A DNA stretch of 40,048 nucleotides from a virus. The stretch's first letter is position 1; each line of letters starts with the position of its first letter. The stretch covers positions 1-40,048 of the IMG/VR virus record IMGVR_UViG_3300048527_000005, one strand, 5' to 3'. This document shows positions 1-40,048 of this stretch, in pieces. A program made the position numbers and the translations under genes. The notes under the pieces were generated by a model. It did no database searches, was not told where the DNA came from, and saw only the letters and a list, made by a program, of their open reading frames with translations.

Positions 1-3000
1 TCTCTATATTTAATCCTCTGTATATCTTGTTATAAGACTCTTCAAAAGTTTTCTTAGCTCTTCCAGAATATCCTTGAGAATTTATGTTAAGATTAAGAGT
101 ATTGACCATTCCTGTATTAGCTAATAAACTCTGAACCTCAACCTGTCTGTTAGACCAATTCTTTAATAAATTTCTATACTTGCCTTTGAAGTATTCTTTT
201 ACAGTCTTTTTATTTTTGAGTTCTTTTTTAGCTTGTTCAAACGTTTCATTAAATTTACTATAAGCCTCGTCTTCAGATAAATAACTTTCAAAAGCAGATT
301 TTATTTGATCTTCAGTAAATCCTTTTGAATTAAGGTATGACTTTATAGCGGCATCAGAATATTTAGCTTCCTTAGCTACCCTTACCATATCATTAATACC
401 ATTAACCTTTTGAAGTCTATCCTTCAACATTATGTCGGAATCAGATATAACTACCTGCTCTTCTTTTGGCTTGTCAGCCGTTTCAGATATTGGAGTAGCT
501 CTTCTTTCTTCAGCAGTCATACCGGCTCTCTTTTCAACATTGAAAGCTTCTACCTCACCAGCAATAGATCTGTAAAGGTCTTCGTCACTTTTACTAACTA
601 ACTTAGAAAGCTTATCAAGATCTTCTTTTACGCTTTCTGGATTTGGTTTAAACAAAGAGTTTTTAATATTGTTAAGAACCTTTTTAACGCTAAAGTTTTT
701 CTCGTACTTAATTCTAGCGTTATATAAATCTTTAATTGTCTGAGCAGTTCCTCCAACAGCAAAACCTTCTTCATGCTGAATAAAATGTTGAACCTCATGC
801 AGTAATGTAGATTTAGCTTCACTATCTGATAGGCTATTAGATAGCATTATACGATTCTTACTTGGAATGTACATACCTTCAAACTTGTCACTGTTCATAA
901 AAACAATGTCAATATTTTTAGCTTTAGGGTATGCCTTAAATAATTCAGGGTAGTTTACAACTTCTGAAGCCTTACCATTTTTTTTGTTTTTAAATTCAAC
1001 AACACCTTCCTGTAAGTCATATTTCCATTTATTATCAGCTCCTTTTTCCCACCCAGTAGCAATGAATATGTCTTCAGCTGATTTATTAGCAGCCTCCATT
1101 TCTTTTGCTGTGCTTAAATTATCTTGAACTACTTTATCCTTAACGGCTTTCTCACCTACAATTTGTTTTCTAATAGGGCCGTTAAATGATCCTGACATTA
1201 TAGAAACATTACCTACTGTATAAGGCTTACCTGTTGAAGTTGTTAGTATTTCAGATCCGTTTTGTCTATCTTTAGGTAAATGAAGTATCACTTTAGTTTT
1301 TCCTACAGGAACAACGTGATACGGATAGCTAGGGTGAGAATCTTTTTTAACATCAACTTCTCCGTCTACTTCTATAACTGCATAAATATCTCCTACACTT
1401 AAACCTTTTGTTAATTGTTCTGAAGCAACTCCAGATATTAAATCAGATAATGATTGGTTTTTAGATTTATTATCCTTAGTTACATTAACTACTAAACCTT
1501 TATTTTTATCACCCCCTAAAAATTCAATTATTTTATCTTTGTTTAATTTTGTATTCTTTGACTGAGCTAAAGAGTTTATTATACTGCCAAGAACACTTCC
1601 TCTTACTTCAAATGTAGATGATTCAGGATCAGAAAAATAATTATTAACATCTTCTTTAAGTTGTTTAGCACTACCTTTAAGAGATATTTTACCTCCAAAT
1701 CTTTTTATAGATTCAGAAACTGCTGATCTAAAATCAGAAGGACTTATAAGTCCTTTATCAATCATAGTTTCCAAAACAGCTAAGCTAGAATTAACTCCAG
1801 AAGCACTACTTATTAATTTAGAGTCAGAACCTTTAGCTAAAACTAAGTATCCTTTATCTCCGTTTTTATTATAAGAATTATTTATTTCTTTTTTTAATCT
1901 ATCAGCAGTCGGTTCATTTCCAGATGCCCAAGCATCTCCGTATTTAGTAACAAAGAAAACTCCACCTCCACCTTCAAATATAACTTTACCGTCAATACTT
2001 ATAGTGCCAGCGAGCATATCGTCAGGAGAAGTGATAGCCGTATACTTTCCTGATAAAAAATCTAAGTTTTCAGGTTTGGTAACTAATTTATCCTTTATAA
2101 GTTTATCTAATCTATCCTGTTCTGTATATTGAACATCAAAAGCTCCGACTTGTTTTCTTTTAAAATAATCAAATGGATTGGTTATTTTTTTACCTCCAGA
2201 TAAAATCTTAACATCCTTCTCAGTGATAACTTCACCAGAAGTAACCTTGCCAGACAGGGTATTCATAAAATCAATAACTTCCTTATCGGTAAATTCTTTT
2301 ATACCAACTAATTTAGCTAATTGATCTAACCATTGCTTGATTATGTTTTGAGTAGATTGTGGAAGTGTATCGTAATTTTCGGCCAAGAATCCAACTAATT
2401 CTGCTAACTTCTCTTCGTTCCATAAGTTTTTTTGAGTATCGTATCCTGACTCTACAAATTCTTGTAGTTTAGCTTTCATATCAGGAGTTAATACCTTCTC
2501 AACAGACTTAATCATTGCGGCTGTAACTCTTTGAGCTTCTGGATCAGACTTGACTTTATTTAGTAGCACAGCATGAAATACTTCATGAGCTACGGTTCTA
2601 CCGTTAGCTCTATTTGGATTTATATGAACAATATTATTCATGAATGCACCTCCGCTATTATCTTTTTCTCCAATAGCATTATAGTAATCAGATTCTGTAT
2701 CGTACAATACAACATCTACATTTGGTAATATTTTAGATAAAGAAGTCTTTGCTTTTTGAACTAACGAAGGTAAATTGTTAGACTTTTCACTCTCATCAAA
2801 AAGATTAGACAAACCTTTAACTTCTGTATTAATTTTTGCCTGATCTACAAAAGAATCTCTGTAAGCCATAGCTTCGTCATAGTCTTCAAATGTCTTCTCT
2901 TCTATATTTAACTCGTTGTTAGGATCGTAAACCATAGCAACCACGTCAGGTGTGCCGTGTTTTTCTTTGTTCCAATCATCTGGAGAATATTCTTCATTGA

Positions 3001-5380
3001 AAGGAACTCTAGATACTACTCTAAATCCGTTTTTTTGATATAGTTGAGTTAAATAACCATCGAAATTATCTAATTTAATACCTCCTAATTTAACCCTTTC
3101 TTCTTGTACGGCTTTTGCGGTTCCTTTAGACTCTTTGTCGTACTTAAACATACCGATCATATTGCCATCATTAGTGACAATACCCATACCTCCTTGCTTA
3201 TCAATAAGTCTATTATTCTTAGCAGCATCTAAAATAACTTCATCAGAAGGGATATCAACAGACCAATATTGTTCAGGATCACTTTCTTTTACAGCAGTAA
3301 TTCTTTCTTTATATTGTTTAGCTAAGTCTTCAGGGGTAGTTTTTATCTCCGTAGTTTCTACAGGAGTAACTTCTTGTATTTTTTGCTCTTGTTTTACACC
3401 AAGAGATATGTCAGAAAGTTCTTTATTTATTTCAGCTATTCTTTCCTTTTGTTTAGTAGATAAACTCTCGTCCTTTCCATTTATTTCATCAGTAAGCTTA
3501 TCCTTTTCAACTAACAAGTCGAAAGATTTCTTTTTATCCTCAATAGACATGTCCTTAGGCATTCTATTAAATGTAGCAGTCATCTTATCGAAGGATTTAA
3601 GTTGAGACTCAGCCTCATCCTTAGTAATCTTTCCTTCGATCATTTTGTTTTTTAAGTCAGTAGTAAATAACTTTTTAAACTCCTCTGAATTCTCATTTAT
3701 ATTGTCTAGTATTTCAAATTCAAAATCAGTTGATTTTTTTCCTAAATCATTATTCTGCATAGCAGTATTAATAGCTGGAAGAGTAGACATAACAGTACCT
3801 CCAATACCTTCCATTATAGCTGCATCAGATATTTGAGTTATAGCATCAGATAATGTTTCTGGAGTTTGAAACATCTTTTTATCTTTAACAGTATTATATA
3901 TATCCTTAATACCTATTTCAGCCGTTTGTTGAGATCCTCCTGTAATAAACTCTGAAGTAAATCCAGAACCAACTTTAAACAATCCAGAGGCTATTCCGCC
4001 TTTAATCTCATTATTTATTGCTTTTCTAAATACTCCAGCACTAGCATCAGCACCGACCTTTAGCAATGTCTTATGAACTAGTTTATTTACAATAGAGTTG
4101 TTCTTCATTACCCCTTGTAAACCAAACTCTTCCAAAACAGCATTAGCGATACCTATTGGAACTATAACAGCTAGTTTTTCATTTTCACTTACATTTTGAA
4201 AATCAGGATTAGATTCCATCTCTTGCTCAACAGCGTCTGATCCCATAAGAAAAAAGTTAGCAGCTCTGCCATAAACTCCGCCCATCATAGCAGGTACAGA
4301 TCCAGCAAGCCCTAGGATTCCACCCTCAATAACTCCTGAATCCTCTTTCTTTTTTATGTACTCTTCTGTAGTTCCTTTATCTCCAAATAACTCTACATTA
4401 CCTTTTCTTATAGCTGGTAACACGTCTTTCTTAGCTGACTTTTTTATGTAGTCGTCTATTTGATTTTGATTTAAACCTTTATCTTTTAAACTTTTTAATT
4501 CTTTAGGAGATATTAAATATTCAGAAGGAATTATTTCTGAAACAAAATCTATAGTTTTAGATGCGGCAGCTGAAGCCATAGAACTAGCTTTCTCCAACAT
4601 TGTGTTATAGATAGCTCCAAACCAATTCCCTTTTTCAGCCTTGTCTCTAAGTAAGTTACCAGAAGCGGATTCTATTACTTTTTTATTGTAATTTATAACC
4701 TCAGACTTATCCTTTAATAAATTGAACTTATCTAAGTTTTCTTGAACCTTTGCATTATGGATAGCAACTCTTTCTTGGAATTCAGGAGTGTTATTACCAA
4801 TTGACATTTGATAATCAATTTCTGATTTTTCATCAGACAGTAACTTCTTTGCTATATCAATTTCTTTTAAAGACTTAACATATTCATTTTGAAGAGTACT
4901 TACTTCAGATATCTTTTGATCGATTTGTTTTTTATCTACTAAGGACTTAGATTCCTTTCTAGCTTTTTGAGTTGCTTCAGAAAAATCTTCCTTACCCTTT
5001 TCTATAGATGTAGCCTTAGGAGTTTCTGGTATAGTATCCTTAATAGTTTCAGCTACTTCTTTTTTAGGAGTTATAGGCTTCTTTTTAAAAGACTCAACTC
5101 CTGGTCTTGTTTTTAATCCAGCCTTTATTTTTTCAGTTATTCCATCTGAAGTATCCGATTCCTGTTGAGGTATCTGTTGATCTGTAACCAATGAAGTATA
5201 CACATCCTTTGGCTGTGAATTTGATCCCCACAGATCTTTTTGAGAAGTAGGCTGCGAAGGTTCTTTTTTTTTTAATATAGGCTCGTACCCACTAGGTAGT
5301 GGAGGTGTAGAAGAATTTTGTTTTTTAATAGGCTCGTACCCACTAGGTAGTGGAGGTGTTATTTTATTTAATTCTTCCAT
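1..5380 (-). CDS. Giant polyvalent-type protein with two zincin metallopeptidase motifs (3' end beyond left edge)
   Basis: An open frame runs from ATG at 5380 to the left edge (at least 1793 codons). I read 1-600 and about 2580-5380 codon by codon and checked the frame at both HExxH sites. Visible parts are: a duplicated TPPLPSGYEPI at residues 8-18 and 25-35; charged coiled-coil-like sequence around 150-230; a Gly/hydrophobic segment around 350-380; a GNAT-like region around 700-820 (KNGFRVVSRVPF, then GTPDVVAM); a first zincin motif TVAHEVFHAVL (HEVFH at 932-936); and a second, HEVQHFIQHEEGFAVGG (HEVQH at 1528-1532), followed near 1605 by AGEVEAFN and MTAEERRATP. The second block is typical of metallopeptidase domains in 'polyvalent proteins' of phages and conjugative elements, where the Glu of AGEVEA is the expected third zinc ligand. 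The start overlaps the upstream stop as TAATG. Its place after the internal virion genes suggests a virion cargo protein injected with the DNA; that is inference. Confidence 0.8.
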   Translation of the reverse strand, partial: MEELNKITPPLPSGYEPIKKQNSSTPPLPSGYEPILKKKEPSQPTSQKDLWGSNSQPKDVYTSLVTDQQIPQQESDTSDGITEKIKAGLKTRPGVESFKKKPITPKKEVAETIKDTIPETPKATSIEKGKEDFSEATQKARKESKSLVDKKQIDQKISEVSTLQNEYVKSLKEIDIAKKLLSDEKSEIDYQMSIGNNTPEFQERVAIHNAKVQENLDKFNLLKDKSEVINYNKKVIESASGNLLRDKAEKGNWFGAIYNTMLEKASSMASAAASKTIDFVSEIIPSEYLISPKELKSLKDKGLNQNQIDDYIKKSAKKDVLPAIRKGNVELFGDKGTTEEYIKKKEDSGVIEGGILGLAGSVPAMMGGVYGRAANFFLMGSDAVEQEMESNPDFQNVSENEKLAVIVPIGIANAVLEEFGLQGVMKNNSIVNKLVHKTLLKVGADASAGVFRKAINNEIKGGIASGLFKVGSGFTSEFITGGSQQTAEIGIKDIYNTVKDKKMFQTPETLSDAITQISDAAIMEGIGGTVMSTLPAINTAMQNNDLGKKSTDFEFEILDNINENSEEFKKLFTTDLKNKMIEGKITKDEAESQLKSFDKMTATFNRMPKDMSIEDKKKSFDLLVEKDKLTDEINGKDESLSTKQKERIAEINKELSDISLGVKQEQKIQEVTPVETTEIKTTPEDLAKQYKERITAVKESDPEQYWSVDIPSDEVILDAAKNNRLIDKQGGMGIVTNDGNMIGMFKYDKESKGTAKAVQEERVKLGGIKLDNFDGYLTQLYQKNGFRVVSRVPFNEEYSPDDWNKEKHGTPDVVAMVYDPNNELNIEEKTFEDYDEAMAYRDSFVDQAKINTEVKGLSNLFDESEKSNNLPSLVQKAKTSLSKILPNVDVVLYDTESDYYNAIGEKDNSGGAFMNNIVHINPNRANGRTVAHEVFHAVLLNKVKSDPEAQRVTAAMIKSVEKVLTPDMKAKLQEFVESGYDTQKNLWNEEKLAELVGFLAENYDTLPQSTQNIIKQWLDQLAKLVGIKEFTDKEVIDFMNTLSGKVTSGEVITEKDVKILSGGKKITNPFDYFKRKQVGAFDVQYTEQDRLDKLIKDKLVTKPENLDFLSGKYTAITSPDDMLAGTISIDGKVIFEGGGGVFFVTKYGDAWASGNEPTADRLKKEINNSYNKNGDKGYLVLAKGSDSKLISSASGVNSSLAVLETMIDKGLISPSDFRSAVSESIKRFGGKISLKGSAKQLKEDVNNYFSDPESSTFEVRGSVLGSIINSLAQSKNTKLNKDKIIEFLGGDKNKGLVVNVTKDNKSKNQSLSDLISGVASEQLTKGLSVGDIYAVIEVDGEVDVKKDSHPSYPYHVVPVGKTKVILHLPKDRQNGSEILTTSTGKPYTVGNVSIMSGSFNGPIRKQIVGEKAVKDKVVQDNLSTAKEMEAANKSAEDIFIATGWEKGADNKWKYDLQEGVVEFKNKKNGKASEVVNYPELFKAYPKAKNIDIVFMNSDKFEGMYIPSKNRIMLSNSLSDSEAKSTLLHEVQHFIQHEEGFAVGGTAQTIKDLYNARIKYEKNFSVKKVLNNIKNSLFKPNPESVKEDLDKLSKLVSKSDEDLYRSIAGEVEAFNVEKRAGMTAEERRATPISETADKPKEEQVVISDSDIMLKDRLQKVNGINDMVRVAKEAKYSDAAIKSYLNSKGFTEDQIKSAFESYLSEDEAYSKFNETFEQAKKELKNKKTVKEYFKGKYRNLLKNWSNRQVEVQSLLANTGMVNTLNLNINSQGYSGRAKKTFEESYNKIYRGLNIE
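5277..5359 (-). repeat. Direct duplication of 32 bp at the start of the giant gene
   Basis: The 32-bp segments 5277-5308 and 5328-5359 are identical and 51 bp apart, so they repeat in frame and encode the peptide TPPLPSGYEPI twice near the N-terminus. Exact DNA identity suggests a recent duplication. A role as a short docking or packaging tag is only a guess. Confidence 0.9.
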
Positions 5381-6849
5381 TATTGTGCTATTTTACCTGT
5401 TTTAATATTGTACCATTTTCCATTTTTCAAACCTAGAGTACCTTTGTTTGTCTCTGTTAGGTTTGTATACTCAGAGTTATTTTTTGAAGAGTTACCACCT
5501 CCGCTAATAGAATTTACATAACGCATAGCTTCATCCAGACTTCTAACTTTCTTGCCTGTAGATGGATTTATAAGTTGACCTAATCTTCTGTTAAACTCAG
5601 GACTTCCTTCATAGACTTGCTTAGATTGTATAGTCCTTGTTACGTTATTACCAGCATCTTTTATATCTATAGGGTAATTATAATTTATAAATAATTTTCC
5701 ACTATTTGCAACTCTACCCCAGTCAGATATATTTTCAGTAATACTTCCTGTTTTAACATTAACTCCTGACATTGGAATTATTACGTTCCCTCCGGTATCT
5801 ACTGCAGGCTGAATAGACGTATACTTAGGCTCTTTATCACTTCCTGCTCTCGGTGCTGGAGGTCTATATGTATTTTCGTCTTGTCTTATAGTTTGATTTG
5901 CCTGTGAAAGTATAGCGTTCTTTACAGAGTCGTAAGCTACTTTCTCTTGTTCTGGAGTAAGCATTGGGACATTCATTCCTGTAGAAGAATCCTTTTGCAT
6001 AAGTATTTTATCTTTACCAGATTCTTTTGGGTCACTAGTTAAAGTATAGTCTCCAATCTGACCTAATATAGTAGCCATTTTGTACGGACTAGATATAACT
6101 GTTTTAGCAGCGTTATCTAAGAATTTTTTAAATTCAGACTTCTCAGCTATGTTATCTGTAGTCCAAACTCCTCCAGCCGGTGGGTTTTTAAGTACATATT
6201 CAAACTTGCCTAAGTCTTTAGTAAATGGAGCTATTTCTTTAGGAACATCAACTTTACCAATAAATGTAGATCCGTTATTTTTTATCCATGCTGGAGGTTG
6301 TAAACTAGACTGATCTATTTTACCATTAACTATTTTTCCAATATAACCTCTACCGGTTAATGGATCAACATAAAATTCTTTATTACTTAAATCTAAAGCT
6401 TCACCCTTTTGTTTTTGATTATATTCATCTATAATCGAGGTTTGCCCTTTACCTAGTAAGTCCATATACTTTTCATAATCTGTCTGCATAGTCTTAACAA
6501 CATCGTTGATGTCGTTAAATGATGCCTTCATGTTATTTTGTATTTCAGTATATTCTTTTCCTTTTATTTTACCAGATGTGTATAATTTATACGCCTCACC
6601 AAGTAGGTTCTTAGATTGATAGCTAGCATTTGTTATAAAACCATTTAATCCTTGGTTTTGACCTGCTGATATTTTATTTAACGAATTGTATAGCTCGTTA
6701 GTTTCTTGCTTAGCTTTTTGCCTAGTAGCTTCTCTAGTAGCCTCTTGACTAACTAATGTATCCCTAACATCATTAATAACTGTAGACCAGTCTAATGTTG
6801 GGTTAGCTTTAGTTTCTGCTGGATTTACATATCCTAAGTATTCTGCCAT
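5380..6849 (-). CDS. Putative internal virion protein, 489 aa
   Basis: A hydrophilic protein of 489 aa. The N-terminal ~160 residues are predicted by eye to be helical and coiled-coil-like (many K, E, Q and N), the middle is mixed, and the C-terminal third is Ser/Asn/Gly-rich. There is no signal peptide and no catalytic motif I recognise. It lies between the Ala/Gln-rich 269-aa gene and the giant polyvalent gene, and its stop TAA overlaps the next ATG (TAATG), which implies translational coupling. In podoviruses and crAss-like phages this position holds internal or 'cargo' virion proteins, so that is the likely role, inferred from context. The start at 6849 is preceded by the A-rich leader TTAAATAAATAAAAAAAATT. 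Confidence 0.7.
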   Translation of the reverse strand: MAEYLGYVNPAETKANPTLDWSTVINDVRDTLVSQEATREATRQKAKQETNELYNSLNKISAGQNQGLNGFITNASYQSKNLLGEAYKLYTSGKIKGKEYTEIQNNMKASFNDINDVVKTMQTDYEKYMDLLGKGQTSIIDEYNQKQKGEALDLSNKEFYVDPLTGRGYIGKIVNGKIDQSSLQPPAWIKNNGSTFIGKVDVPKEIAPFTKDLGKFEYVLKNPPAGGVWTTDNIAEKSEFKKFLDNAAKTVISSPYKMATILGQIGDYTLTSDPKESGKDKILMQKDSSTGMNVPMLTPEQEKVAYDSVKNAILSQANQTIRQDENTYRPPAPRAGSDKEPKYTSIQPAVDTGGNVIIPMSGVNVKTGSITENISDWGRVANSGKLFINYNYPIDIKDAGNNVTRTIQSKQVYEGSPEFNRRLGQLINPSTGKKVRSLDEAMRYVNSISGGGNSSKNNSEYTNLTETNKGTLGLKNGKWYNIKTGKIAQ

Positions 6850-6865
6850 AATTTTTTTTATTTAT

Positions 6866-7675
6866 TTAACCAGGCATTCTAAAGCCAGCTAGAACGTTGT
6901 TAGTACTTCCAAGTAGTTGAGACCCCATGCTTGGGTTTGCTAATGACCCCCAACTATATTGTTTATATAATGGATTTAAAGATCCAGATGTATTAGCTTG
7001 GAGTTGAGACGCTGCGCTTGAACCAGTCGTAGCCATTCCAGCAGGAGTTAATGCCGTAGACATATCCATACTATTAGCATCAGAATATTCAGGAACTAAT
7101 GCTCCTAGTCCTTTTATCAAATCTCCTCCGGCCTTTAAAGCTCCTTGTTGAGAGTTTAATCTAGCAGCAGCTGCAGCAGCTGACGCTTTTTGAGCTCCAG
7201 CTAATCTTTCTCCTTCTAGTTTGGCTAATTGATCATTGGTTTGACCTGCCTCAAAAGCTTGTAATTTACCTATATTAAATAAGTCTTGACCTAATGCCTC
7301 TCTAGTCTTGGCTTCTTGATCTGCAGCAACAGCCTGAACCTTTCCAACACCACCTAAAAGTAATCTAGGATCACCTTCTTGTAGCGCAGACATTGCTTGT
7401 TGTTGCTGAGCTGTAGTCTCTCTAAACTCTCTATCGTATGCTTGCATAGGAACTTGAAGGCCTTCAAAAAAGTTCTGACTTAATAGTCGTTCCTGTTCTG
7501 CTGCTGCCTTTTCAACTTCTCTATCAGCTGATCTTTGTAATTCTTTTTGTTTACTAGCCTCAACTAGGCTCATACCTATATTTGCCGCTGCTGCAACACC
7601 CATTCCAATAGGTCCTCCAGCTGCTGCTGCAACACCTGATAGTCCTTGAGTAACTCCCGCTGCTCCTTGTCCCAT
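6866..7675 (-). CDS. Putative internal virion protein, Ala/Gln-rich, 269 aa
   Basis: Residues 5-45 form a Gly/Ala-rich hydrophobic stretch (GGPIGMGVAAAANIG). A long Ala/Gln/Glu-rich helical region follows from about 45 to 195 (QQQQAMSAL, KASAAAAAARL), then a Gly/Ser-rich tail. A hydrophobic glycine-zipper-like N-terminus followed by a helical rod recalls internal virion proteins of T7-like podoviruses (gp14 type), which insert into the host envelope on infection. This similarity is of layout, not demonstrated homology. The gene starts 2 bp after the stop of the GNAT-like gene and precedes the 489-aa gene, so all are probably one transcript from the TATCTTTG box at 8082. Confidence 0.65.
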   Translation of the reverse strand: MGQGAAGVTQGLSGVAAAAGGPIGMGVAAAANIGMSLVEASKQKELQRSADREVEKAAAEQERLLSQNFFEGLQVPMQAYDREFRETTAQQQQAMSALQEGDPRLLLGGVGKVQAVAADQEAKTREALGQDLFNIGKLQAFEAGQTNDQLAKLEGERLAGAQKASAAAAAARLNSQQGALKAGGDLIKGLGALVPEYSDANSMDMSTALTPAGMATTGSSAASQLQANTSGSLNPLYKQYSWGSLANPSMGSQLLGSTNNVLAGFRMPG

Positions 7676-7677
7676 AA

Positions 7678-8073
7678 CTATATTTTTTTTATGTATTCGT
7701 TAATACCCTCTCCTGACAGTAAATATCCATTATCTTTAAATATTTTCTTTAACACAGGAGTATTACTAACAGTCATTATAAACTCTCGTCCAGACTGTTT
7801 TAAATATTGTTCTGTATATTTTATTAGGTAATCTAAGGATCCAGAACGTAATGCCTTAGTGCTTTTTTTATTCCCTGTTATAAACCCAATCCAACAAACA
7901 TCAGAATCGCTTAAATAAACAGGGATTGCATATAAATCAACCCCGTCATTACTAACTACAAATATGTTGTTTGGAAGTGATCCTATGCTCATTACTGGAA
8001 ACTTCCAGTCCGTCCACCACTCACATAATGTATTGTAAAAATCATGCTTATTCTCTATTCTACAGGAAAACAT
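7678..8073 (-). CDS. GNAT-fold acetyltransferase-like protein, 131 aa
   Basis: A 131-aa protein with a pattern I know from small GNAT-like proteins in phage tail regions: WWTDWKFPVMSIGSLP near the N-terminus, a strand with VCWIGFITGN, the helix LDYLIKYTEQYLKQSG, and a C-terminal LKKIFKDNGYLL strand-helix unit. It is shorter than typical GNAT enzymes (about 150 aa), and I do not see a clear acetyl-CoA binding R/QxxGxG/A loop, so catalytic activity is doubtful. The ATG is only 9 bp from a TATCTTTG promoter box, so this should be the first gene of a transcript continuing into the internal virion genes. A substrate cannot be named. Confidence 0.6.
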   Translation of the reverse strand: MFSCRIENKHDFYNTLCEWWTDWKFPVMSIGSLPNNIFVVSNDGVDLYAIPVYLSDSDVCWIGFITGNKKSTKALRSGSLDYLIKYTEQYLKQSGREFIMTVSNTPVLKKIFKDNGYLLSGEGINEYIKKI

Positions 8074-8081
8074 TTTTTTTA

Positions 8082-8089
8082 CAAAGATA
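8082..8089 (-). promoter_or_regulatory. Putative promoter -7 box TATCTTTG
   Basis: The minus strand reads TATCTTTG, matching the Bacteroidota -7 consensus TAnnTTTG, 9 bp before the ATG at 8073. A 19-bp stretch around it (8076-8094) is identical to 17697-17715, which precedes the ring protein operon. No TTTG -33 box is evident at the expected distance. With a start site about 7 nt downstream the mRNA would be almost leaderless. Confidence 0.6.
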
Positions 8090-8095
8090 ATAAAT

Positions 8096-8842
8096 TTAAG
8101 GGTAACTTTTAAAAATGTTACTTCCTACAGAAAACAGCTCTACTCTTGAAGTATTAGCATTCTCTAAATCAAATTGCATGTAATATCCTCTTGCTCCATA
8201 AGACTCAGCAGTGCTATTCTTAAGGCATAAAATATAGTCAGATATAGAAGGTATGCTACCTCCAGTTATAGTAGTATTTACAGTTATAGAGTTACCTGAT
8301 ACAGCAACAATTTCTCCGATCTTTATTATTGATCCAGAATTGTTTTTATATATCATATCCCCAACGTTTATTATACTTCCAATAGCAAAGTTAAATAGCA
8401 CTACAACGGCAGATGCGTTAGAGGAATTAACAAACGACACGTCACCTATACCCTGAGCAGACCTCATAGAAAGGTTATCATCTGAAACATATCTTCTTAT
8501 ATATCCAAAGTAATCACCCTCCTTTAATGTAAAGTATGAATTACTTATAAACCCAGAATCCATGTCGGTAATAATACTACAATTCCAAGAGTCATCACTA
8601 TTTAATGATATAGTCTTGAAGTTCTTAACCATGCCATTCTCTACATTAAAAACCCCTTTTATTCTAGAGCTATACTGAACACCATAGAAGTTATTTCTAA
8701 GATCATTGGAGTTATGTCTATATAAGTTTCCGTTTTTAAACGTGTAGAAGTATGAGTTCATACCGATCATCTTCTCTGGAATAAACGAAAAGAATGATGT
8801 CCATCCCTTTGAGTCTTCACTAAACGATAATGTATATTGCAT
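8096..8842 (-). CDS. Conserved phage tail protein, 248 aa
   Basis: It begins MQYTLSFSEDSKGWTSFFSF, followed by MIGMNSYFYTFKNGNLYRHN. I recognise this opening from a family of tail proteins in environmental Bacteroidota phages encoded beside tail stabilization proteins; the exact function is not known. The rest is beta-rich, with a mid-to-C-terminal segment (about 150-210) of short alternating strands (IIKIGEIVAVSGNSITVNTT) like a small beta-sandwich or OB-like insertion. There is no signal peptide. It follows the 170-aa gene after 12 bp of A-rich leader (AAATAAATAAATAG before ATG). A role in the tail tip or needle is inferred from position. Confidence 0.65.
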   Translation of the reverse strand: MQYTLSFSEDSKGWTSFFSFIPEKMIGMNSYFYTFKNGNLYRHNSNDLRNNFYGVQYSSRIKGVFNVENGMVKNFKTISLNSDDSWNCSIITDMDSGFISNSYFTLKEGDYFGYIRRYVSDDNLSMRSAQGIGDVSFVNSSNASAVVVLFNFAIGSIINVGDMIYKNNSGSIIKIGEIVAVSGNSITVNTTITGGSIPSISDYILCLKNSTAESYGARGYYMQFDLENANTSRVELFSVGSNIFKSYP

Positions 8843-8854
8843 CTATTTATTTAT

Positions 8855-9367
8855 TTAGTTTGATGGACATGATGGTAAGAAGCTTTGGTAGTTACCATAT
8901 ACAGTTTGACTAACATTAGTAGCAACAACTGTTCCAGATGAATTTTCAAGTAATAACTCTATAGAGAACTCGCTTCCAGAAGTTTGCGATGGTTTAAACG
9001 CAACCTCTAGATAAGAGTCTCCAGGAGTAGTTACAACTGAAAATACAAGGCCGGCAGGGTTTACAACCGTACCAGTTACAATCGTATAGTTTAAAGGTGG
9101 ATTACCAACAGATATTCTAAATCTTTTCAATACAGTATTTCCTCCGTCAGATGTGTTACAAATTGTATTTGTTATACTTATGCTAGGAACATCTGGTGGT
9201 GGTGGAGTTGAACAAGACCCAATTGTCTGTAGCAACCCATTAAACTGTCTTCTATAGTTAAAATCAAAAGAGTAATAACCATCAGGAGCCTTTGTTGTAA
9301 GAATAGAATCTGTCCATATAGCTGTTGCTGTAGAAAAATCTTGTGTATCTATATAGTATACTGCCAT
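8855..9367 (-). CDS. Tail-associated protein, 170 aa, with a C-terminal module shared with the 2227-aa tail protein
   Basis: It is made of two parts. Residues 1-52 (MAVYYIDTQDFSTATAIWTD, ending near TIGSC) resemble short N-terminal segments of phage tail proteins that attach variable C-terminal modules. After a proline linker (STPPPPDVP), residues ~62-168 are a beta-rich module beginning SISITNTICN and ending YQSFLPSC. This module is clearly homologous to three copies inside the adjacent upstream 2227-aa protein: the framework words FRIS, GDSYLEV, EFSIELLL, QTVYG and YQSFLP are shared. Each copy has a Cys near both ends. The likely role is as a tail decoration or receptor-contact protein. The leader before ATG is AAATAAATAAA-rich. 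Confidence 0.75.
   Translation of the reverse strand: MAVYYIDTQDFSTATAIWTDSILTTKAPDGYYSFDFNYRRQFNGLLQTIGSCSTPPPPDVPSISITNTICNTSDGGNTVLKRFRISVGNPPLNYTIVTGTVVNPAGLVFSVVTTPGDSYLEVAFKPSQTSGSEFSIELLLENSSGTVVATNVSQTVYGNYQSFLPSCPSN
8864..9184 (-). repeat. Module A, copy 4 (in the 170-aa gene)
   Basis: About 320 bp encoding the ~106-aa module SISITN...FLPSC. It is homologous at protein and DNA level to the three copies at 9793-10110, 10390-10710 and 10987-11304 of the neighbouring tail gene. It is the only copy outside that gene. Confidence 0.85.
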
Positions 9368-9387
9368 TTTATTTATTTTTTATTTAT

Positions 9388-12300
9388 TTAACAATTTTCG
9401 TATGTTATAATTTCACCGTTACTACCTATTGCAATAGTGTTTGCAAAACCAAATCCTTCGTATCTTCTAAATTTACTTTCCCCATCAAATAGAGATGTTA
9501 ATCCTGAATCAGAATATAAGTATTGATTGCTAAAGATACTACTTTCAGATCCGTATAAAGTTAATCCCATATCTAAGAATGTACAAGCATAACTAAAATC
9601 ATAGCTAGCACTATTAGATAATGTAAACGCATAGCTTGTTGGCGGAACATAACATCCTCTAGTCTCTGTTAATGGAGGACAAGGATTTCCTCCTCCAGAA
9701 GGTTGAGTTATAATGGTTCTTGTTCTTGTCTCTACTCCATCAATACATGCTGACCAAGCTGACCAATCTGATACTACACAGTTTACTGGGTAACAACCAG
9801 GCAAGAAGCTTTGATATGTACTGTATACTGTTTGTAGTCCACTTGATCCTACAGTAATTCCAGACGGGTTCTTTAATATTAAGTCTATTGAAAACTCACC
9901 ACCATAAGTAACAGAAGGTCTAAATGTAACCTGTAAATAAGAAGATCCAGGAGTAGAGTTTATACTATATTCAAGGCCAGCAGGATTAGAAACTGTACCG
10001 GCTACAATTGTATATGTAGAAGGAGCGTTACCAATAGATATTGCAAATCTTTTTGTAATAGTACTTCCTCCATCTGTATTACATATTGTACTTCCTATTC
10101 CTATGCTTGAGCATGTTCTAGTTTCTGATAGTACCGGACAAGCAGCTCCTCCGTTAATTGCAGGGGTTACTACTGTTCTAGTTCTACTCTGTAAACCTTC
10201 TGAACAAGTTGACCAATCAGACCAAGCTGAAACAACACAGTCTACAGGACAATCTCTAGTCTCCGTTAGTGTAGGACAAGCTTGTCCACCACCTGAAGGC
10301 TGAGTTATAATAGTTCTAGTTCTGCTTTGAGTTCCACCGTTACAAGTTGACCAAGCTGACCAGTCAGAAACTACACAGTTCACCGGTGTACAAACTGGTA
10401 AGAAGCTTTGATAATCTCCATATACAGTTTGACTAACGTTAGTTCCAACCGTAGCTCCTGTTGAGTTTTTAAGTAATAATTCTATTGAGAATTCGTTACC
10501 ATAAGTTACAGCTGGTCTAAACTTAACTTGTAAGTAAGAATCACCAGGAGTAGCTACTATAGTATACTCTAATCCAGCAGGGTTAATTACAGTTCCTGCT
10601 TGAATAGTATATGTAGCAGGAGCGTCACCTATAGATATTCTAAACTTTCTCAATACTATACCTCCGCTATTCGGATCGTTACATATTGGATTTGTTATAC
10701 TGATGCTTGAGCACGTTACAGTCTCTGTTAATGTAGGGCATGCAGATCCTCCATTGTATGGTTGAGTTACAATTGTTCTAGTTCTAGTTTTAAAACCGTC
10801 GTTACATGCTGAATACGCAGACCACTCTGAAACCTCACAGTTAGCACAGTCTCTTGATTCTGATAATTCAGGGCATGGAGTTCCTCCTCCTGTAGGCTGA
10901 GTTAATATTGTACGAGTTCTAGTAGAAACGTTGTTAACACATGCAGACCATGCAGACCACTCAGACACTACACAGTTAACAGGAGTACATCCAGGCAAAA
11001 AGCTCTGATAATCACCATATACTGTTTGAGTAATATTGGTAGCTACAATGGTTCCTGTTGAGTTCTTCAATAACAATTCAATAGAGAACTCATTACCATA
11101 AGTTAGGGCCGGTTTAAATTTAACCTCTAAGAATGAATCTCCAGGAGCAGAAGATATAGAATACTCTAAGTTTGCTGGGTTTATTGTGGTACCAGCCGCA
11201 ATTGTGTAAATAGCTGGAGCATTACCAATAGATATTCTAAATCTTTTTGTAATAGTGCTTCCTCCGTCTGTATTACATATAGCGTTTGTTATACTTATAC
11301 TTGAACAAGCACGAGTTTCTGATAATGTAGGACATGGAGTACCTCCTCCAGAAGGTTCTACTATAACCGTTCTGGTTCTTGTTTGGAATCCATCGTCACA
11401 TGTTGACCAGTCTGACCAATCTGATACTTGGCAGTTAACAACTGGAACACAACTTCTTGTCTCTGATAGCACAGGACATGAATCTCCTCCTCCTGAAGGT
11501 GGAACTAGTACCGTTCTTGTTCTTGTTTGAGATCCATTAATACATTCAGACCAATCGGTCCAGTCAGATACCTGACAGTTCACCTCTGGAGCACCACAGT
11601 AACAAGCTAATTGACTACTTAAGTCATCGTAACAAAAGTCTGCTTGATATCCACAAACCCTATTCTCTGATAAGTCAGGACAAGGTGTACCTCCATTTTC
11701 AGCAGGAACTAAAACTGTTCTAGTTCTAGTTTGAATTCCATCAATGCACTCAGACCAATCAGACCAATCAGATACCTCACAGTTGATAGGTCCACAGTTG
11801 ATACAAACATCTTCACTGCTTATATCGCTGTAACATAAGTCAATTCCGTATGCATTTACTAAGTCCCAAACTAAATAAAGATACTGAAGTCTGTTCGGAT
11901 TGTTATATATAAATGAAGATTCAAATTTACCGCTAGACGGATTTATTATAGGCGTAGCTGTATTTAATAAAGGTCTTAACGTATTTATATCGGCCTCTGT
12001 ATATAATGTATCGGACACTAAATACTTAAGAGAATTAGCCTCTGGGTCAAAATCAAACGTATCCGTAATGTATTTATCAGATTGCATCTTAATGGTACTA
12101 CCAAACGCAGGTATAACACCTATAGATGCTTGACTTGTGGTAGATTGATAAAGTGATAATCCATCAGATTCTAATAGTACGAAGTCAATATTTGTAGGGC
12201 TGCTATATCCATTAAGCGCCCAGTTATAATTATTATGAGTAGTCTGTCCTTCATTTGAAGGTGAGTTAACTACAATTCTAACAACTGTTATTTCATCTGA

Positions 12301-15300
12301 TTCTATACAGTTTGAAAGTATGTTGTAAGTAGCATTTACTGGAGTTATTGTAACTAGAGCCGTTGTAGGATTTATTACATTTTTATAAAATGATATAGCT
12401 CCTGATCCAGACAAGTCCTCATCTATAACAGTTTCGCCATTATATTGTATAAGTATATGTGCTGATCCTGATTCAAAGTTATAATCAAAAGAAGCTTCTC
12501 CTATTATTTTACCATACTCCAAATTAAATACTAACTCACTATTAGAATTATCTTGAGATATTGTAAATCCACAGTCAAATGTTTCTATAGGGGCCGGTAG
12601 CTTTTCATCATTAACAGATAGTACATACTCCTTTAAATAAGGGTCGTATCCACCAATCTTTTGATTATTTAACTTGTCCTTAAAGTTATCTCTAAACCAA
12701 CCATTCATACCTAATTTAGATATAGGAATTAAGTTGTCGGATTGAGATGCTCCTCCTTTTAAATTAATAACAGATGTTCTCTTAGTATCTGTAAAGTAAA
12801 TATCCTCTCCCCATGCAGCAAAACTAGCCGCATCGTTACTAATACCAAACTCTTCAATTCTAGATATTTGAGTACCTAATACTTCAGGTATAGATGTAAT
12901 CGCACCACCTCCGGCAGCATCAGAAAGTAAATTCTTACCCGCTAATACATAGGATATCTTATCCTCTTGTAAGGTAAGCACGTCTGTTTTTCTTCCGTGA
13001 AGTATGTTAATTGGACCGAATGATTTCTCACAGTCCTTGAAGTTTGCTAGTGCTAAATTAAATTCATTTAATTTATTTACATTAGTTTCTTCATTGTATA
13101 TTCCGCTGTATGTTATTCCAGCATATCTATGCGCTTCTTTAAATTCCTCTTGAGAAACAGCAGTAACCCTGCTTCCTAAGTAAAACGGAGCTCCTGTTAA
13201 CGAGTCCCCAACCTTGTAACTTTCAACACCATTACCAAATGCAAAGCAGTCAAAGAAGTTCAAATCAACTACAGCTGGAATACCAGACGACTGATTAGTA
13301 ACATTTCCTTGATGATATCCGTTTATAATATCAAATGATTCGCTTCCTTCAAAGTAAGTCTCACCATTAGCATCAGCGGCTTCTGTTTCAAATATGATTA
13401 ATGATTCAGTTCTTTGTACTTGTATTTGACAAGACACTCTTGACTTCTTACCACTACAGTTAGGCGTACCACTCTTCATTACGAAGAATAACCTTCCGTC
13501 AGTAGTATCTTGTTGAAATTCGTATTGGTTAGTACCTGGTATGGCGTTAATATCACCTGTATAAGGACTAACTAAGTTCTTATTAAAGTCGTTTTTATTT
13601 ACCGTATCATCACCACCCGTACTATCTCCTGCTTCTAAGTTTATTTGATCCCCTATTATAAAGGTATATAAACTAGTGTAATCTTGAGATGCTGTAAACG
13701 ACTTATTAAATGTATACGTTCTATTACCACAACTGCTTACGGCAGCTTCTCTAGTTAGTTTAAAGTTAATATTTATTAAACTTCCAGCTGGTATATCGTA
13801 AGGAGCAAATTGTAATTCTCCAGGTTGTCCAAATAATGGATTATCTATATAACAAGGATAAGATAAATTAGCGTAGCTTCCAGCTTCACTTATTTCTCCC
13901 TCATCTATAAATGAGTTCTCAGTATATGCAGCCGAAAAATTAGAAGCCTTAAGCCTCATATACATTCCTGCTGGCTCTATAATATCTTGACCTGCTGAAT
14001 TCTTATTGTCTTTTATAAAGTCTCTAGGTTGTGCCTCTAATGCAAGAACCTTAGTTTTTACTAAACTATTTAATACCCCATTAGAGTCTGCCTTAACAAT
14101 AAGCGTTGAGTTTTCTTGTACCTTACTTCTATTATCTCCTTCTAATTTAAACCAAGTAAATCCTGAGTCTTCTTGAAAGAAAAGATTAGAGTATACAACC
14201 TGATACTGACTTTTTGAAGGCTTTACTACAAACTTATACTTCTTAGCCCAGCTTGGAGCTTTACTAATTATACTTGCTCTTATATAATTCTTTTTATCTG
14301 AATTATACGGAGGAATAAATACTGTATTATTTGTATCTACTAGGGCAGTTGAACTACGGTTATATTCATCCATGTATACAATAGCTACCTCATAATCCCT
14401 ATTACTATGAAGGCTCTGATTAGATCCTATAGCTGAAAAGCTAGCATAAGTATTAGTATTTGCAAGGTACTCATAAGCATATACAAATTGACCTGGAGTT
14501 GCCTCGTATCCAAACTTGATAGCTGGAATCTGAATGCTTATAATATCAGAACCTAATGTAGATGATATAGTAAATCCGCCAGTAGCGTTAGATATACCAG
14601 TTCCTATTTCACTCCATCCCGCCTTTGTAATCAACTGACAGTTAAAGAAATCTGTTAATGAAGTTCCAGAACACGCGTCAGCATATATTTTATGAGTTGA
14701 TATTGCGTCTATAAATTCTTGACTAGTAGCCAACTCATTAACGCTACTGTAATTTTTTTGAATATTAAATACTAACTCATATTCAAAATCATTTCTAGGA
14801 GGATTCGTATACGAAGCATCTCCTGAGTATGAGTCATGTTGTAAGTTTACAGTTATAGAAAGGTATGATCCACTAACTAGCGGCATACCTGTTAAATCTA
14901 TATTAAACTGAGAGTCGTTTACAGTCTTTGTACTAGATGGATCTATTGTATAGTTAACTCCGCTATTTAATGTAATAGGAAGTTCAACAAATCCTATATT
15001 CTCAGACATTAAATCTAAGTTGTAGTCAATGTCTATTTCGTTACCGTCTTCGTCTGTAATGTTGTAACCATCAACATAGTTTCCATACATTAACCTATTA
15101 CCCATGACTGTTTGAGCCTTAGCTAATCTAGGCACGTTATCAAACGTACGAAGCAGCTCGCTCTCTGTAAGGGTTGTATATATTTTTTTATTTGTAAATG
15201 TAATCTGTTCTATTTTGTTATCAGCCCACCCTTCTTGAGATTTGTTGTATTTTTCTACAACATTTATTACACTAGAGTCTGATAGTTTAAAGCAGATATC

Positions 15301-16071
15301 TACACCAACGACATTATCAGTACCAGTATTGAACTTTACATTAACAGAGTTAAATATATTCTGCATTCCTGAATTCTCAAATGTAGAATAATCAAGTCCA
15401 AATGCTCCAGGTTCAAATGCTATATCACTAAACTGAGATAAAGCACTATACTCACCATCCTTATATTTGTATCTATAAGCAAAAGATATGAACTTATCAG
15501 TCATATAATTCTCTTCCCTAGGTACAGTAAGTAATGATATTGTAGGCGCTGATGAAGGAGGAGCGACTATCACAGATATATCACTATCATCAATTTGATC
15601 TACGCCGCCTATTGGTTCGGGGTAGTTTCTATTTACGTTTATTTTTCTAGGAGGATTTAAATTATCCGTCCAGAATAGTAAGTCATCGATTAAGTTAATA
15701 CCTGTAACTAAGTACTTATGGTCAAAGTTAAGTACGTCTTCAGATACTACATGGTACTTTAGTAAGTTTTTTTCTGCATTAAATGATACTACTATATCAA
15801 CAGTAGCAGATGCTACAAGCCAGTATAGCGTTTCATTAGATCCATCCTCATATGCGCCAATACATTTAGCATCTATAAGAGAAGTTCCGTTATACTGTAA
15901 GTTAGTAAGCTTAATATTTCCCTTAGCATTTTCTACAGCCCCTACACTATTATTTTCAGTAGATCCGACTCTAATATTTAACGCGTCTACATATTCCCCA
16001 GCAGGGATTACGCGCTCATCAAAATCTTTGTTCATTCTACCGGCAATAAAATTTACATCAATATTTGCCAT
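9388..16071 (-). CDS. Giant tail stabilization-type protein (2227 aa) with eight thrombospondin type-1 repeats
   Basis: It opens MANIDVNFIAGRMNKDFDER, then VIPAGEYVDALNIRVGSTEN. This is the start I associate with the tail stabilization/tubular proteins of crAss-like and related Bacteroidota phages, which form the tail below the ring proteins. Residues 1 to ~1425 are the conserved body. Residues 1431-2140 hold eight TSP1-like repeats of the pattern CxVSxWSxWSxC...RTRT...GG..CPxLxExxxC, arranged 3-A-2-A-2-A-1, where A is a ~106-aa beta module beginning SSI and ending FLPxC. A linker of the type CYxDxSS...CG occurs twice, before repeats 1 and 2. The last ~87 residues form a separate C-terminal domain (LYSDSGLTSLFDGESKF). 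It follows the ring proteins with a 5-bp gap. The unusual length comes mostly from the repeat region. I am sure of the architecture; the receptor- or glycan-binding role is inferred from TSP1 biology. Confidence 0.85.
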   Translation of the reverse strand: MANIDVNFIAGRMNKDFDERVIPAGEYVDALNIRVGSTENNSVGAVENAKGNIKLTNLQYNGTSLIDAKCIGAYEDGSNETLYWLVASATVDIVVSFNAEKNLLKYHVVSEDVLNFDHKYLVTGINLIDDLLFWTDNLNPPRKINVNRNYPEPIGGVDQIDDSDISVIVAPPSSAPTISLLTVPREENYMTDKFISFAYRYKYKDGEYSALSQFSDIAFEPGAFGLDYSTFENSGMQNIFNSVNVKFNTGTDNVVGVDICFKLSDSSVINVVEKYNKSQEGWADNKIEQITFTNKKIYTTLTESELLRTFDNVPRLAKAQTVMGNRLMYGNYVDGYNITDEDGNEIDIDYNLDLMSENIGFVELPITLNSGVNYTIDPSSTKTVNDSQFNIDLTGMPLVSGSYLSITVNLQHDSYSGDASYTNPPRNDFEYELVFNIQKNYSSVNELATSQEFIDAISTHKIYADACSGTSLTDFFNCQLITKAGWSEIGTGISNATGGFTISSTLGSDIISIQIPAIKFGYEATPGQFVYAYEYLANTNTYASFSAIGSNQSLHSNRDYEVAIVYMDEYNRSSTALVDTNNTVFIPPYNSDKKNYIRASIISKAPSWAKKYKFVVKPSKSQYQVVYSNLFFQEDSGFTWFKLEGDNRSKVQENSTLIVKADSNGVLNSLVKTKVLALEAQPRDFIKDNKNSAGQDIIEPAGMYMRLKASNFSAAYTENSFIDEGEISEAGSYANLSYPCYIDNPLFGQPGELQFAPYDIPAGSLININFKLTREAAVSSCGNRTYTFNKSFTASQDYTSLYTFIIGDQINLEAGDSTGGDDTVNKNDFNKNLVSPYTGDINAIPGTNQYEFQQDTTDGRLFFVMKSGTPNCSGKKSRVSCQIQVQRTESLIIFETEAADANGETYFEGSESFDIINGYHQGNVTNQSSGIPAVVDLNFFDCFAFGNGVESYKVGDSLTGAPFYLGSRVTAVSQEEFKEAHRYAGITYSGIYNEETNVNKLNEFNLALANFKDCEKSFGPINILHGRKTDVLTLQEDKISYVLAGKNLLSDAAGGGAITSIPEVLGTQISRIEEFGISNDAASFAAWGEDIYFTDTKRTSVINLKGGASQSDNLIPISKLGMNGWFRDNFKDKLNNQKIGGYDPYLKEYVLSVNDEKLPAPIETFDCGFTISQDNSNSELVFNLEYGKIIGEASFDYNFESGSAHILIQYNGETVIDEDLSGSGAISFYKNVINPTTALVTITPVNATYNILSNCIESDEITVVRIVVNSPSNEGQTTHNNYNWALNGYSSPTNIDFVLLESDGLSLYQSTTSQASIGVIPAFGSTIKMQSDKYITDTFDFDPEANSLKYLVSDTLYTEADINTLRPLLNTATPIINPSSGKFESSFIYNNPNRLQYLYLVWDLVNAYGIDLCYSDISSEDVCINCGPINCEVSDWSDWSECIDGIQTRTRTVLVPAENGGTPCPDLSENRVCGYQADFCYDDLSSQLACYCGAPEVNCQVSDWTDWSECINGSQTRTRTVLVPPSGGGDSCPVLSETRSCVPVVNCQVSDWSDWSTCDDGFQTRTRTVIVEPSGGGTPCPTLSETRACSSISITNAICNTDGGSTITKRFRISIGNAPAIYTIAAGTTINPANLEYSISSAPGDSFLEVKFKPALTYGNEFSIELLLKNSTGTIVATNITQTVYGDYQSFLPGCTPVNCVVSEWSAWSACVNNVSTRTRTILTQPTGGGTPCPELSESRDCANCEVSEWSAYSACNDGFKTRTRTIVTQPYNGGSACPTLTETVTCSSISITNPICNDPNSGGIVLRKFRISIGDAPATYTIQAGTVINPAGLEYTIVATPGDSYLQVKFRPAVTYGNEFSIELLLKNSTGATVGTNVSQTVYGDYQSFLPVCTPVNCVVSDWSAWSTCNGGTQSRTRTIITQPSGGGQACPTLTETRDCPVDCVVSAWSDWSTCSEGLQSRTRTVVTPAINGGAACPVLSETRTCSSIGIGSTICNTDGGSTITKRFAISIGNAPSTYTIVAGTVSNPAGLEYSINSTPGSSYLQVTFRPSVTYGGEFSIDLILKNPSGITVGSSGLQTVYSTYQSFLPGCYPVNCVVSDWSAWSACIDGVETRTRTIITQPSGGGNPCPPLTETRGCYVPPTSYAFTLSNSASYDFSYACTFLDMGLTLYGSESSIFSNQYLYSDSGLTSLFDGESKFRRYEGFGFANTIAIGSNGEIITYENC
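9793..10110 (-). repeat. Module A, copy 3
   Basis: 318 bp encoding 106 aa from SSIGIGSTIC to YQSFLPGC. It lies between TSP1 units 7 and 8 and is the most diverged of the internal copies (SGLQTVYST in place of SQTVYGD). Confidence 0.85.
10390..10710 (-). repeat. Module A, copy 2
   Basis: 321 bp encoding 107 aa from SSISITNPIC to YQSFLPVC. It lies between TSP1 units 5 and 6 and has one extra residue in the NDPNSGG loop. Confidence 0.85.
10987..11304 (-). repeat. Module A, copy 1
   Basis: 318 bp encoding 106 aa from SSISITNAIC to YQSFLPGC. It lies between TSP1 units 3 and 4. Confidence 0.85.
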
Positions 16072-16076
16072 ATATA

Positions 16077-16994
16077 TTACTTAATCCATTTATCACGACC
16101 TCTCATATTCATCAAAAGTCTTCCCGGATGAATATTACTCAATCTTATTTTTGCGTTTCTTAGAAGGGCTGTTTTGTCCTTCTTAGCTCTGTTAACTATA
16201 TATTCCTGAACTCCAACCTTAGCATTTAGTATAGCATACTTAATGTAAGCATATATAAACTCTTCGGCCATCTTATTGATGCTTACCTTAGAATCATCAC
16301 CGTCCTGCATTCCATCAGAAATATATTCTAAAATACATAACTCTCCGGCCATACCAGAACCGAAATTAATAACTCCTGAAGCTTTATCAATTCTATATGT
16401 TGGATTGACGTTAGCTGTCTCTGTGTTTAAACCGTAGTTAGCTCCAATAGAGTAATCGAAGTACCAGTTCTGATCTATATTTACACCTTCTCTACCAGCA
16501 TACATTCCGCTTCCAGGATACATTGTTTTTTGTTTGTCAGTAACCCTATCGTAATCTAAAATAGAAGTTCCCTCCAATATATTTCCGTCCTGATCAAATA
16601 AAACCCTACAGTTATTATCCTGTAAATAACTATTACTATAATTCGTTTGAATGTTTTCAGTAAGCGGTCGTAATACACCATCTTTATATAATGATATTCT
16701 AACGTAATTTACATAGTCGTTTGGCAATATAAACTTAAGATCGTCACAGATACTAATTTCTAGTACCTTGATTTCTTTAAGAGCATCGTAGTTTATTTCT
16801 TGAATTCCTCTTTTTGCGTGAAATAATACGTTATATCTTTGTACGTTATTTATTAACTTGTCGTTGCCAACATACATTAACATAAAATTATTTACAATAT
16901 CGTCTAGGGAAACATACTGATACGATCCCCAGTTTTCATTTTCAGGTATGTTACCTGAGTTCTCATAGTATTGATAACCAGTTAAATATGCCAT
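16077..16994 (-). CDS. Ring / head-to-tail adaptor protein, 305 aa
   Basis: It begins MAYLTGYQYYENSGNIPENE and contains WGSYQYVSLDDIVNNFMLMY, an N-terminal pattern I recall from conserved connector proteins of crAss-like and other Bacteroidota phages. The middle has FILPNDYVNYVRISLY, the later part YAYIKYAILNAKVGVQEY, and the C-terminus a basic RLSNIHPGRLLMNMRG. There are no membrane segments or enzyme motifs. It sits between the 229-aa ring protein (2-bp gap) and the giant tail protein (5-bp gap), as expected for proteins stacked under the portal to which the tail is attached. The family call is fairly firm; the exact ring position in the particle cannot be read from sequence. Confidence 0.75.
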   Translation of the reverse strand: MAYLTGYQYYENSGNIPENENWGSYQYVSLDDIVNNFMLMYVGNDKLINNVQRYNVLFHAKRGIQEINYDALKEIKVLEISICDDLKFILPNDYVNYVRISLYKDGVLRPLTENIQTNYSNSYLQDNNCRVLFDQDGNILEGTSILDYDRVTDKQKTMYPGSGMYAGREGVNIDQNWYFDYSIGANYGLNTETANVNPTYRIDKASGVINFGSGMAGELCILEYISDGMQDGDDSKVSINKMAEEFIYAYIKYAILNAKVGVQEYIVNRAKKDKTALLRNAKIRLSNIHPGRLLMNMRGRDKWIK

Positions 16995-16996
16995 AT

Positions 16997-17686
16997 CTAT
17001 CCTTGAGTTTGTTGGTTCTTAACTTCTTCACTTGTGCCAAACGAGAACACATCCGCTTCTCTAATAGATATTCCAGCAAACTGAAGTATCTTAGCTGTTA
17101 ACAATGGTTCGTCTGTTAATGGAAGTTCAAAGTCCTGATAGTCAGAAGCTGATTGATTAAATAACGGCTCTCCACCTAATAAAGATGTATACGTCCACTT
17201 AGGATCCTTAGGATATCTAATGTACTGAGTAGATACGTTTGATTGTATTGATGAAGGGTATACTTTTATATGGTTACCTTCTAGAACATACGCTGGATAT
17301 AGTACAGATGGACTTGTAAGATTAGAAGATAATAGATTTAGTATCTTATCTTGTGATACCCTATCTATTTCCTTTGATCCGTATCTTACAGTGTTTAAAT
17401 AGTAGAAGTTACTAGGCAAAACAAATGATGGGCTGCTGTATGATAATGTAGCAGTAGAAGACAGGCTATCAATAACCTCTTCAACATTCTTAACTATATC
17501 TGCATATCCGCTTCCTGATTGTCTAGCGTTTTGTTTTAATATCCATGTATTATACTGATAGAAATAATCTTCGAATATATCTAGCTGAGCCTGTTTAGCA
17601 TATAAGTTAAAGTCATCCGGAGTAATATACCCGAAGTTATTCTTATTAGCAACAGATAATACAGTGTTTCTTACTGAGTTTATCAT
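16997..17686 (-). CDS. Ring / connector protein, 229 aa
   Basis: The N-terminus is MINSVRNTVLSVANKNNFGY, then ITPDDFNLYAKQAQLDIFED. The centre has SFVLPSNFYYLNTVRYG, followed by YIRYPKDPKWTY and a C-terminal PLLTAKILQFAGISIRE. These are hallmarks, from memory, of a conserved connector protein next to the capsid genes in crAss-like phages. It is the first gene after the terminator at 17713-17743 and has its own TATCTTTG box 16 bp before the ATG, so it opens the tail transcription unit. The leader between box and ATG is A/T-rich and has no Shine-Dalgarno sequence. Confidence 0.75.
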   Translation of the reverse strand: MINSVRNTVLSVANKNNFGYITPDDFNLYAKQAQLDIFEDYFYQYNTWILKQNARQSGSGYADIVKNVEEVIDSLSSTATLSYSSPSFVLPSNFYYLNTVRYGSKEIDRVSQDKILNLLSSNLTSPSVLYPAYVLEGNHIKVYPSSIQSNVSTQYIRYPKDPKWTYTSLLGGEPLFNQSASDYQDFELPLTDEPLLTAKILQFAGISIREADVFSFGTSEEVKNQQTQG

Positions 17687-17702
17687 TCTTAAAAACTTTT
17701 TA

Positions 17703-17710
17703 CAAAGATA
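17703..17710 (-). promoter_or_regulatory. Putative promoter -7 box TATCTTTG for the ring/tail operon
   Basis: TATCTTTG on the minus strand lies directly after the T-tract of the preceding terminator and 16 bp before the ATG at 17686. The surrounding 19 bp (17697-17715) are identical to those at 8076-8094. No clear -33 TTTG is seen; the -33 region overlaps the terminator hairpin. Confidence 0.65.
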
Positions 17711-17712
17711 AT

Positions 17713-17743
17713 AAAAAAAAGCGCCCTGTAAAAGAGCGCCTTT
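17713..17743 (-). terminator. Rho-independent terminator after the 246-aa gene
   Basis: On the minus strand the arms AAAGGCGCTC and GGGCGCTTT pair over nine positions with one bulged G and one G-T pair, around a loop of about seven bases, followed by eight T. It closes the head transcription unit, and the next promoter box begins within 3 bp of the T-tract. Confidence 0.8.
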
Positions 17744-17764
17744 AAATGCAAAAAGAAAAGTAAT

Positions 17765-18505
17765 TTACTCGATTTTATTCTCAAGTAATCTTAACACTTC
17801 AATACCTTCATCTGTCTGTAAGTAAGAAGCTAATATGTAAATATGATTCTCTCCGAATGGGACAGTCAATAATTTTTTCTTGTTTTGTGGAAGATTAAAG
17901 TAGATATCTCTACCCTTATTCTTTAACTTTAATAAGTCGTACTCAAAGAATTTAGCACATGTATTTCTTAGTTGTAGCATTGGATCGTTCAACATCTCTA
18001 AGAATGACATTGGATAATTTCTTGCATAAACAAATACGTCGCGCTTTAATTCAGCAGTAGACATTTTATCAATTTTAGATCCTAATAGAACTCTAGCTAC
18101 AGCCTCTAAAGAGTCAATATCTAAGTCTCTTGCTGCAATTTGAGCGTCTAATTCGCTTGTTAATTTGTCGATATCAGATGAAGCATCCTTTTCAGTGTTT
18201 ACCTCTTCAAATACCTGACCATTACCAGGATGTAGTTCTAAAAAATATTGTAGTACTGGATTTGTCTTTGATACCTTTAAGGCACCGTCAACAAATACAA
18301 TAGGTTCTAAAATAGCGTTACCATCCTGTTCGTCTTCGAACGGGCTTCTTTGGTTAACTGCATATCTTAAAGGTCTGTTTGATTTTCCGTCAAAGTGTAG
18401 TAACGGAGATCTACGTGTGTTTCTTGATGCTAACATATAAGATAGCGGGGTGTTTTTTTTCTTAAGTACGTATATTTTATCCGCACTTGAAATTTGATTT
18501 GCCAT
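17765..18505 (-). CDS. Conserved virion-associated protein downstream of the capsid gene, 246 aa
   Basis: Contains TPLSYMLASRNTRRSPLLHF, then RPLRYAVNQRSPFEDEQDGN and ILEPIVFVDGALKV, ending the N-terminal part with LQYFLELHPGNG. I recall this combination in a family of phage proteins of Bacteroidota and marine phages, usually encoded beside the capsid gene; its function is not established. The second half is helical (LDIDSLEAVARVLLG, AELKRDVFVYARNYPMSF). It lies between two terminators, so its transcripts probably come from read-through of the hairpin at 18524-18555, giving less product than the capsid gene. An auxiliary capsid or head-completion role is inferred. Confidence 0.65.
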   Translation of the reverse strand: MANQISSADKIYVLKKKNTPLSYMLASRNTRRSPLLHFDGKSNRPLRYAVNQRSPFEDEQDGNAILEPIVFVDGALKVSKTNPVLQYFLELHPGNGQVFEEVNTEKDASSDIDKLTSELDAQIAARDLDIDSLEAVARVLLGSKIDKMSTAELKRDVFVYARNYPMSFLEMLNDPMLQLRNTCAKFFEYDLLKLKNKGRDIYFNLPQNKKKLLTVPFGENHIYILASYLQTDEGIEVLRLLENKIE

Positions 18506-18523
18506 TTGATAAGATTTAAATTT

Positions 18524-18555
18524 AAAAAATAACCAGGGCTGTTACACCCTGGCTT
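18524..18555 (-). terminator. Rho-independent terminator after the major capsid gene
   Basis: The minus strand carries AGCCAGGG, an 8-nt loop and CCCTGG, extended by a G-T and an A-T pair, followed by TTATTTTTT. It starts 15 bp after the capsid stop and ends 19 bp before the next ATG. It should cut expression of the 246-aa gene relative to the capsid gene. Confidence 0.8.
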
Positions 18556-18569
18556 ATTATAACTATTTT

Positions 18570-19970
18570 CTAGTTCTCGAACAAGAAGAAGTTGTTAGCA
18601 CCTAAAGTACATAAAGCTCTTTCTGACAAGAAGTGAACTTCCATAGCATCTAAGCTAGAAGTTTGTGCTCCACCAGCAGAACCAGTAATCCAAGTTTTGT
18701 AACGTCTGTCTTCAGTTTCAGAAGCTCTATAACGAACGTGTAAGAATGGACGTTTAGCGTTTTTACCAAGTACTTGATCGTAAACAGTAGTAGATCCAGC
18801 AGGAACTAATACACCATTGATAGCACCTCCAACAACTCCACCTCTAAGTGTAGCGTCGTTTAAGTATTTCCAGTCAGTTTTGTAGAAATCGTAACCTCTA
18901 CGGAATCCTGTAAATCCTAAGTTCAATGCCATTTCTTTATCGTTGTCAAACAAACCATAAGAAGTACCACCAGCACCGTAAGAGTTTTGAGCAGCCAACA
19001 TATCGTCGATATCGAAAGAGAATTGACGGTTGATGAACAATACGTTTTCTTCGATAGCTCCTTGCTTGTCTAAACGTTGGATGATAGCATCAAAATCAGC
19101 TAACGCAGTTGGGTTACCACCTGACCATACGTTACCTCTTTGTCCTACAGCGTAGAATAAACCTTCTGAACCTTTGTTTCCAAAAGCAGTATTAGCTACA
19201 GCTCCAGAGTTAGCCTCAGCAGGAACAGCTTCGATCATAGACATCTCTAAGTAATCTTCGAAACGCAAACGAGTTTCGTGCTCAGATTTAATGTACCATA
19301 AGTATCCAGTAGCTCCATTTTCAGTAGTTACTTCAACCCATCCGATTTGAGCCATGTCAGAACCAGAAACAGCGTACTTCTCTTTGATGATGATTGGGCT
19401 GTTTTCGAAGATATCGTCTTGAGCCTCTAAAGATTCAGTTTGACCTTCAGTTCCTTTTTTGAATTCAGAACCATAAACGAAAGCAGTAACAGTTGCAGTA
19501 GCAGCGAAAGACTGTCCAGCAGCTTCGTAGTAAGCTACGTCAAAAGTACCAGCAGCGTAATCAACAGAAGTAATGATAGCTTTGTTCGAGTTAGCAGCAG
19601 CAGCGTTATCTGACAAGAAAACTGTTTGCCCTGGTTTGAAAGCGATAGATCCTGTTAAGGTATCATCAACTGTAATTGTAGCAGTATCTCCACCTACAGC
19701 TGCGTCAGAAGCACAGTCAATGTATTTAGTGTGAAGACGACCTTGTTCTGCCCATTTGATAAGGTCTGAGTTAGACGGCATTTCAGCTCCTACTGCTCTT
19801 AAGAAAGATGCAACAGAACGATTTCCGTAACGCTCGAATTCTTTTTCATAAGTATCAGGAAGATACTGATTCAAGAAGTCAAAATTTGTAATGTAGTTAG
19901 TGCTTAATGTTTGTCTTGTAGCACTAGGTTGTAATGCGAACCCTGGGGTTGCTTGTACTGATCCAGCCAT
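18570..19970 (-). CDS. Major capsid protein, 466 aa
   Basis: It starts MAGSVQATPGFALQPSATRQ and has an N-terminal arm followed by FLNQYLPDTYEKEFERYGNR. The early domain at ~100-165 is beta-rich (TATITVDDTLTGSIAFKPGQ and VYYEAAG-like strands). The middle carries SGSDMAQIGWVEVTTENGAT and LRFEDYLEMSMIEAVP, and the C-terminal part HVRYRASETEDRRYKTWITG. Length, place directly after the acidic scaffold-like gene and the strong terminator behind it fit an HK97-fold major capsid protein of crAss-like type. Codons are more regular than in neighbours (many GCA, GTA, CGT), consistent with high expression. There is no separate promoter in the 13-bp gap, so it is co-transcribed from the box at 21104. Confidence 0.85.
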   Translation of the reverse strand: MAGSVQATPGFALQPSATRQTLSTNYITNFDFLNQYLPDTYEKEFERYGNRSVASFLRAVGAEMPSNSDLIKWAEQGRLHTKYIDCASDAAVGGDTATITVDDTLTGSIAFKPGQTVFLSDNAAAANSNKAIITSVDYAAGTFDVAYYEAAGQSFAATATVTAFVYGSEFKKGTEGQTESLEAQDDIFENSPIIIKEKYAVSGSDMAQIGWVEVTTENGATGYLWYIKSEHETRLRFEDYLEMSMIEAVPAEANSGAVANTAFGNKGSEGLFYAVGQRGNVWSGGNPTALADFDAIIQRLDKQGAIEENVLFINRQFSFDIDDMLAAQNSYGAGGTSYGLFDNDKEMALNLGFTGFRRGYDFYKTDWKYLNDATLRGGVVGGAINGVLVPAGSTTVYDQVLGKNAKRPFLHVRYRASETEDRRYKTWITGSAGGAQTSSLDAMEVHFLSERALCTLGANNFFLFEN

Positions 19971-19983
19971 TTTGTTTTAATTT

Positions 19984-21087
19984 TTAATTGTTTCTATTAC
20001 TTTTTATTTTTAGTCCTCTTCCACTATCTCCATCAGTTGCAACAACTTTGAATCCAGACTGAGCAATTGACTGAGGAGCATTTCTCATCTCCATATCAAT
20101 ATTCTTAATTCTTTTGGTGTTATCTAATAACGCCTCTGCTCTACCTTGTTCGTAAAAGAACTTAGCAACTTTTTCTGGGTTCATAGCAGCAGCTAATGAA
20201 CGATGATAGCCAACGTGATCTGAAATCAGTCCATTCTCATCTAAATACTTAGATATAAAATTTGTAACGTCCGATTGTGCCTTCTTAACTTCTGCAACAT
20301 CTCCTGGTAAAAACTTAATTGTCTTATCTCCTACATTGAAATCAAAACCTTTGAATTCATCAGAGAAAAGTTCTTCAGTCTTCTTTTGAAAGTATTGAGA
20401 CTTTTTAAGATTCTCCTCTTGTTGACTAGTGGAATCTTGAACATATTTCTTGTAAGCATTGTAAGTTTCTTTTTCGTCATCCGAAACCAATCCACCTTTT
20501 GACTCAAGAGGCGTCTTATAAGTTTCTTTGTACTCATCAAAAAACTTCTTAGCTTTAGCAAGCTCTTTTTTCTTAGCGATTTCCTTTTTCTTGATATCTT
20601 TTGGATCATCAAACTCTTCATCGTAAGCAAACTTATCCTCGATCATATATTGAATATCATCTCTGTCCAAGTCCTCTTCCGTTTGAGAGTAGTACTCAAC
20701 TAATAAATCATCTGGATCCATATCGTCAAAGTTTCTGTTTAATTTAACAAAATCTTCAATTCCACGTCCAGTTTCTTTTTTGTATTTAAAATACGCAGCT
20801 ACGTCTTCTGGTAAGTCCTCTTTCTTTTCTTCTCTTTCCGCAAAAAGATCATTGATAGAGTTTACTTCCTTTCCGTATCTATTCTTAATATATGAAAGAA
20901 CGTCATTATCTTCTAGCTCTGCCTTTGCTGGCTCTGCCGGTAATTCTGCTTCAGGTTCTTGTTGAACTTCTACATGTTCTGGTTCAGCAATACTCTCCTC
21001 ATGCTTATCCAATAACTCTTGTTCAACTTCCTGTACTGATTTTTGTTCGGCGACACCTAGGTCCCTTACAGTAAAAGTGTTTTCCAT
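19984..21087 (-). CDS. Scaffold-like head assembly protein, 367 aa
   Basis: Very acidic at the N-terminus (EVEQELLDKHEESIAEPEHV) and rich in Glu, Asp and Lys throughout. Long charged helices are likely (KKKEIAKKKELAKAKKFFDE), and a conserved-looking end carries GRAEALLDNTKRIKNIDMEM. This composition, the position immediately before the capsid gene and the absence of enzyme motifs fit a capsid scaffold, which chaperones procapsid assembly and is then lost. The reading is by composition and context. The gene has its own TAACTTTG promoter box 16 bp before the ATG. Confidence 0.75.
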   Translation of the reverse strand: MENTFTVRDLGVAEQKSVQEVEQELLDKHEESIAEPEHVEVQQEPEAELPAEPAKAELEDNDVLSYIKNRYGKEVNSINDLFAEREEKKEDLPEDVAAYFKYKKETGRGIEDFVKLNRNFDDMDPDDLLVEYYSQTEEDLDRDDIQYMIEDKFAYDEEFDDPKDIKKKEIAKKKELAKAKKFFDEYKETYKTPLESKGGLVSDDEKETYNAYKKYVQDSTSQQEENLKKSQYFQKKTEELFSDEFKGFDFNVGDKTIKFLPGDVAEVKKAQSDVTNFISKYLDENGLISDHVGYHRSLAAAMNPEKVAKFFYEQGRAEALLDNTKRIKNIDMEMRNAPQSIAQSGFKVVATDGDSGRGLKIKSNRNN

Positions 21088-21103
21088 TTGATTTAATTTT
21101 TTG

Positions 21104-21111
21104 CAAAGTTA
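21104..21111 (-). promoter_or_regulatory. Putative promoter -7 box TAACTTTG for scaffold and capsid
   Basis: The minus strand reads TAACTTTG (TAnnTTTG consensus) between the end of the homing endonuclease gene and the scaffold ATG. The leader would be about 10 nt. With the terminator at 18524-18555 it delimits a scaffold-capsid unit. Confidence 0.6.
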
Positions 21112-21133
21112 CTTAATTATAATTTTATACTAT

Positions 21134-21832
21134 CTAGGCATAAATCATGCTTGTTTTATTAGGTCTATGCCCTGTTAAATAATTATTAAGGGTAGACCTA
21201 ATCATGTTGTGAGCTTTAGCTGCATCAGCTATGCATCCATAGTATATTCCGGTTTGTGTGTTTAAAATTATTTTAGCTTTATAGTTTTTTTCTCCAGAAA
21301 TGCTTTTGCTTCTCTTTAATAAACACTCCTTAGATAATTTTCTTCCAGTTAAAGCTTTTGATATTTTATCTCTTCTTTCTTTAGAAAACACAGTTCCTTT
21401 ATTACTTTCTGATATTTTAAGTCTTGTCTGTATTGATACAGGCCTACCTATCAATCCTTTCTTTATTTTTTGTATAGCCTCTTCAGTATGCTTAAATCCT
21501 TTTACTGAATTAGAAATTCTAGCCTTCATTTCGTCAGATATAACTTTTCTTGAATCGTTTGAGTTTGTTAAAAGACAATTCAATCCCTTTTTACCTATAC
21601 ATTCATATCTATCTTGCCAATATCTTTCCTTTTGGTTTAATTGATCTTTATCGCATTCTTCTATAACTTCAAAAACATGGTTATCCCATCCGTATTTTTT
21701 AATAGAACTATATAACCTTACTTGTAATTTACAACTACAACTTGCGTATTTTTTAATTCTATTTTCTATATTAACACTCTGTCCGACATATACCTTACCT
21801 GAAGGAGATGTTATTTTGTATATACCTATCAT
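21134..21832 (-). CDS. GIY-YIG homing endonuclease with NUMOD repeats, 232 aa
   Basis: The N-terminal GIY-YIG nuclease domain is complete: GIYKI at 3-7, YVG at 15-17, Arg25 and the catalytic Glu69 in QKERYWQ. Residues ~110-180 contain three NUMOD3-like DNA-binding repeats (GFKHTEEAIQKI, GRPVSIQTRLKISE, GRKLSKECLLKRS). The last ~45 residues (AKIILNTQTGIYYGC through NNYLTGHRP) form a NUMOD1-like helix-turn-helix module. It is a free-standing gene wedged between portal and scaffold genes in an otherwise tightly packed head operon, with its own TATATTTG box. It should cut phages lacking the insertion near this site and spread by recombination. Both flanking genes look intact. Confidence 0.9.
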   Translation of the reverse strand: MIGIYKITSPSGKVYVGQSVNIENRIKKYASCSCKLQVRLYSSIKKYGWDNHVFEVIEECDKDQLNQKERYWQDRYECIGKKGLNCLLTNSNDSRKVISDEMKARISNSVKGFKHTEEAIQKIKKGLIGRPVSIQTRLKISESNKGTVFSKERRDKISKALTGRKLSKECLLKRSKSISGEKNYKAKIILNTQTGIYYGCIADAAKAHNMIRSTLNNYLTGHRPNKTSMIYA

Positions 21833-21847
21833 AAATTATATTTTGTA

Positions 21848-21855
21848 CAAATATA
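21848..21855 (-). promoter_or_regulatory. Putative promoter -7 box TATATTTG before the homing endonuclease
   Basis: TATATTTG on the minus strand lies in the 31-bp gap between the portal stop and the endonuclease ATG, 15 bp before that ATG. No -33 box is recognised. Confidence 0.5.
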
Positions 21856-21863
21856 ATGTTTTA

Positions 21864-24299
21864 TTATCTAGGTTCAAACTCAGCAAAATCGAACGAATCC
21901 AAACTATCATTTGTAGATTCGAAATTCATAGGAGGCAGGTTGTTTTTACGTTGATCAATTAGTTTAGACTGCTGTGTGTTTTGTAGGCTTATACGCTTAT
22001 CCTTAGCTTCTTCTTTTAACTGCTCTTTTGTTTTGACAGTTTCAAATTCGGCTCCTTTAAGTTGCATCTGCATTTGGAATTCCATCTGCATAAGCTCCAT
22101 TTTTAATTGAGCCTCACTCTTCATCTTCTCAATTTCGTATGCAACCTCTGCTTGCTTAATCTGCATTTTAGACTGAGTCTCAGCTTGTATATTTTGCATT
22201 GCTGTCTGAGCTGCCATTTGCTGTGACTGCATTTGGATCTGACCTTGCATTTGTTGCTTAGCCTGCTCGTTCTTTTGTAGCTGCTCTTCTTTTTTCTTTC
22301 TCTTAAGTTTAAGCAACTGATTAGCTAGCTTAAGGTTTCTCATCTCTCTAATATCAATAGCATCCTCTAAGTAAATAGAGTCGCGAGATAAAGCCAGGCT
22401 AATGTTTTGTTCTAACTGAGCCTTTTCTTCTTCGTCAGGTGAAACCTCTATAAATATACCGAAGTCATAAAGATATAAATCTTTTATTTCATCAAGTATG
22501 CCAACATTGTACTTTCCAATCTGATTAATGAACTCTTCTTTAAAATCAGAGTACTCTAGTATATCAGCTACCCTGTATGATATAGCCTCTGCTAATGATT
22601 TAGTTACAAATAAACTAGACTCAAGGATGTGTCTTGTAGCTGTATTTGAATTAAGAGCGGCCAACTTCTGAACACCTACCAAAGAGTTAGGGTCTGGATT
22701 AGATCCATCTCTAGCCTCATTCAATCCTGTTACATCCCTAATCATACTTAGGTAGTGGTTATAACTAGCTACTAAGCTAGATATTTTACCTTGTCCGCTG
22801 TTAGAGTTAAGTTCTTGAATTGGAACTCTGGCGTTATTGAATTCACCATCTCCAGTATAACTTCTACCGATAACACTACCCGTTTGGAAGTATAATCTAA
22901 GAGCGTCCTCTGGATTGTAAGCTGCACCGTTACCTAAGTCTACTTCATTAAGTCCATCAGCATCAATAAATACGCCATCAGGAACTACCTTAGCAATAAC
23001 CTGTTGTAGCTTTAAGTGTGTCATTTGAATTAAGTCAGCAAAAGGAATCATTCTCTTAACAAGAGACTCTATGCTTCCTTTGTACATTCTAGGAGCCACA
23101 GCTATGTAGTTAGGTATTGCGTGTTGAGAAGCTGATTTAGGACGCACCATGTTTCGAGATAACTCCCACTTAAGCATGATGTTAGTACCCATAACCATTA
23201 CACCATCGTACCAAACGTCGATAGTCTTTTCTATTTTTTCGAATCTACCTTCATCCATCATTTCTTGTGGAGGATTGAAAGTGTCGTCCTTTTCTATTAT
23301 CTTATAAGTTCCGTCTTCTAGATTCTTTTTCTTGTAGACGATTTTTTTAGTAGTCTTGTAGTTAACATACAATAACGTAGCGGTATCGTTGCTAAATAAA
23401 CTATTATTGTAGAACTGTGCTGAATTATAATAATCGTACCATGACTGGCTGTACTTTGAAATTTCAGCTAAATCCTCGTTAGTAAGGGTAGGATCAATTT
23501 TAACTAGCTCTGTAATTGGAACAGTTTTAATTTCACCCCAATAGAAACAATCCTTAAAGTAAGGATCCTCTGTGTAACTATAAACAACGTTAGCAGGATC
23601 TACGTACTCAATTCTTACACCGTCTCCAGGAAGGAACATGTGCTTAGCCATGCCCACACCAATTGTAGCGATGTCGTAGTCTACTCTTTTTCTAGTTTCA
23701 TTATATTTGTTTTCGTCAAATACAGTATTAATAGCCTCTTCTTCAGCTATCTCAATTGCAGGCTTGTACTTAAGCTGCATGTATAATGAAAGTTCTTCGT
23801 CATTCTCAGGAAGATCATCTGGATTAGTATCAAACGCGTTAACACCGAACTGATCCTTAACCTGAAGTAACAAGTCCTTTGATACCATGTCAGCCTGAAT
23901 CATATCCTGATACTTAGATCTTTTATCAGCAGACATAGCGTCCTGAGCATATGCTTTAGGCTTGAATAATCTGTCGTTCATTCCATTAACAACAATATCA
24001 ACAAACTTAGGTATAATAGGAACCGGAGTAAAGTCAAGATTAGTATGAGATAAGTCGCCGTCAACAGCTATTTGATCTTTGTACTTGCCTATTGACTGTT
24101 CGCCTCTTGCATACAATCTTAATTTATGGAAGTTACCCCACTGATCATAGAATCTTGAATTGTTTCCATCCTTTCTAAACCATTCGTACTGAATACTTTG
24201 AGAGATCTGTAGACCATACTCAAATGTTTCCTTCTCTTTATCTGAAGCAAACTGGTTTGGAAAAGCAGTTGCAGGTATATTTATTTTTACGTCTTTCAT
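21864..24299 (-). CDS. Portal protein, 811 aa
   Basis: The gene starts directly after the terminase stop (1-bp step). Conserved-looking blocks are NFHKLRLYARGEQSIGKYKD, DFTPVPIIPKFVDIVVNGMN, IEYVDPANVVYSY and IRDVTGLNEARDGSNPDPNS. These are the patterns I associate with crAss-like portal proteins, which form the dodecameric DNA gate and bind terminase. The last ~170 residues are long Gln/Met/Lys-rich helices (EEQLQKNEQAKQQMQGQIQM) that may form the inner barrel or crown. The protein is larger than most portals (about 500-700 aa) but normal for crAss-like phages. There is no sign of truncation despite the homing endonuclease next door. Confidence 0.88.
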   Translation of the reverse strand: MKDVKINIPATAFPNQFASDKEKETFEYGLQISQSIQYEWFRKDGNNSRFYDQWGNFHKLRLYARGEQSIGKYKDQIAVDGDLSHTNLDFTPVPIIPKFVDIVVNGMNDRLFKPKAYAQDAMSADKRSKYQDMIQADMVSKDLLLQVKDQFGVNAFDTNPDDLPENDEELSLYMQLKYKPAIEIAEEEAINTVFDENKYNETRKRVDYDIATIGVGMAKHMFLPGDGVRIEYVDPANVVYSYTEDPYFKDCFYWGEIKTVPITELVKIDPTLTNEDLAEISKYSQSWYDYYNSAQFYNNSLFSNDTATLLYVNYKTTKKIVYKKKNLEDGTYKIIEKDDTFNPPQEMMDEGRFEKIEKTIDVWYDGVMVMGTNIMLKWELSRNMVRPKSASQHAIPNYIAVAPRMYKGSIESLVKRMIPFADLIQMTHLKLQQVIAKVVPDGVFIDADGLNEVDLGNGAAYNPEDALRLYFQTGSVIGRSYTGDGEFNNARVPIQELNSNSGQGKISSLVASYNHYLSMIRDVTGLNEARDGSNPDPNSLVGVQKLAALNSNTATRHILESSLFVTKSLAEAISYRVADILEYSDFKEEFINQIGKYNVGILDEIKDLYLYDFGIFIEVSPDEEEKAQLEQNISLALSRDSIYLEDAIDIREMRNLKLANQLLKLKRKKKEEQLQKNEQAKQQMQGQIQMQSQQMAAQTAMQNIQAETQSKMQIKQAEVAYEIEKMKSEAQLKMELMQMEFQMQMQLKGAEFETVKTKEQLKEEAKDKRISLQNTQQSKLIDQRKNNLPPMNFESTNDSLDSFDFAEFEPR

Positions 24300-26546
24300 T
24301 TATCTAATAAGTTCACTTCTAGTTCCTGAGTTATTATACTTTGCAAAATTAATACTTATTTTCGACTCTTTCTTTGCCGCCAAGTATATGTTCTTCTGAT
24401 TAGCCATTATAGCTAGTCCTGAACTAATTGCAGCATCAAATTTGGTTCTGTTATTTATGTCAAATTTAGCCCACTCCTCTATTGTCCTAGTAAAGTACAT
24501 GTCTCCCATTTCATCTGAATCTCTATACGTACCTTCAGTATCCATTCCGACATATTTTTCAATATACGACTGAATAGCGGCCGCGTGAGATTGCTTAACA
24601 TCTTCAGACGAGTTAGGTATTCCTCCAAGCTCCTTCTCTGTCTTTGACAGATTAGTGAAGTGCTTATCTGGCCTGTTCATTGAGAATCCTCTGTATCCCC
24701 TGTTTTTAAAGTGATACAATAACCTAGGCTTATTATTCTCCACAAGGATAGGCATTCCATAGAATACACACGCCATTAGAACCTCTTCAAAAAATATCTC
24801 CGCTGTCTGAGGACGAGCTATATACTCAAGGAAGAAGTGGTTACTAGGAGCATTATCCATATTAAACTTAGTAAGTCCGTGTAGAGATCCGTTTGATCCT
24901 CCGCCTCCGACAGTTCCGGATATATCGTAAGGGTCACAACCAAAAGCACCAATGTGCTCATTACCAGGGTACTTGTTTCCATTTTTATAAACTACTTGGT
25001 TCTGCATTGCTGAATTAGGAATCCACGAAACTAGGAATCTCCCCCTTGGATCCGGAGTCCAAATAACTTGAGTATCCTTTTCTCCGTTCTTCCAGTGAAA
25101 CGATCCTCTTGTTAGTATCTGATCTCTAATTAGAGAGTCATTATAGTCTATCTGTTGATAGATCTTTGTTAAGTTAAACAAAGACGCCTTACTCTCATCT
25201 CTAAACGCGTGAGACTCTGTTCTGGAGAACTGTCTGTAGAACTCATTCAATGCATCCGCATCATTCTTCAAGGACGCAACCTCATTCTCCCAGTAGTCTA
25301 TAGCTCCGTTTGTTATTAGTCTTCCGTCTATTCCAGTTATTGGAGTTTCTGGTTTTCTAAACACAGGCATTCCGTATCTATCTATGTATCCTTCGAAGTT
25401 CCACTCCATTGGGATATATAGTGAGTACATACCAGACTTAGTCTGACCATTCTCGTTACGAGTCTTTATGTTAGAGTCCTCGTATAGTTTCTTAAAATTA
25501 GATCCACCTTTAGCAAGCGCATTAGGAGTTGATCCCATCATACACTTACCGATAATTCTACTACCTAAACGAAGACACGTCTTTCTAACTCGCCATCCAT
25601 TAAGTATATTATTAGGAGCCTCTAACTTACCAGACTCATCCTCAACAAGGTAGACTAGCTTTTCCCCATCGTAACTGTTGTCAGCTGTATTCTTCCAGTC
25701 GATGGACGTGTCCAATCCTTCTAGCTCAGCCTCTGAACTATCATACATATTCTTCTTTGTAATCTTAGAAGCAGGTACCCTAAACGCTAGTTCTGTTTTA
25801 GGTTTATCCATACCGTCCATGATTGGCTTGAAAAAGAACGGAAGGTTACTTGATATTGGTACAACCTTATTAGTAAACATAGTCTTAGCATCACCCCCTG
25901 TCTTAGACTGAATACCTATTCTAGCGTCCTTAGCTAATGTAGCTATATTTACAGCTTCAGACGAGGCCATAAAGGAGAATCCAGAACGTCTAATCTTTAA
26001 GTAGACCATACCGAAGCATCTATCATCTGCGCGACATGCTTCCCAGTAAATAAAGAATATTCTGTTAGCCTCTCGAAAGTCTGGAAGTCCGACGTCAATC
26101 TTTGTCCATTGACAGTACATGTAGTGAGATCCTGTCATGTACGTCTCTACTCCATTATTCATGAAGAAGAATCCGTTCTCTCTTCTATCGAACTCAGTCT
26201 CTATATAGTCAACCCATTTAGACTTGAAATCATTAGGCATGTCATGCCAGTGAAATATAGACTTAATTTTATCTAATTCCTTTGGATACTCAAATGGCTC
26301 CCAGTACTGTAGTTCCTTCTTCTTGTCCCTTGAGTATATTGAGTCAGGAGTCTTTGGTAGCGCTATAAATAGTCCGTTTACATTATAGACTTCACCAATA
26401 GTTCCGTTCTTAGATATAACAATCATGTCATACTTCTCGTCGTATCCGTACTGCCAAGACTTTTTATTGTTCTTATTGGCTAGTACAGTTGGCGGAATAT
26501 GATTCTTTACAACTGAGTATAAACTATTTTGATCGTTTTTCTGCAA
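24300..26546 (-). CDS. terL: Large terminase subunit (TerL), 748 aa
   Basis: The packaging motor ATPase and nuclease. The ATPase region has GMVYLKIRRSGFSFMASSEA at ~180-200, the place of the Walker A loop in its non-canonical form, and KLVYLVEDESG at ~295-305 as Walker B with catalytic Glu. The nuclease domain begins around HIGAFGCDPYDISG (Asp ~537 a likely metal ligand) and includes a later conserved HAAAIQSY helix near 650. The N-terminal ~170 residues (NGFFFMNNGVETYMTGSHYM) match the long terminase type I know from crAss-like phages. Its ATG lies inside the end of the 93-aa gene (23-bp overlap), and it is followed immediately by the portal gene. Confidence 0.9.
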   Translation of the reverse strand: MQKNDQNSLYSVVKNHIPPTVLANKNNKKSWQYGYDEKYDMIVISKNGTIGEVYNVNGLFIALPKTPDSIYSRDKKKELQYWEPFEYPKELDKIKSIFHWHDMPNDFKSKWVDYIETEFDRRENGFFFMNNGVETYMTGSHYMYCQWTKIDVGLPDFREANRIFFIYWEACRADDRCFGMVYLKIRRSGFSFMASSEAVNIATLAKDARIGIQSKTGGDAKTMFTNKVVPISSNLPFFFKPIMDGMDKPKTELAFRVPASKITKKNMYDSSEAELEGLDTSIDWKNTADNSYDGEKLVYLVEDESGKLEAPNNILNGWRVRKTCLRLGSRIIGKCMMGSTPNALAKGGSNFKKLYEDSNIKTRNENGQTKSGMYSLYIPMEWNFEGYIDRYGMPVFRKPETPITGIDGRLITNGAIDYWENEVASLKNDADALNEFYRQFSRTESHAFRDESKASLFNLTKIYQQIDYNDSLIRDQILTRGSFHWKNGEKDTQVIWTPDPRGRFLVSWIPNSAMQNQVVYKNGNKYPGNEHIGAFGCDPYDISGTVGGGGSNGSLHGLTKFNMDNAPSNHFFLEYIARPQTAEIFFEEVLMACVFYGMPILVENNKPRLLYHFKNRGYRGFSMNRPDKHFTNLSKTEKELGGIPNSSEDVKQSHAAAIQSYIEKYVGMDTEGTYRDSDEMGDMYFTRTIEEWAKFDINNRTKFDAAISSGLAIMANQKNIYLAAKKESKISINFAKYNNSGTRSELIR

Positions 26547-26805
26547 ATCCCTGTATTTTAGGTTCTGGCTTAGCTACTTCTTTTGGATCCTCATTGAGTT
26601 TTTCAGACTCTGATTCTATTCTATTAAGAATACTAAACGCATCTTCTATAGCTAAACGTTTGGTTGCCGCGGCGTTTTTTAGTTTGTCAGATGACAAGTC
26701 ATCGTCTCCACCTCTTATAATTGTATCTTCAGCAACTTTAATGAGTTCTTCAACTGCTTTGTAACCAGCCGCTATGATACGCTCTTTTATGTCTTTTAAT
26801 TCCAT
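26524..26805 (-). CDS. Candidate small terminase subunit (TerS), 93 aa
   Basis: A small, charged, mostly helical protein: MELKDIKERIIAAGYKAVEE, an acidic RGGDDDLSSDKLKNAAATKR turn, then LAIEDAFSILNRIESESEKL. It overlaps the terL start by 23 bp and sits in the usual TerS position. The size is at the low end for TerS, and I cannot see a definite helix-turn-helix. The call rests on position and helical composition, not on recognised homology to a proven small terminase; a conserved packaging-associated protein is the alternative. Its start overlaps the previous gene's end by 10 bp. Confidence 0.5.
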   Translation of the reverse strand: MELKDIKERIIAAGYKAVEELIKVAEDTIIRGGDDDLSSDKLKNAAATKRLAIEDAFSILNRIESESEKLNEDPKEVAKPEPKIQGFAEKRSK

Positions 26806-27362
26806 TTAATTGTGATGTTATTAGTAAACATCCTGTATAGTTTTTGAGCATCTATAGTAAAAGGATATTCACTATCTGGTTCAAATGCTATTTCATCTCC
26901 TACATTTAGCCCTAGAGCTAGTAGTTCATTGTTTATGTATGCAATAGTTCCTGCTAGAGGCTCCTCCTTACAGTTCTTTTTAATTACAGAGTCCTTAGAT
27001 TCTATAGGCTTAATAAAGCAGTACTTTGAGTGTGCCTTCCATACATCGTTATGGTTATACATAAAAAACTGCTCCTGATCAACAAAGAATAAGTCGTCCT
27101 TAAAGTAGCTTGCGCCGCTCTTCTGTCTACCCTTCATGTCGTAGTAAAACTTAAACACGTTGTGGTGAACAAGTAAAATATCTCCAGGAGTAATCTCTCC
27201 GTCATAACCTATTGGAGTCTCGACAACCTCAGCGTACCTATTAGATACTGTATGGTCTTCCTGAGACACGCTTGTTATAATGTCAAGTCCACCTACCTCT
27301 TTAATATTATCGTATCGCCTACCGTTTAACGGTCTAACAATAAATAGACTTGGAGATTTCAT
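26796..27362 (-). CDS. Conserved crAss-like protein upstream of terminase, 188 aa
   Basis: Recognisable by LFIVRPLNGRRYDNIKEVGG, VVETPIGYDGEITPGDILLV, HHNVFKFYYDMKGRQKSGAS and the C-terminal RMFTNNITIKWN. I recall close relatives near the terminase genes of environmental Bacteroidota phages, all of unknown function. The segment VVETPI...ITPGDILLVHH has the spacing of a GroES-type beta-barrel (strand, glycine turn, PGD, hydrophobic strand), and a second such unit could lie in GLNVGDEIAFEPDSEYPF. A GroES-like or other small-barrel fold is therefore possible but unproven. It is coupled to its upstream neighbour by TAATG. Confidence 0.6.
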   Translation of the reverse strand: MKSPSLFIVRPLNGRRYDNIKEVGGLDIITSVSQEDHTVSNRYAEVVETPIGYDGEITPGDILLVHHNVFKFYYDMKGRQKSGASYFKDDLFFVDQEQFFMYNHNDVWKAHSKYCFIKPIESKDSVIKKNCKEEPLAGTIAYINNELLALGLNVGDEIAFEPDSEYPFTIDAQKLYRMFTNNITIKWN

Positions 27363-27589
27363 TAGAAGTTGATGTTATACTCTATAGATATTGGCATGTT
27401 AGAATTAAACTCCTTCCAAAGAAATACTTCGTCTTCCTTCTCTATCCAGATCTTTATTCCTCCTGTGCTATCGTCTAGTCGTATGTGATGTATTGTGTGG
27501 GAATTATTCAATACAAGCTGACCTACAATGTAATGCATACCATTACTCTTGTAGTCAGCCCCTATTGTTATTTTTCTAATGTCGAACAT
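27362..27589 (-). CDS. Conserved small phage protein, 75 aa
   Basis: Mainly beta-strand sequence: MFDIRKITIGADYKSNGMHY, then IVGQLVLNNSHTIHHIRLDD, with Trp-rich strands (IKIWIEKEDEVFLWKEF) and the ending ISIEYNINF. I recall similar short proteins in the same position (just before the 188-aa gene and terminase) in crAss-like phages. No function is known to me. Both ends are TAATG overlaps (27589 and 27362), so it is translated as part of a coupled chain. Confidence 0.6.
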   Translation of the reverse strand: MFDIRKITIGADYKSNGMHYIVGQLVLNNSHTIHHIRLDDSTGGIKIWIEKEDEVFLWKEFNSNMPISIEYNINF

Positions 27590-27852
27590 TATGCCTGAGC
27601 TTCACCTTCAGAGATCTCCCCTGTGTTAATGTTTATAGAGATATTTTCTCCGTAGATCCCAGCTAGTTCCTTCTTAAGTTCATCTTGTTTGATTAACTTT
27701 TCGTTAACCTGTCTCAAAACGTCAGACTTCTTGAATTCGTACTCTGTTGTTAGTTGACCCAATGCCTCATTAGCACTTTTAAAGAATGACTCAAGTTCTT
27801 GTAACTTCTTTAATTCTTTTTCTTCGATTGATTTTACTTCTACTTTTTTCAT
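27589..27852 (-). CDS. Coiled-coil protein opening the packaging operon, 87 aa
   Basis: A Lys/Glu-rich helix covers residues ~1-70 (KSIEEKELKKLQELESFFKS, EKLIKQDELKKELAGIYG) with heptad-like spacing, then a short strand ENISININTGEI. There is no enzymatic motif. It is the first gene after the TATATTTG box at 27871 and is coupled by TAATG to the next gene. Function is unknown; a packaging or head assembly helper is suggested only by context. Confidence 0.6.
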   Translation of the reverse strand: MKKVEVKSIEEKELKKLQELESFFKSANEALGQLTTEYEFKKSDVLRQVNEKLIKQDELKKELAGIYGENISININTGEISEGEAQA

Positions 27853-27870
27853 TTTGATTTAATTTATTGG

Positions 27871-27878
27871 CAAATATA
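27871..27878 (-). promoter_or_regulatory. Putative promoter -7 box TATATTTG for the packaging operon
   Basis: TATATTTG on the minus strand, 18 bp before the ATG at 27852, between the fibre-region genes and the packaging genes. It would drive the chain 27852 to 21864 (coiled-coil gene to portal). Confidence 0.55.
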
Positions 27879-27889
27879 CAAATTATTTA

Positions 27890-28153
27890 TTAATGTACGA
27901 TTTTTAGAGCGTCTCCGGTTCTATAAACCTTACCAACTGCTAACCCTGCTGCTACTGCTGCTGAATTATTAGCGTACTCTACTACTCCTGTGAATGAAGG
28001 TGTATTCATTATAAGTAAGTTCTGCTGTAAGAAGCTTATAACATCTGCGAACGTAAAGTTCTTTGTCTCTAAGCTATTCTCCGCATCTGTTCCTACTAAC
28101 TTGTCGTCAACTGTTATTTCAGTATCGTCTGGATATTGGCTAATCTTTGTCAT
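27890..28153 (-). CDS. Small virion fibre-like protein, 87 aa
   Basis: The N-terminus MTKISQYPDDTEITVDDKLV with TKNFTFADV shares its pattern (MTKIS-Y, D-IT-DK, G-DA, TKNF) with the 237-aa protein at 35626-36339, which suggests a common virion-attachment segment. The C-terminal VVEYANNSAAVAAGLAVGKV followed by YRTGDALKIVH is a motif I know from many short phage structural proteins. There is no signal peptide or enzyme motif. Probably a head-fibre or tail-fibre base; the exact location on the particle is unknown. It ends 12 bp before the promoter box at 27871. Confidence 0.65.
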   Translation of the reverse strand: MTKISQYPDDTEITVDDKLVGTDAENSLETKNFTFADVISFLQQNLLIMNTPSFTGVVEYANNSAAVAAGLAVGKVYRTGDALKIVH

Positions 28154-28155
28154 AA

Positions 28156-28479
28156 TTATTCAGCTATTACTTCTTCTACAATAGGTGTTGGTTCTGGTGT
28201 TGGTTCTGGTGGAACAGGTGGAACGTATTCTCCTGTAATAACAAGATTAAGTTGTTCAGCAACCCAATCGTAAGCGTATTCATTTGTTTGCCATCCTTGA
28301 TATGCTTCGTCCGACATTGTTAAATTTCCTTGAGCAAGTTGTTGTTGAGCGTCACTCAAAATAGAATAATAAAATGTACCTGAATTGATTAAATTGTCAT
28401 TAATACAATAAGAATTTAAAATACTTCCTTTGTCTTGAGTTCCATTTACCCAAATAAAAATAGGTTCAATTGTTTTCAT
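28156..28479 (-). CDS. Conserved phage protein adjoining the homing endonuclease, 107 aa
   Basis: It begins MKTIEPIFIWVNGTQDKGSI, then LNSYCINDNLINSGTFYYSI, with LAQGNLTMSDEAYQGWQTNE and EYAYDWVAEQLNL, and a Pro/Glu-rich tail (VPPVPPEPTPEPTP). I recall this as a common small protein beside fibre genes in Bacteroidota phages, of unknown function. The first 15 bp are identical to the start of the 19-codon fragment at 29078-29137, on the other side of the GIY-YIG gene. In relatives as I remember them, the word after MKTI-P is closer to the fragment (VSIWNNG), so the present N-terminus may be a replacement. It lies 2 bp before the 87-aa gene. Confidence 0.65.
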   Translation of the reverse strand: MKTIEPIFIWVNGTQDKGSILNSYCINDNLINSGTFYYSILSDAQQQLAQGNLTMSDEAYQGWQTNEYAYDWVAEQLNLVITGEYVPPVPPEPTPEPTPIVEEVIAE

Positions 28480-28490
28480 AGTTGTTTTTT

Positions 28491-29081
28491 TTAAGCGTAA
28501 ATATAAATAGTTTTATTTTTTCTTGTTCCAGACAAATATCTTGCCATATTTCTGTGATTTAAATTGTATAAATCAGTTAATTCTTTTAAGCAGTTGTAAA
28601 AAACTCCTGTTTGAGTATCTAATACAATTTTAGCTTTTTTTGATTTATCTCCTTTTTGAGCTTCAGACATTTTTTTTCTTGATTCAATAGATGCTTTTCT
28701 TCCGTAATTTGGATGATCCTTACCTTTTTTGTAACTAGAAGCTCTTAATATTTTAATTCTTTCAATTGTCTCTTTAGAATATTTATATCCTTTTGAACTT
28801 ACTGCGTTTTTATTGAGATTACAACATTTTTCATCATCAAAAAATAAATCTAAATAATGTTGTTCTCTAGAATCCAAATCTTCGTACGAACATTCTTCTA
28901 ATATTTCAAATAACGGCATACCATGCTTATTATATACATTTTGAATAAATCCGCTTTTATTTTTATTTTTAAGCATTAAGTACTTGTGTCTATTAAAACG
29001 ATTTTGAATGTCAATAGACTGACCTATATAAAAATATCCAGATTCTTCCCATTTCAATTTGTATATACCTAACTTTTTCAT
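28491..29081 (-). CDS. GIY-YIG homing endonuclease inserted beside a small virion gene, 196 aa
   Basis: A complete GIY-YIG domain: GIY at 5-7, YIG at 18-20, Arg28 and catalytic Glu73 in SREQHYL. NUMOD3-like repeats follow (GYKYSKETIERIKILRA, GRKASIESRKKMSEAQKG), then a NUMOD1-like C-terminal module (AKIVLDTQTGVFYNC, ARYLSGTRKNKT) clearly related to that of the other endonuclease in the window. Its ATG overlaps the TGA of a 19-codon ORF (ATGA), and a second copy of that ORF's 5' end begins 12 bp after its stop. It therefore looks inserted into the 5' part of the 107-aa gene. It has no promoter box of its own, so expression should depend on the fibre operon. Confidence 0.9.
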   Translation of the reverse strand: MKKLGIYKLKWEESGYFYIGQSIDIQNRFNRHKYLMLKNKNKSGFIQNVYNKHGMPLFEILEECSYEDLDSREQHYLDLFFDDEKCCNLNKNAVSSKGYKYSKETIERIKILRASSYKKGKDHPNYGRKASIESRKKMSEAQKGDKSKKAKIVLDTQTGVFYNCLKELTDLYNLNHRNMARYLSGTRKNKTIYIYA

Positions 29082-29137
29082 ACTGCTTCTTGTACTGTTC
29101 CGTTATCCCAAATGGATACTGCTTCAATTGTTTTCAT
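29078..29137 (-). pseudogene. 19-codon 5' fragment of the 107-aa gene, cut off by the homing endonuclease
   Basis: ATG at 29137 reads MKTIEAVSIWDNGTVQEAV and stops at TGA, which overlaps the endonuclease ATG. Ten of 19 residues match the start of the 107-aa protein (MKTIE, I, W and NGT positions), and the first 15 bp are identical. It keeps a good A-rich leader (AAATAAATAAATAAAC). It is either a remnant of the original gene 5' end or a short coupling peptide that still serves to translate the endonuclease. Confidence 0.75.
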
Positions 29138-29170
29138 GTTTATTTATTTATTTGTTGTTTATTATTTGTT

Positions 29171-30547
29171 TTAGAATAACAGGTTATTTGATATTACTTG
29201 TATGTGTGCAGCCCAGTTTGTATTACCTGCTATATGAAGTATTCCATTAACTTGTGAAAATGATATTCCGGAGGCAGTATTACTAACTGATATTTGAGTT
29301 GCTTCAAAATTATTTCCATTATACCCACATCTAATCATCCATAACGCAGCTCCCGTGCCATTACCTGCGTCAAATTGTGTTGATATTAAAAGTAGATAAG
29401 CACCACCGCCACTATAAGCATTTATTGGTAATCCTAATGATTGCGGGGTAGTTTGTAGTGTTATGTCTTTTCTTCTGAAATTTTGACTTTCCATTCTACC
29501 TGCAACTTGTAATTTCGATCCGCTATCTGTTTGTGTCCCTATTAGCATATTTCCATTTGAAGCAATAGTTACCGTTTCATCGCTGCCCTGTACAAAGGCT
29601 ATAGGCGCTGCTGCATTATTACTTAAAACCCTGCTATATATTTTTGTACCTGAACCTGTTGATCCGAAAATTGATCTATATCCATTACCTGTATTGTCAA
29701 CGCAAATATAAGTAGACGAACCATCTTGCACATGCAACTTAAATGCCGGTGTAGCCGTTCCAATACCAACAGATCCGCCATTGAAAAAGCTATTACCAGC
29801 AGTGTCTAAAGCTACTTTAGCTGTCCCGGTATCACTTAATTGAAAATATCCCTTTTCATCATCTGGATAACTAGAACCTCTTCCAGATATTAACGCGAGT
29901 CTATTTCCTGTCGGAGTTTGAATTTCCATGCCTTGATTGCTTTGGCCTGATATGCCCTTAATAGTCAACAATCTAGGTGGACTAGACACTCCAATACCAA
30001 CAGCTCCGTTAGCATCAATCCTCATTACCTCTGTATTGCCATTAATGCCAATCCATCTATGCGTGCCTCCTGCCGAAACCCCGTAACCAATGCTTGACGC
30101 AGAATAAAATCCAGGGCCCGTATAAGCGGCGGCTTGCACGGATTGCAATATTCTAAATACATTAGATCCACCGCTGCTTAAAGATATATTTCCCGCTACA
30201 TCTAATTTGTTTAGTGGCGATATAGTTCCTATACCAATGTCTCCGGAACTTAATATCTCCATTGCAGCAGTAGATGTACCCATTGCTCTAAGAGAAAGTC
30301 CAGACGAATTTATTACTAACTTTTTATCACCGTAAGTACTATCACTTGAAGACGCAACTAAGTATACTTGTGGAGAATCAGGTTGTAATGATATATTACT
30401 TCCGTTAACTGCATACTTTGATCTAACACTTCCAACAACATCAAGCTTGTATTGAGAACCAGGAGCGGGTGTTAATCCCATTCCAATAAGTCCGCTTCCT
30501 TCCTTTATAACCTCTGTTAGATTCCCTAAATTTCTATTTAGTCCCAT
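29171..30547 (-). CDS. Tail fibre protein without chaperone domain, 458 aa
   Basis: It starts MGLNRNLGNLTEVIKEGSGL, similar to the start of the next fibre (MGLTKDLGALPR), so the two are probably paralogous at the attachment end. The body has repeated fibre words: IGIGTISPLNKLDVAG, GIGVSSPPRLLTI, VGIGTATPAFKLHVQDG and TDSGSKLQVAGRM, typical of trimeric beta-fibre shafts. The C-terminal ~110 residues (from RRKDITLQTTPQSLGLPI) are a different beta-rich tip with no S74 motif. It probably binds a host surface receptor. It follows the S74 fibre with a 1-bp gap. Confidence 0.8.
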   Translation of the reverse strand: MGLNRNLGNLTEVIKEGSGLIGMGLTPAPGSQYKLDVVGSVRSKYAVNGSNISLQPDSPQVYLVASSSDSTYGDKKLVINSSGLSLRAMGTSTAAMEILSSGDIGIGTISPLNKLDVAGNISLSSGGSNVFRILQSVQAAAYTGPGFYSASSIGYGVSAGGTHRWIGINGNTEVMRIDANGAVGIGVSSPPRLLTIKGISGQSNQGMEIQTPTGNRLALISGRGSSYPDDEKGYFQLSDTGTAKVALDTAGNSFFNGGSVGIGTATPAFKLHVQDGSSTYICVDNTGNGYRSIFGSTGSGTKIYSRVLSNNAAAPIAFVQGSDETVTIASNGNMLIGTQTDSGSKLQVAGRMESQNFRRKDITLQTTPQSLGLPINAYSGGGAYLLLISTQFDAGNGTGAALWMIRCGYNGNNFEATQISVSNTASGISFSQVNGILHIAGNTNWAAHIQVISNNLLF

Positions 30548-30548
30548 A

Positions 30549-31592
30549 TTATTTGTTTTCTAAAGTTTCTAATCTAGCAGTTAACTCTTGTATTGCTTGA
30601 ACTAAAATAGGCACTAATTTTGAGTAATCTACACCTTGCATTTGTTCAGCATCTTTTTCACCTGTTACCGCATAAGGCACTACCTCTTGCAATTCGTGGG
30701 CAATTACCCCATACATTCTATCTTCACAAGATTTCCATTTATAGTCATAAGTTTTAATTTTAGATACTAAATCTAACCCTGAGTAATCTTTAAAATCTTC
30801 TTTAAGTCTATAATCAGATGTTGTGTTATAAGTTACACCTGTTGTGCCTGATTGACCAATTGAACCAATAACAGAACTATTTACGTAGAAATTTACAAAA
30901 CCTGATCCATTTACATTTGAGGTACTATGATATAACTCTACCACCCCGTTAAAAGAACCAACCCCGGGACTCGCGTAGTTAAATTTACCTGTATTGTTTG
31001 TTGTTGTATCTCCAATAGTTACATTACCACCTGAAGTGATACGCATACGTTCGGTATTGTTGTTTTTAAATAGTATATTGTGAGATGATACAGTTTCAAA
31101 ACTTGTATTTCCTGTATTAGAGTCATAACTCAATTTTAAACCTTCATTTGTAGCATCTGGCCTACCTATTAAAATATATGGAATATATCCGTTTGGCGCT
31201 GAAAATCTAGAAACTTCTCCAGAATCTGTCCTTGCCACATGTAGTCTTGCTTGCGGATTAGATTCGCCAATTCCTACGTTGCCAGAAGTATTAATTCTCA
31301 TCCATTCACCTGATACAGTACCGTCAACTAACCCGTATCCAAATAAAATACCACCAGCTGATGGCGTGCCTATTCCAGCATTTGCCGCACCATTATGATT
31401 CATAATGTATCTTAACTGAGATACGCCACTACTGTACCCTCCTAAGTAGGCTATTGAATTAGTAGCCCCAGCACCACCTCCTGTACCAATTTGCAAAAGA
31501 GTACTTGGTCCAGCCGCACCTATTCCAACATTATTAGCACTAGATACTGTTATCGCTCTTGGTAAAGCGCCTAAGTCTTTAGTTAATCCCAT
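30549..31592 (-). CDS. Tail fibre with C-terminal S74 intramolecular chaperone, 347 aa
   Basis: The attachment end is MGLTKDLGALPRAITVSSAN and the shaft words are NVGIGAAGPSTLLQIGTG, NVGIGESNPQARLHVA and GNVTIGDTTTNNTGKFNY. Residues ~257-345 are the S74 chaperone of endosialidase: SDYRLKEDFKDYSG with the Ser-Lys pair of the self-cleavage site, YDYKWKSCEDRMYGVIAHEL, and a final helix LVQAIQELTARLETLE. This domain trimerises the fibre, then cuts itself off. Neighbouring fibres lack it, so they either need no chaperone or use this one in trans; the latter is speculation. Confidence 0.88.
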   Translation of the reverse strand: MGLTKDLGALPRAITVSSANNVGIGAAGPSTLLQIGTGGGAGATNSIAYLGGYSSGVSQLRYIMNHNGAANAGIGTPSAGGILFGYGLVDGTVSGEWMRINTSGNVGIGESNPQARLHVARTDSGEVSRFSAPNGYIPYILIGRPDATNEGLKLSYDSNTGNTSFETVSSHNILFKNNNTERMRITSGGNVTIGDTTTNNTGKFNYASPGVGSFNGVVELYHSTSNVNGSGFVNFYVNSSVIGSIGQSGTTGVTYNTTSDYRLKEDFKDYSGLDLVSKIKTYDYKWKSCEDRMYGVIAHELQEVVPYAVTGEKDAEQMQGVDYSKLVPILVQAIQELTARLETLENK

Positions 31593-31608
31593 ATTATTTA
31601 TTTTTTAT

Positions 31609-31875
31609 TTATAGAATACTACTAGGCGCGTTATCGGTTTTATGCTTTAACGTTTGTATCCAATTATTTGCGTAAGCGGCATTTACTATTTCTTCTCTAG
31701 ACCCAGGTATTGAATGACCCAATTCTAAAATTTTTTCTACTGATAACTTTACAATCTCTTCAATAGCTAGTCTTGCTCTTTCCTTCATTGAATTTTCAAT
31801 CCAATCTTTTGGGTTATACGCAATATATTCCATTGCTAATTTTTCAGTATCTGTAAGTGTTACTATATATTCCAT
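31609..31875 (-). CDS. Small fibre-region protein, 88 aa
   Basis: MEYIVTLTDTEKLAMEYIAY, NPKDWIENSMKERARLAIEE, then IVKLSVEKILELGHSIPGSR. It is all helical by appearance. I recall homologous ~80-90-aa proteins encoded between tail fibre genes in many phages and annotated as hypothetical; a chaperone or adaptor for fibre assembly is a plausible but unproven role. It lies between two fibre genes with gaps of 16-18 bp of A-rich leader. Confidence 0.65.
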   Translation of the reverse strand: MEYIVTLTDTEKLAMEYIAYNPKDWIENSMKERARLAIEEIVKLSVEKILELGHSIPGSREEIVNAAYANNWIQTLKHKTDNAPSSIL

Positions 31876-31893
31876 ATTTTTTATATTTATTTT

Positions 31894-34287
31894 TTACCCT
31901 ACTAAATATCCGCTAAATGAACTCCAGTCTTTTCCATGAAAATCAACAGAGAATCCGCTTGAGTTAATCATATATACATAGTCTCCTGGGTTTAAATACA
32001 TTGAAGTAGTGTATACTACATTACTCCATGCGTTAACTACTGAAGGGCTAAAGTGCATGTTATATCCAGATGTTGCAGCTCCTCCATTCTTCATAATACT
32101 AATTGCTGCATTTGTATAATTTCCATTAACTATTGTATAAAAATTAAATTGATAAACTCCAGCAACTGGAGCGGTAAATCTACCATTAGATATATTGTAA
32201 CAGCTTCCAATATTATATTCGGTTGTATTGAAAACAAATGTTGCATTAGATGTTAAAGTCCAAGTTGCATTTGTACCATAATAAGCTCTAAATGATGGCT
32301 GTTGAGGAGTTGTAACACGTCCGCTAGTATCAATTTTTAAAGCCTCTCCTCCGTTTGAAAATAGCTTAATTCCATATCCAGTGCTAGCTTGCATATTAAA
32401 ATACCCAGATTCAGAATATAAAGCCCCTGTAGAAACACCATTTATTGAACATATAACACCTCCACTATAAACACTTCCTTCCAAAGTTAACCATTTAGCA
32501 GCACCGCCACCGTTCAATGGGGTAGCTGTTCCAATTGCTACGTTTGAATTAAAATATACTTTTGAACCCCCGAATTCTATTGGATGAGCATTTGAGTTTG
32601 TATTTAATAACATTCCTCCCCCTGCTCTACCATATATATTTCCTTCTGCGCTTGCTGTTGTAGAATATAAAGTAATTTGCCCTTGAGTTGATGCCGATAT
32701 ACCTGAACTTATAACCCCGTTTACTTGTAATTTATTTCCGTTATCTGTTGTAGTATTTATTAAAACATTATTAGACTGAGTAATGCGCATTTTACTAATG
32801 CCTGCGGATTGAAAATCAAATCCATTACCATTTCTATTGTCTAATGCAAAATAAGTGCCAGCGTCATATAGATGCGTTGCTACCAGATTATCAGATCTAT
32901 TAAATTTAATAGCTCCAGCTGATCTTAACAACATATTTCCATCTAAGTTTAATTTCTCAGATAATATTGCTGTTGCAATACCTACACTTGTTCCATTGTC
33001 TGTTATCTGACTATCCCCTAATGATGCAGCCCCGGTGAACTTAGCTATTTTATTAGCAGTACCGACAGCTCCGCTAACCTGATTAACATAACTATCGATT
33101 ACAACACTTTCCCCAGCAGCACAAGCAAACCCTAACACAACAGATGTTCCGTTAGTTGCTGTAAACTCAGCTGGACTTAATTTAGATCCATTATAGAACA
33201 CATCAACTTGACCAATAGCATAGTTTACACTAAATGTAGTTTGACCTCCTGTTGTCGTGAATACTGTTTCGGTTCTAATCGATGTTGTATTAAATGAAGA
33301 TACAAACTTAACAATACTTATCTGTGCATTTAATGTAGCAGGAGTAACTAATACAATAGTTGTACCATTAGTTGCTACAAATTCATCTGGATATAATTTA
33401 GAACCATTGTAATAAACCTCAACCTGCCCAACCTCATAAGGTGTTGTAAATGTTGTTTGACCAGATGTAGCTATAAAGTTTACTTCTACCCTAGAGTTCA
33501 TTGCTGTGGATACTGATCCATCAGCTTTTAAGTATTGATCTACTGTACCTCCGGCCTTTATAAAAGAATTGGCTGTTACATTACTCGTAAATGTTTTAGT
33601 TCCGGTTATAGTTTCAGTTCCAGCTTTATGGACAACTAAAGCGTCGTCAGCTGGTGCGTACCCTAACCATTCTGCAATTGTCTTATTAACCCACAATGTT
33701 CCATCATATCCTAATACATCACCATTAATTGGAACGTTAGTTTTAATGTCTACATCGTGAATCTCGTTTAATTCAAAACCGTTTTGTACATTTATGAATA
33801 TCTCTCCGTTGTTGGAATTTACTCTAGTAACAACTCCTATAAAAACTAAGTGAGCAGGAGCATAAGGTTTATTAGCTAATCCATAAATAAGATTTCCATT
33901 TGTTCCTAACCATACCGGGTCCCCTACCGTAGCAGTTGAGGTATTAAGCCCTGCTAATCTACCTATTTGCACAACGTCAGCAAACCCGTTAATTGTAACA
34001 GTAGCGTTAAGTAACCCTAGTGTTTTTGAAGATGTAGCTTCTGTAGCATTTGACGCTAACCCTACAATTATATTTGTTCCATCAGCACCAGTTACATATA
34101 CAGCCTGTCCTTTATTTATAGCAACACCTGCCTTGACCTCGTTCTGAACACCACTAGCAACACCTCCGCCAGAATTAATCCAACTAACAGTACTACCATT
34201 AGATGATAATACTTGTCCAGACGAACCAATTGCTCCAGAAGAATCCTTCAGACCGGCTTGGACCTCTATATCACTTTTAAATTTCAT
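31894..34287 (-). CDS. Large tail fibre with C1q-like tip, 797 aa
   Basis: The N-terminal ~210 residues contain EVKAGVAINKGQAVYVTGAD, a fold I know from fibre shafts of environmental phages. Two tandem repeats follow around 268-300 and 343-375 with the pattern GQTTF...Y.-GQV.V.YNGSKL.P.EF.ATNGT. The shaft repeats include NVLINTTTDNGNKLQVNG and NVAIGTATPLNGGG. Residues ~664-797 resemble a C1q/TNF-like jelly-roll: PSFRAYY, VFNTTEYNIGSCYNISNGRF, TAPVAGVYQFNFYTIVNGNY, MYLNPGDYVYMI and a final SSFSGYLVG. That domain trimerises and binds ligands in other proteins; here it is likely the receptor-binding tip. No self-cleavage motif is seen. Confidence 0.8.
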   Translation of the reverse strand: MKFKSDIEVQAGLKDSSGAIGSSGQVLSSNGSTVSWINSGGGVASGVQNEVKAGVAINKGQAVYVTGADGTNIIVGLASNATEATSSKTLGLLNATVTINGFADVVQIGRLAGLNTSTATVGDPVWLGTNGNLIYGLANKPYAPAHLVFIGVVTRVNSNNGEIFINVQNGFELNEIHDVDIKTNVPINGDVLGYDGTLWVNKTIAEWLGYAPADDALVVHKAGTETITGTKTFTSNVTANSFIKAGGTVDQYLKADGSVSTAMNSRVEVNFIATSGQTTFTTPYEVGQVEVYYNGSKLYPDEFVATNGTTIVLVTPATLNAQISIVKFVSSFNTTSIRTETVFTTTGGQTTFSVNYAIGQVDVFYNGSKLSPAEFTATNGTSVVLGFACAAGESVVIDSYVNQVSGAVGTANKIAKFTGAASLGDSQITDNGTSVGIATAILSEKLNLDGNMLLRSAGAIKFNRSDNLVATHLYDAGTYFALDNRNGNGFDFQSAGISKMRITQSNNVLINTTTDNGNKLQVNGVISSGISASTQGQITLYSTTASAEGNIYGRAGGGMLLNTNSNAHPIEFGGSKVYFNSNVAIGTATPLNGGGAAKWLTLEGSVYSGGVICSINGVSTGALYSESGYFNMQASTGYGIKLFSNGGEALKIDTSGRVTTPQQPSFRAYYGTNATWTLTSNATFVFNTTEYNIGSCYNISNGRFTAPVAGVYQFNFYTIVNGNYTNAAISIMKNGGAATSGYNMHFSPSVVNAWSNVVYTTSMYLNPGDYVYMINSSGFSVDFHGKDWSSFSGYLVG

Positions 34288-34297
34288 ATACTATGTT

Positions 34298-35623
34298 TTA
34301 TTTTTGTACCAATACTCTAATTGGATTTGTTGGAACAGCAGAGAATGTAACAGTAATCGTATTCACACTAGCTCTAGTAATGTCTGCATACACAGTATCA
34401 TTAGTAACCGTATCGTATAATTGTACCATAACATCTAATGTATTCAAGTTATGAGTAACTGTTGCAGTTGCAGATATTGTTGTTGCATAAGATATTGTTG
34501 GAGGCGTATATGTTGATGCTATTGTTACCGTATCGGTTGTAGCGTTTGTTGTAATTTCAATTGCATTACCAGCTACCAATGTTAGAGTATCGTCATTCCC
34601 GTCAGCAACCACTGTAGACTGCCCAGATACTGCAATATTTTTAAATATACTCTGAGAAGAACCTTTATCAGTATTTGTTACTGTAGCAGTACCGGCAGAA
34701 TAAGCAACACCAATTCCAGATCCAGCATTAACATTGCCTAAACCTACAGTTGTAAGCGTAGCTAAATCAATATTACTCTGAACCGTTGTCCAATCTGCTA
34801 AAGTAGTAGGTGTGTCTTTGTTAGCTATTAATGAATCACCAACTCTAACTTGTTCGGTAAAGAATGATCCATCAACTGTAACAGTCCACATAAATCCTTT
34901 CTTAATTGTACCTGTTGGAGGTGAATCTAAGTTTGGAGTATTGGTAGCAGCATCATATCCGCCTTGGAATACTAAAGCTCCGGTTACGGCATTATCAACG
35001 TAAGCTTTACTTGCTGCGTCAGTACTTGCAATCGGTACTGCTGGAATTGTAACTTGTCCGGCAAAACTAGATTGACCAGTTCCTTGAACAGTTAATGTTC
35101 CAACTAAAGTAACGCTATCTTGCAATCCTATAGTTATTGAGCCATTATTACCAGTAGACTCAGTGATTTTTACGCCATTTGTTGTACCGTTAAAAGTTAC
35201 ATCAGACACAACTTGTGTTGAAAGCGTTTGCTCGGTTAAACTTATTACAGCGGAATTTGATCCTCCAGCAGCAACCGGCAAAGTATACAATGCTCCAATT
35301 GGAGTACCCCAAGTATTATCGCCTCTAAGGAATGTTGTACTGCTTGCAGTTCCTGTAGCTGATAGACTAGCTTCTATGCTTATTACATTGCTCCCAGACG
35401 CGCTTAAATTAGTTAAGCTAACAAATGTGCTATTATTTAGATTTACTTGCTTTAAACCTATCCATTGTGATCCGTCATGGTATTTCAATGTATTTACATT
35501 GGTTGTACTATCAAGATATATTTGTCCTTTAGCAGCAGTTGGCGCTGTAGATGCAACTTGAACCTTTGCATTAAGCAGTTGGTTGTCGTTGATGTTTAAA
35601 TTATTTAAAAACTGTATTGCCAT
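34298..35623 (-). CDS. Tail or head fibre protein, 441 aa
   Basis: MAIQFLNNLNINDNQLLNAK and VASTAPTAAKGQIYLDSTTN with LKYHDGSQWIGL form a fibre attachment domain widespread in phages. The centre holds IPAVPIASTDAASKAYVDNA and VTGALVFQGGYDAATNTP, another common fibre unit. Thr/Ser/Gly-rich beta repeats make up the rest. The C-terminus (THNLNTLDVMVQLYDTVTND through NPIRVLVQK) is the small beta domain often seen at the tip of phage fibres. It is composed of several modules that are shuffled among phages. Which particle site it occupies cannot be told. Confidence 0.78.
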   Translation of the reverse strand: MAIQFLNNLNINDNQLLNAKVQVASTAPTAAKGQIYLDSTTNVNTLKYHDGSQWIGLKQVNLNNSTFVSLTNLSASGSNVISIEASLSATGTASSTTFLRGDNTWGTPIGALYTLPVAAGGSNSAVISLTEQTLSTQVVSDVTFNGTTNGVKITESTGNNGSITIGLQDSVTLVGTLTVQGTGQSSFAGQVTIPAVPIASTDAASKAYVDNAVTGALVFQGGYDAATNTPNLDSPPTGTIKKGFMWTVTVDGSFFTEQVRVGDSLIANKDTPTTLADWTTVQSNIDLATLTTVGLGNVNAGSGIGVAYSAGTATVTNTDKGSSQSIFKNIAVSGQSTVVADGNDDTLTLVAGNAIEITTNATTDTVTIASTYTPPTISYATTISATATVTHNLNTLDVMVQLYDTVTNDTVYADITRASVNTITVTFSAVPTNPIRVLVQK

Positions 35624-35625
35624 AG

Positions 35626-36339
35626 TTAGTTCATATATGCTTTTCCAGATTCATCTCCAGAAAAAGTTATTGTTAAGTTATTCTCGTCTATATATACTAC
35701 ATCTGCAATACCTACTTGACCAGTAGACAAAACCATTGTAGCAGAAGGAAATTTGTTTAAGTTGTGATTAATTATCCATGGATTAGCAGGCGTATCCTGT
35801 GTAAATACAAACGTCTTGTCTGCTACAGCATCTAAACTTACTAAAGATATCATGTAGTTCTCATCCTCTTCCATGAAGCCGTGACCTGTTTTATAGTCTA
35901 CGGTTACTGTAAAGAAGTTAGGATCCTCATCGTATATTTCGATATCTAATATCTTGTAAAATCCAAACGAATTGATATCACTAGACTTAAACATAAGAAC
36001 CTCACACTTGTCTAAGAAATTTAAGAAGTCAGAAACTATGTTCTGCTTCATAGTGTACTTACTAAGTATGAATGTATTGATAGAAGAGAAGTTAACCTCA
36101 GGCCCTCTCTCAGGGACAAATGTTAACGTTCCATTAGGTCTCTGCTCTAGCGGATCCAACGTGTAGTACTTATACTGAAGTGGAACTCCAATATTTATTA
36201 TCTGATTCTCGTTAAAGTATTCAGCAAGCTTTTTCGGTGTAAAGTTTTTTGTTCTGTTCTGCATATTAGCATCAGAACCGATCCACTTATCAAGAGCCGT
36301 GATCTTTTCGTCTACAACGTATGTACTTATTTTTGTCAT
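35626..36339 (-). CDS. Fibre-like virion protein, 237 aa
   Basis: The N-terminus MTKISTYVVDEKITALDKWI with TKNFTPKKLAEYF is related to the start of the 87-aa virion protein at 27890-28153. A middle beta domain contains FVPERGPEVNFSSINTFILS. The last ~65 residues (FVFTQDTPANPWIINHNLNK, then FPSATMVLSTGQVGIADVVY, ending FSGDESGKAYMN) are a C-terminal domain I know from many phage fibres and baseplate proteins. Likely a head or tail fibre. It begins 1 bp after the stop of the 44-aa gene and ends 2 bp before the 441-aa fibre gene. Confidence 0.75.
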   Translation of the reverse strand: MTKISTYVVDEKITALDKWIGSDANMQNRTKNFTPKKLAEYFNENQIINIGVPLQYKYYTLDPLEQRPNGTLTFVPERGPEVNFSSINTFILSKYTMKQNIVSDFLNFLDKCEVLMFKSSDINSFGFYKILDIEIYDEDPNFFTVTVDYKTGHGFMEEDENYMISLVSLDAVADKTFVFTQDTPANPWIINHNLNKFPSATMVLSTGQVGIADVVYIDENNLTITFSGDESGKAYMN

Positions 36340-36340
36340 A

Positions 36341-36475
36341 TTACTTTCCTTGACCTACGTTCTTTTTAACGTAGTTCTTGCTAGATTTTAATTTAGAAGT
36401 CTTGCTTTTACTATGAACGCCTGGACGCTTAATGCTTTTAGATTCCTTCTTGTTTGATTCTGTCTGCTTAGCCAT
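36341..36475 (-). CDS. Small basic protein, 44 aa
   Basis: The ORF reads MAKQTESNKKESKSIKRPGV, HSKSKTSKLKSSKNYVKKNV, GQGK. I recall nearly identical RPGVHSK...SKNYxKKxxGQGK proteins in many Bacteroidota phages, which supports it as a real gene despite its length. It is about 40% Lys/Ser. Its ATG overlaps the stop of the spanin gene as TAATG, and the next gene begins 1 bp after its stop. Function is unknown; high positive charge would allow DNA or RNA binding. Confidence 0.75.
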   Translation of the reverse strand: MAKQTESNKKESKSIKRPGVHSKSKTSKLKSSKNYVKKNVGQGK

Positions 36476-36939
36476 TATAAGAATATTTTTTTCTTTACTT
36501 GTCTATAAATGTACATTCCGATAGGAATAAGAAGCAGCCATAAATAAACAAAGTTGTTTGCTTTTTTGTCTACCTTCTTTACAAAAGTTTTCTTGATACC
36601 TTCTCTTTTTACATTTAATTTTTTTACAGAAGATACTTTTATATTCTCTTTTGTTTTATCTACAGTAGCCCTGTTTACTTTTTTGCTTTTTATGACTACG
36701 TTTTTAAAAATCTTACCGTCAATTTCCATTGGCCTTGACGTGTCCTTTGCCGTGTACTCTACCTCGTCTGTAGACTCTAGTATCGTTACATTATTGTCCT
36801 TAACATAGGTTCCGTCTATCTTAACTTCAGACACACTATCAACCTTAGTTTCTATTACTACCTTAGACACATCTACCTTTCTAGATGCGCAGGAGTGTAG
36901 TAGTACTATACTAATAAATAGTATAAGTAGTCTTGCCAT
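36475..36939 (-). CDS. Predicted unimolecular spanin (lipoprotein with C-terminal membrane anchor), 154 aa
   Basis: I chose the ATG at 36939 rather than one 30 codons upstream because it gives a clean lipoprotein signal: MARLLILFISIVLLHSC, with the lipobox Cys at position 17 and ASRK after it. The mature chain is a Lys/Val/Thr-rich extended region of about 110 residues, and residues ~129-147 (FVYLWLLLIPIGMYIY) form a transmembrane helix followed by the basic RQVKKK. An N-terminal lipid plus a C-terminal membrane helix is the layout of u-spanins, which bridge the outer and inner membranes and disrupt the outer membrane in the last lysis step. The gene overlaps the M15 endolysin by 29 bp. The assignment is by architecture, not by homology. 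Confidence 0.7.
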   Translation of the reverse strand: MARLLILFISIVLLHSCASRKVDVSKVVIETKVDSVSEVKIDGTYVKDNNVTILESTDEVEYTAKDTSRPMEIDGKIFKNVVIKSKKVNRATVDKTKENIKVSSVKKLNVKREGIKKTFVKKVDKKANNFVYLWLLLIPIGMYIYRQVKKKIFL

Positions 36940-37369
36940 TTTTCTTCGTTGCTTTAAGAACTTGTTTTCTTTGCTTTCCATTAGACTCAAAAGATACGTG
37001 TACCCAGTCAGGGTTTTTATCTGTTCCAAATTCCCATATTAACTGATCAAATGATAGATTATTCTTTATCCAATTAAAAATCTGAGCGTTTGTAATTCCT
37101 GTATTATCCATGTCTATATCTATAGCCTCTCCAGAACAGTGCTGGCTAGATAAAGATCCTTTTATAGCCTTATTAAGCGCTAAACTTCTGTATCCGGAAC
37201 TTATATGTATTGGAGTATTAAAGTGATCTCTAATAGGCTGAAATACATTTACAGCTAGCTTCTTCATGTTATTTAAGTGTTCTGCTGTAGGATCGTTTTT
37301 TATTCCGCTCCTTTTAGCCAAATCACTTCTAGTCATTTCAGCTAAGGATAAGTTCTTAGATAGATTCAT
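36911..37369 (-). CDS. Endolysin, peptidase M15-type, 152 aa
   Basis: A compact zinc peptidase of the M15/VanY class, which cuts peptidoglycan peptide bonds. Visible motifs are HISSGYRS at 55-62, SSQHCSGEAIDID with His77 and Asp84 as zinc ligands, WEF with Glu113 as likely catalytic residue, and DWVHVSF with His124 as the third ligand. The N-terminal helix region starts MNLSKNLSLAEMTRSDLAKR. There is no signal peptide, so access to the wall would need a holin, and two small membrane proteins are encoded just upstream. It overlaps the 98-aa gene by 4 bp and the spanin gene by 29 bp. Length matches single-domain M15 endolysins of phages. Confidence 0.88.
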   Translation of the reverse strand: MNLSKNLSLAEMTRSDLAKRSGIKNDPTAEHLNNMKKLAVNVFQPIRDHFNTPIHISSGYRSLALNKAIKGSLSSQHCSGEAIDIDMDNTGITNAQIFNWIKNNLSFDQLIWEFGTDKNPDWVHVSFESNGKQRKQVLKATKKNGKTTYTIY

Positions 37370-37662
37370 GGCTTTGAAAATATTTTAATTAATATTGTAG
37401 CTAGAGACCCTAGTATGATGACTATTACAACCTTGAACTGATTTACGTATACCGAAACCTCATTTTTAAATGTTTCAAGGTCCTCTACACGGTCCTCTAT
37501 TTCATTTATTTTGAATAGCATTCCGTGATTATTGTTTAGCTCATTGCCAACAATAGCATTCTTAATATCGCGGATATTTTCTCCGACAATAGCTAAGTCT
37601 TCAACAAGTTCTTGTTGTTTTTTTTCAAGTCTGTCCAATCTTTCTATCTCTAAATTACTCAT
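37366..37662 (-). CDS. Coiled-coil protein with C-terminal membrane helix (lysis cassette), 98 aa
   Basis: Residues ~3-72 are a charged coiled-coil-like helix (ERLDRLEKKQQELVEDLAIV, NEIEDRVEDLETFKNEVSVY), and residues ~75-95 (FKVVIVIILGSLATILIKIF) are one transmembrane helix. It overlaps the endolysin start by 4 bp (ATGA-type) and the 63-aa gene by 8 bp. Such tail-anchored coiled-coil proteins are common next to endolysins; it could be a holin partner or an inner-membrane lysis regulator. No firm function. Confidence 0.65.
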   Translation of the reverse strand: MSNLEIERLDRLEKKQQELVEDLAIVGENIRDIKNAIVGNELNNNHGMLFKINEIEDRVEDLETFKNEVSVYVNQFKVVIVIILGSLATILIKIFSKP

Positions 37663-37846
37663 TTTTTCTTATGGATAATTTTTCGACAATATCTGTAACT
37701 CCCTGAATACTAATATACGCTGTTGCTATTATAACCCAGTCAGAAGATGTTAGTGTTCCTGAGAATAGCCCAGCACAACCTATAAGGAAAACAAAAAGTT
37801 TTCTACTTATCCATCTGTTTATTATTGTATCAAGGTTCTTACGCAT
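37655..37846 (-). CDS. Holin-like small membrane protein, 63 aa
   Basis: A basic N-terminus (MRKNLDTIINRWISRK) is followed by two hydrophobic helices, FVFLIGCAGLFSGTL (~19-33) and WVIIATAYISIQGVTDIV (~37-54), and a charged C-terminus (EKLSIRKNE). Size, two membrane spans and position before the endolysin fit a class II holin. The family is not recognised, so the call is by layout. It begins 1 bp after the previous gene's stop. Confidence 0.6.
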   Translation of the reverse strand: MRKNLDTIINRWISRKLFVFLIGCAGLFSGTLTSSDWVIIATAYISIQGVTDIVEKLSIRKNE

Positions 37847-37847
37847 A

Positions 37848-38108
37848 CTACCAAAGAGCTACTATTCCTGTAGCAGTCGTTGTTGTTGAAAATACACGAA
37901 CTACTTGGATAGGTAATACCACTCCTGCTGGAACGGCATTTAAAGTGATGTCATCACCTCCTGCTGTAAGTACTCTAATTATTCCTCCTGATCCTGTGTA
38001 TAAAACACAAGGTTCAGCCTGAGCAGCTCCGTTAACTGAAGGAATATTTTGCGTGTCTGATTTAACTACTGCTAAGCCTCTACTTTGTTGTAACTTTTGA
38101 TATGCCAT
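37848..38108 (-). CDS. Conserved small virion-type protein, 86 aa
   Basis: MAYQKLQQSRGLAVVKSDTQ, NIPSVNGAAQAEPCVLYTGS, GGIIRVLTAGGDDITL, then PAGVVLPIQVVRVFSTTTTA and TGIVALW. I know this family (MAYQKLQ...LPIQVVRVxSTxTTAxxIxALW) from many marine and environmental phages, where it is a hypothetical or minor structural protein with a beta-rich fold. No enzymatic residue pattern. It overlaps the end of the 62-aa gene by 29 bp, with an AAATAAAG leader before ATG. Confidence 0.75.
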   Translation of the reverse strand: MAYQKLQQSRGLAVVKSDTQNIPSVNGAAQAEPCVLYTGSGGIIRVLTAGGDDITLNAVPAGVVLPIQVVRVFSTTTTATGIVALW

Positions 38109-38268
38109 CTTTATTTAATATTTTATTTATTAGTAAATCTGGGTTGTTTAGCTTTTCTTTTCTAGCTCCACATCCACAGTCTGTTCCTGTTTTTTCTGAT
38201 ATTGCATCTACTACCTTTTTTATTCCAGTAGCTGTCGTAATTGACTCAATAGCGTTTCCTAGTAACAT
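38080..38268 (-). CDS. Small conserved phage protein with CGC motif, 62 aa
   Basis: MLLGNAIESITTATGIKKVV, DAISEKTGTDCGCGARKEKL, NNPDLLINKILNKDG. The pattern ATGIKKVV...GxDCGCxxRKExLN occurs, as I recall, in many small phage proteins near tail and lysis genes in Bacteroidota phages. Two Cys in DCGCG could bind a metal or form a disulfide. Function unknown. It starts 1 bp after the stop of the 91-aa gene. Confidence 0.7.
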   Translation of the reverse strand: MLLGNAIESITTATGIKKVVDAISEKTGTDCGCGARKEKLNNPDLLINKILNKDGISKVTTK

Positions 38269-38269
38269 A

Positions 38270-38545
38270 TTATTTAGTTTTTTTGCCTCTTGCTCTTTTA
38301 TCTCCAGGCATGTCGTTAGTATCTCCTCTATTCTCTGACGCCTTCTTCATTACATATCCACGCTTAGTATGCGCTAGATCCATTCCGTTCTTGTCACCGT
38401 ACGTTCCTCTTTTACGATTCTCACGGTTAAGTTCTACTCGCTTAGCTACTTGCTTATCAGACTTATTATATTCCTTCTGATATTCGTTGCGTTTTTTACG
38501 AGCCTCTGGATTCTCTTTGTAATATTTAGCGGTTTTTCCTAGCAT
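38270..38545 (-). CDS. Small basic protein, 91 aa
   Basis: Extremely basic: YYKENPEARKKRNEYQKEYN, KRVELNRENRKRGTYGDKNG, MDLAHTKRGYVMKKASENRG, and a KRARGKKTK tail. The YYK-NP-ARKKK and RGTYGDxxGxDxAHTK patterns are ones I recall from widely distributed phage proteins of unknown function. Charge suggests a nucleic-acid or DNA-packaging role, but nothing in the sequence proves it. It overlaps the end of the 49-aa gene by 20 bp. Confidence 0.7.
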   Translation of the reverse strand: MLGKTAKYYKENPEARKKRNEYQKEYNKSDKQVAKRVELNRENRKRGTYGDKNGMDLAHTKRGYVMKKASENRGDTNDMPGDKRARGKKTK

Positions 38546-38675
38546 TATTTTTTATCTTTTTTTCTTGCTTGAGCATTTCTTTTGTAGGAGCCTTTCCGCT
38601 TCCAGCATTGGCTCTAATGTTGTCCCATAGACCTCTCTTAGATACTGATCCGTCTTTTCTTTTCATCATCTTCAT
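38526..38675 (-). CDS. Small basic protein, 49 aa
   Basis: I prefer the ATG at 38675, 1 bp after the stop of the 88-aa gene, over an ATG 12 codons upstream that would overlap that gene by 35 bp. The product is MKMMKRKDGSVSKRGLWDNI, RANAGSGKAPTKEMLKQEKK, IKNNARKNR. The GLWDNIRANxGSGKxPTKEMLxQEKKI motif is one I recall from many phage and some bacterial small proteins of unknown function. Confidence 0.7.
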   Translation of the reverse strand: MKMMKRKDGSVSKRGLWDNIRANAGSGKAPTKEMLKQEKKIKNNARKNR

Positions 38676-38676
38676 C

Positions 38677-38943
38677 CTACCACTTAATTTTATCCGACCA
38701 AAAGGCCGCACTTGATTTACCTTTAGCTATATTCTTTCCATGTCTTGCCTTGAATGACGCCCTCTTCGCTTTCATTGCATCGCTCTCTCCCGCTTTAGGC
38801 TTCCCTGCTGTCTTAGCTCCTTGCTCTCCGAATCGAATTATCTTTTCCTTTCCATTAGTACACGCCTTCACGACATGAGACTTTGTCGGGTGACTAGGTG
38901 TTCTTTTAGGAACGTTGCACTTCATTGACTTCTTATCAATCAT
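38677..38943 (-). CDS. Small basic phage protein, 88 aa
   Basis: MKCNVPKRTPSHPTKSHVVK, ACTNGKEKIIRFGEQGAKTA, GKPKAGESDAMKAKRASFKA, RHGKNIAKGKSSAAFWSDKI. The blocks SHVVKAC, GKEKIIRFGEQG, RASFKARH and AxFWxxKIKW are those of a phage protein family I recall from many environmental phages, function unknown. Three visible Cys and His could bind a metal. The start at residue 1 (MIDKKS) or at Met7 (MKCNVPK) cannot be decided; the upstream stop is 3 bp before the first ATG. Confidence 0.75.
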   Translation of the reverse strand: MIDKKSMKCNVPKRTPSHPTKSHVVKACTNGKEKIIRFGEQGAKTAGKPKAGESDAMKAKRASFKARHGKNIAKGKSSAAFWSDKIKW

Positions 38944-38946
38944 AAC

Positions 38947-39078
38947 TTACTTCTTTTTAGACTTTCCAGCCTTTGATAATGCAATAGCAATAGCCTGCTT
39001 TTGAGGCTTTCCGTGCTTTATTTCTGTTCTTATGTTGGCACTAATTGTTTTAGCGCTCTTTCCTGACTTTAACGGCAT
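38947..39078 (-). CDS. Small basic phage protein, 43 aa
   Basis: The ORF reads [43 protein letters not shown]. This is a clear member of a widely distributed small phage protein family with the signature [18 protein letters not shown] do not know its function. It is preceded by AAAGAAATAAATT and starts 3 bp after the stop of the 38-aa gene. Confidence 0.8.
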
Positions 39079-39081
39079 AAT

Positions 39082-39198
39082 TTATTTCTTTACGTTACCC
39101 TTTAAGTAGCTCATTTTGTTATTAAGAGACTTTTTTGACTCGTACTGAGCTGCTTTTTTCTTTCCAGCAGCCATACTAGGTGCGCATTTTTTCTTCAT
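39082..39198 (-). CDS. First gene of the late operon, small basic protein, 38 aa
   Basis: ATG at 39198 reads MKKKCAPSMAAGKKKAAQYE, SKKSLNNKMSYLKGNVKK. Nine of the 38 residues are Lys in the first half alone, and the protein resembles short phage proteins found with the HGKPQKQ family. The ORF is accepted because it fills the gap between the promoter palindrome and the next gene with 3-bp spacing. Function unknown. Confidence 0.6.
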   Translation of the reverse strand: MKKKCAPSMAAGKKKAAQYESKKSLNNKMSYLKGNVKK

Positions 39199-39212
39199 AG
39201 CTATAAATTATT

Positions 39213-39228
39213 TATCTTTGCAAAGATA
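39213..39228. promoter_or_regulatory. Divergent back-to-back promoter boxes forming a 16-bp palindrome
   Basis: The sequence TATCTTTGCAAAGATA is perfectly self-complementary. Its left half on the plus strand (39213-39220) is a TAnnTTTG box 23 bp before the plus-strand gene at 39244. Its right half on the minus strand (39228-39221) is the same box 22 bp before the minus-strand ATG at 39198. Two RNA polymerases could not bind both at once. The palindrome could also serve as an operator for a dimeric regulator such as the plus-strand gene product. Confidence 0.65.
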
Positions 39229-39243
39229 TTAAATTTAATTCAA

Positions 39244-39837
39244 ATGAAATTTACTAAAATAATCAAGAAAACCTATACAAGGGTAGAACCAAAGTCAGAT
39301 TATCTCAAGTACTGGCGTATTGTTCGTATATGGGCCAGAGAAAAACACGGTCTAAGCTATTCAGACCTAGAGATGCTACTATTTTTACACAGCGAGAGGC
39401 TTTTTAACAAGTCAAAGTTCGTAGAATTCAACAAGATGATGTCGTGGGACAACGTAAGATTTGCTAGACTATACCGTGACGGATGGATTAGCAAGTGGAG
39501 GGACCGTATCGGTAACGAGGCTACGCTATATGAGGTGTCGTTGAAGGGTCGAAATCTTATAAAGGCCATCTACAAGAAGCTTGAGGGTGAGCAGACTATA
39601 TCTGAGTCGCCTAGTGCCAATCCAATGTTTCAAAAAAGGAACAGTGGGTACGCTATGGACCGCGATAAGACTATAATTCGTAAGATGAATCGTACAAGAA
39701 AAGAAAAAAAGAGGCTGTCTGACCTTGCTGAGCAAGAGTACCAGAAGCAGCCTCATGTTATTAAGAGAAGAAAGGAGATAACTCCTTATCTAGAGTATAA
39801 AAAGAGCCTAAAGAACAACGACGATGTCGCGCTCTAG
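39244..39837 (+). CDS. Winged-helix-like protein, possible regulator, 197 aa
   Basis: The only plus-strand gene. Residues ~20-120 read as helices plus a wing: LKYWRIVRIWAREKHG, LSYSDLEMLLFLHSERLFNK, SKFVEFNKMMSWDNVRFARL, then a beta-wing around RIGNEATLYEVSLKGRNLIK. This is a MarR-like arrangement. The C-terminal ~75 residues are basic and unstructured-looking (KKRLSDLAEQEYQKQPHVIK). I recall related proteins at the same place in Bacteroidota phages, without proven function. Codons are richer in G/C than in the tail genes. It has its own promoter box and terminator and faces the late operon across the palindrome, so a role in timing late transcription is likely but inferred. Confidence 0.65.
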   Translation: MKFTKIIKKTYTRVEPKSDYLKYWRIVRIWAREKHGLSYSDLEMLLFLHSERLFNKSKFVEFNKMMSWDNVRFARLYRDGWISKWRDRIGNEATLYEVSLKGRNLIKAIYKKLEGEQTISESPSANPMFQKRNSGYAMDRDKTIIRKMNRTRKEKKRLSDLAEQEYQKQPHVIKRRKEITPYLEYKKSLKNNDDVAL

Positions 39838-40048
39838 TATAATCGTGTAAGGAGTGTCGTTGATTAGCATGGTATAACCAGCTCCCTTATCATAATATAT
39901 AAGGTCCTCCTCCTTTACACAGTCTACATTTGTGCCAGGTCGAACGACCTGGCCTTTTTTGTAGCGAAACTTTTCGTTATCACTTCCTGACAGTAGTAGT
40001 CCAGAGTCTGTCTGGATCTGCTCGTCAATCGCATTTATTACTATGTAC
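39808..40048 (-). CDS. GroES-like co-chaperonin, C-terminal part (5' end beyond right edge)
   Basis: Reading the minus strand from the right edge gives 79 residues ending at TAG (39808-39810). The sequence includes KKGQVVRPGTNVDCVKEEDL, IYYDKGAGYTMLINDTPYTI and ILERDIVVVL. The end matches the GroES pattern of strand, D-V-Y-hydrophobic, K-xAG, then the 'xLxExDIxxVL' terminus, so this is a phage GroES that would cap host or phage GroEL to fold virion proteins. The mobile loop lies outside the window and cannot be checked. Its last 30 bp overlap the plus-strand gene tail to tail, and a terminator for that gene is embedded in its coding sequence. Confidence 0.7.
   Translation of the reverse strand, partial: YIVINAIDEQIQTDSGLLLSGSDNEKFRYKKGQVVRPGTNVDCVKEEDLIYYDKGAGYTMLINDTPYTIILERDIVVVL
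39934..39960 (+). terminator. Rho-independent terminator of the plus-strand gene, inside the GroES-like CDS
   Basis: GCCAGGTCG, two A, CGACCTGGC, then CTTTTTT: a perfect 9-bp stem with a tiny loop (real hairpins would open one or two pairs) and a T-tract on the plus strand, about 100 bp after the 197-aa gene stop. On the minus strand there is no T-tract after the hairpin, so it acts in one direction. It encodes the GQVVRPG part of the GroES-like protein. Confidence 0.85.

What the first reader, a model, noticed from the sequence alone, without database searches (positions are those of the whole stretch)
9388..16071. Eight thrombospondin type-1 repeats in a phage tail protein, interleaved with a second repeated module
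The conserved tail body (to about residue 1425) is followed by eight TSP1 units and three ~106-aa A modules in the order T-T-T-A-T-T-A-T-T-A-T. TSP1 units are best known from animal and parasite surface proteins that bind glycans. Here each keeps the WSxWS core and four Cys. Module A is beta-rich with Cys near both ends. The array could be an adhesion or receptor-binding stalk, much as BACON domains are proposed for crAssphage. Disulfides would have to form after lysis, so the array might stiffen only outside the cell.
Basis: partly seen in the sequence, partly recalled or inferred. Interest (0 to 1): 0.85.

Follow-up and report, generated by a model that had tools for sequence, protein, structure and literature searches.

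The report
Thrombospondin-repeat array on phage tail tip
A phage related to crAssphage carries, on the protein that probably forms its tail tip, a long chain of eight thrombospondin-type repeats and three immunoglobulin-like domains, and related phages swap, add and lose these pieces, which suggests an exchangeable arm for gripping the host cell.

Summary
ORF 9388-16071 (minus strand, 2227 aa) ends in eight TSP1 units and three ~110-aa A modules in the stated order. Pfam finds eight TSP1_spondin domains (E 1.2e-100); a predicted model places T units on solved TSP1 repeats. A is a predicted Ig-like sandwich. The body is most likely the crassvirus muzzle, the tail-tip gate: residues 335-945 align collinearly with phicrAss001 gp44 316-946 (Z 8.7). 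Relatives show a variable C-terminal slot behind the muzzle: TSP1-bearing ones have 1 to 11 T units, but most carry none. In some phages the neighbouring gene holds T where the window has A. Modules and end domains have moved between muzzles only ~38% identical; one sister fuses TSP1 to a VWA domain. Best reading: adhesive arms on the tail tip, repeats as spacer and weak binder, a faster-changing tip as specific binder. Binding, exposure and disulfides are inferred, not shown, and the phage also has tail-fibre-like genes. New variant of a known kind (compare BACON arrays); one phage TSP1 protein was already auto-annotated.

The parts
9388..16071 (-). muzzle-type (tail-tip) protein with C-terminal TSP1/A array, 2227 aa
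   Evidence: (phrog_14478, E 3.6e-274)
13237..15069 (-). residues 335-945: IG2/crass-fold region of the muzzle
   Evidence: AF2 model aligned to phicrAss001 muzzle 7qok_A residues 316-946, Z 8.7, rmsd 4.8 A over 208
12298..12591 (-). residues 1161-1258: beta-sandwich like SIDT extracellular and collagen-binding/PPC domains
   Evidence: VIA Z up to 10.8, 2.1-2.9 A over 83-97 residues in nearly all listed rows
11782..11835 (-). residues 1413-1430: Cys-rich motif that closes the conserved body
   Evidence: a motif of this form lies near the body end in 72 of 82 further muzzle relatives
11653..11781 (-). TSP1 unit T1
11578..11652 (-). 25-residue Cys-rich linker between T1 and T2
11449..11577 (-). 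TSP1 unit T2
11305..11433 (-). TSP1 unit T3
   Evidence: modelled
10975..11304 (-). A module 1, predicted Ig-like
10846..10974 (-). TSP1 unit T4
   Evidence: modelled
10711..10839 (-). TSP1 unit T5
   Evidence: modelled
10378..10710 (-). A module 2
10249..10377 (-). TSP1 unit T6
10111..10239 (-). TSP1 unit T7
9781..10110 (-). A module 3
9652..9780 (-). TSP1 unit T8
9391..9651 (-). residues 2141-2227: C-terminal cap, candidate tip
   Evidence: 60% identical to the L012 cap where bodies are ~90% identical; weak match to domains of a Flavobacterium LRR protein, L128
8855..9367 (-). next gene, 170 aa: ~60-aa N-terminal domain (ND) followed by a fourth A module (8864-9187)
   Evidence: the same gene carries a TSP1 unit instead in L018, L019, L026, L028, L030
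8096..8842 (-). 248-aa protein matching PF25729 crAss_MUZ_C, a muzzle C-terminal domain that here lies on its own gene
   Evidence: 46.5 bits, cut-off 27, E 5.1e-12

Best explanation
The protein is a crassvirus-type muzzle whose C-terminus carries a modular adhesion arm. In the virion the muzzle would be a hexamer, as in phicrAss001, so six arms would hang from the tail tip. TSP1 and Ig-like A modules, each probably braced by its own cysteines, act as a semi-rigid spacer with weak repeated binding. The terminal cap, and perhaps the small next-gene protein built from the same modules, makes the specific contact with the envelope or capsule of a Bacteroidota host. Recombination between repeats changes arm length; recombination between phages swaps modules and tips. 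Shown: TSP1 sequence and predicted fold, variable slot, different repeat numbers, module exchange, purifying selection. Supported but moderate: muzzle identity. Inferred: surface exposure, hexamer arms, disulfide state, host binding.
For: TSP1 profile matches. Fold model: T parts pLDDT mostly 85-94; Foldseek best hit thrombospondin-1 repeats, probability 1.00; VIA rmsd 1.1-2.6 A over 42-50 residues to TSP1, C8, C9, UNC5 and MIC2 repeats in most TSP1 rows. Muzzle: phrog_14478, 7qok_A collinear alignment. T units on muzzles: window 8, L011 8, L012 11, L026 10, L030 10, L027 6 (contig end), L019 4, L014 2, L016 2, L032 1, L049 1. Slot length behind the body in the 74 of 82 further relatives that are uncut and aligned to the end: 31 within 40 residues, 34 with 41-160, 9 with more, up to 448. 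Exchange: L049 and L018 end domains 83% identical over 138 residues, bodies 37%; L012 A2 is 85% identical to L026 A2 (bodies 38%) but at most 69% to the window's in-array A modules (bodies about 90%). Window against L012: body blocks 82-98%, T1-T5 block 76%, cap 60%, though T8 is 84%. dN/dS window/L012: body 0.07, T1-T5 0.14. Cys: the third Cys of six-Cys units is in 0 of 103 phage units at that spacing, and in 13 of 13 bacterial units outside Flavobacterium and L139; A modules have both end Cys or neither. Hosts of named relatives: Flavobacterium, Cellulophaga, Tenacibaculum, Maribacter; a Flavobacterium MAG contig has the muzzle body near an ND-TSP1 gene (L137).
Against: No binding, virion or structure experiment exists for this phage. 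Tail-fibre-like genes exist, so host recognition may lie there. The muzzle match is moderate (Z 8.7, 208 residues, rank 28 of the VIA list), the plain Foldseek top 50 did not show it, the sequence profile of the body found no credible PDB relative, and the expected propeller part modelled poorly. Z for T and A matches is 5-6, under the level at which a fold match alone is convincing. Where the C-terminus sits on the virion is unknown. TSP1 is rare in the group: 1 of the 82 further muzzle relatives, so such an arm is not needed by this kind of phage. The higher divergence of cap and repeats could be relaxed constraint: array dN/dS is twice the body's but far below 1, and the last T unit (84%) breaks a simple outward gradient.
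Confidence: 0.58

Rival explanations
1. Pure spacer: T and A units bind nothing and only hold the terminal cap (or let the tail tip reach) across the capsule; the number of units sets reach.
For: Unit number varies while W6, both R of the RTR core, the four Cys and GG stay invariant in the window units. Different end domains sit behind near-identical T units in sister phages, VWA in L032 and another domain in L049, bodies 91% identical. PMC10172136 (passages) suggests that the long tail barrel helps the muzzle to reach through a ~30 nm capsule.
Against: TSP1 units also occur singly in the small gene and as short arrays in other phage proteins, where a spacer is less needed.
Confidence: 0.25
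2. Environmental adhesin: the array binds particles, algal polysaccharide or mucus where hosts live, not the host cell itself.
For: Modular Ig-like proteins of gut phages confer epithelial binding when displayed on another phage (PMC13370021, abstract and passages). TSP1-like proteins also occur in viruses of algae (rows).
Against: The array sits on a tail-tip type protein rather than the head; the cap weakly resembles domains of a Flavobacterium LRR protein.
Confidence: 0.1
3. A relaxed tail-tip extension: recombination adds and removes domains at a tolerant C-terminus with no particular function.
For: 31 of 74 uncut relatives have no extension beyond 40 residues.
Against: dN/dS 0.14 over T1-T5, all 32 Cys of the eight window T units present, an open frame over ~800 residues, T units in three muzzle lineages and several other proteins.
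Confidence: 0.07

Closest known systems
BACON tandem arrays of crAss-like phage tail proteins (PMC6949934, abstract and passages seen)
   Same: Up to eight tandem beta domains in tail-associated proteins of crAss-like phages; evolved by internal duplication and horizontal transfer; binding proposed, not shown.
   Different: BACON is an Ig-like domain; here TSP1 plus a predicted Ig-like module in an interleaved order, fused to the muzzle-type protein, and shared with the adjacent gene.
phicrAss001 muzzle gp44 (PDB 7qok; PMC10172136, passages seen)
   Same: Predicted IG2/crass-fold region aligns collinearly.
   Different: The window protein continues with a PPC-like sandwich, a further beta region, the T/A array and a cap; the Pfam muzzle C-terminal domain matches a separate gene.
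Animal and apicomplexan TSP1 repeats (thrombospondin-1, complement C8/C9, UNC5, MIC2)
   Same: Predicted fold and profile; tandem repeats. MIC2 pairs VWA with TSP1 (recalled), as the sister phage L032 does.
   Different: Four Cys instead of six; the O-fucosylation context CxxS/TC (recalled) is absent because the third Cys is missing.
Auto-annotated phage TSP1 protein A0A6J5N7M8 (uncultured Caudovirales phage), best BFVD hit
   Same: TSP1 repeats in a tailed phage; E 3.3e-10 to the T-A-T-T model.
   Different: A 275-aa fragment whose genome context was not examined here.

Membership tests
TSP1 domain (Pfam PF19028/PF00090) | Match over the curated profile cut-off | tested here: met
   8 of 8 units over the PF19028 cut-off; whole protein E 1.2e-100
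TSP1 domain (Pfam PF19028/PF00090) | TSP1 fold with Trp-Arg core | tested here: met
   Predicted model only: Foldseek first hit 1lsl, probability 1.00, E 1.5e-3; VIA rmsd 1.1-2.6 A over 42-50 residues, Z 5-6; W6, R19 and R21 invariant in the eight units
TSP1 domain (Pfam PF19028/PF00090) | Glycan or protein binding (usual role, recalled) | not testable with these tools
   needs purified protein
canonical six-Cys TSP1 subtype | Six Cys in three disulfides | tested here: not met
   Four Cys per unit; third Cys missing in 0 of 103 exceptions. The units are filed as a four-Cys TSP1 variant, not as this subtype
crassvirus muzzle protein | IG2 / crass-fold region | tested here: met
   7qok_A Z 8.7, rmsd 4.8 A over 208 residues, collinear; moderate score
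crassvirus muzzle protein | Seven-bladed propeller with ring-joining domain | tested here: inconclusive
   N-terminal 225 residues not modelled; expected propeller part below pLDDT 50
crassvirus muzzle protein | Hexamer at the tail tip | not testable with these tools
   needs cryo-EM
BACON array | Match to a BACON profile | tested here: not met
   Pfam scan of the whole protein at E<=0.1 listed only the two TSP1 families
Ig-like domain (A module) | Ig-type beta-sandwich | tested here: inconclusive
   Predicted model, pLDDT blocks 50-80; rmsd 3.1-3.9 A over 78-94 residues, Z about 5; no Pfam match for the A-bearing 170-aa protein

The most novel reading that the evidence does not exclude
The C-terminus of the muzzle is a dedicated exchange slot of a large phage group: behind a conserved Cys motif, phages plug in and swap TSP1, Ig-like, VWA and other tips, and share the same cassettes with the next gene, so that a tail-tip gate is coupled directly to an interchangeable, disulfide-braced receptor arm built like the TSP1+VWA adhesins of apicomplexans. 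Binding at the arm would pull on the muzzle and open the gate.
Probability: 0.3. Interest if true: 0.78.

Novelty: new variant of a known kind. Interest (0 to 1): 0.58.

Why it matters
How crassviruses sense the host and open the muzzle gate is open; the phicrAss001 paper proposes contact by the crass domain (PMC10172136, passages). A natural series of relatives with 1 to 11 TSP1 units, and with swapped ends behind 91% identical bodies (L032 and L049), makes the receptor and reach questions testable. It also shows TSP1, best known from animals, as an exchangeable part among bacterial viruses.

Tried and rejected
Chance repeat: rejected by E 1.2e-100 and eight places over cut-off. Assembly artefact of one contig: unlikely, given L011 and more distant relatives with the same kind of layout. 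Recent capture of a gene common in the host family: not supported; PF19028 rings in 1 of 397 sampled genomes of the family of F. cheongpyeongense, the seed itself. But two more Flavobacterium genomes outside that sample do have it (G002, G003), so it is rare, not absent. Array in deposited phage records: tblastn found none among 50,697 at E<=1e-3 (low-complexity filter on). Body against PDB by sequence: nothing credible. Foldseek on the body: top 50 mostly large multi-domain proteins with low TM-scores, the muzzle not among them; the VIA second look showed it at rank 28, behind single-domain matches of the PPC-like domain. NCBIfam: nothing for the three window proteins given. PHROGs: nothing for most of the other TSP1-bearing phage proteins tried (5 of 8 without a match). 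Full-text searches for thrombospondin or TSP1 with phage or prokaryote terms: no title or abstract start on TSP1 in phages among those listed (20 of 28, 20 of 182, 0, 1, 3, 1 and 0 papers); unlisted papers, subscription journals and preprints are untested.

Corrections: two junctions were counted as loop-Cys by a loose pattern, and the total was 50; with a stricter pattern and stricter removal of duplicates gives 47 junctions, 14 of 14 against 0 of 33. In one search the 'near C' flag for L026 and L030 A1 counts the first Cys of the next T; in the printed sequence both module Cys are missing there. One search stopped with a division by zero at the window/L011 body comparison, so no dN/dS is given for that pair.

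Rows dropped: L046 and L047 are the same contigs as L011 and L012 and were left out of counts; L041 was left out of the junction counts; L140 lies in the same contig as L128. The 13 bacterial units leave out L139 and the three Flavobacterium loci (4 of 17 units). Of the 82 slot lengths, 8 that were cut or not aligned to the end are left out of the 74. Two 103-set units (first unit of L022, and L038) have an extra Cys two residues after the second Cys, in an insertion; they do not count as the third Cys.

Full report
OBSERVATION. The finding's coordinates hold one minus-strand ORF of 2227 aa. Pfam gives eight TSP1_spondin stretches with E 1.2e-100 and seven TSP_1 stretches with E 1.7e-30; all eight places pass the family cut-off at DNA level, while 0 of 14 control genomes ring. 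Units begin at residues 1431, 1499, 1547, 1700, 1745, 1899, 1945 and 2098, each with four Cys at the same spacing.

WHAT THE UNITS ARE. A model of T3-A1-T4-T5 from ten aligned segments has mean pLDDT 78; ten-residue blocks are mostly 85-94 in the T parts and 50-80 in A. Foldseek against the PDB puts human thrombospondin-1 repeats first (1lsl, E 1.5e-3, probability 1.00; no hit at E<=1e-3). VIA-align places T units on TSP1, complement C8/C9, UNC5 and MIC2 repeats, in most TSP1 rows at rmsd 1.1-2.6 A over 42-50 residues, Z 5-6; two TSP1 rows are far worse because they span several units. The A module matches Ig-type sandwiches at rmsd 3.1-3.9 A over 78-94 residues, Z about 5 (one row 14 A), a common arrangement and not proof of a family. 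By the tool's own note, Z under 8 alone is weak; for T the profile evidence carries the claim. A profile of the eight T units finds complement C7/C8, R-spondin-2, MIC2 and UNC5B sequences in the PDB, best E 3.2e-06.

WHAT CARRIES THEM. The body matches phrog_14478, a virion structural protein, over residues 7-1457. Among 89 phage records with a match the best is MW202828.1 at 40%; 83 of the 89 are Flavobacterium or Cellulophaga phages. A model of residues 226-1425 (31 rows, mean pLDDT 70.9, expected propeller part poor) aligns residues 335-945 to phicrAss001 muzzle 7qok_A residues 316-946, Z 8.7, rmsd 4.8 A over 208 residues, rank 28. This is moderate but collinear, and it is the only listed row with over 100 aligned residues; nearly all others match one domain at residues 1161-1258 (SIDT and PPC/collagen-binding-like sandwich, Z up to 10.8). 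Terminase, portal, other structural proteins and tail-fibre-like proteins lie upstream. The portal is 71.6% identical to that of MW202828.1 and 28-49% in the other listed rows, from Flavobacterium, Cellulophaga and Tenacibaculum phages (25 of 87 records listed). The Pfam crassvirus muzzle C-terminal domain PF25729 lies on a separate 248-aa gene, two genes downstream.

RELATIVES. A T-unit scan of IMG/VR gave 35 loci. TSP1 units sit on the muzzle in nine of them (L011, L012, L014, L016, L019, L026, L027, L030, L032) and in L049 of the body scan. Unit numbers: window 8, L011 8, L012 11, L026 and L030 10, L027 6 (contig end), L019 4, L014 and L016 2, L032 and L049 1. Among all loci examined, A modules were found only in the window, L011, L012, L026, L027 and L030. 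Thirteen loci carry T units on another protein with an MYPN start. A Cys-rich motif closes the body in 72 of 82. In the 74 that are uncut and aligned to the end, the slot behind the body is at most 40 residues in 31, 41-160 in 34 and longer in 9, up to 448.

MODULE EXCHANGE. The next gene is a ~60-residue ND domain plus one further module. That module is A in the window, L011 and L012, and T in L018, L019, L026, L028 and L030; L014, L016 and L032 have neither. ND-type domains also occur inside muzzle ORFs, for example L050, L057, L058, L061-L063. L049 and L018 share an end domain 83% identical over 138 residues while their bodies are 37% identical. L012 A2 is 85% identical to L026 A2 (bodies 38%) but at most 69% to the in-array A modules of the window (bodies about 90%). 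L032 and L049, with bodies 91% identical, have different ends: L032 a VWA domain (PF00092, 26.3 bits against cut-off 23.8), L049 the domain shared with L018. This is horizontal module exchange plus change of repeat number. Between the window and L012 the cap is 60% identical, the T1-T5 block 76%, the last T 84% and body blocks 82-98%. dN/dS is 0.07 in the body and 0.14 in T1-T5.

CYSTEINES. Of 103 distinct phage units 69 have four Cys, the rest one to seven. The third Cys of the six-Cys type is present at its spacing in 0 of 103 phage units and in 13 of 13 units from bacteria other than Flavobacterium and L139; the three Flavobacterium units and L139 lack it. The window units also have no sixth Cys of their own. 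If the recalled group-2 pattern (1-4, 2-5, 3-6) applies, one whole disulfide was lost. In eight loci with MYPN-type arrays (L013, L015, L017, L020, L021, L022, L025, L031), a second Cys at the end of one T unit always goes with a loop Cys in the next: 14 of 14 against 0 of 33 junctions without it, and 1 of 65 units that do not follow a T (related sequences, so not independent). This predicts an inter-repeat disulfide there, not in the window. A modules have both end Cys (11 distinct) or neither (L026 and L030 A1, near-identical) (with the correction in Tried and rejected). Such pairing favours disulfides in the mature particle; phicrAss001 virions do contain disulfides (PMC10172136, passages). 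None was measured here.

MECHANISM. Most likely the array is an adhesive arm of the tail tip. By analogy with the gp44 hexamer (PMC10172136, passages), six arms; at about 5 nm per TSP1 unit and 4 nm per Ig domain (recalled sizes), some 50 nm if extended, comparable with the ~30 nm capsule mentioned in that paper. The repeats would give reach and stiffness with weak multivalent binding; the cap would give specificity. This is inference. Against it, the phage has tail-fibre-like genes, most relatives lack the array, and no binding has been measured.

HOST. Named relatives infect Flavobacteriia-type hosts (Flavobacterium, Cellulophaga, Tenacibaculum, Maribacter). A Flavobacterium MAG contig holds the muzzle body and an ND-TSP1-like gene (L137); MAG binning of phage contigs can err. 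In F. cheongpyeongense an LRR protein carries a four-Cys TSP1 unit and domains weakly like the window's cap (phmmer 1.8e-07 against that one protein, 24-28% identity). PF19028 rings in none of the other 396 sampled genomes of that family, though two further Flavobacterium genomes have it.

NOVELTY. TSP1 in a phage is not itself new: UniProt has an auto-annotated example. Tandem tail domains in crAss-like phages are known for BACON (PMC6949934, abstract and passages), and modular Ig-like adhesins for gut phages (PMC13370021, abstract and passages). Not seen in the listings searched is an interleaved TSP1/Ig array fused to the muzzle, sharing cassettes with the next gene and exchanged between distant muzzles.

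Noticed in passing
L013, L015, L017, L020, L021, L022, L025, L031: TSP1 arrays on MYPN-type phage proteins show co-occurrence of a second terminal Cys in one unit with a loop Cys in the next (14 of 14 against 0 of 33 junctions): a predicted inter-repeat disulfide.
   Followed up: partly
L032 9860-10930: A sister muzzle ends in TSP1 plus a VWA domain with an apparent metal-site motif, the domain pair of apicomplexan adhesins (recalled).
   Followed up: partly
window 8096-8842: The Pfam crassvirus muzzle C-terminal domain lies on a separate gene here, with the ND-A gene between it and the muzzle body.
   Followed up: no
window 21134-21832 and 28491-29081: Two proteins matching homing-endonuclease PHROGs (one PHROG named GIY-YIG) within the structural gene region.
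   Followed up: no
window residues 1161-1258 (12298-12591): SIDT/PPC/collagen-binding-like sandwich in the muzzle-type protein, between the expected propeller region and the array.
   Followed up: partly
L128 2407-6411: Flavobacterium cheongpyeongense LRR protein with a four-Cys TSP1 unit and cap-like modules: possible cellular source or counterpart of the phage modules.
   Followed up: partly
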